Under the pieces are notes generated by a model. It saw only the letters and a list, made by a program, of their open reading frames with translations, was not told where the DNA came from and searched no databases. Of a stretch of 64,000 nt of DNA, positions 1 to 64,000 are shown in pieces. Source of the DNA: Zygnema cylindricum (Eukaryota; Streptophyta; Zygnematophyceae; Zygnematales; Zygnemataceae); NCBI GenBank assembly GCA_037447655.1, contig JBBHKE010001165.1:62001-126000 (forward strand). Reading direction: 5' to 3'. The position numbers were made by a program, and so were the translations under genes. Within the stretch, counting starts at the first letter, position 1; each line of letters starts with the position of its first letter.

Positions 1-144
1 GTGGATAGAAGGGGGTAAAGGGGAAGGGGCAGGGGGGTTGGAGGGGTTGGAGGGCTTGAAGAACCTCAATAGTGGAAGAAGATCCGGGGGCAGTGGTGAA
101 TGGCTATAGGGCACGAACCGCTCGAGAAAGCTCACCAACACGGC

Positions 145-763
145 CTAAGTGAATTGCTCGACGATATGAGGCCGGGACATCTGATGGCCTAGGTGGCCGA
201 CGTGGTATGAAAGAGGTGCTCGATACCCAATCCTCATGCTCGGCATGGAGGGCCTTCCATCACCACGAAGGAATCGACGACAACGGGCCATAGTTTCTCT
301 AGCCCCACTGCCCCCTCCACGACTTGGAAGGACTAGGTCCCAGAGAGAGAACATAAGGAGAAGGTGCCAAGGAGCAATGTCTGCCGGGTTTGAAGAAATG
401 GGGGACAAGGGGAGGTGGAGGGCATCTTGTTCTATTGTCTTGGCGGCCATAGGAATACGGGTGTACAATCGCGGACGAGGGGGCTCCCAAATCGTAAGCC
501 CCCAAAACATCTAACTCACGGACGAAATTCCAATCGTCATCTGTTGGGCCGGACGGGAGTGTGACCGACGACGATTGAGGAGAGGTGATAGACAAAGGAC
601 CACCCAGGGTTATACAAGGTCGACAACTCCGTGTATGAAGGGAAATACCGGCCCCAGCGGCAAAGAGGTTGTGACACCCAGGACATTCTAACCGCCTAGA
701 AGGTTTACGAGGTTTGGCTAGAGGTGGGGGAGGGAGAAGGGAATAAGAAGGGCTTCCGGACAT
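145..763 (-). pseudogene. Unrecognised zinc-finger-like coding remnant
   Basis: On the minus strand an open frame runs from an ATG near 763 to 299, and a second frame continues it from about 300 to 145. The first part has a short finger-like motif (CPGCHNLF, then H and C about 12-16 residues on), followed by a Pro/Ser-rich region and a segment rich in Tyr, Pro and Arg. The second frame contains RIGYRAPLSYHVGHLG and ends at a TAG; more Pro-rich coding-like sequence follows in the same direction towards base 1. Two frames with similar composition suggest one gene broken by a frameshift. I do not recognise the family; a retroelement-encoded finger protein is possible. The longer upstream frame (to 1084) is only translation of poly-C tracts and is not counted. 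Confidence 0.3.
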
Positions 764-899
764 GGTTAATAAGTCAAAGAAGCCATGGGATTTGGGAGGG
801 TGAGAGGAAGTTAAAGCGTGGGAGAGGAAAAGGAACCATGTGGGATGGATGGGGAAATTGGTAGTGGGCCAGAATATAACATAAAGTTTGATGCTGGAA

Positions 900-1130
900 A
901 AGAAGGGGAGGGGGGGGGGGGGGGGGAGTAGGGGGGGGGGGGGGGGGGGTGGAGAGGGTGAAAGAGAGGGTTCAAGTATCGGTTTTGGGTGTGTAAGGGG
1001 TATAGGGGAGGGGGGGGGGGGGGGGGGGAGGATAGGGTGGGAAAGGGTAAAGAAATGTATGGTTGATTTTTTTTTTTTTTCCAAGTGATTGTATATGTTT
1101 GTTTGTGTGTGTGTGTGTGTGTGTGTGTGC
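900..1130. repeat. Poly-G tracts, poly-T and (GT)n microsatellite
   Basis: Several uninterrupted G runs of roughly 9-22 bases lie between 906 and 1030. A run of about 16 T follows at 1065-1080 and a GT dinucleotide repeat at 1100-1129. The G runs could form quadruplex structures. They create artificial Gly- or Pro-rich open frames in all frames and are not coding. Confidence 0.9.
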
Positions 1131-1258
1131 GCATTTCGCTATATGGGGGGATGGGGAATCGAGCCTTTCATGGGGAGGGCGGGGGAGCTAGTGATGACCT
1201 AGGGGAGTCACACCTATGGTTTCGCCAATGTGCGTGCTGTTGGGAGCGGCCGCGGGCC

Positions 1259-1530
1259 AGATCCGGAGGTACATGGCTACGGGAAGTAGGAGCTGTCGCG
1301 TAGTGCAGGAGGAAAAGACAAAATAGAGATCCGGAGGTACATGGCTACGGGAAGTAGGAGCTGTTGCGTAGTGCAGGAGGAAAAGACGAAGTAGAGGAGA
1401 TCTGGAGGTACATGGCTACGGGAAGTAGAAGTTGTCGCGTAGTGTAAGAGGAAAAGTCGAAATAGAGGAGATCCGGAGGTACATGGCTGCGGGAAGTAGG
1501 AGCTGTCGCGTAGTGCAGGAGGAAAAGACG
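1259..1530. repeat. 69-bp minisatellite, four units
   Basis: A unit beginning GATCCGGAGGTACATGGCT and ending in GGAGGAAAAGAC is repeated four times in direct orientation with few substitutions (starts near 1259, 1327, 1399 and 1469). The minus strand is open through the array, but only because the unit lacks stops. Confidence 0.85.
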
Positions 1531-2805
1531 ATATGCAAATGAGCAGTCTTCTTGCGTTTTTAGAATTAAGGTTTGGATTAGAGTTTTGCCTTTTTCGAAG
1601 CAAACAACTCGCGTTTTAATGTTAGGTTTTCGGACTTAGTTCCGAGGTTAAATAAAAGTGGGAAGCTTATATTTGTTTAAACACAGGGGAAGTGTACCAG
1701 CTGGGGGATAAAGGACCTGGTGTATGAGAGTTCATAAACTGCTTCTTTGTAAATATATGACACTCGAGAGAGAATGAGAAAGAGACACAGAGAGAGAGGG
1801 TGTGGGAGGGGAAGGGAGGGAGAGAGAGAGGGAGGACAGGGAAGGGATAGGTGTGGAAAGAGGGGAACGGAGTAAAGGATGGGGAGAGGTCAGGGGAGTG
1901 TAACCACAAAAAGAATTGTATTTTTCTGCTAAGTTTTTACCCTTTTTTTTTTCTTTTCAAGTTCAACTAATTTGTGGAAAATAACTAATATTTAAATGTG
2001 TGATTCATCCAGCTGGACCTTAATTTTTTATTCTCATTGACTGTAAGGGCTTCAAATCACTAAAAAAAAATTAAAAAAAATTAAAACTACTCAATCTACC
2101 ACTCAATAGATCAACTACTTGGAAGTTCAATTATGACCAAGAAAACGTCCACAAATTAGCAGTCGAGACACTGAATTCCTCACTTTTTACTGTGTTTTTT
2201 TTTTAGTTTTTTTAATTGACGTAAAAAAACAAGTGAACAGTGACCATCCATAAATTTAGAAATCACCAACCATGAAAAAAAAAAACCTAAATTTTACACT
2301 TTCCTACCTGCCATACTTTGCTGCAGAAAATTCAAAAAACAAAACTTTCGCAGTTCTACTAACTTTTTCCCTCCTATTTTGACAATAGCTTATTTGCTAT
2401 ACAAACTTCTCCTACTCGGTGGTACTTGAGAAGGCCACCGGTACAATCGTCGATATTTTTTCCTGTTTCGTCCTATTCTCAATACTTTCAGCAGGTATGA
2501 TGCGAAAAAAGATTCAGCAACATTTTTTTTTCAATTCAAGAGCACTTGTCCACATGCTTTTTTTCCTGTCCTTAAAAGAGAACAATATGTACAATTCACC
2601 CTCTATCCATTAATACCCTTATTGCTATGACATCTCTACTCGCTAAAGTTTTACACCTGTCTTTCGCATTTTTTTTCGGCAGTGTTAGTCACGAATATGT
2701 GCTTCTGATACAAAATTTAACATTCTTCCTATCCAAGTACTTGTGATAATGAAAAAATAAACGGAGAAACAAAACGCCGAAATGCCGCAACCGGCTAATC
2801 GTATC
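1531..2805. other. AT-rich stretch without a recognisable gene
   Basis: The sequence is A/T-rich with homopolymer runs and one purine-rich patch (1740-1880). Short open frames show no recognisable motif, and I see no RNA gene or transposon end. Confidence 0.6.
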
Positions 2806-2809
2806 GAAG

Positions 2810-3215
2810 AACTTTGCAAAATCGAAAAAATTCCAAAAACCGAAGAATTTCCACAAACCAAAGAATTTCCAAAAACCGAAGAATTTCTAAAAACCGAAGA
2901 ATCAAAACCAGAGATTTTCCAAAAACCAAAGATTTTCCAAAAAACTGAGAATTTTCCAAAAACCGAAGATTTCCAAAAAAACCGAAGAATTTCCAAAAAC
3001 CGAAGATTTTTCAGAAACCGAAGATTCTCCAGAAACCGAAGATTTTCCAAAAACCGAAGATTTCCCAAAAACAGAAGATTTCCCAAAACAAAAGATTTTC
3101 CAAAAAACGAAGATTTTCCCAAAAACCGAAAACTTTCCCAAAAACCGAAAACTTTCCCAAAAACCAAAAACATTCCCAAAAACCAAAAACGTTTCCAAAT
3201 TCTTTTTCCCGTCCA
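2810..3215. repeat. About 17-18-bp minisatellite (CCAAAAACCGAAGATTT type)
   Basis: Around twenty imperfect copies of a unit like TTTCCAAAAACCGAAGA lie head to tail. It lies beyond the last exon of the PRT1 gene, in its probable 3' flank or UTR. The end of the array (from about 3086) is included in the tandem duplication, and a short version recurs at 4810-4930. The unit lacks stop codons, so long Lys/Asn/Phe-rich open frames arise on both strands. Confidence 0.85.
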
Positions 3216-3236
3216 TCACCATCCAATACAATACCA

Positions 3237-3491
3237 TCACTCCTCTCCATCAAAAAATACCTCCTCTTGTAACAAAGCGAGAAATGTTCGAGGATGCATA
3301 CCGGGAAGTGATCCCAAAAACCCAAAAATTTGAGGGTTTATCGGAACTTCCTCCATCTCATGACTTGCCTCATGTCGTTGGTTAAAACGTCCCAAAACTA
3401 CTCCTTGTTTAAAACAAACTCCACAAAGATCGAATCCAATGGCTTCCGGACACTGTTTACATTTGTATCGCGGACCTACGATTGGATAAGC
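3237..3491 (-). pseudogene. Distal duplicate of the PRT1 terminal (ZZ) exon
   Basis: This is a second copy of the last PRT1 exon. It starts after an acceptor (TTTTTTTGTTTCAG) and encodes [19 protein letters not shown] and the rest of the ZZ zinc finger through a stop codon, with the same protein sequence as the copy at 5216-4962. Because it lies downstream of the nearer copy, it is probably skipped or forms part of a long 3' UTR, although the exon is intact and could be used as an alternative last exon. It lacks its own upstream RING exons, so it is not a gene by itself. Confidence 0.75.
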
Positions 3492-3599
3492 CTGAAACAA
3501 AAAAAATGAGAATCTCAATTAGAATCAATGACCTACAATAGGGAGAGGAGAGGGAAAGGGAGAGGGAGAGGGAGAGAGAGGGAGGGGGTGGGGAGGGGG

Positions 3600-3650
3600 A
3601 GGGACACTGTTTACATTTGTATCGGGGACCTACGATGGAATAAGCCTGAA
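3600..3650 (-). pseudogene. Fragment of the ZZ exon (copy 1)
   Basis: The first 45 or so bases of the ZZ exon, including its splice acceptor and the code for [11 protein letters not shown], recur here and are cut off by GGGAGA repeats. The same fragment lies at 5330-5375 in the duplicated block, with a 2-base insertion. It shows a small partial exon duplication older than the large tandem duplication. Confidence 0.75.
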
Positions 3651-4961
3651 GCACATTTAAAAAAAATCGAGGATCGTGTTTAGAATCAATGACATAATAG
3701 GGAGAAGCGAGGGAGAGGGAGAGGGAGAGAGCGAGGGAGAGGGAGGGGGTGGGGGTGGGACACTGTTACACTAGAAACAATGACTTACAATAGGGCGGAG
3801 AGAGGGAGAGGGAGAGGGAGAGGGAGAGGGAGAGGGACGAGAAACATAAACGGAAGCTATAGTGTGGACCGGTCATTATGCAGGGACTGTTCGCACTTAT
3901 GCTTTGGTGTCAGTTTTCGTGAAACATTTCTACTGTTGTATAGAAAAAATATGCAAACATGTGTGGGAATTTCCAGTGAAATTTCCAGTATTATATCTTC
4001 CATGACAGATGACAATGCAGAGGAGCAGCTCCAGACATAGCTGACAGTTTCTGCTAAGGTATTTGATGGGACAATGACGGAACTATTTGTATGAAACAGT
4101 TTAAAACTATTTTCCATGTGGTTTGTCTACCGCAGGAGTCAAGTATGAACTTCTGCGCTTCAGAAGCATAATTTACTGTTTCACTTGTATGAGAAGTGAG
4201 ACAAAAAATAAACCAAGAAATGAACCTAAAAATGAACTAAAGACGTTTCATGCGGCCAGCTAAGAAAAAGCTAAATGCAAACTATCGTCTATACATCCGA
4301 AACGCGCAGGTTTCCCCCCTTAATCATGAGTCAAATCTTTGGTAATCAGTAACTTTGGGATTGCCGATAGCCAATAGCTGATAATCAATTATCAAACCAA
4401 TAAATATATCAAAATTTATCGACGTGATAAAGCGAGCGAAAAGTATGAAAAATAATGAAATGTATAAAAATCAGTCACCCAAAGCGAAGATAACAATTCA
4501 AGGGCTTAAAGGACAAAATAATGAACCAGCAAAATCAGAATGCAATTCATGAAGAAGACCTAGGTAGTCACCTTCAGTCGCCAAGTGCAATACGATAAGG
4601 GCCTTCCATAGTACGGCATACATATCGGTTATACTGGAATTCTGAACCGAAAGATAAGTACAATATCTTTATCGTCGATTATCATTATGCAACAAATACA
4701 ATGTTCATAATGTTGTTGACACATATAATTCTTTATGACCTGTTACTCCCTTAATGACTTTTTTAAAAAAGGTGAAATTGCCAGTGACAAAAAAGATACA
4801 TAAATGCGAGAAACAAAAGATTTTCCAAAAAACGAAGATTTTCCCAAAAACCGAAAACTTTCCCAAAAACCGAAAACTTTCCCAAAAACCAAAAACATTC
4901 CCAAAAACCAAAAACGTTTCCAAATTCTTTTTCCCGTCCATCACCATCCAATACAATACCA

Positions 4962-7900
4962 TCACTCCTCTCCATCAAAAAATACCTCCTCTTGTAACAA
5001 AGCGAGAAATGTTCGAGGATGCATACCGGGAAGTGATCCCAAAAACCCAAAAATTTGAGGGTTTATCGGAACTTCCTCCATCTCATGACTTGCCTCATGT
5101 CGTTGGTTAAAACGTCCCAAAACTACTCCTTGTTTAAAACAAACTCCACAAAGATCGAATCCAATGGCTTCCGGACACTGTTTACATTTGTATCGCGGAC
5201 CTACGATTGGATAAGCCTGAAACAAAAAAAATGAGAATCTCAATTAGAATCAATGACCTACAATAGGGAGAGGAGAGGGAAAGGGAGAGGGAGAGGGAGA
5301 GAGAGGGAGGGGGTGGGGAGGGGGAGGGACACTGTTTACATTTGTATCGGGGACCTACGATGGAATATAAGCCTGAAGCACATTTAAAAAAAATTGAGGA
5401 TCGTGATTAGAATCAATGACATAATAGGGAGAAGAGAGGGAGAGGGAGAGGGAGAGAGCGAGGGAGAGGGAGGGGGGGGGGGGTGGGACACTGTTACACT
5501 AGAAACAATGTCTTACAATAGGGCGGAGAGAGGGAGAGGGAGTGGGAGTGGGAGAGGGAGAGGGAGAGGGAGAGGGAGAGGGAGAGGGAGAGGGAGAGGG
5601 AGAGGGAGAGGGAGAGGGAGAGGGAGAGGGAGAGGGAGAGGGAGAGGGAGAGGGAGAGGGAGAGGGAGAGGGAGAGGGAGAGGGAGAGGGAGAGGGAGAG
5701 GGAGAGGGAGAGGGAGAGGGAGAGGGAGAGGGAGAGGGAGAGGGAGAGGGAGAGGGAGAGGGAGAGGGAGAGGGAGAGGGAGAGGGAGAGGGAGAGGGAG
5801 AGGGAGAGGGAGAGGGAGAGGGAGAGGGAGAGGGAGAGGGAGAGGGAGAGGGAGAGGGAGAGGGAAAGACATTCCAAAGAAACCTGAAAATTGGTGCAGT
5901 TTTTTTCTTTGGCCTTTGACCATGAAATAACAATTATATCACTCTAATTACACAGGCCATAAATTATCCACTTAAACTAGAGTAAACTAAAGTTAACTAG
6001 ACTAAGTAAAACCAATTTGTATATACAGTTTTAATTTCTTTATTCCGATTGACGATATTAATGTATATTTCTCAGAATATTCTTGCCAGTTGTTTGCAAA
6101 ACTAGATAGAGAGAAGTGAGTGAAAATGTCGAGAGCTTTTCGAGTTTGTTAAGCCATTTGTTCTAAACCACGAGGAATTGCTACTCCATACCATAAATGC
6201 GATAAGGTATATGGTATAAGGTATTTCAAAAGAGATGGTTGTTTCCCTGTCCTCCTAAAATATACTGTGTGTTAAGTACAGTAAACTCAACTCTCCTGAA
6301 AGGATGATTCATTTGGGATGCCATTTTTTATCCAAACCTACCCCGAGTATCTGTTTTTTGTGCATCATAGATTTTCTTGCCACACAAAAAACAGAGACGA
6401 GACACATAAACGGAAGCTGCAGTGTGGACCGGTCATTGTGCAGGGACGGTTCGCACTTAGGCTTTGGTGTCAGTTTTTGTGAAACATTTCTACTGATGTA
6501 TAGAAAAAATATGCAAACATATGTTGGAATTTCCAGTGAAATTTCCAGTATTGTGTCTTCCATGACAGATGACAAAGCAGAGGGGCAGCTCCAGTCATAG
6601 CTGACAGTTTCTGCTAAGGTATTTGATGGGACAATAACGGAACTATTTGTATGAAACAGTTTAAAACTATTTTCCATATGGTTTGTCTACCGCAGGAGTC
6701 AAGTATGAACTTCTGCGCTTCAGAAGCATAATTTACTGTTTCACTTGTATGAGAAGTGAGACAAAAAATAAACCTAAAAACGTTTCATGCGGCCAGCTAA
6801 GAAAAAGCTAAATGCAAACTATCGCATTACATCCGAAACGCGCAGGTTTCCCGCCTTAATCATGAGTCAAATCTTTAGTAATCAGCAATTTTGGGATTGC
6901 CGATAGCCGATAGCTGATAATCGATTATCAAACCAATAAATATATCAAAATTTATCGACGCGATAAAGAAAGCGAAAAGTATGAAAAATAATGAAATGTA
7001 TAAAAATCGGTCACCCAAAGCGAAAATAACAATTCAAGGGCTTAAAGGACAAAATAATGAACCAGCAAAATCAGAATGCAATTCATGAAGAAGACCTAGG
7101 TAGTCACCTTCAGTCACCAAGTGCAATATGGTAAGGACCTTTCATAGTACGGCATACATATCGGTTATACTGGAATTCTGAACCAAAAGATAAGTACAAT
7201 ATCCTTATCGCCGATTATCATTATGCAACAAATACAATGTTCATAATGATGTTGACACGTGTAATTCTTTATGACCTGTTACTCCCTTAATGACTTTTTT
7301 AAAAAGGTGAAATTGCCAGTGACGAAAAAGATACATAAATGCGAGGGAAAAATAAAAGGCTGCCTTTCTGATTTGCAACTCTTGCCACCATACTATTTCA
7401 AAATATTTCTACTAATCAAAGGGTTTCGACAAAGGGACATACCCCACATCCGTCACATCCTACTCCACCATGGATGTATTGTTCCCGTTTTGTTTTCTCC
7501 AGAACTTCGCGCAGAATTTGCTTCTCCTCTTCGGACTCAGATTCATCCAATTTCTGTTGGACGGCCATGACTTTGGCTAAAGATTTTTGCATTAGAGAGA
7601 TCTCCCCATCCCCTTTACATGCTTCGCTACTGACATCATCGTTACTCAAAGATTCCTGCATCATTGAGTCACCTTGTCTTCCGCAATATTCCGGTCTTTC
7701 ATTATATCCCTCACCCCCACAATCCAGCGAAGACGTACTTAAATCTCCGGCTTCCAACCTCTCTGATAAATTCTCCGACGTATTCTCAAGTCCACTGGCT
7801 CCAGTCTCAAGGAAACTACACCGAGCCCCATCTCCCCTACCAACTATTTCAGTTTTACGATCCGGTATTTTTCCATCTACCTCGATCGAACCCAAAACTT

Positions 7901-10900
7901 GCCGAATAGAGGCATCATCATTCGAAATTGCTGCCTTTCCACTTGCTAGCCTCCTCCTTTCCCTCCTTTCAACAACTTTTTCTGGAAACAGAGTTTCTAT
8001 AATCTCATGGAGTTGGAGGCAAACTTCGAGCCTGCCTTGAGGTTGTTGCTGCTTGCAAGAAGGACAGAAATAAGGACTAGAAATGTTGTGACTTCCTAGG
8101 GCTCCATTGATGCATCCGGAGCAAATAGCTGCAAAATAGATAGAAAATAAATAAAAAATAAATGAAAATGTGTGAAAATGAATAGAAATAAACTGAAATG
8201 AATGAATGAAAATAGATGAAAAAAATGAAAAAAAATGAAGATAAGGCCTAGAAATGATGTGATTTCCAAGAGCTCCATTGGTATATCCAGAGTGAATAGC
8301 TGAAAAATAAATAAAACGAATTAAAAAAAAAATGAAAAATAAATAAAAAATAGAAGAATTTAGTTTGAGAGGAAACACCACCAGGGTGAACCAGGCAACT
8401 TCCCATACAACTCTTCAGAAACCAAATCAGAAGAAATCAAACTAAAATAAAATACCGTGATAGACAAAATAATTTTTTTTTCCCGAGTCTTCAAATTCAG
8501 GAATGTCCAATACACGTGATAAATAGCCTGTACTTATCAAAATATAAAAAACAAACATCAAAATATGAAACGGACATCAAAATAAAGGACAAACATCAAA
8601 ATAAAAAACAAACAAGGCAAAGGGCATTCGGTAACAGAACTGCCGGAACCAAGAAAAAGAATGTATAAGGCAAGAAGTAACACATAAACCTGTACCCACA
8701 TTGGAGAGAAAAAAATAGGATATATGCCAACAGACACACATTGGAGGGGACAGGATACATTGACAACAAACACACATTAAAGAGAGACAAACAAGGATAA
8801 ATTGGCAACTGACACACATTAAAGAGAAAAGAGCTAGGATAAATTGACAACAAACTGCTGGTGGGAAAAGCTGAAAATCTACTCACCATGGCCGCAATTG
8901 AGCACAACAGGCTGTTGTAGAAGATCTTCACACGCAGGACAGGAAAATAACTCTAAAGAAAAAATGTCTTTATTGAGATTTTGCATGGTATTATTATTTG
9001 TTTCTTTACTATTTGTTCCTTGTGCGTGAGAGCAAGACGACTCCATTGATTTCGTCATTTTATGTCCATTCCCCTGGTCCCTAAACTGCTCTGTTATTAA
9101 CTGTCCAGGCTCACAAACAAAAGAAATTGTGGGTTTTGAATTCAATGACTCCACTGAATTAGTGAGGCCATTTTCTACTGTAATTTCTTTTTGAGTTTCT
9201 TTGGATAAAGTGATAGAGTCATCAGACATCTTCCCAGTCTCCTGTATGTCTGAAGCCTCTAAAGGCTCTCCCAAACTCGGAGAAAACATCATGTTTTTAC
9301 ATTCCTCCTCTGCTCAAAGTCACCCATCCAAACCAAAAAAAATATTAAAATGAGATCTTTCAAGGTTCAAAGTCTCCTTCAACAAACCTCTACTGATTCC
9401 GGAACAAAAACTTGCACTACAACGTTCGTTGCTAAAAGAGTTAAGTGTTTTTTTTTCCAGTTCTCGAAGTAGTTTAACGCATGATATAGCTCTCCAAATT
9501 TTATGCGCCCAATTTTCATTTTCAAAATTGAGAGCCAACACTATTTAATTAAGTGGCCCATAATAAGCAATGTGGCAAAAAAAAACTTATAGTAAACATT
9601 AACAAAGTGTTAACACTCACAATTCAATAACTTTAATAGAGTTGAGTGGTGTACAATTCAACACAAATTGTCTAATTGATTGTAAATTGAATGGAGAAAC
9701 CACCTCTGCTTGTCACAAATCTAACAGTCAATACCCACACTCAATGGGTCTCTAGCAACGTTTCCTCACTGTCCATCTCTCTCCTCCATTGACATAAGCT
9801 CTGTATTTCTATCTTCCCCTTCTCTCCATCTCTTTACTTTCTGTCACTCTCTTTCCCTTTTTCCACCCTCTGCCTCCCTCTTCCTCTCCCCCCCTCAACA
9901 TTCCCTCGCCCTACCCGCCCTTCTTTCTCCCTCTGCTCCCACCTTCGCAGGCCTGCCTCCTTCTGGACATAGCGGCTATCTCCTTTTATCTCCAAAAACT
10001 TTCCCCGTACGCCAAAAAGAAGTTAACAGAGTTCCCGGGAAAAAGTACGAAACAGAAACGACAAAAAAAAATAAAAGACATCGAGGATTTCTCTTCACCG
10101 AAATCGACGATTTTTTGTCACGTGAATACTAAATACTCACCTAAATACCAAGAACTAACCTAAAATACTAAAAACTAAGGAGAGCGTAGTTGAACAAACC
10201 TCTTACTTCTGACGCCCGAATTTCATATTCCTTTGGAAATGCTTGCTTGAGGAAGACATGAAGGAGAGCGCAAATTCGAGGAAAATGGGCAAAAACCATC
10301 CGACAAAGAGGGCAATAAGACACACTATATGGGTTCATGGCTTTCTGAACACACCAAAAGCAGAATATATGCCCACAAGCTGCAAAATAAAACGTCCTCC
10401 CCTCCCCCATTGTTATATGGACCTGTCAAAGTCAGTCAAAAGCCATTGTTGTATTGGATTAGTCAAAGCCAGTCAAACCCTCCAATGTTATATTGGATTA
10501 GTCAAACTGCAATTACACCACTCAGAGCAAATTATGGTAATCAACAGATAGCCTTTTTAATAAACAATTGGGCAATAAAGGTACTTATATATAACAGTAT
10601 AACTAGCATTACTGGCCAGTAATCATAGTCAACGCACGAAAAACTATACGGAATCGTACAAAATTCTGAACTGTGTCGAGTCATACAGTTTTAATACCTG
10701 TACAAAATCGTACAGTTTTCTGAAAGATTACTCTGATTACCGGACAGTTACGCCGGTATTACTGCCGTATCATTACCCTGTAATAGAGCTAAAAACTGTG
10801 AATATAGTTTGGATCCTCAAATTAAAATTTGGTTAAATTGACGAGGGGGTGGGGGAGGGGAGGGAGGGAGGGAAGGGAGACTACTTCAGACAGATCAGAA

Positions 10901-11075
10901 AATAATAGAACGTTGATAAATAACAAGTGAGAATTGAGAGGAGTTCCTTACCATTAACTACCGGCTTGTAGACAAGGTCAATACAGATAGGACAAATAAA
11001 ATTGTCAACCTTCATATTGGAGTTCAAGACATGACAGTGTGCTCCAAAAGAATCTTGTCCAGATATTGAAGCCAT
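4962..11075 (-). CDS. PRT1: PRT1-type RING/RING/ZZ E3 ubiquitin ligase (N-degron pathway)
   Basis: The model has five exons: 11075-10952, 10379-10207, 9307-8887, 8128-7443 and 5216-4962 (552 residues). All junctions are GT-AG and all phases agree (1, 0, 1, 0). Domains: RING1 (C28, C31, C43, H45, C48, C51, C64, C67), RING2 (C222, C225, C237, H239, C242, C245, C261, C264) and a C-terminal ZZ finger (C464, C467, C479, C482, C491, C494, H508, H512). This order and the local sequence ([30 protein letters not shown]) match Arabidopsis PRT1, the E3 that ubiquitinates proteins with aromatic N-terminal residues; that protein is shorter, about 410 residues. The extra length lies in the linkers between RING1, RING2 and ZZ. 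Each RING is split at the same place, just before its CGH motif or directly after it. An acceptor-like TTTTCTTTAG just before the ATG suggests an upstream non-coding exon. The terminal exon is duplicated downstream. Confidence 0.88.
5330..5375 (-). pseudogene. Fragment of the ZZ exon (copy 2)
   Basis: Counterpart of the fragment at 3600-3650. The acceptor-proximal part of the ZZ exon is followed directly by the purine-rich repeat. A 2-base insertion (TATA for TA) shifts its frame, so it cannot serve as a coding exon. Confidence 0.7.
5541..5866. repeat. (GGGAGA)n hexanucleotide expansion, about 54 units
   Basis: An almost pure GGGAGA repeat lies in the last intron of the PRT1 gene. Shorter purine runs of the same motif flank it (5411-5485), and the matching site in the other duplicated copy (3786-3837) has only about eight units. 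Runs of GGG spaced by AGA are able to form G-quadruplexes on the plus strand, which is the template strand for PRT1. The repeat opens long artificial frames of Gly-Arg, Gly-Glu, Ser-Pro, Leu-Pro and Ser-Leu. Confidence 0.97.
8239..8305 (-). pseudogene. Decayed duplicate of the start of PRT1 exon 4
   Basis: About 65 bases upstream of exon 4 resemble its beginning and acceptor: the minus strand reads [14 protein letters not shown] where the real exon reads [14 protein letters not shown]. Two zinc-binding Cys have become His and Tyr. It lies among ATAAATGAAAA-rich repeats within intron 3 and is probably removed with the intron. Confidence 0.7.
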
Positions 11076-12650
11076 TTCTTCTAAAGAAAAAAAAAGCTAT
11101 CTCCACTGGAATACCTGCAGATGTTCTGCAAGTCGTAAATTATAGAATCAAAAACCTCTCATATTTAAATGCATACATTTACTTAGAACAAATTTTATTT
11201 GTCCAGATAACGTGAACTGTCTCCACTGTTATGTGTCTAAGTTTTAAAAAAAAAAAAAATTATAGCAAGTCAACGGCAAAATCTTCTGATGGTCAGCAAA
11301 TTCAATTATGTATATAAAATTCTCTGTTAACAGGGATTGTTCCAAAAAAAAAAAAAAAGAGGAAAAAAAAACGTTGAATATTTGCATGGATTCATGCATT
11401 TAAAACTTAACATTACAAGACTCCTTACCAAAAAAAAAAACAAAAAAAAACTTCTAGAGACAGAGGTAAAAAAAAGAACTCTTTAGTTAAAAGTTCAAGA
11501 AAGGAGCAAACAATATTTTCCAACACCTTCGTTAAAGAAATTTCCTATCAAATAGAGATGACAAAGTAGAAATATATACATATTGCGAACTACTGTAGAC
11601 ATCATTAACCAACAATTCCAAAAGAAAAGAAAGAAAAAGTGTAAAAGCACAAAAAAAAGTAAACTATATCAACAACTGTAATCTTTACAATCACAACATA
11701 CACCAATACATTCAAAATAAACTATAAACTTTCCAAAAAAAGAGTAGAGTAAATTAGAATTTACCGTCCAACAATCCAGTAAAGAAAACAAAAAGGATGG
11801 CAAGCCTGACTTCACAATTGGCTAGTAAAAATCTTAAAAACTTTAAGAAACCATTACAATTCCTTGGAAACCAGTAGGTTAACTCCAATTCTTACAAATT
11901 GAGTAATTTACACACAAGAACAATTGGATGCTGTTTCACTAAGAAGCTGAGAACTTTGCTACAGGGCAGAAAATTAAAAAACGCAATGAGTCTTTCTCAA
12001 TAAAAACTATACAAGTAACTATTTATGAAACAGAGTTTCACAAAAGGCAACAGAATTCAGAAAATTTGGCCCGGCTTTTGTGTAGAAATTAGTTTCAGCC
12101 ATGATATCTTTCCAAGAAGAGTAACCAAAAGTCTAAACATACCTTCTGCTTGCTGTTACAGGACAAAGTACAGTGTACTACCGTACAGCTGTTTGCTCAC
12201 TTGGCCGTTGTCCACGCGTTTTACAGTTAAAGCATAGTTCTAAAGTGCGGAAAATAAGGACATACTGTACTTTATCAGCTTGACTTTTACTGTCAACACG
12301 CGAATAGCACGTACGAAATCATAACAATGAGCTACAAAACTGTACTTTACCGTACTGTACCACCTAGGAGAGCTTACCAATTAAGCAGTACTGTACTATA
12401 CTGTACTGCAGTCGATCATAATTGGATCATGAAGATAGTAAAATCCCAGTTACGTGATGTTGTACAGTATAGTTTTTCAAGAACTGTAATTTACAACAAG
12501 CTATATGTCGTATTGCAAAGTCTGTAATTTGTTGTACTTTACACGGAGTGACGCTACAGCCTAACAGGGTCCTTCGGATTTGCGTGGGTCCAGGAGTCTA
12601 GTAGTCACCAATCCTGCAGCGCCACATCACACGACATTTCAAACGTATGA
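11076..12650. other. Upstream flank of PRT1, A-rich, no gene seen
   Basis: The region is A-rich with several poly-A runs (11245-11260, 11345-11360, 11430-11450). It probably holds the PRT1 promoter and a 5' UTR exon, but I cannot place a TATA box or start site. From 12150 to 12450 TACAGTACTG-like words are frequent. No transposon end or RNA gene is recognisable. Confidence 0.5.
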
Positions 12651-12654
12651 AACT

Positions 12655-12990
12655 AAGGGCGTGTTCCCATGTGTTCAAGTAAGGGTTTTTTCCCGTCGTT
12701 TTCACAGAAAATGGGACTTTCAACGAGAAAATTTTACGCCGTTCGAAAATGGGCAAAAACACAAGTACATTTTGCGTCCTCTTGGATTTTGGAAGGTACG
12801 GCAATTTGGCGTTATTATCATCTCGAGCCACTTCCAGCTCATCTTCACACTTGCACTGGAATCAAATCGCGATCTGATTTTAACCGAAAAAACACCCCAT
12901 AGACGAATAGAACGCAGTAATTGCACGCGTGAAACGTCTTCGAAAATTTTTGAACGAGGGAGAGTACACGCTATTTTTTTATATGCTCGT
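12655..12990. mobile_element. Fragment of the Harbinger-like family seen at 59483-60179
   Basis: From AGGGCGTGTTCCCATGTG onward this segment aligns by eye with 59483-59800, sharing GTTCAAGTAAGGGTTTTT, TTTACGCCG and the words around TTCCAGC and CATCTTCACACTTG. Only the left end is present; the inverted right end (GGGGACACGCCCT) is missing, so this is a truncated copy. Confidence 0.65.
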
Positions 12991-13329
12991 CACGCGCGTG
13001 TACGTACAAAAATGACAAGCATGTACGGAAAATAATTCGTTGGGGTCTCGGACCTCAACTTTTATTCATGGGTCCTTTGCAAAAATTTACAACGTCCTCG
13101 TCTCTCCCCATCTTTTTCATTCGACCGCTTCTCTTTCTCACATCTCTAAATGGAATGCATCAATAATAATATTAAATGAAAGATATGTTTTTATCCTTTT
13201 TTGTTTAATATTTCTGGTCTCATTTTGATGGCGTATCGAATGATAAATCAGTATATAAATAAGAGAACTACGTTCGCCCCTCTGCGAAACCTTATATAGG
13301 CGCCGTGTCTGTCTCGATTTTTTTCTGTC

Positions 13330-13960
13330 ACACGGCCGTACCGCGGGCAAGATGTAGCGCTGCCGCCCGTCGCGGTACACACTGCCGTACCGTGGCACAA
13401 TTCTACGCTGCCGCCCGCCGGCTGGTACGTTGCCACCCACGTGCTGGCGCATTTCTACATTGTCGCCCGCCAGCTTGCGTAATTCTACGATACCACCCGT
13501 GGGCTGGCGTTATTCTACGTGCCGCCCGGTGGCGTGATTATACGCTGCCGCTTGGTGCCTTGATTTTACGCTGCCGCCGGCTAGCGTGATTGTACGCTGC
13601 CCCTTGGTGGCACAATTTTACGCTGCTGCCGGCTGGCGTGATTGTACGCTGCCGCCTGGTGGCACAATTTTACGCTGCCGCCGGCTAGCGTGATTGTACG
13701 CTGCCACCTGGTGGCACAATTTTACGCTGCCGTCGGCTCGCGAGATTCTACGCTGCCGCTCAGTGTCGTAAGTCTACGCCGCCGACAGTTGGCGTAATTA
13801 TACGCTGCCGCCCGCTGGCGTAATTCTAGGTCACTGCCCGTTAGCAAGACATATCGCCGTACCTGGCACAAATGTAACGTTGCCCTGGGACCGTCTGCAA
13901 TACGGACCACCGTACTGTTGGCGTAATGCAACGTTGCCACCCGCCAGTATGTACGGACGA
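13330..13960. repeat. GC-rich 26-27-bp minisatellite (TACGCTGCCGCC type)
   Basis: About twenty degenerate units of the form TACGCTGCCGCC followed by a GGCGTGATT or GGCACAATTT half lie head to tail. The array is much richer in G and C than its surroundings and contains many CG dinucleotides. It ends shortly before the proposed 5' end of the Helitron. Open frames across it are not convincing genes. Confidence 0.85.
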
Positions 13961-15760
13961 CCACCTGCAGTACCGTAAAAATTTACCAATCTACGAACGA
14001 CTTCCGGCAGTACCGTAAAAAAAAAATACGAACAATCTACGAACGACTACCGGCAGTACCGTAAAAAAAACACTTCATTTTGCACATCTATAGAATTCAG
14101 GAACATCATAAAATTAGTACGCTTATTCGACCTGAAAAGTAATTGGCTGAACAGTACCACATTGGTCTGGCTTAACTTTAGAACGGCTGTGCCATCTCGG
14201 CTCAGCTAACGCCTCAACCTGCAAGTGTTACAATACAATATTACCAAGGTAAGTTTATTTATATACCGATGTACGTTGTATATTTGTAACTACAAAAAAA
14301 CAACTTTTTCTGTTTGAAAGCGAGGGCAATTCATTAAGTGTTTGTGTGAGGTTTTTAAAAAATGAATTTCCTGTTTCCAAGTGGGGTTTGTTCATGAAAA
14401 TGGTGCAAAATGTGTCGATATGAGTAGCGTACTTTAATTCACTCGACGCACGATAAATCAATTTTGTCGTTTGAAATAGTTTGTGATGTGTTCGTGTTGT
14501 TGCATTGAATCATGTTATGCTTCGTGTTGTGAAGTGTGTAATCCATAGTAGTACGCTATTCAGTTGAACATGAACCGATAAAGTTGATTAGCACATAATA
14601 TGCATGATGGTACGAAAATGAAATTTGGGTTTAATAATAGAAAGAGAATTTTATGTTTTGATGTTGTTCATTGAATCCTGTTATGGTTGGTGGTGTATCT
14701 TGGGTGGACGTGAGTATGCCTATTTCAATTGAACATAAATCGACACAGTTAACAAACACATAAAACCCATGGTGCTTTTACCTTTCGAAAATACATTCAG
14801 GAGTGGCATTTGGGCCCAATAGATGCTTGAACCTACAACGGAAGAAATACAATATCATTCAGGTGAGCTAACAAAATCACTTTATAGTTATTGTTCAATG
14901 TAAATAGTATAGGTATTGTTAAAAAACATTGTGAAATGACATTATTAGTTGTTTTGTTAAATCTTTCAATATGTTGGTAAGGTAGAGATCTTAAAGAAAA
15001 AAAATTCCATAAAAACGTCTAAATAAATTTATGTGGGACAGATGCATGCCAATTTACTTTTCTATTTAAAACCTACTAAGATGGGTTTGAGTTGGAAAAA
15101 TGTATTAAAAGTTTTAAAGTTGAATAAAAATGTAATTAGTTATTCATTGTGTAGATATAATCGTTGCACCCTTTGTTCATGTGGCACATGAAAGCTTGAT
15201 AAAAACAAATATGAGACGTGCCAATAGGAATCGAAAAAGATGTACTCGCTATATTTTATGCGTGGACGCGGTATCTAATCCACCACATGGACTACAAACC
15301 GCTACACGCACTCCTACTACGACCCAAAATACGGCAACGCAACGCAAAAACGCACAACGAGCAGCTACCAAGCGCGCGCAATAAAAACCTCAGAACAACA
15401 ATCACAACGCCAGTTTAAATATCGTGAAAAAAACGAGAAAAAGGTGCGTCTATGTGGCTCGTAAAACCATGGTGTGATTATTGTTCCCATATAGACTATA
15501 ATCGCACTTTGAACACATAAAGTAATTTCATCGTAAATGTACGCATTTGAATGCTTTAATGAACAAACTCTCATAAAAAATATAAAAAATGTACCAACCC
15601 AACTTTAAAATAACATCATTTATTTTAAATGTAAAGAAATTATAGTTGCATTTTTGCTTTAACAGTAAAATAACGGAAAAAATAACAGTAAAATATATTG
15701 CAGTAAAAAAGTGGAAGGAGAAATTCGGGTGGATCCAAAGTTGTATACGTAATTAGGACA

Positions 15761-16465
15761 TTGGACATGTGGGTGCAGTACGACCCACATCGACGAAAGA
15801 AACAAGTGATCAACGCAATGAAGTGTTACGTCAAGAACGTGCAAAAAAACGATCTCAAGAGACCCCTGAAAAAACGTGAGGAGCGACTACAAAAAGATCG
15901 TGAAAGAAAACGAGTGAAACGCGCGCTAAAAGAAAATACGGGAAATGAGGTGGCAAGAAAAAACCTTCAAGATGTAGAGGCACAACCTACGGTGAACTTA
16001 AGGTTAAAGGAGAATGACGTATGGACCGCAGAAATACATATTATTCATGTCGAAGAACAATTTGCTCATCATCTCGACGAGGATGAAAGATCACAAGCTG
16101 CTCGACCAGAAGCTAATGCTATTCAATTCAACGCCGAATGTACTCACGAATCCTTCGACGAGCCTGAATTTAGACAACACAATGTACAACATCAGAATGC
16201 CACAGAAGAACAACGCGATATTCGAAGACGTATAAAAAGTGATCGTCAACGTCTGCGTATCACACGCCGACGTGCAGGGGTGCAAAAAATTCCTTTAGGA
16301 CTTCATGAAGATTACATCTGTCCTGAACAACATAAACTTCCACCTATGGAAATTACATGCACTCATTGCAACGCACAAAAATGGGCAGGAGAGCTGGCTG
16401 GAGTTTGTTGTGTACTTGGCAAAGTACAACTTGCTTCATATGAAACGCCTCCTTCGCAGCTTTAA
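15761..16465 (+). pseudogene. Helitron N-terminal region with zinc-finger-like motif
   Basis: An open frame of 234 residues begins with a basic, Arg/Lys/Glu-rich segment (REERLQKDRERKR). It ends with CTHCNAQKWAGELAGVCC and GKVQL, which matches the CxxC...W..E...CC..GKV.L motif ahead of the Rep domain in plant Helitron helicases. Upstream frames at 15181-15420 (RRANRNRKR) may be the broken N-terminus. The coding signal resumes at 16480, after a stop. Confidence 0.75.
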
Positions 16466-16499
16466 ACTTTATATAGCAATGCTAATTTCTTGAACAAAA

Positions 16500-18250
16500 T
16501 CCGTTCGTACAACATGGTGTTTTTGTTTACCTCACTTGGTGCATCCACAACACTCCCTCTCAACGACCAATCGATTGGAGCAAGTAACGACCCTTTCAAT
16601 TTCCGTAATCAAAAAACCATATGTCATCAAATAGGTCAATTGTTGCCCCAATAAAATCAAGTTGCGTTTGCACAAGTCTATGTATTTGACACATCAATGG
16701 AGACGCAAGTAAATAGGCGAATGAGTATTATGGATGGATTAGACCACGATGTAGTGACAATGATTCATAATATGATGAAAACACACAACCCTTTGGCGCA
16801 ACAGTTTATTGCAGCCGGAGAACGAATCCATGAAGCCCCTAAATTATGCTTAATACTAAAAGATACTGTTCACAATTTAGACCAACGCCATTACAATCGA
16901 CTACAAGCAGAAGAAGTTGCAGCAATTTTGGTTAACCCAACAGAAAATACCTAAGGAAGAGATATAGTTTTGAATATAAAATGAGGCAATCAAATGTTGC
17001 GCATATTCGAGTCACACGCATTGTATGACCCACTCCAATACCCACTTTTATTTCCATATGGTGAACTCAATTGGCATTTTGGTTTGGAAATGACAAATGG
17101 AAGACGTGTGTCCTCAAGAGCATATGTTGCCTATCGTTTATTTACGCGTGCAGGAGAAAACAATTTAATACACAAAGTTGGTCGCCTATTCCAACTGTAT
17201 TGTGTGGACCAGTATGCGAAAGTGGAGCAACAACGACTCAAGTTCCAACGTGAGAATCAACGTATTTTGCGCGCAGAGTTCTATGGGGGATTATTGGATT
17301 TGATACCACGCGACCAATGTGTCGTAACCGATGAGGCGAGGCAACAAAGTCACGCAAACATTTCGGCAACAAATAATGTCGTGGTAAACCAACGCAATGA
17401 AGAGCTTTAAAAAAAAAGGCGACACATCATCTTAGCGTAGAGCTTCACAGGTGGTGATAAGTATATGCAAGAACAATACAAAAACGCCATGGCAATTGTC
17501 CGCGCACTCGGCAAGCCAGATTTATTTATAAAGATCACATGTAATCCTAACTGGAAAGAAATCAAACAATCATTGAAACCAGGAGAGATTGCCTCCAACC
17601 GACCTGACATAACTGTGCGCGTGTTTTCACTGAAGCTGAAAGCTATACTTCAAGACATTTCAGACGGTGTATTAGGAGTACAGGTGGGAAGAATTCACGT
17701 GATTGAGTTTCAAAAACGCGGTTTGCCTCATGCACATTTGCTCCAAATGTTAGCTGATGAGGACAAACCTCAAACACCCACAGAATATGACGTGTTCGCT
17801 TCTGCAGAGATACCAGATCCCATGAACAAAAAATTGTACAAAACAGTGACAACATGTATGATGCATGGTCCATGTGACATGCACTGTTTGCGTGAGGGCA
17901 AATGCAAGAAAGGATTTCAAAAAGCATTCTGTGAAGAGACTCAAGAGGATGGTAATGGATATCTTATGTACAAGAGACGAAATAATGGTCGTTTTATTAC
18001 AAAAAATAAAAAAAACACTTGATAATCAATTTGTCGTTCCATATAATCCTTGGTTTTCGCACAAATACAACTGTCATATTAATGTCGAAGTGTGCTCAAC
18101 AATAGCATCGGTCAAATATTTCTACAAGTATGTGTACAAAGGGCATGATCCCGCCGCAGTGTTATTAGGAAACAACGAGCCAAGGGACGAAATTCAATAA
18201 TACTTAGATGCCCGATACGTATCCGCATCGGAATCATGTTGGAGATTGTT
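16500..18250 (+). pseudogene. Helitron Rep (HUH endonuclease) region, broken
   Basis: Fragments follow the usual Helitron order: NRRMSIMDGLDHDVV (16715), LYDPLQYPLLFPYGELNW with GRLFQLYCVDQYAK (17020-17220), then KITCNPNWKEI, the two-His motif GLPHAHLL (about 17725) and SVKYFYKYVYKGHD (about 18110), which carries the conserved Tyr and Lys of the nuclease. Stops or shifts lie near 16953, 17410, 18022 and 18200. The motifs themselves are preserved, so the decay is probably moderate in age. Confidence 0.85.
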
Positions 18251-18317
18251 GGAGTTCCCTTTACAAGCTAAGTCTCACACTGTATAAAAGCTTCCCGTGC
18301 ATTTACCTTATCAATAA

Positions 18318-20888
18318 ATGGTTACGTTTCATGCAACAAAAAATGCGTCAACAGTTTTGAATCGTGCTTCGTATATGAAACTTACAAGTTACTTCGACTT
18401 ATGTGCCAATGATGAGACCGCACGTTCCCTTTTGTATCTGGAAATCCTTAAACATTACATTTGGAAGAATAAATATTGGCAAAAGCGAGCAAGAGTTAAT
18501 CAAAGTGTCATAGGGAGAATGGTATCCGGCTCACCAGTTGAACCCGAACGTTATTACCTGCGTTTGTTACTTTGCTATCGACGAGGACCACTGTCATTCA
18601 AATATTTGTGTACTATCGAAGGTGTCGAGTATGCCACATTTACCGCAACATGAAGTGCAATGCGACTTCGCGATGATGATGTCGAGTGGGAAAAATGAAT
18701 AGAAGAAACGGTATCATTCGAAATGCCAAAACAACTCCGACATTTATTTGCCACAATCCTCCTCTGCGCTTATCTTCGATCCGCAAAATCATTATGGGCA
18801 AAGCACTTCAAAGATATGTCTGAGGATATCCACTATAAAAATTGCGCGAATTACACAGCTCATGAGTCGCGTAATAATGAGAATCTTCAACGAGAAGAAG
18901 AATACGAGACTTTATTGAACATCGAACAATTCCTACTTGGGGGCGGTAAATCGCTTACGGATTATCTAACTCTACCCCAATTGTCAGACTACCCAGAGCA
19001 ACTCATTCGTCAAACACAAAAACGAAATCCATTAATAGACACCGAAAAATCCTACAATCTTAAAGACATGACACGAGTGTTATCATCGGTCACCACACTC
19101 AATGTGGAACAGAAAAAAGTATATGACGTTAATACAAATGTAGTACAAGATACTTCAAAGGCCTAAACTTGCTTCTTTCTTGATGGACCAGGAGGGACAG
19201 GCAAGTCATTTGTCATAGAGAAGATTTTGGCAAAAGTGCGTACTAACGGCAAAATAGCAATCGTCGTTGTTGCAAGTGGTATAGTATAGCAACATTGTTA
19301 TTGACAGGAGGAAAGACAGCGCACTCAAGATTTAAGCTTCCATTAGATATAGATGCTCAATCTACATGTAATATCTCTTGTCAATCAGATCTTGCAGAGG
19401 TATTGCGTCAAACCTCTCTAATCGTTTAGGATGAAGTTTCTATGTCTCATCGACATATACTTGAGGCAGCGGATAGAACATTGCAAGATTTATGAAGAGA
19501 TCAAAAACCATTTGGGAATGTAGTGTTTCTCATAGCGGGCGACTTTCGTCAATGCCTCCCAATTATTCAAAAAGCCACACATGCTCAAATCATCGCATCA
19601 TGCGTTAAAAATGGCCCTTTATGGCAAAAATTCAAACAACTTCGTCTGAAAATAAATATGCGTGTTCGCACAGCTGAAGATGACATTGGCGCCTCGACAC
19701 TCCAGGAATTCGCCGACTTCTTGCTTCAAGTTGGGGAGGGGCGACACGAATCACACCCACGGTTATCACCAGAGTACATAAAGCTTCCAAAAGATACACA
19801 AGCAATGACACGAATACAAACTTGGAGAACCTCATTCAATGCACCTTTCCAAACGTAACAACGCAATACATTTGCGATAGATACTTCTATCGTGCTATAT
19901 TATCTTCTCGCAATGTGGATGTTAACATCGTCAACGACTTGGTGATGAGGAAAATACCCGAACAAAAGCATGAATACATTTCTGTAGACTCAATGGAGAT
20001 CGAAGAACCTGATGAACAATTATTGTTGCCACAAGAATTCCTCAACTCTTTAACAATCAGTGGCATCCCACCGCACAACCTCAAATAGAAAACAGGTGCA
20101 TCAATTATTCTCATAACCTCATTTATCATACAGTTATTTAAGTCTCTAAATATCAATGTGAAAATTTATATTATCAATTACCCACAATCCGTAATGCCTA
20201 TGATTAAATCAAAATTAACTTGAATATAATAATATATTAAATACACATTCTTTAATATAAATCAAATTAATACAAGTTCACATGGTTATTTATCTGTTTA
20301 AACATGAAAAAAAATATGCACATCAATACAAACCACAATCTGTAATTTCAATAATTTAAATTGCATTAACAAAAAATATATGATCAGATATTGAATCCAT
20401 ATTAATTGACATTTATTAATGTGAAACAGGTACACCAATCATTTTACTACGTAATATCAACGGTGAAAGGGGACTTTGTAATGGAACCAAACTCCGAATG
20501 GTTGGTCTTTCCAAAAACTGCATTCACGCAAAAATACTCACTGGTGTTACACGAAACATCGAAGTTTTCATTCCGCATATACCGATGATCAGCAACGAAA
20601 AAACTTTGCCATTCCAAATCAAACGGCGACAATTTCCAATACAAGTAGGATTTGCTATGACAATCAACAAAGCACAAAGACAATTAATACACCATTTGGG
20701 TCTGTATTTGCCCCAATCAGTGTTTGCACACGGATAACTATATGTGGCGTTGTCGCGAGTCACTTCACGCAAAAATATAAAAGTGTTGATTGAAGATCCG
20801 ATACTCGAGGATGAAAACAGAACGTATACCAAGAATGTTGTTTACAAAAGTGTTATTCATGCATGGTGTACATTAGTTGAATTATAAG
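18318..20888 (+). pseudogene. Helitron PIF1-like helicase region, broken
   Basis: A Walker A motif (FFLDGPGGTGKSF, about 19175-19215), a motif with GDFRQCLPII (about 19540), and a C-terminal GFAMTINKAQ with YVALSRVTSR (20650-20765) are typical of the PIF1-type helicase at the C-terminal end of RepHel proteins. The last residues (HAWCTLVEL) end at a TAA near 20886. Stops at about 19165, 19430 and 20735, frameshifts and a 330-bp insertion near 20095-20424 interrupt it. Confidence 0.85.
20095..20424. repeat. AT-rich insertion within the Helitron helicase, flanked by short direct repeats
   Basis: Helicase coding reaches GIPPHNLK at 20085 and resumes with KTGTPIILLRNING at about 20424. The intervening 330 bp is A/T-rich and non-coding. 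AAACAGGTGCATCAAT (20092) and AAACAGGTACACCAAT (20424) flank it as an imperfect repeat, so it may be a small insertion or local duplication. It lacks a convincing plant GT-AG intron at coding-compatible positions. Confidence 0.5.
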
Positions 20889-21394
20889 TGACACAAGTAG
20901 ACAAATGATATGCTAAGGTTATGATTTCAAAATCATATTGTGTAACAAAACACACCAACATGAAAGTTGTAGCTAAAAATAAACATTTGTTTTATGACAG
21001 TTACACATAGATATGTGCGGGAGAATGGTTAGTTAAGTATAGTTAGTTAATCGAAATTGCTAGCGCAACACACCATTGAACGTTATTACAAAGGTGACAT
21101 TCAGTCATCAATAAACCCATTTAATCTTAATTACAATATTTCAGTTGTGAGGTAGACTCAATATAATTATGAACTTCAATACATGTTTGTTTGCACAAAA
21201 TGACATCTTACATGGGACATTATCGCGGTTTAAAATTGTCTGTATTTGTGTTGAAAATCAGAACACCCTATAGTTGTTATTACCATATATAATTTGCATT
21301 TGTATATTTCATCAAAAAACCCATCTGCTGTTGTTCCCAAATATATAGAATATAAAAACTCTATACAACCTTAAACACACACAACATGACCTTT

Positions 21395-21422
21395 GCCCGT
21401 GTAACGGGCATTGATTTACTAA
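21395..21422 (+). other. Helitron 3' terminal hairpin and CTAA end
   Basis: Six-base stem GCCCGT/ACGGGC with a GTA loop, then ATTGATTTACTAA and a flanking T. This matches the termination structure expected for a Helitron. Confidence 0.85.
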
Positions 21423-22565
21423 TTTGACAAAAATATACCTGCACATATTAGTACTTTCTGTCTCGTAAACCGAAAAAAAATTCCACGGATAATGTACGGA
21501 AGATTATCGTTCATGTACGACCAATTTCGAAAAAGAGACGTTGCAACGTCACACTATTTGCGCGAGGTAAGTATGAAATGTGTACGAACGTCTTCTTCAA
21601 TTTTTTTCCAGAGAAGTCGCCATGAAAACCTGAACAAACTGCTGTACATGTTCAATTCATTTTTTTTTACATGTACGGAATTGTACCGACAAAAATCCAT
21701 TAACGATTTTTAAGATTTTTTCAAATTCCTTCTCATTGTGTTCTGCCGTCAACCACTATCAGTTGCTCTTCAACAAGCGCAAGCCGCGGCCCTTCTACGT
21801 CGGAGTTGCTCTTCAACGAGCGCAAGCCGCGGCCCTTCTACGTCGGAGCACAGTGGCGGATGACAGGCGGGGCCTCCCATATCTTCCACCAAATGATCCA
21901 ATCCACATCCACGATCTTCGGGGGTGTGGAGTTTAGTTGTTAGGGTCGTGTAGTTTTTCCCTTTGTATAGTGTCAACTTTAGTAAATTTGCTACATTAGA
22001 TTTGGTGTCTTTGGTAAATTAGATATAGTTTATTTCGTGTCTTCACATGTTTTTTTTACCTTAGTTTCCTTTGGCTATTTTTAAGCATTAAGCGCTTATT
22101 TCCCTTTTTTGAACCCTTTTGTACCTTAATGGATTTTTACATCGCACTTTTGAAATAAAGTATTTATTCCTTTTTCAAATTGACCTCTCCGGTTTTTACA
22201 TATTGTACGGGCGTTTGAATCGTGCCTAATTTGCGTTTTGAACAACTATGATTGAAAAGCTTAAATAATACGCATAAAAAGCTATGAATATGGAAAATAA
22301 TAAATAACAAAAAAACAAATAAAATTTACGAAATCGCATGGAGTCAGGTTTGGGGTTTGGATTCGTCACAAATTCCATCACGTCGAGTCACATCACATGT
22401 ACACCGACAATTCCAAACGCGCTACTGAAAAACGAAAAAAACACAAATGAAAAATAAACACAAAAAGGAAAAAAAAAAAAAAAAACTCAACCACTCAAAA
22501 ACCAATTTCCAAGTTAACGGTCGATTCCCCTCGTCGTCATAAACCGTTATAAAAGGTCAAACCAG
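21423..22565. other. Intergenic, with a 43-bp tandem duplication at 21761-21846
   Basis: Two units starting AGTTGCTCTTCAAC and ending CTACGTCGG are repeated with one difference. The rest is A/T-rich; AATAAA-type words occur near 22155. No gene is recognised. Confidence 0.6.
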
Positions 22566-24241
22566 TAGTGTTGCGTATCGGTAAAAAACTTATCGCGATA
22601 ACACTGATACCGATAGTTATCGGTTATCGAATGGTCAGAGGTTCTGATATATCGGTCTGAGACCAACAAATTCCATATCGCCGATAACTTAAAAAAATAA
22701 TAGTATGCATACAATAGTACTTTATAACATACTGTATTATATTATTGACTTTGTATGATAAAGTACCTACCATTGCACCCGTACATTTTTCGTACAGTTA
22801 TATACATTGTCGCTATATGTCCGTACTTTCTACGGTTATATAAATGATTTTTAGGGTTTTAGAGTACATTTCCTTAAATTCCGTATATTCAGTATAACTG
22901 CCGCACACTTTTCATACCTGTACGTATAGTGGCCGTATTTTCCGTACTTGTTAGGGATATTAATCTTAGGGTTTGGAGGATACATTGCCGTACAATTTCG
23001 TATATTTCAGTACAGCTGCGCCGTTGATGTCCAATTCCTACGGATTTCAACTTTTTTACGAAAACTACGTAGTATTCGTCTTTCTCATACTTTTCGTAAA
23101 ATTCGTGTAAATTTTGTTGTACGGCAATGTACAAAAACGTACGAAAAGCGTAATCTTAGAAAATCTTTAAAAAACTTAAAAAGTACTAATATTTAACAGA
23201 AATGTATGAAATTGTATGTAAGTGTACCCTAAAAACCTAATAGTACAAAATATCTACGACAGCCGTACTGAAATATAAAGGAACGTACGGCAATGTACCT
23301 TGGAAACCCTGAAAATCCCCTAAAATAACCCTAAAATGTACGAACATAGACGGACACTGTACGTAAGTGTAAAAATAATGTACGGGTAAAAAGCAAGGTA
23401 CGCATTTTATTAACTTTTTAAAAGCGTTTGATACGTACCGTACGTAGTATTCGTTAGTTTATACCGTGCGTAATATGCGCACGGGATATCTATGAGCAAC
23501 GCTACATTTTTCGTATATTTACGTGCAATATTTGTACATATTCGTACTGCTTAGGGTTATTATAAGGGAGGATTTTAGGGTTTATAGGGTACATTGCCAT
23601 ACGTTCCTATATATTTCAGTACGGTTGACAAAGATTTGCCTTATTATTAGGTTTGAAGGGTACACTTTCCGTATAATTTCGTACATTTATATTACTTGTT
23701 CGTAATTTTAAAGATTTTATAAGGATTTTCTAGTATTTCTCTTTTCGTACATTTTCGTATATATCCGTACAGAGAAATCTATACGAATTTTACGAAAAGT
23801 ATGAAATCGACGAATATTACGTAATTCCAATAGAAAAGTCCAAATCCGTACAATTTGGACATCTATGGGCGTAACTAACAGTCAAAAGGACATTGAAAAA
23901 TGGTATGGGAGCGTGGAACCCAAGTAAAACCCCCTTAAACAATAAATAATCAAGGAAAAATCGCAATTTTTTACCCAAAACGGGGGGAAGGGGGTCCGCC
24001 GCGCGTCCGGAGAATATGACGCACGGTTGAGTATACTGGCTGTACATTTAAATGTATGGTCCGTACACATATCGCCGATAGTTATCGATATCGGTGTTAT
24101 CGCCGATAAATACCGATAAATATCGGGTATTTATCGGCGATAACACCGATAACGATATATCGTACCAATATATCGATTATCGGGTACCCGAAAAAAGGTC
24201 CATATCGGTTATCGGCAAATCCTTACCGATACACAACACTA
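22566..24241. mobile_element. hAT-like non-autonomous transposon, copy 1 (complete)
   Basis: The ends are imperfect inverted repeats: TAGTGTTGCGTATCGGTAA at the left and the complement, TTACCGATACACAACACTA, at the right. They are flanked by CAAACCAG and CAAACTAG, an 8-bp target duplication with one change, as expected for hAT elements, whose ends usually begin YARNG. Subterminal regions are packed with ATCGGTA/TATCGCCGATA words, typical of transposase binding clusters. The interior is rich in GTACGG words and has no transposase frame. It also acts as the empty-site reference for the insertions in copy 2. Confidence 0.85.
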
Positions 24242-24242
24242 C

Positions 24243-24314
24243 AAACTAGGAACAGAAAACGTCAACGGCTCAGAAATTAAACTAGGAACAGAAAACGTCA
24301 ACGGCTCAGAAATT
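24243..24314. repeat. 36-bp tandem duplication
   Basis: Two identical-looking units starting AAACTAGGAACAGAAAACG and ending CTCAGAAATT follow directly after the hAT-like element; the first includes part of its target duplication. Confidence 0.85.
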
Positions 24315-24338
24315 TCTGTACTGTACTTCGCACGGAGG

Positions 24339-24559
24339 TACACCGCCAATCGTTATTAGCGTGTAAGTTTTTTTAGCGTATACGAATAATTAGCGTGGTT
24401 TACGCTAATTGGGAATTTGGAAACTTTCGAAGAAATCGTCTATTCTAATTAGGAATTAGGGTTTTTTTTAAATAGTGTGGATAACTCTAATTGAGAATAA
24501 AAATAAAAAAAAGCGGGACGGAATTAGCGTACACAACGCTAATAACGATTGGCGGTGTA
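24339..24559. mobile_element. Mariner/Stowaway-like MITE a
   Basis: 221 bp from TA to TA with inverted ends TACACCGCCAATCGTTATT and its complement; both ends extend into GCG-containing ATTAGCG words. The TA flanks fit Tc1/mariner target duplication. No coding capacity. Confidence 0.8.
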
Positions 24560-24562
24560 CAG

Positions 24563-25181
24563 TACACCGCGAATCGTAATTAGAGTAAATTACTCTAATT
24601 CGGTCGCTCGAAATTTCGACTCTATGACATCAAATAGAGTAAACGATTCTAATTTTTTCATTATTCTAATTTAGGTAAGTTTAATTAGCGTAAAATATTG
24701 TAATATGGTTTCGTTTTAAATAGTGTGGAGTACGGACGACGTTCGACCGTGCAAAACTGTACTTTTTTAAGTAAAAAGGTACATATAATGATTTAATAGA
24801 ATCGCGCTCGCACGTGAAATCGCACTAAACGAAAAATCAATCACATCGAAAAAAAGCCGTTCGCATAACTCTCGTCCGTCGACAGCATCGTCGTCAGTGT
24901 GAACATTAACTGACATTCAGCACGACAAATAATACTAGCGTCATAATGACGTCAAAACTATACGGACTGACATATTTTGTATGTCTACGTAATTTAGAGT
25001 TCATAATTTCAGCGCGGATACTTATTGCCGACTTAACCCAATATAGAGTGCTTAAATAAATTAGAGTAAACTTCCTCTGTGAAAAAGTTATATCACATAA
25101 ATTAGAGTTCATTACTCTAATTGTTTTTTTTGGGTGTTTTACTCTAATTTTTTCATTACTCTAATTACGATTCGCGGTGTA
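24563..25181. mobile_element. Mariner/Stowaway-like MITE b
   Basis: A longer member, 619 bp, with ends TACACCGCGAATCGTAATT and its complement and internal ATTAGAGTAA/TTACTCTAAT repeats. It begins only 3 bp after MITE a. The inner 300 bp carries a GTACGG-rich stretch and no transposase frame. Confidence 0.8.
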
Positions 25182-26023
25182 CCGTCAAATCTGAGATTCT
25201 CAGAAATCGGAAATATTCCTCGCGAAACCCTAAAAATTTGAAAGCCGCATCATTATTTGATGCGTCGCGCCATTTCCTTAGCGGAAACAAAATCGCGCGG
25301 TTTGTTAATGTGCAGGCGATGTCCAAACTTGGTTTGTTTCTTCAGGAAAAAACAAACTTTTTGTTTTGCTGTAGCCTTTTCAAAAGAAAACTGAATAAAA
25401 AAAGTTTTACGGTGTAAAAAATAAAAATTTATTTGTAGCCGTCCATGTAAAGATCGCACGGTTGGATAACCATCCAAAAAGTCAAAAAAGGCATTAAATG
25501 GTACCATCGCAATTTCCGGCCCATAAATTTTACAAATTATGACACTAACGATAACAAAAGACAAAGAAGTACGCTTGGAAAGGACAACAACAGGGACGGT
25601 TTTCTCGCACGCAGTTCTTTGTCACTGTAACTTGTGACGTAAACTTCACATTTCCGTGCGCTTTTTTGTAATTTTCTAGCCGGAAACGCCCACGTCGAAA
25701 AGTGAGAGTATTTTGAAGGCGGCCGTAAACGGGCACGTCGGATTTGAGAAATGTACACGTCAAATTAGAGAAAAGTACAATCCAATACAGAGAGATGCCC
25801 CAAAGGCAATTGTGCAAACGGCCGTGAGAACGCCCGGCTGAGCGACCGTTAGTTCGCACTACTTCGTAACCGTGCACACCGTACCGAAACGCTCTCTACA
25901 GGCTGACACCTACACTAAAAACTTAAGGCATTTCCCCCACTTCATAAGGTGGTTGGAAACTAAGCAGCACTCATCCACAACTTGAGGGTATTGTGAACTC
26001 CCTTCCCTTCTTCTATCTTTCTA
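25182..26023. other. Intergenic, no recognised feature
   Basis: Non-repetitive sequence with a 103-codon minus-strand frame (25564-25253) that shows no family motif. No transposon end or RNA gene is seen. Confidence 0.5.
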
Positions 26024-26069
26024 TTGGTCTGTTTTTTTTTAATTTCTCTCCACGCTCATCTCTGGAAAG

Positions 26070-26312
26070 GTGATCCCTCCTCTCGCTCTCCCTCTACCTC
26101 TCCCTCTCCCTCTCTCTCTCCTCCTCCCCCTTCCCCTCGTCATCTCCTCCCCCTCTTCCTCTCCCTCTCCCGCTCCCTCTCTTCCTCTCCCTCCCAATTC
26201 CCCTCCCTCCCTGTCCATCTCCCCCACCCTCTCTCCATATCCCTATTCCTCTCTCCCGCCCTTCCCCTCCATTTCTCTCCCTTCTCCTCTCCTTTTTCTC
26301 TCTCTCTCTCTA

Positions 26313-26363
<51 letters not shown>

Positions 26364-27160
26364 CCATAAAGGAAAATAATTGGAGAGGGAGAGGAGAAGG
26401 AGAGGAGAAAGGAGAGGAGAAAGGAGAGGAGAAGGGAGAGGAGAAGGGAGAGGAGAAGGGAGAGGAGAAGGGAGAGGAGAAGGGAGAGGAGAAAGGAGAG
26501 GAGAAGGGAGAGGAAAAGAGAAAGAAAGACGGAAGGGTAGAGGGAGAGGGAAAGGGACAGGGAGTGGAGGAGAGAGAGGACGAGGGAGTGGGAGAGGGAG
26601 AGTTTGCAGCCTTGCAGACTCTCTCAAAATCAAAAAAAAAATGAAGGGGTAAAGAGAGAGAGGCAGCGAGGGGAATCTCTCCCTGTCCCTCTCTCAATCT
26701 CAAAACCCAAAAGATATTACGGGGAGAGATGGAGAGGAAGATAGAGGTAGTGAGAGAAGCCTTCTCTTTCTCCCTCTCCCTCCCTCCTTCCCCACCCTTC
26801 CTCCCCCTCTCCCCCCCCTTGCCTCACCACTGACTTACCCCCCTCTCCCCCCTCTCCCTCCCTCCCTCCCTCCCTCCCTTTAAATCAAAATACTGAACAA
26901 GGAGAGAGGGAGAGGAAGAGGGAGCAAAGGGGAGGAGTAGACAAAGAGAGCCAAGGAGAGCAGCCTTCTTTCTCTCATTCTTCTCGCACTCTCTCTCTTT
27001 CTAACCCTAGAAGCACAAAATAGAGAGAGTGAGGGAGAAGGAAAGTGAGATGGAGAAGGAGAGGATGAGGGAGATTGAGGGGGAGATGGAAAGGCAGAGG
27101 GAGAGCGAGGGGGAAAAAGTAGGAAAAAAGGGGGAGGCGAGGGAGAGGGAGTGTCAAAGT
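26070..27160. repeat. Five pyrimidine-spacer-purine modules
   Basis: CT-rich tract, short A-rich spacer, then GA-rich tract, repeated: about 26070-26600, 26620-26670, 26677-26755, 26757-26940 and 26963-27160. The spacers are AAACCATAAAGGAAAATAATT, AAAATCAAAAAAAAAATGAAGG (in part), AAAACCCAAAAGATATTACGG (in part), AAATCAAAATACTGAACAAGG (in part) and ACCCTAGAAGCACAAAAT. Each module could fold back as an imperfect hairpin. Confidence 0.75.
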
Positions 27161-27227
27161 GAGCAAATATTGAAATTCTTAGTGATGTGTATCGGCAAGA
27201 AACTTATAGCGACAAAAACGTTACCGA

Positions 27228-27440
27228 TACACCACGAATCGCTATTAGCGTTAAACAAATATTTAGTGTTAAAGAACAATTTGTGTGATTAACGCTAATT
27301 GGGAATTTGGGGATTTTCAAGGAAATTAGTCACTCTCATTTGTTTTTTAGGATTTTTTTAATCACTCTATTTAAGAATTTGGGTAAAAATTTAGGGGCGT
27401 TGAATTAGCGTGATTAATCCTAATAGGGATTCTCGGTGCA
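27228..27440. mobile_element. Mariner/Stowaway-like MITE d, nested in hAT copy 2
   Basis: The insertion splits the host word ACCGATAGTTATCGG, intact in copy 1, at its TA. The ends are TACACCACGAATCGCTATTA and an inverted, mutated right end (GGGATTCTCGGTGCA). Its interior is the reverse complement of MITE c at 36376-36587. Confidence 0.8.
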
Positions 27441-27677
27441 GTTATTGGTTAACGAACGGTGTTGGGTCTCGATATATTGCTCCCAGACCACAAATTCACA
27501 AATTCTTTATCAGCAATAAGTAGAAAAAAAATTGCTATATAACAATACTTTATAACTGTATATAGTGTGGCATGCTATGTATGACAATCTGTCCCGTACT
27601 CTGTATAACGGAGTCTAGTATGAAAAGTTATCCGTAAGAGAAAAAGTGTACATTTCCGATAATATCGGTATCGGTGT

Positions 27678-28644
27678 TGTAACAGCAATAGCGGATCGAA
27701 CTTGTTTATAAAGGGGTATTTAGGTAATATGATTATAGAGTACTAAATTTGGTAGACGTCCGCGAAAGAATCACGCTATTTGGAGTTATATTTTAAAAGT
27801 TATAGTGATGGGTGTATTTAGGTGATAGCGTGGGGTCTTAATATCAAGTGGGTATCATTGAAACGGGTTAAGGGTCAAATTAGTACCGAAATTCCGCGTG
27901 TACGTTTCATAAAGTTCTAACGAAACGTTTGGTATGCACGGTGGTTTGTTTCGTACAAATTTTAGTACGAAACGTCACTTTTACTTAGGGAATTTCGTTG
28001 GAAGTTTCGCGTGCGAAATTTGTTACGCACGATCGTGCGAAGTCGCGTTTCGTTTGGCGCGCACTTTTGCGCGTAAGTGTTACGTAGTGAAACGTAACGT
28101 TTGATTGGTTAGTAAAGTGCTAAGTAGTTAGTAAGAGATTTCGCACGTTTTTGCATTGGTCAGTCTGAGTCTTTGCTGATCAATGATTGGCCCAGGTAAA
28201 AGCCTGTTAAAACGGAGCGTTGACTTTGGCCTGGCGAGTCCAAGGCGATGATGGATAAATAGTGAAGTGTAAGAGGAGAGTAGATATCTTTTCCTTTGGA
28301 AAAGTTTGTGGAAATTCCGGCTGATCTTGGTCCTGAGCGATTAATACCAAATTGGAGAAAAAGCATTTTTGCATTGAAATCTCTTACTAACTAAATAGTG
28401 TTTTAGTAGTTAAGAGATAAAATTATTAAGAGTGGAGAGTAGAAGAAACACTTTAATTTGAAGGGTTGAGCCACGAGGGCAAGAGACCAAGCTAATGTCA
28501 TGTGGACATAAGCTTCTTCTAATTTAAAGTTTATCCTTATGTGATTGTTTTCCAATGTGGATATGTATTTTCCAATGTGTGGAATGTGTGGTTGAAATTG
28601 ATTGAAGTAATGGGATTTTCAGAGAGGTAGGAAATCCTGTTACA
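27678..28644 (+). repeat. Gypsy 5' LTR
   Basis: 967 bp, TGTAACAG to CTGTTACA. It contains several repeats of CGTTTCGTACG-like words (27920-28100), probably promoter-region sequence. The copy at 34432-35399 is 1 bp longer. Confidence 0.93.
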
Positions 28645-28646
28645 TA

Positions 28647-28658
28647 TGGAATCGGAGC
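28647..28658 (+). other. Gypsy primer-binding site
   Basis: TGGAATCGGAGC lies 2 bp after the LTR. It differs from the initiator-Met tRNA site TGGTATCAGAGC at two positions. Confidence 0.8.
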
Positions 28659-29368
28659 TTGGTTAAAAGCCAAAGAGAAGCTTGCTCACCCGAAAATCGA
28701 CTGTCGTGACCGGTGAGGGTGCTCTAACCCGGGTTGGTGGAACCACAATGTGAGTGGTAGGGGATTGGAGGGAAACTAAGTGACCACACTGCCAGCGGCC
28801 GCTTGTTAGATGTGGGGCGTGCTTAGGTCCTCAGGACTAAGGCGGGGTGGGCAGTGTAGCCACCGCTAAAGCTCACTCCAATTACCTAGAGGCCTAACAA
28901 ACTTGCCTTCTCTTAGCAATGATTCATGTGTAGAGGGAGGGCCTGAAGCCATGAAGGGTGAGGATGTGAGGATTAGAGAGTAAAAGATCCTGATGTAGTG
29001 GGAAGTGGAAATTTGCTAATGGAGAAAAAAAAAAGTGGAGTACTTTACTTCTTCAAGAGCAAAGGAGTCCAGAAATGACTCAAAACTTTTCAAACCCTAA
29101 ATTGTTACTTTTGATTGATTTCAATTTTGCTGTTGCAAAATTTATGGGGAAATTCTTACCTTCTGTTTCAATGTTGGGAAATTGAAAATTTGAATTTGTA
29201 CTAACTTACTGTCAATGTCTTTTTAATTTCTTAGAACTTGATCTTTTTAAAGGATTTGTTAAGGAGAAGAAGTCTTGGATTGGAGCAATCTGAGGACTTC
29301 TAATCTGCATCAAATTTCATTGGGAAATTATACTCTATCTTTCTTTTGCTTGATTTCATTGTGTGATA
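28659..29368 (+). other. Gypsy untranslated leader
   Basis: About 700 bp between the primer site and gag with no long open frame. It is part of the retrotransposon and holds no separate gene. Confidence 0.7.
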
Positions 29369-30622
29369 ATGGCAAATTCTGCATGGAAACGTGAAATGGA
29401 GAATGCGTTGAATGTGTTGAAGAAGCGAACAGTGAAATTGGTCAAAAGATTTAATAATCATGCTGCCGCTGTGGATGAAACCATTTCCGAATTGAAAAGT
29501 GAATTGAAAGTTGTTAAAGAAAATGGAAATGTTTCAAATGAGAAATTAGATGAACTTATTAACTTAATTCAGACCAAGAATGATATGAATGACCAAAAGG
29601 GTAAGAGTAGTAAAAGGAATGCCAGTTTTAGGGAGGATGATCATGATAGACCTAAGAAGATAAGGGATCTGAAATTGTCTATTAGCGAGGCACCATCGTT
29701 TGATGGTAAGAGGATCGATGAGTTGGATGCTTGGATTTTTCATATGGAGTATTATTTGGAGTATAGAAATAGCGATCGTGATGATTACACTTCTTTTGCA
29801 GTTAGCTGTCTGAAAGGCGATGCTCAAATTTGGTATTATACACAGAAAAGGTCTAAATTGATTCCTGATAATGATGATTGGGAAACTTTTAAAACCGCGA
29901 TCAAATCGCGTTTCTTGTCTGTCACTTTTAAATCTAGAATGGAAGAAAAGTGGTTGAATTGTAAGCAGACTGGATCTGTGAAGGGTTATATTGTGAAATT
30001 TGACTCATCTAGCATTCATGTCATAGGTTTGACTGATGAAATGGCTAAATTGCATTTCTTGAACTATTTGAATCCTGTACTGAAATCAGAACTAAAACAT
30101 CAAAATTTTAATAATTTGAAGGAATTACAAGATAAGTCATTGGAATTAGAGGATCAATTGGGGTATAATCGGGAAACTCGATCTCTCAAGGGTAATTTAA
30201 ATGAAGTATCACAGTGGGATGAGGAGGAATTTGTTGAAGAGGGTCTGAATGCTGGTCTGGTGAATAGGCAAAATATCTTCAGGGGAAATCAAAGGGGTGG
30301 ACATAGTGTTAATGCAGGAAATAAATTTAACAATATAGGAGGGTACATTAAAAGTCCTAAACCAAGCATTAATGCCCACAAGCCTAACCTTACCATCCCC
30401 ACATGCACTATTTGTCAGAGAAAGGGTCATAGAGCATTTGAGTGTGCACAACTGAAAAAGATTAACTGTTATAACTGTGGAGAGGAGAGACATTTTAGTA
30501 GGGATTGCATAAAACCCAAAAAGAAAGTCACTTGTTTCAAATGCGGAGGTCCAGATCATTACGCTAAAGACTGTACAGGTAAAGGTTCTCTCAAATTAGT
30601 CGATGTAAATGAAGGTCTCTAA
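29369..30622 (+). CDS. Gypsy Gag with three CCHC zinc knuckles
   Basis: An open frame of 417 residues from ATG 29369 to TAA. An N-terminal helical, charged region is followed by a retrotransposon gag domain (WIFHMEYYL, FLNYLNP) and, near the C-terminus, three knuckles: CTICQRKGHRAFEC, CYNCGEERHFSRDC and CFKCGGPDHYAKDC. Gag forms the virus-like particle and binds RNA. Two knuckles are missing in many plant gypsy Gags, so three is worth noting. Pol begins 160 bp downstream in another frame. The frame itself is intact, unlike pol. Confidence 0.88.
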   Translation: MANSAWKREMENALNVLKKRTVKLVKRFNNHAAAVDETISELKSELKVVKENGNVSNEKLDELINLIQTKNDMNDQKGKSSKRNASFREDDHDRPKKIRDLKLSISEAPSFDGKRIDELDAWIFHMEYYLEYRNSDRDDYTSFAVSCLKGDAQIWYYTQKRSKLIPDNDDWETFKTAIKSRFLSVTFKSRMEEKWLNCKQTGSVKGYIVKFDSSSIHVIGLTDEMAKLHFLNYLNPVLKSELKHQNFNNLKELQDKSLELEDQLGYNRETRSLKGNLNEVSQWDEEEFVEEGLNAGLVNRQNIFRGNQRGGHSVNAGNKFNNIGGYIKSPKPSINAHKPNLTIPTCTICQRKGHRAFECAQLKKINCYNCGEERHFSRDCIKPKKKVTCFKCGGPDHYAKDCTGKGSLKLVDVNEGL

Positions 30623-30782
30623 GAGGATATTGCATTATACCTAGCTGAGCAGGAAGCCCAGGAGGTGGGAAACGGAAAAGACTAACTGAAAGTCCTCAAT
30701 TGAGTCAACCGGATCCAAAAGTTAAAGAATTAACTTAGGAGGGCAAATTAATGAATGGAAAAGTTGGATAGTTGAATTTATT

Positions 30783-33700
30783 ATGATTCTCACTACACTG
30801 CATGGTTTAAAGAATCCTTCTGATGAAATTCTCAACAACAGACCTATGTTAGGACAGTTTAGTAATGATGACACCAAACACAGTTTGATTAGATTTGAGT
30901 CATTAGTGGAAGGAAAACCGTTGAGAGTAATGGTTGATTCAGGTGCCACACATAATTTTATTTCATATAAGTTTGTAGAGGAAAATAAAATTCATACTGT
31001 CATAAGGGAAAAGCCTTTACATGTTCAAGTGGCAAATGGTAATAAGTCCACATTAGACTTACAAACTGACACGATAGAAGTTGATATCCAGGGTCATAAA
31101 ATGAAAGTTGTGTGTAAAATAATGAATTTGGGAAGTGAAGAACTAATTCTGGGAAAGCCTTGGTTAACAGAACATAATCCTAAAATTGATTGGGAAATTA
31201 ACACCTTAAAAGTGAAGTCTGAAAACGGTTGGAAGGTTTTGCAAGCATTATCTCATAAGAAATTGCATAAGAATCATATAAATAACATAACCAGATTGGG
31301 AGTAGAAGGTTTGATATCTGCTAAACAATTTAAAAAACACTTAAAAGATAAAACGAATCATATTTTCTTGTTATTAGTAACTGAGGCGGTTACTGATGAA
31401 GGGGGGGGAGAAAACACTAACATGGATGTCATCCCTAAATCTGACACCACTAAAACTTTCGAAAAACTAAAATCTGATTTTGTAACTGACATTAATACAT
31501 CTGATGTTGTTGTTAAGGATTTGATTTTTGAATTTCAAGATGTTTTCCCAAGTGATTTACCCTTGGGAATGCCACCTTCCCGAGATGTAGAACATGTTAT
31601 TAACCTTGAACCTGGATGTAATCCTCCTGTCACAGGAATTTATAAACACAGTTTCTTTGAGCAGGAGGAGTTAAAGAAACAGATCAAAGAACTCTTAGAG
31701 AAAGGACATATTCAGCCCAGCAAATCACCGTACGGAGCACCCGTTCTCTTCGTCAAAAAGAAAGACGGAACGTTGAGAATGTGTGTCAATTATCGTAGTC
31801 AGAATAAGATTACAGTGAAGGATAAGTATCCGTTACCTTTAATTTCTGATTTGATAGATCGTTTAAAAGGTGCTGAAGTATTTTCGTTGATTGACCTGTG
31901 TAGTGGCTTTAATCAGGTGCCGATTAGAATTGAAGATGTTGATAAAACTGCTTTCAAGACTAGGGTGGGTCATTTCGAATAGATAGTGATGCCATTCGGC
32001 TTAACGAATGCACCGCCTACTTACCAAAGATTAATGAACCAAACCTTTTCAGATTACATAGATGAGTTTGTCCAAGTGTTTATAGATGATATTTTAGTTT
32101 ACAGTGAATCTAAAGAACAACATATAATTCATTTAAAAAAAGTTTTGGAAAGGCTAAGAAAAAGAAAATTTTATGGAAAATTGTCAAAATCTAGCTTTCT
32201 TAAAAGTGAACAATTATTTTTGGGACACATAGTTAGTGGGGAAGGTGTTAAAACAGATCCATCCAAAATTTTAGTAATCCAAAATTAGAAACAACCTACT
32301 AATGTCACAGAAGTTATATCGTTTTTGGGATTGGCCACTTATTACAGGAAATTTATCAGGAATTTCAGTATGATCGCCGCACCTTTGACGGATTTACTTC
32401 CGGAGAAGGAGACGTTTGTGTGGGGAGCTGATCAAGATGGAGCATTCGAGGAATTAAAAGGGAAGTTGACCTCTACCCCTACACTGGTGTATCCTGACCC
32501 TGCCGGAGAATTTGAAGTTCTAATCACTATAGATGCATATGATAAAGGTCTAGGTGTAGTCATAAGTCAAAAAGTCGGCAAACACTTTCATCCTATTGCT
32601 TTTGAGTCCAGAAAATTTAATGATGCTGAAAAAAACTATACAGTACAGGAAAAGGAATTACTTGCAATTTTACATGCATTGGTGAAATGGCGTTGTTATT
32701 TGCATAATAAAGAATTTACTGTTCACTGATATAATAAAGCACTCTCATATTTACAAAGATTAAGTGATGCGCAGATTATGACTGGCAGATAGGTTAGGTG
32801 GATGCAGAAATTGGCATATTTCAAATTTAATGTCAAATATATTCTTGGGAAGACAAATGTAGTCGCAGATCCTTTACGTATATGTTTTGAAATAAGTGTT
32901 ATGGTTCAAGATGAATTGGTTTTAGATACAGTTAGAAATGGTTATGATAAAGATCCTTATTTTGTTGTGATTTACAAGAACATTTCGGGAGGGAATTCTA
33001 ACCCATTGAATGAGAGACATGTCAAAAATTTTAGACTAGAAAATGGTTTACTGTATTTGCAAATTGGGGATAGATTATGCATTCCTGAAGTGGGAGACTT
33101 AAGAAAACAAATTTTACGGGAAGCTCATGAGCATTTAGGACATCTAGGTTGAGATAAAACTCTTAGTCGATTGCAAAGTAGATTATTTTGGCCTGGGATG
33201 GCAAAGGAGGTGTCAAAACACGTGGAAAGTTGTGTCCCTTGCCAACAAAGTAAACCCAGTACCCAAAAACTTAAAGGTCTCTTAAAACCTTTGGATATCC
33301 CTGAAAGACCGTGGGAATCTGTCAGTATGGATTTTATTGTTAGGTTGCCTGCTACATCTAAAAGGAATGACACTATCATGGTCGTAGTCGATAGGTTCAG
33401 TAAAATGGCAATCTTTATCCCTTGCAAAACCACTCATTCAGTTGTAGATATTGCAAAGTTATATTTTGACAACGTGGTCAGACATCATGGAGTTCTCTAT
33501 CTATAGTCACTGATAGAGATTCTAAATTTACGTCTGCTTTTTGGAAAGAATTACAGCAAAATTTAGGCCCTGAATTGAAAATGGGTACCGCTTATCATCC
33601 TTAGACAGATGGACAGACATAAAGGATGAACCGTACACTAGAGGAAATGCTTAGGACTGTTTGCAGTGGAGTTCAGAACACACGGGAATCTAAACTGCCA

Positions 33701-34381
33701 TTAATGGAATTTGCATACAATTTATGTAAACATGCTAGTACAAGATTCTCGCCATTTAAAGTTGCATACGGATACCAACCTAGAGAAGCATTGGACTTAA
33801 TATCAAGGGTCACTCAAGAGAATAGGAGTTCTGGAACAGAGTTTTGGGAATACGTTCAAACAATTTGGAAAACTGTCCGGGATTCATTTGTGGAGGCACA
33901 AAGGAGGCAAAAATTAAATGCTAACCGCAAACGGGGTGATTGGGTGTTACGCACAGGTGACAAGGTTTGGCTTTCTACAACTCATTACAGGTGCAAGATT
34001 GAGGGACAATCGGATCCTACGGGGAAATTTGCCCCTAAGTACATTGTACCATTTACTGTAATCGAGATGATATCGTCAGTTGCTGCCAAATTTGACTTCC
34101 CGCCTTCTACAAAAATTCATTCTGTGATACACATCAGCCAACTAAAACCAGCGAATCTTCGACCAACTGAAAGAGAATTGGAATTGGATCCCTCAATAAT
34201 TATAGAACCTGAAGTCCACAGATGGGTAATAGATTGGGTTGGTCAACGGTTCAAGGTTGGTGATGCATTTTCTGGCAAGTGCATTATCTAGGAAGGCCTG
34301 AGGATGAGTTGACTTTAGAGGATAAAAATTCTGAGTTTTTAGAGAGGTATTGGAGGGATAATAATATAGAAGTCCGGTCTT
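30783..34381 (+). pseudogene. Gypsy Pol (protease, RT, RNase H, integrase), broken
   Basis: Protease motif [13 protein letters not shown] is near 30930. Reverse transcriptase covers about 31620-32280 ([38 protein letters not shown], the FIDDILVYS catalytic motif). RNase H starts with ITIDAYDKGLG near 32525 and the integrase with CVPCQQSKP near 33235, followed by VSMDFIVRLP. The tail (FKVGDAF, then RPEDELTLEDKNSEFLERYW in another frame) resembles a chromodomain. Stops: TAG 31981, TAG 32286, TGA 32727, TAG near 32790, TGA near 33151, TAG near 33504, TAG near 33603 and TAA near 33620. Most fit single transitions of Trp or Gln codons. Not functional as written. Confidence 0.9.
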
Positions 34382-34412
34382 GAGAATTAAAGGTGTTTAA
34401 CTGAGGTCAGTT

Positions 34413-34431
34413 AAAAATAAAGAGGAGATGA
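34413..34431 (+). other. Gypsy polypurine tract
   Basis: AAAAATAAAGAGGAGATGA lies directly before the 3' LTR and would prime plus-strand DNA synthesis. Confidence 0.75.
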
Positions 34432-35399
34432 TGTAACAGCAATAGCGGATCGAACTTGTTTATAAAGGGGTATTTAGATATTATGATTATAGAGTACTAA
34501 ATTTGGTAGACGTCCGCGAAAGAATCACGCTATTAGGAGTTATATTTTAAAAGTTATAGCGATGGGTGTATTTAGGTGATAGCGTGGGGTCTTAATATCA
34601 AGTGGGTATCATTGAAACGGGTTAAGGGTCAAATTAGTACCGAAATTCCGCGTGTACGTTTCATAAAGTTTTAACGAAACGTTTAGTATGCACGGTGGTT
34701 CGTTTCGTACGAATTTTAGTACGAAACGTCACTTTTACTTAAGGGAATTTCGTTGGAAGTTTCGCGTGCGAAATTTGTTACACACGATCGTGCGAAGTCG
34801 CGTTTCGTTTGGCGCGCACTTATGCACGTAAATGTTACGTAGTGAAACGTAACGTTTGATTGGTTAGTAAAGTGCCAAGTAGTTAGTAAGAGATTTCGCA
34901 CGTTTTTGCATTGGTCAGTCTGAGTCTTTGTTGATCAATGATTAGCCCAGGTAAAAGCCTGTTAAAACGGAGCGTTGACTCTGGCCTGGCGAGTCCAGGG
35001 CGATGATGGATAAATAGTGAAGTGTAAGAGGAGAGTAGACATCTTTTCCTTTGGAAAAGTTTGTGGAAATTCCGGCTGATCTTGGTCCTGAGCGATTAAT
35101 ACCAAATTGGAGAAAAAGCATTTTTGCATTGAAATCTCTTACTAACTAAATAGTGTTTTAGTAGTTAAGAGATAAAATTATTAAGAGTGGACAGTAGAGG
35201 AAACACTTTAATTCGAAGGGTTGAGCCATGAGGGCAAGAGACCAAGCTAATGTTATGTGGACAGAAGCTTCTTCTAATTTAAAGTTTATCCTTATGTGAG
35301 TGTTTTCCAATGTGGATGTGTATTTTCCAATGTGTGGAATGTGTGGTTGAAATTGATTGAAGTAATGGGATTTTGAGAGAGGTTGGAAATCCTGTTACA
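34432..35399 (+). repeat. Gypsy 3' LTR
   Basis: 968 bp. It differs from the 5' LTR mostly by single C/T or G/A changes (for example TTTGCTGATC versus TTTGTTGATC). Confidence 0.93.
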
Positions 35400-35922
35400 G
35401 CTGTTATCCCGATAAAAATAGATATTATCGGTTTTTTATCACGATAACACCGGTAACTATATCGGGCCAATATATTGATTATCGATAAGCTATAATAAGG
35501 GACGTATTGATTATCAACAAAACCCTACCGATATACAAGGCTAGAAATTCAAATTCCTTTTGGATTTCCTTTATTTCGTATCCGTATTGGTGTTGTGAGG
35601 TGGCGCGAATGTACAGAACAACATAATACAAAAAAATAATCATCCTAAACATGGGAACATGACTTGATTCAGCTTGTTGTGATGTAACGAACACTGATGC
35701 TTCAAAAATTTGTAATGCCCTTGTAAGCTGTAGCAGGCAACAAAACAAGGAGTTAAGGTAATAAATTATCTTTTATTGTAAAACATGCAATGGAAAAACC
35801 ATTAGGTATAAACGAGGTATTGCGTTTAGATTTAGGGCACTTTTTTATGTAATTAAAACTTAGTCTTGTTACTCTGTTTTTTAGCGTAAATTTTTCGTAC
35901 TTTCAAAGCGTTCCGCTATAAC

Positions 35923-36372
35923 TAATGTTGTCTATTGGGTAAAAATTCATCGCGATAAATTGGATATTCGATATATTGAATATCAATCGGTCAAAGGGAG
36001 TGATATATCGCTCCGGGAACAACAAGAATTATCGCGATATATTTGGTAAAAAGTGGGCGTCCGTACAGATTTAGTACGGCAAATCGTATGGTTCATAGCA
36101 CGGAAAACCGTACGACAAATCGTATAGAGAATCCTTAATCCTCCCTCGACCCCCCGTTGAGCGTGCGCCACGGGAAGGGGGGGCGGCTTTCGAATTTTTT
36201 TTTGACTTTACGTCACTTTGATATATCACGATAGAAATATATTGAATTATCGGCCAATATAAATATCGCGATATTAAGCTTCTCGATACATTGATGCGAT
36301 ATATAGATTATCAGGTACCTAAATGTACTTACATATCGAATATCCGCAAGAGGCCTTCGATACACAACACTA
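35923..36372. mobile_element. hAT-like element, diverged short copy
   Basis: 450 bp from TAATGTTGTCTATTGGGTAA to CGATACACAACACTA, filled with CGATATATTG and TATCGCGATA words like copy 3 at 59243. The flanks (GCTATAAC left; CTGTACAC right) do not match directly. A MITE starts 4 bp after the right end, and GCTGTAAC follows that MITE, so the original duplication may have been displaced. Confidence 0.65.
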
Positions 36373-36375
36373 CTG

Positions 36376-36587
36376 TACACCGTAGATCGCTATGAGGGTT
36401 AATCATGCTAATTCGGCGCCCCTAAATTTTTACCCAAATTCTTAAATAAAGTGATTAAAAAAATCATAAAAAATAATTTAGAGTGACTTGTTTCCTTAGA
36501 AATCCCCAAATTCCCAATTAGCTTTAGTCATTCTAATTGATCTTTAACACTAAATATTTGTTAACGCTAATAGCGATTCGCGGTGTA
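36376..36587. mobile_element. Mariner/Stowaway-like MITE c
   Basis: 212 bp TA to TA, ends TACACCGTAGATCGCTAT and GCGATTCGCGGTGTA. The interior is the reverse complement of MITE d, sharing GGCGCCCCTAAATTTTTACC-like and AAATCCCCAAATTCCCAATT segments. Confidence 0.8.
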
Positions 36588-38967
36588 GCTGTAACGCAAT
36601 GATATCGCTATCTTTAATTGTGACGGATGTAGACATGGGTGTAATTTGTGACGGTTGTAGACGACTACAAAACTTGCAACAATTGATGACGTTTTCAAAA
36701 TAGTGACGGTTGTAGAGGTCTAGTTTCTTGTGACATTGTAGATGTTTAGGGTTTGTGACTTTTTGACGTCACACTCACTTATGATAGGGTTGACGTCACT
36801 AATTCCAAAACTTTTCGCCATGGTTTCCCGATTTTTTTTTCGTCTTTTCTCACTCTACTTGCCATCAAATTAAGCCTAAAGAGTGTTAAAAGTCATATTT
36901 TTCAGCGATCTGTTATTTGATATCATTATTGCGGTTTTTCATTGCAAAATTTTTGAGATGGACGCGGTAATGGGAGAGGGAGAGAGAAAGAGGCGCCTTC
37001 ACGGACTTTGCTTTTGACGAAATGGCGTCCATTGGTCGAGACCCCTCCACGGCCCCTGTAAGTAAAAAATTGCACGGAAAAAAATATGCACAGGGTGGAA
37101 ACGTGCAGTGGATTTTTTTGTTGGTACTCCGAACAGAAAAGTTTTCAAAAATATTCGACGCGTGCCACAACGTCTGCGTATTCGTTCACATCATGAAAAT
37201 TTAGTTAAAATCACAGCGCTAGGTGATTTTAGTAGAAGTTTGAAGATGAGATGGAGGGACGCGAAAGTGGGTCGAAACGCGCTAGACGACAAACTGCAAT
37301 ATATTTAAAGTTTCAAAGTGACGCAAATTGTATTGTGGTAATTTCATTTTTCTTGTACGGATGCGGATTTTCTTGTTGCGGACTAAGTTTTGGATGAAAA
37401 CGACAGAAATAAATCCTTACTATATCACATGGGAAAGTGCCCTGAGTGTTTTATCAAAGTTTGAAGGGTTCAGAAATTCACGCCTGAAACGTTTAGCGCT
37501 TCTAGAATAAAATATTAAAATCATATGTAACTTCGTTTTGCACCTTCATAATTAAGAGATAAATCGGCAGATCGGCGATACAGTACTCAATATCATATCG
37601 ACCAGACCGAAACCGCCCTTTCAATGTCGGAAACCGAGAATCGTCAATTTCATTCCGATACGCACCACCTCAGCTGTAAAACCCGTATTGTTGAAGCGAC
37701 GTCGGAGTGCGCCGCACTATTTCATTTTAGTGCGCACTGTTAGAATCATAAAATCATTCAAATAGTGCGGCTGCACCTTTATTCCCTAATCCCTACGAAA
37801 TACCGTACAGGAAAAGCAGGTAAAACTAATAAAAGCATATCTTTGGTGTGAACGCGCGTGCCATAAAAGTCATTATTTTTATTCCCCGCTTCCGCACGTT
37901 TCGTACCATATCCGATACCGAATCCGGAACTGCCATGGTTCGCACGTGCTTGATCAGGTCCATAAAGCCGGAATTTGTTCGGATGAAAGTCTTCTTTTGT
38001 CGTTTTCTTAGTTTTTTACCAACATTTGTTTACCGCTCGATTCTGTTGAACAGTTGCATGGACGTACTCGACAAAATTCCTCTCCGTACTTTTGAGTTTT
38101 TATCCGTACATATGACGTGGCAGTATCTATTTGCGAGCGTACACCGAACCTCGTGCGAATTCATAAGTCCTTTGGAATTTTGTCGTTTTGGGATCCCCGA
38201 AATGCGGCAACTCTCGACGTCGTCTCCTCTGGTTTAATTACGCGTCGCGACAAATACTAGCTTGACTTGACCATCCTTGACCGGTCCACCTGCCACGTCA
38301 TCTTACTCCAAATAGGACAACTGCACCTGGATTGTTTTGGTGGAAACCGACAAAAATAGTACGGCGGATGCGAAAAAGGATCTCAACAAATTGTCGCGTA
38401 CCAAAATTTCAGCCGCAAAAAAAATCTCGGCGTGACGACCAGTCACAAAAAGTAAAAAAAACATTTATTTAGTTCAAAAATGCGGCTTTGGCACTTTTAT
38501 CGTGCGCACGAAACTGGTATATTAAATTTAATACGCATTATTACCTAAAAATACGTATTTTTTTTCCAAAAGTTGGAATAAGAGTTGATTATGATACCGA
38601 ATCCGTACGGTCCCGAACCTCACGGTAACTGTCAACCGTAATTTCAGCTGTCCAATACCTGCCGTCTCCGTACATAATTTTTGTCGTCACATGACCACCG
38701 GTCTTCCGCGGCGATTTATGGATCCGATCTGATCCTCCCTGATCGATCTTCTCTCCTCCCTCTGACTCCTCTCTCCGCCTTCCTCCTCCCTCCCTCCCTC
38801 AAATCTCTCTCTCCCCCTTCTCTCCACTCCTTTCTCGCACTCTCCCCTTTTCCACGTACCTCTTTTGTCGTATCCTGGCTAGTGGGGAAGTCCACCTGCT
38901 GCCAGGTGGCTGCAGGAGCTGCTCTCTCTGCGATCCTCTCGCGAAAACGACAAAAAGCAATCATTGC
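36588..38967. other. Intergenic region upstream of AceTr gene 1
   Basis: From 36620 to 36760 the word GTGACGGTTGTAGA recurs. Short frames at 37022-37500 and 37848-38237 show no family motif. Just before the gene (38740-38860) lies a CT-rich stretch, probably promoter or 5' UTR; a start site cannot be placed. Confidence 0.5.
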
Positions 38968-41163
<2,196 letters not shown>

Positions 41164-42768
41164 TTTTACACCCCATTTGTCCCCCAATTACCTTAAATAA
41201 AACCGGCATCTAAATTGCGTGAAAAAGAAGCCAGATTTTGCTTGAAGTAAAGGGCGTAAATTTCCATCGGCGACATTTTTTTCCTTTAGATTTCTGTCCC
41301 TCGACGTAGGATTTTGTTGTTTTTTAAGCATTATTTTTTTTTTCTAGTTCTTTCTTTTTGTTTCCTTTTTTCTTTTCTTTTCTATTTTTATTGTGTTTAT
41401 GTTTTTTGGTCTTTTAGGGAGGAGGGACAGCTTTTCCAATTCAACTATGGGAAGAAGTTAGAACCTGAAAGTAGTGTAATCAGTTTTTTTTTTTTTTTAT
41501 CTTTTTTTTGCTTTTATTTTTTTTAGAACACAAAGTTTTGTTGCTTTAGAATGTTAGCTTCACGCAGTTGTTTTTTTTTTTTTGTACCTTTTATAGTTCC
41601 TTTTCATCGCCAGTGTTATTTGTGTTAAAGTTAAGTTAAATAAAATTTATATTTTTTTTTTAAATGTTCGTGTTTTTTTTTTTCTTTTGTCATGTATTTT
41701 GCATTACAACCTTTGCAATGTCATCATTTGTTTATTTGCTAATTTATTTTTTTATTCATTTGTTTATTTGTTTGTTTATTCACTTATTTATTTATTTGTT
41801 TGTTTATTTATTTTTGTCGATTGCACAACCTGGATTAAAAAGGCGTGCTCTTGTTTGATTGGATGGATTCACATTCACATTTTTTTTTCCATTCTTTGGT
41901 TTTTCAATTTGATGACAATTAACATTCCCAGAGGAGAACAATGGTGGTAGAAATTTAATTCTATAGCTTTATCTACACCGAAAGAGAGAGAGAGAGAGAC
42001 AGAGAGAGACAATGTATTCCTATTTTGTCTTTTATGCTTGTTTCAAATACACTAAAATTTAAAATTTCATAATGAAAGTTCGTACATTTTGTACTTTATC
42101 ATCATCATCATCAGGTTCAATTTCACATTACCTACTCAATTATTTCGCCAAAATTGGTCCATTTTTTGTTCATTGTAACTAAGAAAATTTTACTGAAGTC
42201 CGAAAATACTTTGAAATTAATCTCAAATTAGCTCAAAATTAGTCTTACCAATCCGTACAATTCCGATTTTGTCATACAATCCCTCTTATAAATTGAAACC
42301 AGAAATACTACTAAATCCCCACTTCCTCACTCCCTCCGGAGGTTACATCACAGTCAAATTTAGTGTAGAATTCCCCCATTCCTCCCTCTCCCCAAGCATT
42401 CGTACTGGTATACCTTTTCTCTAAGTTCCTCTCTCTTTTGATATATTATTTGAGTTCACCAGTGATAAAACCCTTTTTAGTGTGGATCCAAAAATTTGAC
42501 AAAAAAAGGAGGCATTGATATTAGTTCAAATCTTTTAGTGTATTAGTGCGTAATATTTTAGACGCAAGTGTATGAAACATCCATGAAATGCCAAAAAATT
42601 GCTTTTTAAAAATCCCCAAATCGAGAATAACTTGTTAGTATATAGAGAGGAAGGAGGTAAAGGTGATTTTTTTTTTTTTTTTTTTTGCAACTGGGCAGTT
42701 TGTTATCAATTCTATCTACTGTCCAAAATCTCACTCCGAATGTCTAGATTCCTAACCCATTCTCAAGC
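41164..42768. other. 3' flank of AceTr gene 1, T-rich
   Basis: AATAAA-type signals lie near 41195 and 41640, so the 3' UTR probably ends in this region. Poly-T runs and a TTTATTTG-type repeat (41735-41815) follow. No further gene is seen. Confidence 0.55.
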
Positions 42769-42989
42769 TACAGGATGAATCGTTATTAGTGTTAATGCTT
42801 TTTTTGCCACTTAAAACATCTTTTCTCCGTACACACTTGTCTGATTGTGGATCTAACCGTCACGATTGAAAAGTAAGATTCTCAGCTTCCCATTGGCGGT
42901 CTCAAATTGAAAATCGGACAAATGTAAACAGAGAAAAAATGTTTTAAGTGGCTATAAATTTATTAACATTAATAGCGATACATGGTGTA
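42769..42989. mobile_element. Mariner/Stowaway-like MITE e
   Basis: 221 bp, TA to TA. Left TACAGGATGAATCGTTATTA, right AATAGCGATACATGGTGTA. Interior shares ACATCTTTTCTCCG and AAAATTGGACAA-like words with MITE f. Confidence 0.75.
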
Positions 42990-43895
42990 TCTTCATTAAG
43001 ATAACTTTTTCGGTGAAGGAGACGAAGGAGGTGAAGGTGATTTTTATAGAAGGAGAGGCCATCAAAGGCCAAAAGTAAAGAAAAGACAGAAAATAAATAG
43101 ATGACAAAACAAAGGAAAGTAGGCAGGAAGTTTTGTCGTCAAGATGTCCTTTTCGTAATTGATGAAAAATACATGTAAGACAAGTGACTTTTATAGAACC
43201 ACGAAATGAAACGTCGGTTCGAGTTAGATCTAGGACAAGACGTAACTAATGTGGGTAGAACTAGTCACGTCAAAAGAATTCAATTGACTAATTCAATTGA
43301 CTGGCGATTCCACTGAGAATCATGTCTACACTACAAGAAGTATGTACATTCCACTAAGTATCGTTCTATACTAAAAAAGGTATTGTACATTCCACTAAGA
43401 GGGTTATAGCGTAAATAATAAAGTACAATAAAGGACATGTACTTCTATAGTAGCGTTTAGGATTTTAAGGATGTGAATTTAGACATAAGCTTTAAGAGAG
43501 AATTTGACACTTTCAATAATTTTTGGACCGTCGATGTCCAGATTACAAACTCATTCTCAATTTATCTTTATTTATAAACCAGGATAGGATTAAAATGTTT
43601 AGGAAACTGGGATGCAATTTTTTACTCAAATTGTTGATATGCATCATCCATGATGTGAGGGGATACAACACTTAAGCTCACCCTAGATTGACACTTTCCA
43701 TAGCCAAAACTTTTAGCCTCACAACTCATACAAAACCTGATATTATAATCTGAAAATTGACAGCATGAAATTTTCAGGTCAACACTAGAGGCCTGCAAAA
43801 TCTCACACAGATTGGCCAAGAGACGAGAAAGTTATCGGCCTTGAAAATTAGTGTTCTTATCTATGTTGAAAAATGTATTAGTAAAGTAGTGAAGG

Positions 43896-44124
43896 TACAC
43901 CGTGTATCGCTATTAGTGTTAATGTTTATTTTGCCGCTTAATACATCTTTTCTCCGCACACATTTGCAAGATTGTGGATCTGATGGTGGCAATTGAAAGG
44001 TAAGGTTCTCAGCTTCCGAGTGGCGCTCTCAAACTGAAAATTGGACAAGTGTGTACGGAGAAAAGATGTTTTAAGTGGCAAAAAAATATTAACAACTAAT
44101 AAGCTAATAGCGATACACGGTGTA
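43896..44124. mobile_element. Mariner/Stowaway-like MITE f
   Basis: 229 bp, TACACCGTGTATCGCTATTA to AATAGCGATACACGGTGTA. Same subfamily as MITE e, with an inner inverted repeat pair ACATCTTTTCTCCG / CGGAGAAAAGATGT. Confidence 0.82.
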
Positions 44125-44540
44125 AAGTCTGTCTTTTAGGTGCGTATTTTATACTCACGGCACCTGTACCTGCTCTCCGACGACATTGCCGTACGCTTTA
44201 GGTACTGTAATCTCGTACGGATGGAACCCTGAATGTGTAACTGCGACCGAGAGCAATAACACATAGATCGACCGTACGAAGAAAAGGCACAGTGTGAAAA
44301 GAAATCGCGAAGCATCGCCGTACCATGTAGAATGTCCGTAACAAGGAGTACCTGATAGAGTGGACTCTTAGGGACAAAACGTAAGCGTAAACACTAAACA
44401 GAATTTACGAATCTTAAATAGTGTGACCAACAAAAAATACGAATACCTGCGCCTTTGAAAAATACGTATGTTTTTAATATAAGCCCCGTACGGATTTTAG
44501 AACATTCGGAGTGATTACAAAAGGTGGGCAGAGGCCCAAC

Positions 44541-44690
44541 TACACCGCGAATCGTTATTAGTGTCAAAGTTTAAATAGTGTTGAAGAAAATTTACCGTAA
44601 TTGATGCTAATTAAAAACTTGATTTTTTTTTTTTAAAAAGGTGTATTCTAATTTCGGCATTATGCTAATTTGGGAACAGGAAAAATGGAA
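44541..44690. mobile_element. Mariner/Stowaway-like MITE g, left part only
   Basis: Starts TACACCGCGAATCGTTATTA and continues with family-like words (AATTGATGCTAATT, GGTGTATTCTAATT). No inverted right end is found, so the copy is truncated and its right boundary is approximate. Confidence 0.55.
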
Positions 44691-44948
44691 TATTCGTTGT
44701 ACCATTATATACATTAATATATGTATTCGTACAAAATATTAGAAATCGTACGTCGTCGTGAAATTTAAATATCCGTACATGTCAGAGTAGTTTAAGTGTC
44801 AGACTAATCCCGTTTTTTGAGCGCACGTTCTTATGCGTGCGCGTCTGATTTAATTCATTTTTTTGTAATTTTTTCACATGAAAAGGTACATATATGTACG
44901 GTCTAAAATCGACCGTACACCACACTATTTAGATCTTATTGTAATTTC

Positions 44949-45722
44949 TAGTGTTGTGTATCGGTAAGGATTTGCCGATAACCGATATGGGCCTTTTTTC
45001 GGGTATCCGATAATCGATATATTGGTACAATATATCGACATCGGTCTTATCGCCGATAAGTAGCCGATAACGATAATTATCGGCGATAACTGTACGGACC
45101 GTACAGATAAATGTACGGTATGTACACTCAACTGTACGTCATATTCTCCGGACGTGTACAAGCATAGAAAGTACTGTAGCCGCCATGAAATCTGTACGAT
45201 TTTGATACGGATCCAGTAAAAACGATGTACCTTTCACATCCGACGCCATGGCTTTGTCCCTTAATTCCTTGAAATCCACTAGGGACCTGCCACGTGTCAA
45301 TCTGTCGGCTTTTTTGGCAAAAGCTGCCAAAAGAGCCATTCCGGGATGCCGGCGCTCACGCTGGCCCGTCCGTTCGTGTTTTCTCATTCCAAGTCGTCCG
45401 TTCGATTCCGGCGGCGCGCAGAATGTTATTTTGCGTCCGTTGTACTTTTGTGTCAGCCGTCCTTTTCCAGTTCCATGTTCACCAGTTTTTTAGTAAATTT
45501 CCGTACGTCGCCGTAAAATTTTTGTTCAGTTAACCGGCCAACGTTTATGCGCAGCGTTTACTGTAATAAATTGCAGTTAAACTGTAACAGAACAGATTTT
45601 TATACGTGGCATGCCACGCTATATAAAATCAATAAAATAATACAGTATGTTATAAGTACTATTGTACGCATACTATATATTTTTCTAAGTTATCGCCGAT
45701 ATGGAATTTGTTGGTCCCATTT
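44949..45722. mobile_element. hAT-like element, one end truncated
   Basis: Begins TAGTGTTGTGTATCGGTAAG; the following 110 bases are the reverse complement of the right end of copy 1. Towards 45722 it matches the inverted left interior (TTATCGCCGATATGGAATTTG) but stops before the terminal repeat. Confidence 0.75.
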
Positions 45723-46027
45723 GTGGTTTGACCTTTAGTGTGGACTCGTTCAAGGTTTTGGGTCAACGACCCATTTTCTCTTTTAGTGTTCCTGTATAGT
45801 GTGCTTTTAAGTGCTCTTTTACTTTAGTTATTGTATTTGTATTTGTTTTTTTGGTTTCCAATGTCTTGTTGTTAGTGTGCTTAGCTTTTGTAGTTTATGT
45901 TTATACTTTTGGTTGTATTTGTAGCCTTTAATGGTAGTTAATTTTTTTTCATTTCAATCATGTTTTTTAGTATGATGGTTTAACCATCGCGGTTTTGATG
46001 ATAAAATCCTCTTTATACGAATGATGT

Positions 46028-46231
46028 TTTACCAGCTGTAGAGGCAAAGAATCTTTGGAAGCATATGTTTTCCGTCCTTGTCCAATTTTCGGTTAGAAAC
46101 CACCAATAAAAGGTGACAATCTCAAATTTCAATTGCCACCGTCCTATTAACAATTCATTAAGTGTGCACTGAGAAAATATATTTTTGAGTGGCGAGAACA
46201 ACATTAATAGTAGTAACAACACATTACTGTA
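46028..46231. mobile_element. Diverged MITE of the e/f subfamily
   Basis: The minus strand reads TACAGTAATGTGTTG, ATTAATGTTG, CCACTCAAAA, GGTGGCAATTGAAA and AAAATTGGACAAGG in the order seen in MITE f. The outer boundary near 46028 is approximate. Confidence 0.5.
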
Positions 46232-46644
46232 CTCCTTCACGATGTTTGTTGCAATTCTACTTGTTATCTAAATCCAATATTGCTTTGTGGACCTTTGCCA
46301 ATGACTCTGGATATTCTTGAATCAAACTAAAAACCTTCGTTGGTGTTTTCTCCCTAATTGTAATATCTACGTTTTTTCCATGTATCCACTTTCACGCCCG
46401 CACTACAACTGGCGATGATCTTCTATATCAACACTCCCCGAAGGCTTAGCTTTGTGCACCCCCAGCTAAAAACTTGTTTTTTGTTTCTTACCATCCGTCA
46501 CTATGTCAAATTACTTGTCGGTGCTCAATGTCGAGTCCATATTGAGGATTTCACATCTAAGCTTTACCCTAAGTGGTTTCTTCCAAGAGGCAAGCTTAGC
46601 CACTATTGATAGATAACATGCTACCTGTTGGATTTCTGCAGAAT

Positions 46645-46696
46645 CCAGGATTCGACCTTTCAACTGTGAAAGCGTCAACCATTGCACCACCAACTC
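46645..46696 (-). ncRNA. Truncated tRNA-like unit in the TRIM-1 3' LTR
   Basis: The minus strand reads GAGTTGGTGGTGCAATGG and, further on, GGTCGAATCC. Both boxes are damaged and the 3' acceptor arm is missing. Confidence 0.55.
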
Positions 46697-46906
46697 GATG
46701 TTGAGCTTGGCGGGTCCTTACCCATTTCTTTCGGGCGACTTTGAGTCTCGTCGTACCCCATTACACCCTTTATTGAACCGGCTTCCATCTGCTAATCCAA
46801 TATCCCCCTCACCAAGAGGTCGGTCAATCCATCCGCAATCCCATTGCCTGATATCATATTGGATTTCCGCAAAATCCGGATTCGGTGTCCCGTATTAGGG
46901 AAAATT

Positions 46907-46978
46907 TAGCCGGCCAAAGGGCTCGAACCCAAAACCTCTCTCTTGCCATGAACGCGCTAACCACTACGCCACCAGCTC
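46907..46978 (-). ncRNA. tRNA-like Pol III unit in the TRIM-1 5' LTR
   Basis: Read on the minus strand it begins GAGCTGGTGGCGTAGTGG and has an A box (TGGCGTAGTGG, perfect consensus) and a B box (GGTTCGAGCCC, perfect consensus). The acceptor arms GAGCTGG and CCGGCTA pair at six positions. The anticodon and T stems pair poorly, and it contains TTTT inside. It is therefore a decayed tRNA-like unit rather than a tRNA gene. Confidence 0.7.
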
Positions 46979-47511
46979 GATGTTGAGCCTAATGGGTCTT
47001 TACCCATTTTTATACCGACGGTTTTGAGTGTGATCGTACCATATTACACCCCCTATTGAACCTGCACCCACGTGCCAATCCAATACTACCAACCATAACT
47101 ACATGACATCATGCACGTTTTCCCACACTGAGAACAACACGCACAGTTTCACACCATTTGTGATTTGTGAGCAAATAAGATACAATATTCTAAACAGTGC
47201 TAATCATCAATTTGTTAAATATAATACAGGCTGAATTTAGCTTTGCTAAGTTTTATTTTGATGTTCGTACTATCATCTCCCTTTTTTCCCTTCCCGCCAT
47301 TCAGATGACAGTATATTACCAATAGTACTGGACGACATACATGTGGGAAGGAAGCAAAGTAACAACCTTTAGGCCCCAGTTTCCGGAATTTCTTTGTCAT
47401 ATTTTTGACGTCCATATTTTTTTTTTTTATAATAATAACTAACATTAAGAGCAATGGCCATGACTACGTGATTTTCACATTAAATGACATCTTCTCCCAT
47501 TACATTTATAT

Positions 47512-48082
47512 TGAAAGGATCAACAAAAATTCTGAGCTCACTTACAAACAATTATAGCAGCAGAAGCATTAAAAATGTAAAACATTAAATCAACATTGAA
47601 GAGACATTTCAAAAATTTATCATATCAATAAAAAACCGAAATTACAAATTCTGCTCTTCTATCTCCTTGTCTCTACTCTTTGTATTCCTTACTTAATTGA
47701 TTAACACACATTTATGGTGTCCCTTAAATACAATACCTGCCATGGAGTGACACGTGTGAGCATGCGCCGCCAAGAAGCCTCTAGAAATCTGCCACCTGTC
47801 CGTAGATTAGACTAGAACACTCTAAATTTCACTAATGACTGAAACATTGCAAAACGACAAGCTAAGACGAAAGTACTAGACAAAACTAGAAGCACTATCG
47901 CACTAAACTAGACGTACGAAAGTTTTAGACGAGAAACGAAACGACAAATGTTTCGCGGAACATTTAGAACTATATCGAAACGTACGTTTGTGTACTTTCG
48001 GTAAATTCTAGAAAGTATAGTTTTTCTTTTGCGAAATCAAACTACTTCTGTGTGCGTACGATTCTTTCAATGAATCGTAACA
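47512..48082 (-). repeat. Copia 3' LTR
   Basis: 571 bp; on the minus strand it starts TGTTACGATTCATTG. GAAGAGGGGGAA (48083-48095), the polypurine tract, lies immediately before it. Confidence 0.93.
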
Positions 48083-48112
48083 TTCCCCCTCTTCGTTGAA
48101 GAATCGTCTACG

Positions 48113-49665
48113 TCACAACAACTCTAGTTTATGTCTTCCTCTTAAAAGCACATCAAACGTCGCCGCCTTAGTAAGCATATCAGCAGCTTCCTCAAGTGTC
48201 GATACATATTGAAATTCCACTTCTTTAGCCGCTACCAAAACTCGTACGAAATGCTATTGGATCCGTAAATGTTTAGTGCGCTTATGAAATACGGGATTTT
48301 TCACAAGTGCCATCGAACTCATACTATCCGTGAAAATTTTTAAACACCCAATCGAAAATCCAAGTTCGCCTAACATTTCTTTTATCCATATAGATGCTTT
48401 GCTTGCGTGGCACGCCGCCATATACTCGGCCTCCGTTGAACTTAGTGCCACGGTTGGTTGCAAACGTGAACTCCACGAAATCGCCGCTCCACCAAACAGG
48501 AATGCGTATCCGGACGTTGATTTTCCCGAATAGAAATCTCCGCCCCAATCGGCGTCGCAATATCCGACGCATTCCAACGATTCACTTTTAGATTTGAATA
48601 CAAGACCGATATCCGTAGTTCACGCCAAGTATCAAAATATACGCTTGACGGCTTCCCAATGCGATTTCTTAGGCGCTTGACAATATCGACTTACAATTGA
48701 AACGGTCGCCAAAATATCGGGCCGCGTACCTACACTTAGGTACATTAAACTTCCAATCGCTTCGCGGTACGGTACATTTACCGTCGCTTCTTCCTCAAAC
48801 TTTCGCAATTGACATTTTGCATCCATAGGCGTCGAAATTGGTTTTGCGTCAAGCATAGAAAACCGAGTTAATACCTCTTTACAATATTGTGCTTGACTTA
48901 ACTTTATATCCCCGTTCTCATTGCGAATCACTCCAATTCCCAAAATATATTTTACTTCACCAAGATCTGTGACTTTGAAATGTTGTCGTAAGTTGCCTTC
49001 AATTCGCGTATACGTTCCAAACAATCCGACGTCATCAAGAAATCATCGACGTAAACCGAAAATATAATTTGATATTTTCCTTGTCCTTTCATGTACACTC
49101 CAGAATCCAAAATTGTACGTCTCAAACCAAAGTCTAAAAGAACTTTGTGTAGGCGTAGATACCAAGTGCGAGGCGCTTGCTTCAACCCGTAAAGCGATTT
49201 GCGAAGACGCCATACCATTCCTTCCCGTGACGTCACGCCTTCAGGTATCTTCATGTAAACCTCTTCTTCTAACTCTCCATTCAAAAACGCGGTCTCCACG
49301 TCCATTTGATCAGCGTGTTTCTTCTTCGCAGCGGCAATCGCCATAATCATCCTTAGAGAGTCGAATTTCACAACGGGAGCATATGTCTCCGTGTATTCAA
49401 CCCCCTCTCTCTGCTGAAATCCTTTGCATACAAGTCTCACCTTATATTTTACTACTTCACCCGATGCACCAATTTTAGTTTTGAAGACCCATTTCGCGTC
49501 AATCGCTTTCTTTCCTTTCGGTAATTTTACTTCCTCAAATGTCCGATTTTCCACAATTGACTTATACTCCTCCAAAGCCGGCTTCTACTTCGTTTCTCAA
49601 TCACACGAGTTTCTCGCCTCCGCGTATGATTGAGGATCGCCGGCTAGATTCTCGCACAGTAATTG
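48113..49665 (-). pseudogene. Copia reverse transcriptase and RNase H, broken
   Basis: RT: AIDAKWVFKTK, QMDVETAFLNGELEEEVYM, SLYGLKQAPRTWY and the catalytic SVYVDDFLM (near 49060), then YILGI and SIVSRYC. RNase H: CVGYCDADWGG with TVALSSTEAEYMAA (near 48425-48570); the C-terminal KAATFDVLLRG ends at a TGA at 48113-48115. Breaks: stops near 48612 and 48255 and a frameshift near 49000. This enzyme copies retroelement RNA into DNA; in this copy it cannot be made whole. Confidence 0.88.
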
Positions 49666-52475
49666 CTATAAAAGGAATTCCGTCTCTTTCGCATCAGAGA
49701 CGAAATAAATGAATTTGAATTCTCTCCACCAATTTCGTCATAAGAAAGCCGATTTGGTTTCTTTTCTCTATTCTCTCGAGTACTCCGTCTAAGAACCAGA
49801 ACTTGTTCCACATTTTGCTCCTCCTCGTCCACATTCGGTAAACTCGATTTTGAGCTCGAAGATTTTTGACTTTTCGTCGACATTTTGGAATTACAGCTCA
49901 CATTACTCCGAACATCAATGTCAATGTCCAATTTCTCCGAACGCGAATCAACATTTGATTTTCCCTTCTTGATGTTATCAATGGATTCAGGCTCCTCATC
50001 CGAATCCGAGTCCTCAATTTCCGGGAAATTAGTAACATCGTCTACCTCATAAAAATCAAGATTCTTCTTCAATTCCGCCGATTTCTCAATAACCGATTTT
50101 AAGTCTTCATGAAAATTAACATTTCGGGATTTTTCCACAATACGACGAACTGGATCGAATACACGATAAATATTTCTTTTCGTACTATAGCCCACGAAAA
50201 TTCCGGGCCAACTTCTCGCCGCAAATTTTCCTTTCCTTTTCACTTGATCCACATAAACCGTAGCATGACATCCCCAAATTCGGAGATGATGGAGGGCCGG
50301 TTTGCGCCCATAAAGTAATTCGAATGGTGTTTTATCACCGGAAATCGAACTAAGTCTCCGATTACAAATGTAATTGGCCGTGAGGTTAGCATCTCCCCAT
50401 AATGAGATACTTTGACCGGCCGAATGCACCATCGCCTCACCATTTCTTGTAATGTCATATTCTTCCTTTCGGCAACTCCATTCAATTCTGGAGAATAAGA
50501 TGAAGTGAATTGTTGGGTAATTCCTTTCTCCTTACAATACCTCTCGAATGCGATAAATTCGCTCCATTATCCGAACGAACGGCTTTCAATTTTCGCTCGC
50601 ATTGTCTTTCGGCAAATGCATGCCACTCAATAAAAGTTTCAATAGCATCCCATTTCCTCTTCAATAATCGGACCCACAAAAATCTCGAATAATCATCAAC
50701 GATGACCATAATATATCGATTTTCTCCAAGACTCTCCGGCTTAATTTGTCCACATAGATCGACGTGGACAAGCTCCAATAGATGTTGAGCCCGAAATTTC
50801 ACATCCTTAGTTGGATGTGGTTTCCGAATTTGTCGTCCTTGGCTACATCCATCGCAACCATTTACTTTTTCACCGGTAGCAAGATCCAATCCTCTCACAC
50901 ATGCCGTTTTTATCATTCTCCTCAAATTTCCTTCGGATGTATGACACATCCGATGGTGCCATAACGTTAAATCTCCCTTTAATTCCGAGATTTGATTTAG
51001 AATGCCCGTGGAAGAAGCATTCTTCCTCGGTCGCTTCCATAAAAGTCGACTATGCATCGAATTGGTGACTTCGCCTTCGCCGATTAATTTGCCGTCGGCG
51101 CGATATATGCGAATTGTCGAATCGCCTGTGGCAACTACGCTCCCACCGGCGTGCTGAATTTGAGGTACGCTTAGCAAGTTAACGGAACCGTCCGGAATAT
51201 ATAGGGCGCTCAAAAAGCGCGCCTCCGATATTGTTTCGTTTCCAAAATGGTCCCACGTGGGCAAATTCAATCGAACAGTACCCGCTTTATCAACCGTAAT
51301 TGTCTGTCCACTTGCGACCGAAATTAATTTTGGTATGGTAAGAGAACGCATGTCGTCAAACAATGTAGCGTCCGTACACACGTGGTGAGACGCTCCCGTG
51401 TCAATTATCCACTCTTTTTCGCGTGCGTCACTTGGTTCACTTAATGAATCAATAGAGAGGTGGAGACAAGTGAACGTTTGTCCTCCTTCGTCTCCTTCAA
51501 AATTTCCCAAGTCAACGAAATTTCCATGGCTTCCACCATGACCGCCATAGCGTCCACGACCACGACCACTATCACGTCCGCGACCGCGACCACCAAAACC
51601 GCGACCGCCTCTTACTCCTCCGCTACTAAATTTAGAGTAGCATTGTTGGCTCGTGTGGCCTACTTTCCCACAATTGAAGCATTCTCTCTCTTTTTTCGGA
51701 CACGAAGACCAAATATGACCGGGCCGGTTGCAACGGAAACACAAGACGTTGCTACTATCATTTTGGGCGGTCCGAGATCTTGGATTTCCACCTTTATCAA
51801 GCCATTTTCCACGACCTCTCGGACCTCCTCCTTTTCCACCCCCTCTTCCACGGAAATAATGCAAATCCGCGAATTCGGGAGCGGTCACATTCAAAGATCC
51901 CGTGCTCAAGGAGCCCTTTGATTTGATTCCCCTCTCAAATTGGGATTCCAATGCCTTCCAACATCCGTGTGCGGTGCTATGCGTGAGAAAATGATCATGC
52001 ACGGATACCAAACACGTTTGCATTAATCCGGTGATGGCCGCAAGATTCTTTCGCTTCCACAAACGACGAGCCTTCGCATCTCCGACCGGCATTTTCTCTT
52101 CTCCATTGACGACTTTCCAAAGACCTCTCAAAATCAATTGAGCTCGAATATATTTCTTCCACGAAGAGTAATTCGATCCATTGAATACGACGGTCTTTCC
52201 GGGCATCTGAAACATTTCCACTCCTTGAATATCCTCCTCTAAATCGGATTCGTCATCAAGCTTAAGTTTCCCCCTCTTATCTTTCGCTTTCTTTGCCTCC
52301 TCATCACTATCATCGGAATCATCTCCACCTGGATATCATCTCCACCCGGATCGGGATCCAGTCTAAAACGGGTGAATCCATCAATTCTCCTATTCACGTC
52401 GGAGAGCTTTGCATCAATCGCATCAATCCGACGCATAAATTTCTCAAATTGCTCTCGAAATTGATCGTTGGCCAT
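49650..52475 (-). pseudogene. Copia Gag, protease and integrase, broken
   Basis: Gag begins at ATG 52475 (MANDQFREQFEKF); a frameshift near 52310 leads to GSNYSSWKKYIRAQLILRG. Two zinc knuckles (CFRCNRPGHIWSSC, CFNCGKVGHTSQQC) are flanked on both sides by Gly/Arg-rich stretches (GRGGGKGGGPRGRG; GRGRGRDSGRGRGRYGG). Protease: EWIIDTGASHHVC (near 51405). Pre-integrase: LWHHRMCHTSEGNLRR; integrase core: LVHVDLCG, MVIVDDYSRF, AVRSDNG. A frameshift lies near 50520, after which MNGVAERKN and LLYGRKPALHHLRIWGC follow. The last part is acidic and ends near 49650. Confidence 0.88.
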
Positions 52476-52707
52476 CGAACCACCGACACCTTGATTTCGA
52501 TCAACCAAATCCGTGGGGAATGACGAGTCAAATGTGACCCTGGAAAATGTGAATTCTTTTTTTTCTTAAGGAGGATCCTCGGGAGTCGGCAAATTTTCCC
52601 AAAAATTAGAAACGGGGGTAGCTGAGGAGGGAGTGAAAGGGGACTTCTTTTTGTTCTTTCCCCCCATGCGCCAACACTAGACAAGGAGATACCACAATGG
52701 AGCTCTA

Positions 52708-52722
52708 CCTGCTCCGATACCA
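52708..52722 (-). other. Copia primer-binding site
   Basis: TGGTATCGGAGCAGG lies 2 bp inside the 5' LTR and matches the initiator-Met tRNA site except for one base. Confidence 0.88.
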
Positions 52723-52724
52723 AA

Positions 52725-53296
52725 TGAAAGGATCGGTAATAAACTCTGAGCTCACTAAAAAACAATTATAGCAGCAGAAGCATTCAAAATGTAAAACATT
52801 AAATCAACATTGAAGAGACATTTCAAAAATTTCTCATATCAATAAAAATCTAAATTTACAAATTTTGCTCCTCTATCTCCTTGTCTCTACTCCTTGTATT
52901 CCTTACTTAATTGATTAACACACATTTATGGTGTTCCTTAAATACAATACCTGCCATGGAGTGACACGTGTGAGCATGCGCCGCCAAAAAGCCTCTAGAA
53001 ATCTGCCACCTGTCCGCAGATTAGACTAGAACACTCTAAATTTCACTAATGACTGAAACATTGCAAAACGACAAGCTAAGACGAAAGTACTAGACAAAAC
53101 TAGAAGTACTATCGTACTACACTAGACGTACGAAAGTTTTAGACGAGAAACGAAACGACAAATGTTTCGCGGAACATTTAGAACTATATCGAATCGTACG
53201 TTTGAGTACTTTCGGTAAATTCTAGAAAGTATAGTTTTTCTTTCGCGAAATCAAACTGATTCTGCGTGCGTAGGATTCTTTCAATGAATCGTAACA
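52725..53296 (-). repeat. Copia 5' LTR
   Basis: 572 bp, direct repeat of 47512-48082. Confidence 0.93.
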
Positions 53297-53301
53297 TATA
53301 T

Positions 53302-55350
53302 GAACTCTTGTAGAAATCCTTTGACCCAGATGACTTATTTGGCAGCTCAGCAGATAGCCACATATGTAGACTCCATCATAGACTGTGATGTTACCTTCTG
53401 GAACTTGGTGCTCCAACATCATCTTCCATTTCCAACCTTCAATGTATATCCTAAGGTGGATTCCCTAGTAGGAAGCTCTCCATATCTTGCGACGCCCTAT
53501 GTGTTGAAGGTGACTACGGATCCTCCCAAATGCAACTCTAATTCTATGTTCCGACCAAATGCCGCATAAGGTCGCTTAGCGACCTCCCACTCTCTCTTCC
53601 TCGTTTTTTATAGACTCCTAATTATTACTTCAGCCACTCGTGAGTTGTCGTCTCTGGTACAATTCTTGAAGTGGGGTAGATTTCCTAGTACTTCCTTGTA
53701 TGATGGCTGTTATAAAATCCTTTCATTTTGTAACCAGAACTAACGTTCCTTCCTTCTTTCCTTCTTCATTTATTTTCTATTTCTAGAGGTGCAATGCAAC
53801 TTTTTTCCTGAGAGAAGCAAAACCTTTTCAACATATTGCCTATATCTTCCTTCTATGTAATTCTGTTAGCTCTCTTCTGTCAAAAATCGATCAAGTGCTC
53901 CGATAGATGCTCATAAATAACAAGCTCATTAACACAACGGAAGCTTTGAATAAACATATTCCACATAAAACACTCACGGCTCACAACAAAGCATGCCGGC
54001 CAAATATCAAGATATTAAACTGAAGCTTTCTTAATAACAACCTCTCTTTTTTCTTCCCTCAAATCATCTTTTCTCTCTACATCTTAATGTGTCATTCCTT
54101 AAGTCACATAATGCATCTCTACATAGACTGCATGATGCATCTCCCCAGACTGCATACTGAACTGAAAGTAACACACGTTAATATACCTTCTTAACACCGA
54201 CAACTAATGTCCACTTACTCCACTAACTGAAAGCAGACGAGGGCGCCGAAGTCCACATGCGGACGTGCGCCTAATAAAAACATTCAAGCGTGGAAACAGA
54301 GTGACACGCACTAAAACGAACTAGACACGTAAAACGAACTAGACACGTATAGCGCACTAAATAACACAGTCACCAGTGACACGACCAAACTGAACCATCA
54401 TGCAGAAATTATCTATGTACCGGATGGTACTAAACCGCCGTACATTAAACGAACCACAAGTACTCCGATGCAAATCGTCAAGCCATACTCAAAATCGAAT
54501 CGCGCCACGCAATCCCAAATGTCAACAAATCCGCAGACGACCGATTCTTCACATCCAACCAAAACACGATTTCGGCTGATCCGCCGATTCTTCCAATAAT
54601 CCTAACATCTTCTCTCTACCACTTTCTTCCTTAATACCTAGGATACATTCTGCTTCCTTTACACACTTTATTAAAATAATAATCATTTTAAAAAACCTTT
54701 CAACTGGTTTATCTCTACCTTAGATCTACGAACAACCAGCCGACTATGGATATAGAGCATCTTCATTTACGGTTTTTTTTATCGCCTAGATCTAGCACAT
54801 ATACAGAGTGATTGGAACTAAATCAAGCATACCCAGGCTCCGAGAAGAAAAAATGATGTACTTTCGGATGCCATTGTGTAGGAGTTTCCAACCCACACAT
54901 ACACACACATTCTCATAAGATATTCGTTTTTTTTCATCTTTGATTTCCAGTGTATGATGCATTACTGAAATAGAACTACAAAAAAAGTACAAAAACACAT
55001 ATGAGAGCTGAAATTTAGACATATTAAAGCAGGGAAAAGCTACATTCTAAAGAAAATTATTATACTTTTCAGCTGCTAACTTCTGCCTTTTGTTCCCTGT
55101 GACTTGATGGAAAAAACTATCTCCACTCCCTAAGAGTAGAAAAAAAGGAAAAATAGAAAAATATTAAAATCTACATTGCCAGTCCACAAGATTCCACGTC
55201 GATAGACAAAATTTTGAGATACAGAAAGTTTCACCACAAACACAGAAAATAAAATCTCGCCTATGGAAGTCTACGTACTTTGCATAAAATACTACGCCTA
55301 CATACGTTATTTACACCAATTATTTTCAAGGTGAAATGGGAGAATGAGTA
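53302..55350. other. Intergenic, no recognised feature
   Basis: Short frames only (longest 89 codons at 53300). A small repeated ACGAACTAGACACG-type word occurs near 54315-54350. No transposon ends or RNA genes are evident. Confidence 0.5.
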
Positions 55351-55355
55351 TAAGT

Positions 55356-55577
55356 TGTTAAGATTCCTAGAATCGGGGGATAGAATGGACGATCCCAATA
55401 GAGGGATTGATGAGCCGGCCAGGATTTAAACCTGGGACCTTTCACTTAAGCTGCGAACGCACTACCACTGTGCCACCAGCTCGAATGTTACGCTGGTGGG
55501 TCCATTTTTATATAGATTTTTAGTGTGGATTTTACCACAATTCCGGATATCGAGCGCACGTTTCACGTACGTCAACA
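55356..55577 (-). repeat. TRIM-2 3' LTR
   Basis: 222 bp. Carries the T-to-C-type changes that damage the T loop of its tRNA-like unit (TTTAAAT for TTCAAAT). Confidence 0.93.
55412..55482 (-). ncRNA. tRNA-like unit in the TRIM-2 3' LTR
   Basis: Same 71-nt unit as in the other LTR. The anticodon stem TTCGC/GTGAA is fully paired here (one G-T), but the B box is GGTTTAAATCC, with the key C changed. Confidence 0.75.
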
Positions 55578-55631
55578 CCCCCCCTCGAGAGGTAGCCGGT
55601 CATAATAGTCCATGTAAACCTAGTCCCCCTT

Positions 55632-55644
55632 GGCTTCGATACCA
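55632..55644 (-). other. TRIM-2 primer-binding site
   Basis: TGGTATCGAAGCC directly abuts the 5' LTR. It resembles the initiator-Met site TGGTATCAGAGCC with two changes. Confidence 0.85.
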
Positions 55645-55866
55645 TGTTAAGATTCCTAGAATCGGGGGATAGAATGGACGATCCCAATAGAGGGACTGAT
55701 GAGCCGGCCAGGATTTGAACCTGGGACCTTTCACTTAAGCTCCGAACGCACTACCACTGTGCCACCAGCTCGAATGTTACGCTAGTGGGTCCATTTTTAT
55801 ATAGGTTTTTAGTGTGGATTTTACCACAATTCCGGATATCGAGCGCACGTTTCACGTACGTCAACA
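55645..55866 (-). repeat. TRIM-2 5' LTR
   Basis: 222 bp. Contains the TATA-like box and the complete tRNA-like unit. Confidence 0.93.
55701..55771 (-). ncRNA. Complete tRNA-like cloverleaf in the TRIM-2 5' LTR
   Basis: The 71 bases divide exactly as a class I tRNA: acceptor GAGCTGG/CCGGCTC (7 pairs, one G-T), D stem GCAC/GTGC around AGTGGTA, anticodon stem TTCGG/GTGAA (closing pair mismatched in this copy) around AGCTTAA, variable AGGTC, T stem CCAGG/CCTGG around TTCAAAT, then a discriminator A at 55700. The A box TGGCACAGTGG and B box GGTTCAAATCC match the Pol III consensus perfectly. Position 33 is G rather than U and there is no TTTT downstream, so it is not a normal tRNA gene. It is more likely an internal Pol III promoter captured by the retroelement. 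I do not recognise the parent tRNA. Confidence 0.82.
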
Positions 55867-55870
55867 TAAG

Positions 55871-57527
55871 TCAGGGGTCCTCGGTAAGAGGCACAAAAAC
55901 GTCTCCCGCAGTGTTAGAGGAAGTGAAATTGAGAAGAGGGTTGCCGAGAGGGAGTACTAATCTTTTGGCGGTAATATTGAAAAGCATGGCGAATGAGGCA
56001 TACCAGGCTGGAAAAGAGAGGAAGAGAGGGAGAGAGAGGGAGGGAGAGGGAGAGAAATGGGGAAGGGAAAACGTTAACATGGAATTAGATGCGAAGAAGG
56101 GTACAGGCTGGCAAGAGGTTGTATGGGAGGGAGGGCGGGAGAGAGGGAAGGAGGGAGGGAGGGAGGGAGGGAGGGAGGGAGGGAAGGAGGGAGGGAGGGA
56201 CAGAGGGAGGGACAGAGGGAGGAAGAGAAAGAGAATATGAACAATCGGATGGCAACAGGTTACTTACAAGAAGCAAAATAAGTCAAAACAAAAAACCCTC
56301 TCCTTCTCCCTCACCTGCGCATGAGGCAATAATGCCTATATATCCTCCGGCTATCATCCAACCGGTACTTGGGAGGAAGTTTCCTATCACCAGAAAAATT
56401 ACGGAGATTTCTATGAATAAAAATGCGACAAATATCGCCGCTGAAACCAATGCGGCGGTTATTGTCATATAAGTGTGAAAAAATAAAAGGCCTACGAGTA
56501 GCCAGCCAAAAGATTTGGTAAGACTGATTGATGGGGGGATCTGCATTTGAGAACCGGAAAGTCAATGAAAACGAGAGAAAAAAAAAAAAAAAAAAAAAAA
56601 AAGGCAATCGTGAGAATCAACAGAAATGTAGAACTTAGTTAGAGTTGAGAGTGAAATTTTGGCCAAGAAGATTTTGGGTTCTCCAATTTTTTTTGGGAAT
56701 TTGGTGCAAAAGGAAAAAATGTGCATTTGCGACAAGAGATGTTTGAAAGGATGGTGAGATTTCATTTACCGGAAATCTGGTTTTTTTGTCTTTTTTGTAA
56801 TGTTTGGATAAAATGTTATGATATAAAAAAATTTAATATCTATGATGTTGACAGTACTGGACTGTAAATTTAAGTTGTAAAATGTCATATTACTACATTT
56901 AATACAGATGTCTAACATTAAATCAGTAATTTCAATTATCTGGTACTTAAAACTTACAATTTCGTATTTTAGTTGTCTGATACTTCTAAAAACACATTGA
57001 CACTCCAATGCTGAATTTTGAAAGACCCAATATCAAAATCGGAAGTATAATATTCCAGAGTTAAATCCACAGTTTTCCAAATTCTTTTTGAGTTCACTAA
57101 TGCACAAAATTGCAAACTAAAAACCCAATTTTGCGCATGTGCATTTTAACAAATCCCAAAAAGCATACCAGTCCCAAAAGTGCGAGCACAATGAAAAATC
57201 CGACGCTCAACCAGAATCCTCCGTAAGTCGAAAACGCCGTGGCTCCAAAGACATTATTTCTCATAAATTCCCACATTCCCGCCAATAGCAAGACAAGACC
57301 TCCACAGAAAATGGCAGGGCCCACCCACACCAATTCCGGTGCCCAGCCTGCCACAAACAATGTGCCACGTGTCAGCTCTATATTGACAGATTTCTGTCAA
57401 CATCATTTTGTGTGATGTCTTTCCAGCTTGGGGCTGTTCACACGTTATGCCACATGGTATCACATGCCACGTGGCAGCATATTCCGCGTGGCATGTTTCG
57501 AATGCACAGCACTTGCGATATGTCACC

Positions 57528-57594
<67 letters not shown>

Positions 57595-58431
57595 GATTCC
57601 GAGCGAAATCAGTTTGAGCAATATTTTTTTAAGATGCCAGTTTGGACAGAAATTGTGTCACGTGGCGGTCCAGGATTGCCCAATTTTCCTCCATCTTTCA
57701 ACACGCATTTTTTGGATTTTAGTGATACACTATTATGCCACGTGTCAATTGGGGATGTCGATAAGCAGAATGAACTCCACATTTTGAGTTTTTTGACACC
57801 CTAATAATCAAGTATTAGTGAAATAATGCTAATTTGGTGAACACAAATGATTTTACTTACTTCAAAAAAAAAAAACAAACATCAAGTAATAACAAGACAT
57901 GGACTTAAGCATGCTTAATTCTAATTTTAACATTATGGTGAAACAGCACAACTTTTACCCCCAAAGTATGTTTTTTAGTGAAAAATATAATGTTTGAGTA
58001 TTTCTTACCTGGTTAACGACCGCCGTAACTCTCAGAATCCAGTCAACAAAAAATGATATAAAAAAAATGAGTAACCAAACCCATTTCCCTTTTCTCTATG
58101 TCTCTTCTGTCCATTATCTTTAATCCAATCCTTTTTTTCCTTTACCCAACAATTCCAAAATTGAATTTCCCATACATTCTCTCAAAAAAAGGTAATAAAA
58201 AAATGAGTAACCATACCCATTTTACTTTTCCCTTTCTTTTTTGTCCTTAATATTAAATCCAATGTCTTTTTTTTTAAATTCCAAAATCCAGTTTTCCCCA
58301 CACATTCTCTCACCTGCATTATGAGCGGATAAAAGAAAAGTAGTAAAAGCGAAAGCAGACAATCCCAAAGGACCTGGGTCACAGATCGCGTCCCTCTCCA
58401 CCGTCACTCTTGTACTCTTTGTCTCCGCCAT
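55871..58431 (-). CDS. GPR1/FUN34/YaaH (AceTr) family membrane transporter, gene 2
   Basis: Exons 58431-58314, 57347-57169, 56540-56315 and 56007-55871: 118, 179, 226 and 137 bases, exactly the lengths of gene 1, also encoding 219 residues. Signature region DPGPLGLSAFAFTTFLLS, then GWAPELVWVGPAIFCGG, GMWEFMRNNVFGATAFS, FGWLLVGLLFFHTYMTITAA, IGNFLPSTGWMIAGGY and, near the end, VLPLGNPLL. This is more like bacterial SatP than gene 1 is in several positions (TTFLL, TAFSTYG, VLPLG). Six membrane segments are expected; acetate or a similar acid is a likely but unproven substrate. A G-box lies upstream (58489-58504) and several more in intron 1. TRIM-2 is inserted at the stop codon. Confidence 0.88.
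57364..57748. promoter_or_regulatory. G-box/ABRE-like motifs in AceTr gene 2 intron 1
   Basis: On the gene's strand, GACACGTGGCACATT lies 12 bp before the exon 2 acceptor (57362-57376). It is the same 15-mer that is amplified at this position in gene 1. Further CACGTG-type sites are at 57467-57475, 57658-57667 and 57737-57746. Confidence 0.55.
57532..57592. repeat. (AG)n microsatellite in AceTr gene 2 intron 1
   Basis: About 30 AG dinucleotides on the plus strand. Intron 3 of the same gene carries a GGGA/GGAG repeat (56130-56230), so the sense strand of both introns is pyrimidine-rich. Confidence 0.95.
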
Positions 58432-58488
58432 GGATTTTTTTTTTTTTGTCTCTTTTCCTTGAGGATCGTAGTGAGCAGCACGACAAAG

Positions 58489-58504
58489 AGACACGTGGCA
58501 CGTT
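58489..58504. promoter_or_regulatory. G-box upstream of AceTr gene 2
   Basis: AGACACGTGGCACGTTTT lies about 60 bp before the start codon in the probable promoter or 5' UTR. It is the same core as the intron 1 motifs. Confidence 0.45.
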
Positions 58505-58561
58505 TTAGATCTCACCAACAGGTATAGAAAAGAAAAATTGTTTTGGGAAGGGGGAGAGAAA

Positions 58562-58731
<170 letters not shown>

Positions 58732-59242
58732 TGAGAAGGATGCGAGAGAAAGGGTCAGGAGAGGAGGCGTGGAGGGAAACCTATAGGTTTACGGGAAAAC
58801 GTGATCGAAAATATAGGTATGGCCGCGGAAGAGTGCATGTGGCCGCGGAAGGATGCATGTTCAGATGTGGACAAAAGGACAAAACCCTGAACGTATACGA
58901 CAGCCATTGGACAGCGCCTGTCACAGTGACGTTGGAAACAAACCGGGCTCGGCGGTCAGTGTAGGGTTCGGGAACGTACAGATTCCGTAGAGTAATGACA
59001 TTTTGCGACAGGTTGTCACGACTATTTTTTTGCGGTTGATTTTTTCATTTTTTGGTATGGGAGGAAAAATTTTCGACACCTTTTTGGCGGGTTCCGTTAC
59101 AGGTTCGGACGCGGTTTGGGCCTTTTCTCCATAGAGATTAGTTGGCAGTTATTGTACGGAAAACTGTCCCGTCAGGTCAAGTTTTCGCACACGTGGTCTA
59201 TTATGGGTGGTACCACATAAGCTTAACTTAGATACTAAAAAT

Positions 59243-60773
59243 TAGTGTTGGGTATCGGATAAATTCATATCGCGATAATTTCGATATTCAATATATCGTA
59301 TATCGATCGAGTTGACTTCTCGATATATCGTACCGAGACCAACATAAATTATCGCGATATATACGCGATATATGGTATTTTTTAAATTTAATATTTTATT
59401 TTTTAATATAATATGTTATTTTAGCGAAAAAAACAAATTGTCTGATACGCCACGTACGACGTGATTTTCGTTCCGTGACTTAGGGCGTGTCCCCATGTGT
59501 TCAAGTAAGGGTTTTTTTCCCGTCGTTTACACAGAAAATGGGACTTCCTACTTGAAAATATTACGCCGTACGAAAAATGGGCAAAAACTCAAATACATTT
59601 TGCGTCATCTTGGAACTTGAAATGTACGGCGATTTGGCAGTATTATCATCGCGACCCACTTCCAGCACATCTTCACACTTGTAATGAAATCAAATCGTGA
59701 CCTGCTTTTAATCAAAATACTACCCTATTGACGAATAGAAATCTTGGGTTGCACGCGTCAAAAGTTTTCATTTGTCTTTTTGCAGTTGGGAGAATACACG
59801 AAAAAAAAATTGTTTGTCCGTTTGCTTATGTTGTCCACTTGCGGGTGCCTACAAATGTCATTTTGTAGACGTAGACGATTGCTTATGTCGTTCACGTGTG
59901 GGCGTCAACAAATGACAGTCGGCGTCGACAATTGTCCCAGTATGTCAGGAGCTCTTTGCGGCGTACAAATGTCCGCAGTTTGTTCCGAGACGGTTGGCGT
60001 CTACAAATGTCAGCAGTTTGGGTTTCGCAAGTATTGGCGACGTGTACAGCTGCCACATATTCAAAATAATGAACGCGCAAGTAACGATTCACATAGGCAC
60101 ACTTTGAAAAGTACACCGTAAAATCAGCGCTAAATTCCAAAATAACGTTTCAAAATATCGGTTACATGGGGACACGCCCTTAAAGGTAGACGCCGCAAAA
60201 TGTAACCGACAAAAAAGTACAAATTCTGTAATTCATATAATTACTTATTTGGGGTATGGTTACATGAGGAGGTCTCTGTAATAGTACGGACAGCAAAATT
60301 TCTACATCGCGTATCTTTTGTAAACAAGTTTTTGCATACGTGTTTTGATTTGAGTGGTTCCATGTAAGTTGACGATCAAATCTCTAAAATCGTCAAAGAT
60401 TTGAGAACCGACCATTTTCGTATGGAAATCCGTACTTGCATATTAAGTACGTGTACTTGCGTATTATGTAAGTGTACCGCGTCAATGTACCTCAGAGATC
60501 TCCTTCCCTCTGCTGACTTTCAGGAAAAAACCGTATTTCTTTTCGGCAAAAATTTTACGGTCACCGTGTCCGAAGGCACGTGACTTTAGAGAACTGTGAA
60601 AATTTTTATTTTTTTTTATTTTTTAAATGCTTCGATATATTGACGATACGATATATTGGAGATCTATCACGATATTTCGATTTTCAATATATCGAGGCGA
60701 TATATCAATTATCGGGTACCTGAAATTCGATATATATCGAATATTGGCAAATGGTCCTCGATACCCAACACTA
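59243..60773. mobile_element. hAT-like non-autonomous transposon, copy 3 (complete)
   Basis: Ends TAGTGTTGGGTATCGG and CGATACCCAACACTA, flanked by a perfect 8-bp duplication, CTAAAAAT (59235-59242 and 60774-60781). Subterminal ATATCGCGATA and CGATATATCG words form clusters at both ends. Removing the nested element (59483-60179) leaves 834 bp without a transposase frame. Confidence 0.92.
59483..60179. mobile_element. PIF/Harbinger-like MITE nested in hAT copy 3
   Basis: 697 bp with inverted ends GGGCGTGTCCCCATGT and ACATGGGGACACGCCC, flanked by TTA on both sides, the usual 3-bp target of Harbinger elements. Inside, ACAAATGTC-type words recur (59850-60020). No transposase frame. Confidence 0.8.
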
Positions 60774-60781
60774 CTAAAAAT

Positions 60782-62990
60782 CGTCAAAGATTTTTAAAGC
60801 GTACAATTTGAATGTAAAATTTGTACAGGCCGTACGATCACATTGTACAAAAGAAAAAATTTAAGCAACTTTAAAAAAATGAAAATGTATATCTTACAGC
60901 AAAGATTTTCTGGTGGATTTTGATTGATTTGGATCCACCTGTCCTAAGTCCACATGGTCCTCTACTACGACGTGTAAAGAAGTCATTGTCGGGTCCATCG
61001 TGGCAATAAAATGTATTTTACACGTGGCACAATTGTACACGCTACGTAGCTGGTCACCCCACCTCGATGACGGTTGAAGAAGGCGACGTGTTGATTGGAG
61101 CGATTGCTTCGCGGATGCGGAAACAAACAAAATCGAACGGTCATCGCTATACAAAAATCGAACGGTCAATGTTTTTGCCATTGGAAAATATTGATAGATT
61201 GACTCATACTAAAAACGTCAAAAACGACATATCAGTACGGTATAAGAAGAAAGCGTACGAAACCTAGTAAATTACACCGTGCATCGCTACTGTAGTAGTG
61301 TTAATAACATTACATCGGCGCCCCGAATTACGACTCTGATTCTAAAATAGAATAGGTAATTCTATTTTGTTTTTTACCTTAAAATCAGTACGGTTTAATT
61401 TGAATCACTGACACTACAGTACAGTACTGTACAGTACAGTATTGTACTGCAGTTCGGGAGGTAATTTATATTGTAATGTACAGCAAGTGTGCAGCAAGTG
61501 TGTCATTCAGCTACAGTTTAAATACTTAAACTTGTAATGTAAATTAAAGTTGCTCACTAGCCTTTGATGCTTCAAAATAATGATTTTGCAAAAATTTATC
61601 GAGTGGTAGAGACGAAGGAGAATGTTAATGGTCTTAGCAGGGACCTAGATCCATCCTCCATCAACTCTATCGGAACAAGGTATGATTGAAGATCCAATGT
61701 CATAGGTTTCCGATAGTTAGGATAGCAACAATTATGGCTTAGCTTCCAAGGTAAGAGGGGGAACTTTTACCACTACGGGCAAAGGTGGGAAAGCGTTGTT
61801 TTTCTTTGTGATTTGGCATGGTTAACGTATTTGATGATGACGACAACTTTAAATCCATTCAGGAATGGTCTATACTACGATTTGTAAGGAGTTTAGAACA
61901 CTGCGTTTCTTCAAGAGATGTCCGTCTAAAGTTTGGATAGAGGGTTTCTCTCGAGGGTATGGTTGGATGGCGTCACGAAGATACTTCCACTCCCCAAAAA
62001 TAGTGAAACATTGGTTACTTAGCTCTATAAGTATTGTGGCCATTTTGAACCTTCGACTTTTTTGGTCGTAACATCTTATTGGTGACATGATATGTAAACA
62101 ATTTTTTTCGGTTGCAATGTCCTATTGGTGGTACAACATTTAAGCATACTGAACCAAGTCTTTTAGGTTTTAGGTGTTGTAGTGATCTCATGCGATCGGT
62201 TAGTTACGATCGACAAAATAAGAGGTACAAAGTTTTGTTCTTTGGTAATTTTGGAGATGTTTTACCATTGTTATTAAATCTTTGAGGTTTCTAACCCTCC
62301 AAAAAAAAGGACTTCTTCTATTGAATGAAACAGGATGAAAATATTGGATTAACACCTTGTCACCTTCGAGCACTCGAGGAGGATTCAGTATTGTATTTTA
62401 AACTATGTTTCATGGAAAATAGTTATAGTCATGAAAAGACAAGGATGGTTCACATTTTTATGGATTTGTTCGTAAGTTAGCACCGTCAGGAAATTTTGAT
62501 GTCAATGTACGTATGTCAAAAAAAAAAGGTATAAAAGTGGTGGATGATGTACAGAAGTGACGCGTGTAATGTTCGAAAAATTGTGATAATAGTCCTAAGT
62601 TTTACTTGCTTTCGACTTCATTTTATGAAAGAAATTTGTCACCATTATGGTTACATTCACAACGATATTTACAACAACAAAAAGGACAAGTTAAGGACCA
62701 ATTAACTAAACGCATTAGTATTTGTCTTTTTTAGGTCTTTGGTTTCATAAAAAATAAAAAGAAATTGTTTGGAGAAACGAGAGAGATGGTCGATTCCAAA
62801 CAGGGAAGAAGTATTGAATGACGAGGAAATAGAAAATGATAAAAATGTAGGTTATCAATGTAATTCTGTGTCCCCTATTAGATCACAAAATTCCCCTTTA
62901 TATAGGAAGCCTCAAGTGAATTTTCGATGGGCGAATAATGGATTATTAGATGTGTATTCCGCCCATTATCACTTCTCATTCTTTTAATGG
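60782..62990. other. Intergenic with a MITE end at 61273 and a TACAGTACTG repeat
   Basis: A mariner-like MITE left end (TACACCGTGCATCGCTACTG) is at 61273; no right end is found. At 61417-61452 CAGTACTGTACAGTACAG forms a short palindromic repeat. Frames at 61865-62071 and 62769-62987 have no family motif. Confidence 0.5.
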
Positions 62991-62999
62991 AAGTATCAT

Positions 63000-64000
63000 G
63001 AAGCTTTTCACTCCAAGCTTTATACTCTTTGAAGTATGCTGGTGCTTCGGACTTTGACTTGAGAAAATAAACTCTTGAGTACCTAGATCAATTATCAGTT
63101 ATGGTGAGCATGAATCTTTTCCCTCCCACTGATGGCACTCTGGCTAACTTCTAAATATTTGTATGTACCAGATCTAAGACCTTTTCCCTTTCATACGTAG
63201 CTGATTTTGGGAAGGGCAATCTGTAAGCCTTACCTTGGGCAAATGCACCACAGTCAGTCATCATTTCATTATCTTCAAACTGAATCCTTTCCACTACTCC
63301 CAATTTTTTCATTTCTCTCAATCTCTCTTGATGCACATGACCCAAACGTTTATGCCATATCATCATATCAGTGATACCAACATAATAAGCTTTCTTCTTT
63401 TCATTACTCAAGTTCAACCTAAACATCCCTTGACTACCCTTTTCAGCTGTAAAGTAGACCCCGTCATCATACTTAACAGTAAGACTCCCTTCCTAGTATA
63501 GGACTCAAAGTCTTTGTCATCCAAAACAGAGGTGGAGATAAAATTCTTACTCAACTGAGGTATGTTGAGTACATCTAAGAAAGTAACTATGGATGTATGA
63601 CCTTCCACTACTACTTTCAAATCTATCGATCCCACTAGATCGGTAGTGACTTCTCTCCCATCCCCATACACTACCTCTACAGTGAGAATCTTTCTCAGTT
63701 TTGGAAATAATTGCTTTTCTCGACACATATGCATTGAGGCACCTGAGTGTATGATCCAGCGTTCTTCCATAGCTTCTCGAACAGCTCCGATTGCACACTT
63801 CTGCTTTCAGGGGATCTCCGTCTTCTCCAACTTCTCAGTGAGAAGAAGTTCTCCATCCTCTTTATCTAAAGCCTCCTCTTCTCCTAACTCCCCATTCACT
63901 TGTGTGGTCACAAGTGCCTTTTTCTTGCCTCTTGAGAATCCCCCAGTTTGGCTCTCTTTGAGCCTCAACTCCGTTAACTTGGTGCACTCCACCATATAGT
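63000..64000 (-). pseudogene. Second, degenerate Ty1/copia element (runs off the window)
   Basis: On the minus strand: protease-like ERWIIHSGASMHMC (near 63755), where the catalytic Asp expected before Ser-Gly is His; pre-integrase domain MIWHKRLGHVHQERLREM and DLVHTNI (63160-63370); then integrase-like SRYSRVYFLKSKSEA near 63050, after a stop. Sequence differs from the complete copia element at 47512-53296, so it is another family. The 5' part lies beyond 64000. Confidence 0.8.

Follow-up and report, generated by a model that had tools for sequence, protein, structure and literature searches.

A miniature LTR retrotransposon and its neighbours in the window

In the window, by which we mean the whole 64-kb stretch of DNA analysed here, a complete miniature LTR retrotransposon (TRIM) of 511 bp was located on the minus strand (55356-55866). 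Its two LTRs were recovered as direct repeats of 222 nt that are 98% identical, and at 511 bp the element, with its 67-bp interior, leaves no room for a retrotransposon protein (Table 1). Since the primer-binding site (PBS), the polypurine tract (PPT), the TATA motif and the tRNA-like unit share a minus-strand reading, the true 5' LTR is the repeat at 55645-55866. The TAAGT duplications, the two 222-bp LTRs with 5 differences, the primer site and the polypurine tract were all found as the initial annotation had described them. The tRNA cloverleaf that it placed in each LTR was likewise recovered in both copies by ARAGORN and by Rfam (RF00005 at the gathering threshold, a cut-off of 29 bits), with one unit per LTR and no other match of either program in the 64-kb window, although ARAGORN gives a length of 72 nt and not the 71 nt first proposed.

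Table 1 Features of the TRIM, in window coordinates
Feature	Position	Strand	Evidence
Target-site duplication TAAGT, left	55351..55355	.	
3' LTR, 222 bp, TG...CA	55356..55577	-	direct-repeat search
tRNA-like unit, 3' LTR; ARAGORN label Lys-CTT	55411..55482	-	Rfam RF00005, 53.7 bits
Box B GGTTTAAATCC, 3' LTR unit	55422..55432	-	sequence
Box A TGGCACAGTGG, 3' LTR unit	55465..55475	-	sequence
TATA TATATAAAAATGG, 3' LTR; start 32 nt upstream of tRNA-like unit	55502..55514	-	sequence
Polypurine tract GAGGGGGGG, adjoining 3' LTR	55578..55586	-	sequence
Internal region, 67 bp	55578..55644	-	
Primer-binding site; first 12 nt TGGTATCGAAGC, initiator-Met type	55629..55644	-	
5' LTR, 222 bp	55645..55866	-	direct-repeat search
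tRNA-like unit, 5' LTR; ARAGORN label Lys-CTT	55700..55771	-	Rfam RF00005, 52.9 bits
Box B GGTTCAAATCC, 5' LTR unit	55711..55721	-	sequence
Box A TGGCACAGTGG, 5' LTR unit	55754..55764	-	sequence
TATA TATATAAAAATGG, 5' LTR; start 32 nt upstream of tRNA-like unit	55791..55803	-	sequence
Target-site duplication TAAGT, right	55867..55871	.	

The window also contains two larger LTR elements. A Copia element on the minus strand (47512-53297) has a pol split over several ORFs, LTRs that are 95% alike and an initiator-Met type PBS, TGGTATCGGAGC; searching with its gag-integrase region returned mixed matches, from oomycetes, land plants and Closterium, and its reverse transcriptase had no match among solved structures. 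The second, a Gypsy element (27675-35399), carries LTRs of about 970 bp that are 97% alike. A Helitron-like N-terminal domain lies at 17465-18022. At 39685-41163 we found an intron-containing host gene that belongs to the GPR1/FUN34/YaaH acetate-transporter family; a long CT repeat lies in one of its introns. The closest named relatives of the gene are Closterium proteins (NIES-53, 53% over 96%; Yama58-4, 71% over 34%), and other matches, up to 91%, rank above these. An inverted copy of 39685-39902 (81%) is present at 57158-57375. A search for the RuBisCO large chain gave no match; absence of plastid DNA from the assembly would account for this.

Family copies and the tRNA-like unit of the LTRs

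Searching the whole genome with the element returned at least 49 matches (40 of 893 first-look candidates scored). We examined 40 loci, comprising 39 fetched regions and the window copy, with L034 being a duplicate of L033 within this set. Exact 5-bp duplications were present at 26 of the 40 loci, and the remaining 14 showed one (three loci), two (two), three (two), four (three) or five (four) mismatches; at L046 the script scored an inverted solo LTR, which has an exact duplication, and skipped the adjoining two-LTR element. Dropping 5 fragments and both LTRs of the two-LTR element at L046 reduced the 89 LTRs found to 82, and removal of L034 (3 LTRs and 2 interiors) left 79 LTRs and 43 interiors for the comparisons below. 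Divergence between first and second LTRs across 35 loci ranged from 0.0% to 15.8%, with two pairs at 0.0%, indicating that the family has been active both recently and over a longer time. Tandem LTR-interior-LTR arrays occur at several loci, with four LTRs in L015; in the arrays of L015, L021 and L033, which have common LTRs, PBS sequences differ between interiors of one array. A 200-kb sample from one contig contained neither a TRIM LTR nor an ARAGORN tRNA. Judged from these copies, the window element belongs to a real, recently active TRIM family of the Helenus kind.

The initial annotation had reasoned that its reading would fail if most LTRs of the family lacked the tRNA-like unit, as with a SINE inserted into one lineage. 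Among the fetched copies, ARAGORN reported a tRNA in 66 of 82 LTRs (Lys-CTT in 39, Pyl-CTA in 23, Asn in 2 and Ala in 2) and none in 16, so the unit is not a SINE confined to one lineage. Stem pairs are standard in 86-100% of the 79 LTRs, 20 of the 21 pairs reaching at least 87% and the last one 86%. Box A is present in its strict form in 53 of 79 LTRs and in a relaxed form in 63, the latter commonly reading TGGCA, in which the fifth base is A in place of Y. An intact box B (GGTTCRANNCC) was counted in 43 of 79 LTRs and the shorter GGTTC in 56, and relaxed box A occurs together with box B in just 32.

We further compared the unit with the rest of the LTR and with host tRNAs. Conservation per column was 0.944 in the unit and 0.92-0.96 elsewhere in the LTR, and within the unit stems varied like loops (5.7% versus 5.3%); special conservation of the unit was accordingly rejected, and these values give no support for purifying selection on its fold. 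Depletion of Pol III terminators was also considered and set aside as evidence: TTTT is absent from 28 of 40 elements, which is not beyond chance, the dinucleotide-shuffled probability of finding no TTTT in the LTR plus interior of the window copy being 0.73. Identity of the unit to the fetched host tRNA-Lys-CTT was 60%. No parent tRNA was found among the 31 host tRNAs compared (30 of at least 63 listed matches, with 63 of 24620 candidates scored, plus one initiator gene), and the best identity, 71%, falls inside the range between isotypes of host tRNAs (median 62%, 95th percentile 74%).

The LTRs fall into two types, with 59 in type A, 18 in type B and 2 of 79 outside both. These types differ at five sites that all lie inside the tRNA-like unit, within 25 nt of each other; four are nearly fixed and the fifth is the anticodon, CTT or CTA, fixed in type B and mixed in type A (T 46, A 13). 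Two of the sites make up a compensatory change from C-G to T-A in the D stem, and a further site converts a G-T pair of the anticodon stem to A-T. Outside the unit, LTR positions 57 and 87 differ between the types by frequency alone. Five random sites of 222 were clustered this tightly in 0.05% of draws, a figure that overstates the case because two of these sites served to define the groups. On a tree built without the tRNA columns, the A/B label required 10 changes against a shuffled mean of 16.2 and thus followed descent in part, while a single clade for the label was weakly rejected (AU p 0.026). Type A and type B LTRs are mixed within L021, L026 and L045. From these sequences, exchange of the tRNA module between element copies appears possible.

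What the unit does was weighed against three other readings. We find it barely credible that the element has been spreading a functional gene for tRNA-Lys or for a suppressor tRNA, for all that ARAGORN assigned Lys-CTT and Pyl-CTA labels: U33 is near-universal in tRNAs, but position 33 of the unit is G in 72 of 79 LTRs, and this together with the 60% identity to host tRNA-Lys-CTT led us to reject a working tRNA. By its sequence the unit is probably a promoter, and we infer that its RNA would play no part in translation. G33 can also be read as the mark of an ordinary TRIM that took up an old SINE or tRNA pseudogene whose promoter role is now absent. This reading gains from conservation no better than in the remaining LTR and from a best host identity of 71%, under the between-isotype 95th percentile, with no parent among the 31 host tRNAs. 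We nonetheless consider it quite unlikely, because most fetched LTRs retain the unit with little variation in its spacing from the TATA motif, because it is also present in young copies whose LTRs show 0% divergence, and because one D-stem difference between the LTR types is compensatory.

The third reading, put forward in the initial annotation, was an undescribed TRIM class having both a Pol II and a Pol III promoter. It would account for TATATAAAA in 69 of 79 LTRs alongside tRNA boxes in many of them. However, of the 51 LTRs for which the script placed both the TATA motif and the unit, 49 have the start of the motif 32 nt ahead of the unit, and upstream TATA motifs have been reported for 22-32% of angiosperm tRNA genes (PMC11700998). 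As the 32-nt spacing also fits the upstream element of plant tRNA genes, transcribed by Pol III, the TATA motif need not be a Pol II promoter and no Pol II element is needed, so the dual arrangement was not borne out. Nor is the class new, since the same design has been published as Helenus (PMC10886601), and we regard a new dual-promoter class as very improbable. Use of Pol III by the TRIM would be in keeping with the boxes and the TATA spacing.

Primer-binding sites and host initiator tRNAs

An exact 12-nt initiator-Met PBS opens 34 of the 43 interiors, and the match extends to 16 nt in 24. At PBS bases 8 and 9, the 43 interiors carry AA (17), GG (11), AG (6), GA (2) or other forms (7). The host initiator tRNA is presumably of plant type, going by its match to land-plant sequence. 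Together with the Closterium matches of the acetate-transporter gene, this makes a streptophyte alga the likely host. Searching with the initiator-Met core, a census by one pattern that may be incomplete, gave 13 genome matches, of which 8 are full-length genes and 5 end after CATAACC. These five (L053, L054, L056, L079 and L080) are initiator-Met 5' parts beyond which the sequence differs, and they look like captures of half-tRNA primers.

At the positions pairing with PBS bases 8 and 9, the 8 full-length genes fall into three acceptor types: AG (L048 and L049), GG (L050 and L057) and AA (L052, L055, L051 and L078). The 3' ends of L055, L051 and L078 are altered, and five of the eight genes each predict exactly a PBS 12-mer present in the TRIMs (two AG, two GG and one AA). 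One TRIM copy, L041_1, carries the PBS form predicted from the altered L051, perhaps by chance. The two variable bases are linked in the PBS as they are in the initiator genes (Fisher p 0.0014 over 36 PBSs of four forms). The PBS forms are not represented in proportion to the genes: AA, the commonest, is backed by a single intact gene among those found, L052. The window copy itself has GA, which has no counterpart among the 8 full-length host genes; heteroduplex repair, mutation or a gene missed by the census may account for this type. Other LTR elements show a picture of the same kind: GG is found in the window Copia and, with one changed base, in the window Gypsy, and GA in a Copia of L060. 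A Gypsy copy in L063, apparently of the same family as the window Gypsy, has a different initiator-Met PBS type, AA.

To follow PBS inheritance we used a tree of 33 rows built from LTRs plus interior, from which the PBS and a C/T site at interior position 23 were excluded. On this tree, PBS type needed 14 changes among 31 elements, where shuffled labels gave 13.4 on average, and so was distributed at random. By contrast, the C/T site, located 14-15 nt from the variable PBS positions, required 5 changes against 9.6 in shuffles (30 elements; 1 of 300 shuffles equally low). A pattern like that of the C/T site was seen at an interior A/T site and at the anticodon, though both were included in building the tree. 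The shuffle test is weakened by 15 of the 30 inner branches of the tree being open.

Because the three common PBS forms equal the three host acceptor-stem types and are randomised with respect to the element tree, these results suggest that each copying event rewrites the PBS from the host initiator tRNA that served as its primer. Mutation or template-switch recombination could instead have generated the PBS diversity: A/G transitions make up the main differences, resolution of the tree is partial, the GA form matches no gene found, PBS counts diverge from gene counts, and recombination also seems to have affected the A and B tRNA modules. Against such an origin stand the agreement of the three common forms with host gene types, the linkage of the two PBS sites and the neighbouring C/T site, which tracks the tree when the PBS does not. 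We hold mutation or recombination to be unlikely, though a serious contender. The wider proposal, retrovirus-like PBS rewriting in which the type records the primer used, combined with a tRNA promoter module exchanged as a unit, we put forward at slightly better than even confidence.

Proposed cycle and comparison with known systems

Taken together, we consider it highly probable that the element is a Helenus-type LTR retrotransposon that is non-autonomous and contains one tRNA-derived unit per LTR; its cycle would run as follows. The A and B boxes of the tRNA-like unit, together with the TATA motif 32 nt upstream, would bring in Pol III, whose transcript would run from the 5' LTR through the element. 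Reverse transcriptase and integrase would be provided by an autonomous LTR retrotransposon, host initiator-Met tRNA would prime at the PBS, the G-rich tract would prime the second strand, and integration would create the 5-bp duplications, with the PBS being rewritten from the primer tRNA at each copying. Mobilisation of Helenus has been ascribed to a Copia or Gypsy partner (PMC10886601), and we infer a partner of this autonomous kind; none was found in the window, where the Copia element has an initiator-Met PBS too, but both it and the Gypsy element differ from the TRIM at the LTR ends and in the interior.

The name Helenus (TRIMp3) was given by Kojima in 2024 to TRIMs whose LTRs contain tRNA-like sequences, from fungi, animals and one plant, in a screen limited to TRIMs under 1000 bp without mobility proteins (PMC10886601). 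The element studied here shares with them the tRNA-like sequence in both LTRs, the PBS and PPT, and the size. Further likenesses are 5-bp target duplications as in the fungal and plant members (exact here at the 26 of 40 loci given above), tandem arrays, reported there for one family, and the CTA anticodon, found there in rust Helenus (PMC10886601). The conserved Helenus boxes are box A (TRGCY, YGG) and box B (GGTTC) (PMC10886601). Selaginella moellendorffii is the only plant host in the Helenus table, with an LTR of 120 bp and an interior of 85 bp, as against 222 and 67 bp here (PMC10886601). Of the two halves of the question whether the element had already been described, the class was thus answered by Helenus, while no account of this particular family was found in the literature searched, Repbase lying outside that search; among the papers listed, no second one on Helenus-type elements was apparent by title. 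By its sequence features the TRIM represents a new family of Helenus that is unremarkable as a class, and what goes beyond the known class is the apparent link between PBS types and host initiator-tRNA types; PBS polymorphism of this kind does not figure in the sections of the Helenus account consulted (PMC10886601). If this assignment is true, Helenus extends from one listed plant to an apparent alga near the origin of land plants.

The analogy with Cassandra that the initial annotation drew was apt, in that a small-RNA gene sequence lies within both LTRs of a TRIM in each case, with a Pol III promoter that is putative here; Cassandra carries 5S rRNA, unlike the tRNA-like unit here (PMC10886601). 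In the window LTRs, Rfam at the gathering threshold gave tRNA only and no 5S rRNA. Cassandra is treated as the sole validated Pol III case, and Pol III transcription of Helenus comes without experimental validation in the founding paper (PMC10886601).

Whether the PBS inherits the sequence of its primer tRNA is a basic question in the biochemistry of retrotransposons, and a genome with three naturally distinct primer types allows it to be tested without mutants. In yeast Ty1 and Ty3, which are likewise LTR retrotransposons primed by initiator-Met tRNA, the PBS is not derived from the primer tRNA (PMC5371799), and the pattern here suggests the opposite. It resembles retroviruses, in which the PBS is copied from the primer tRNA, and mouse ETn/MusD, whose PBS types, scattered over the element tree, were interpreted likewise (PMC7472051). 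For mouse endogenous retroviruses the authors speculate on 50:50 PBS inheritance (PMC7472051); here, in an LTR element of probable plant lineage, three host tRNA types would be the source.
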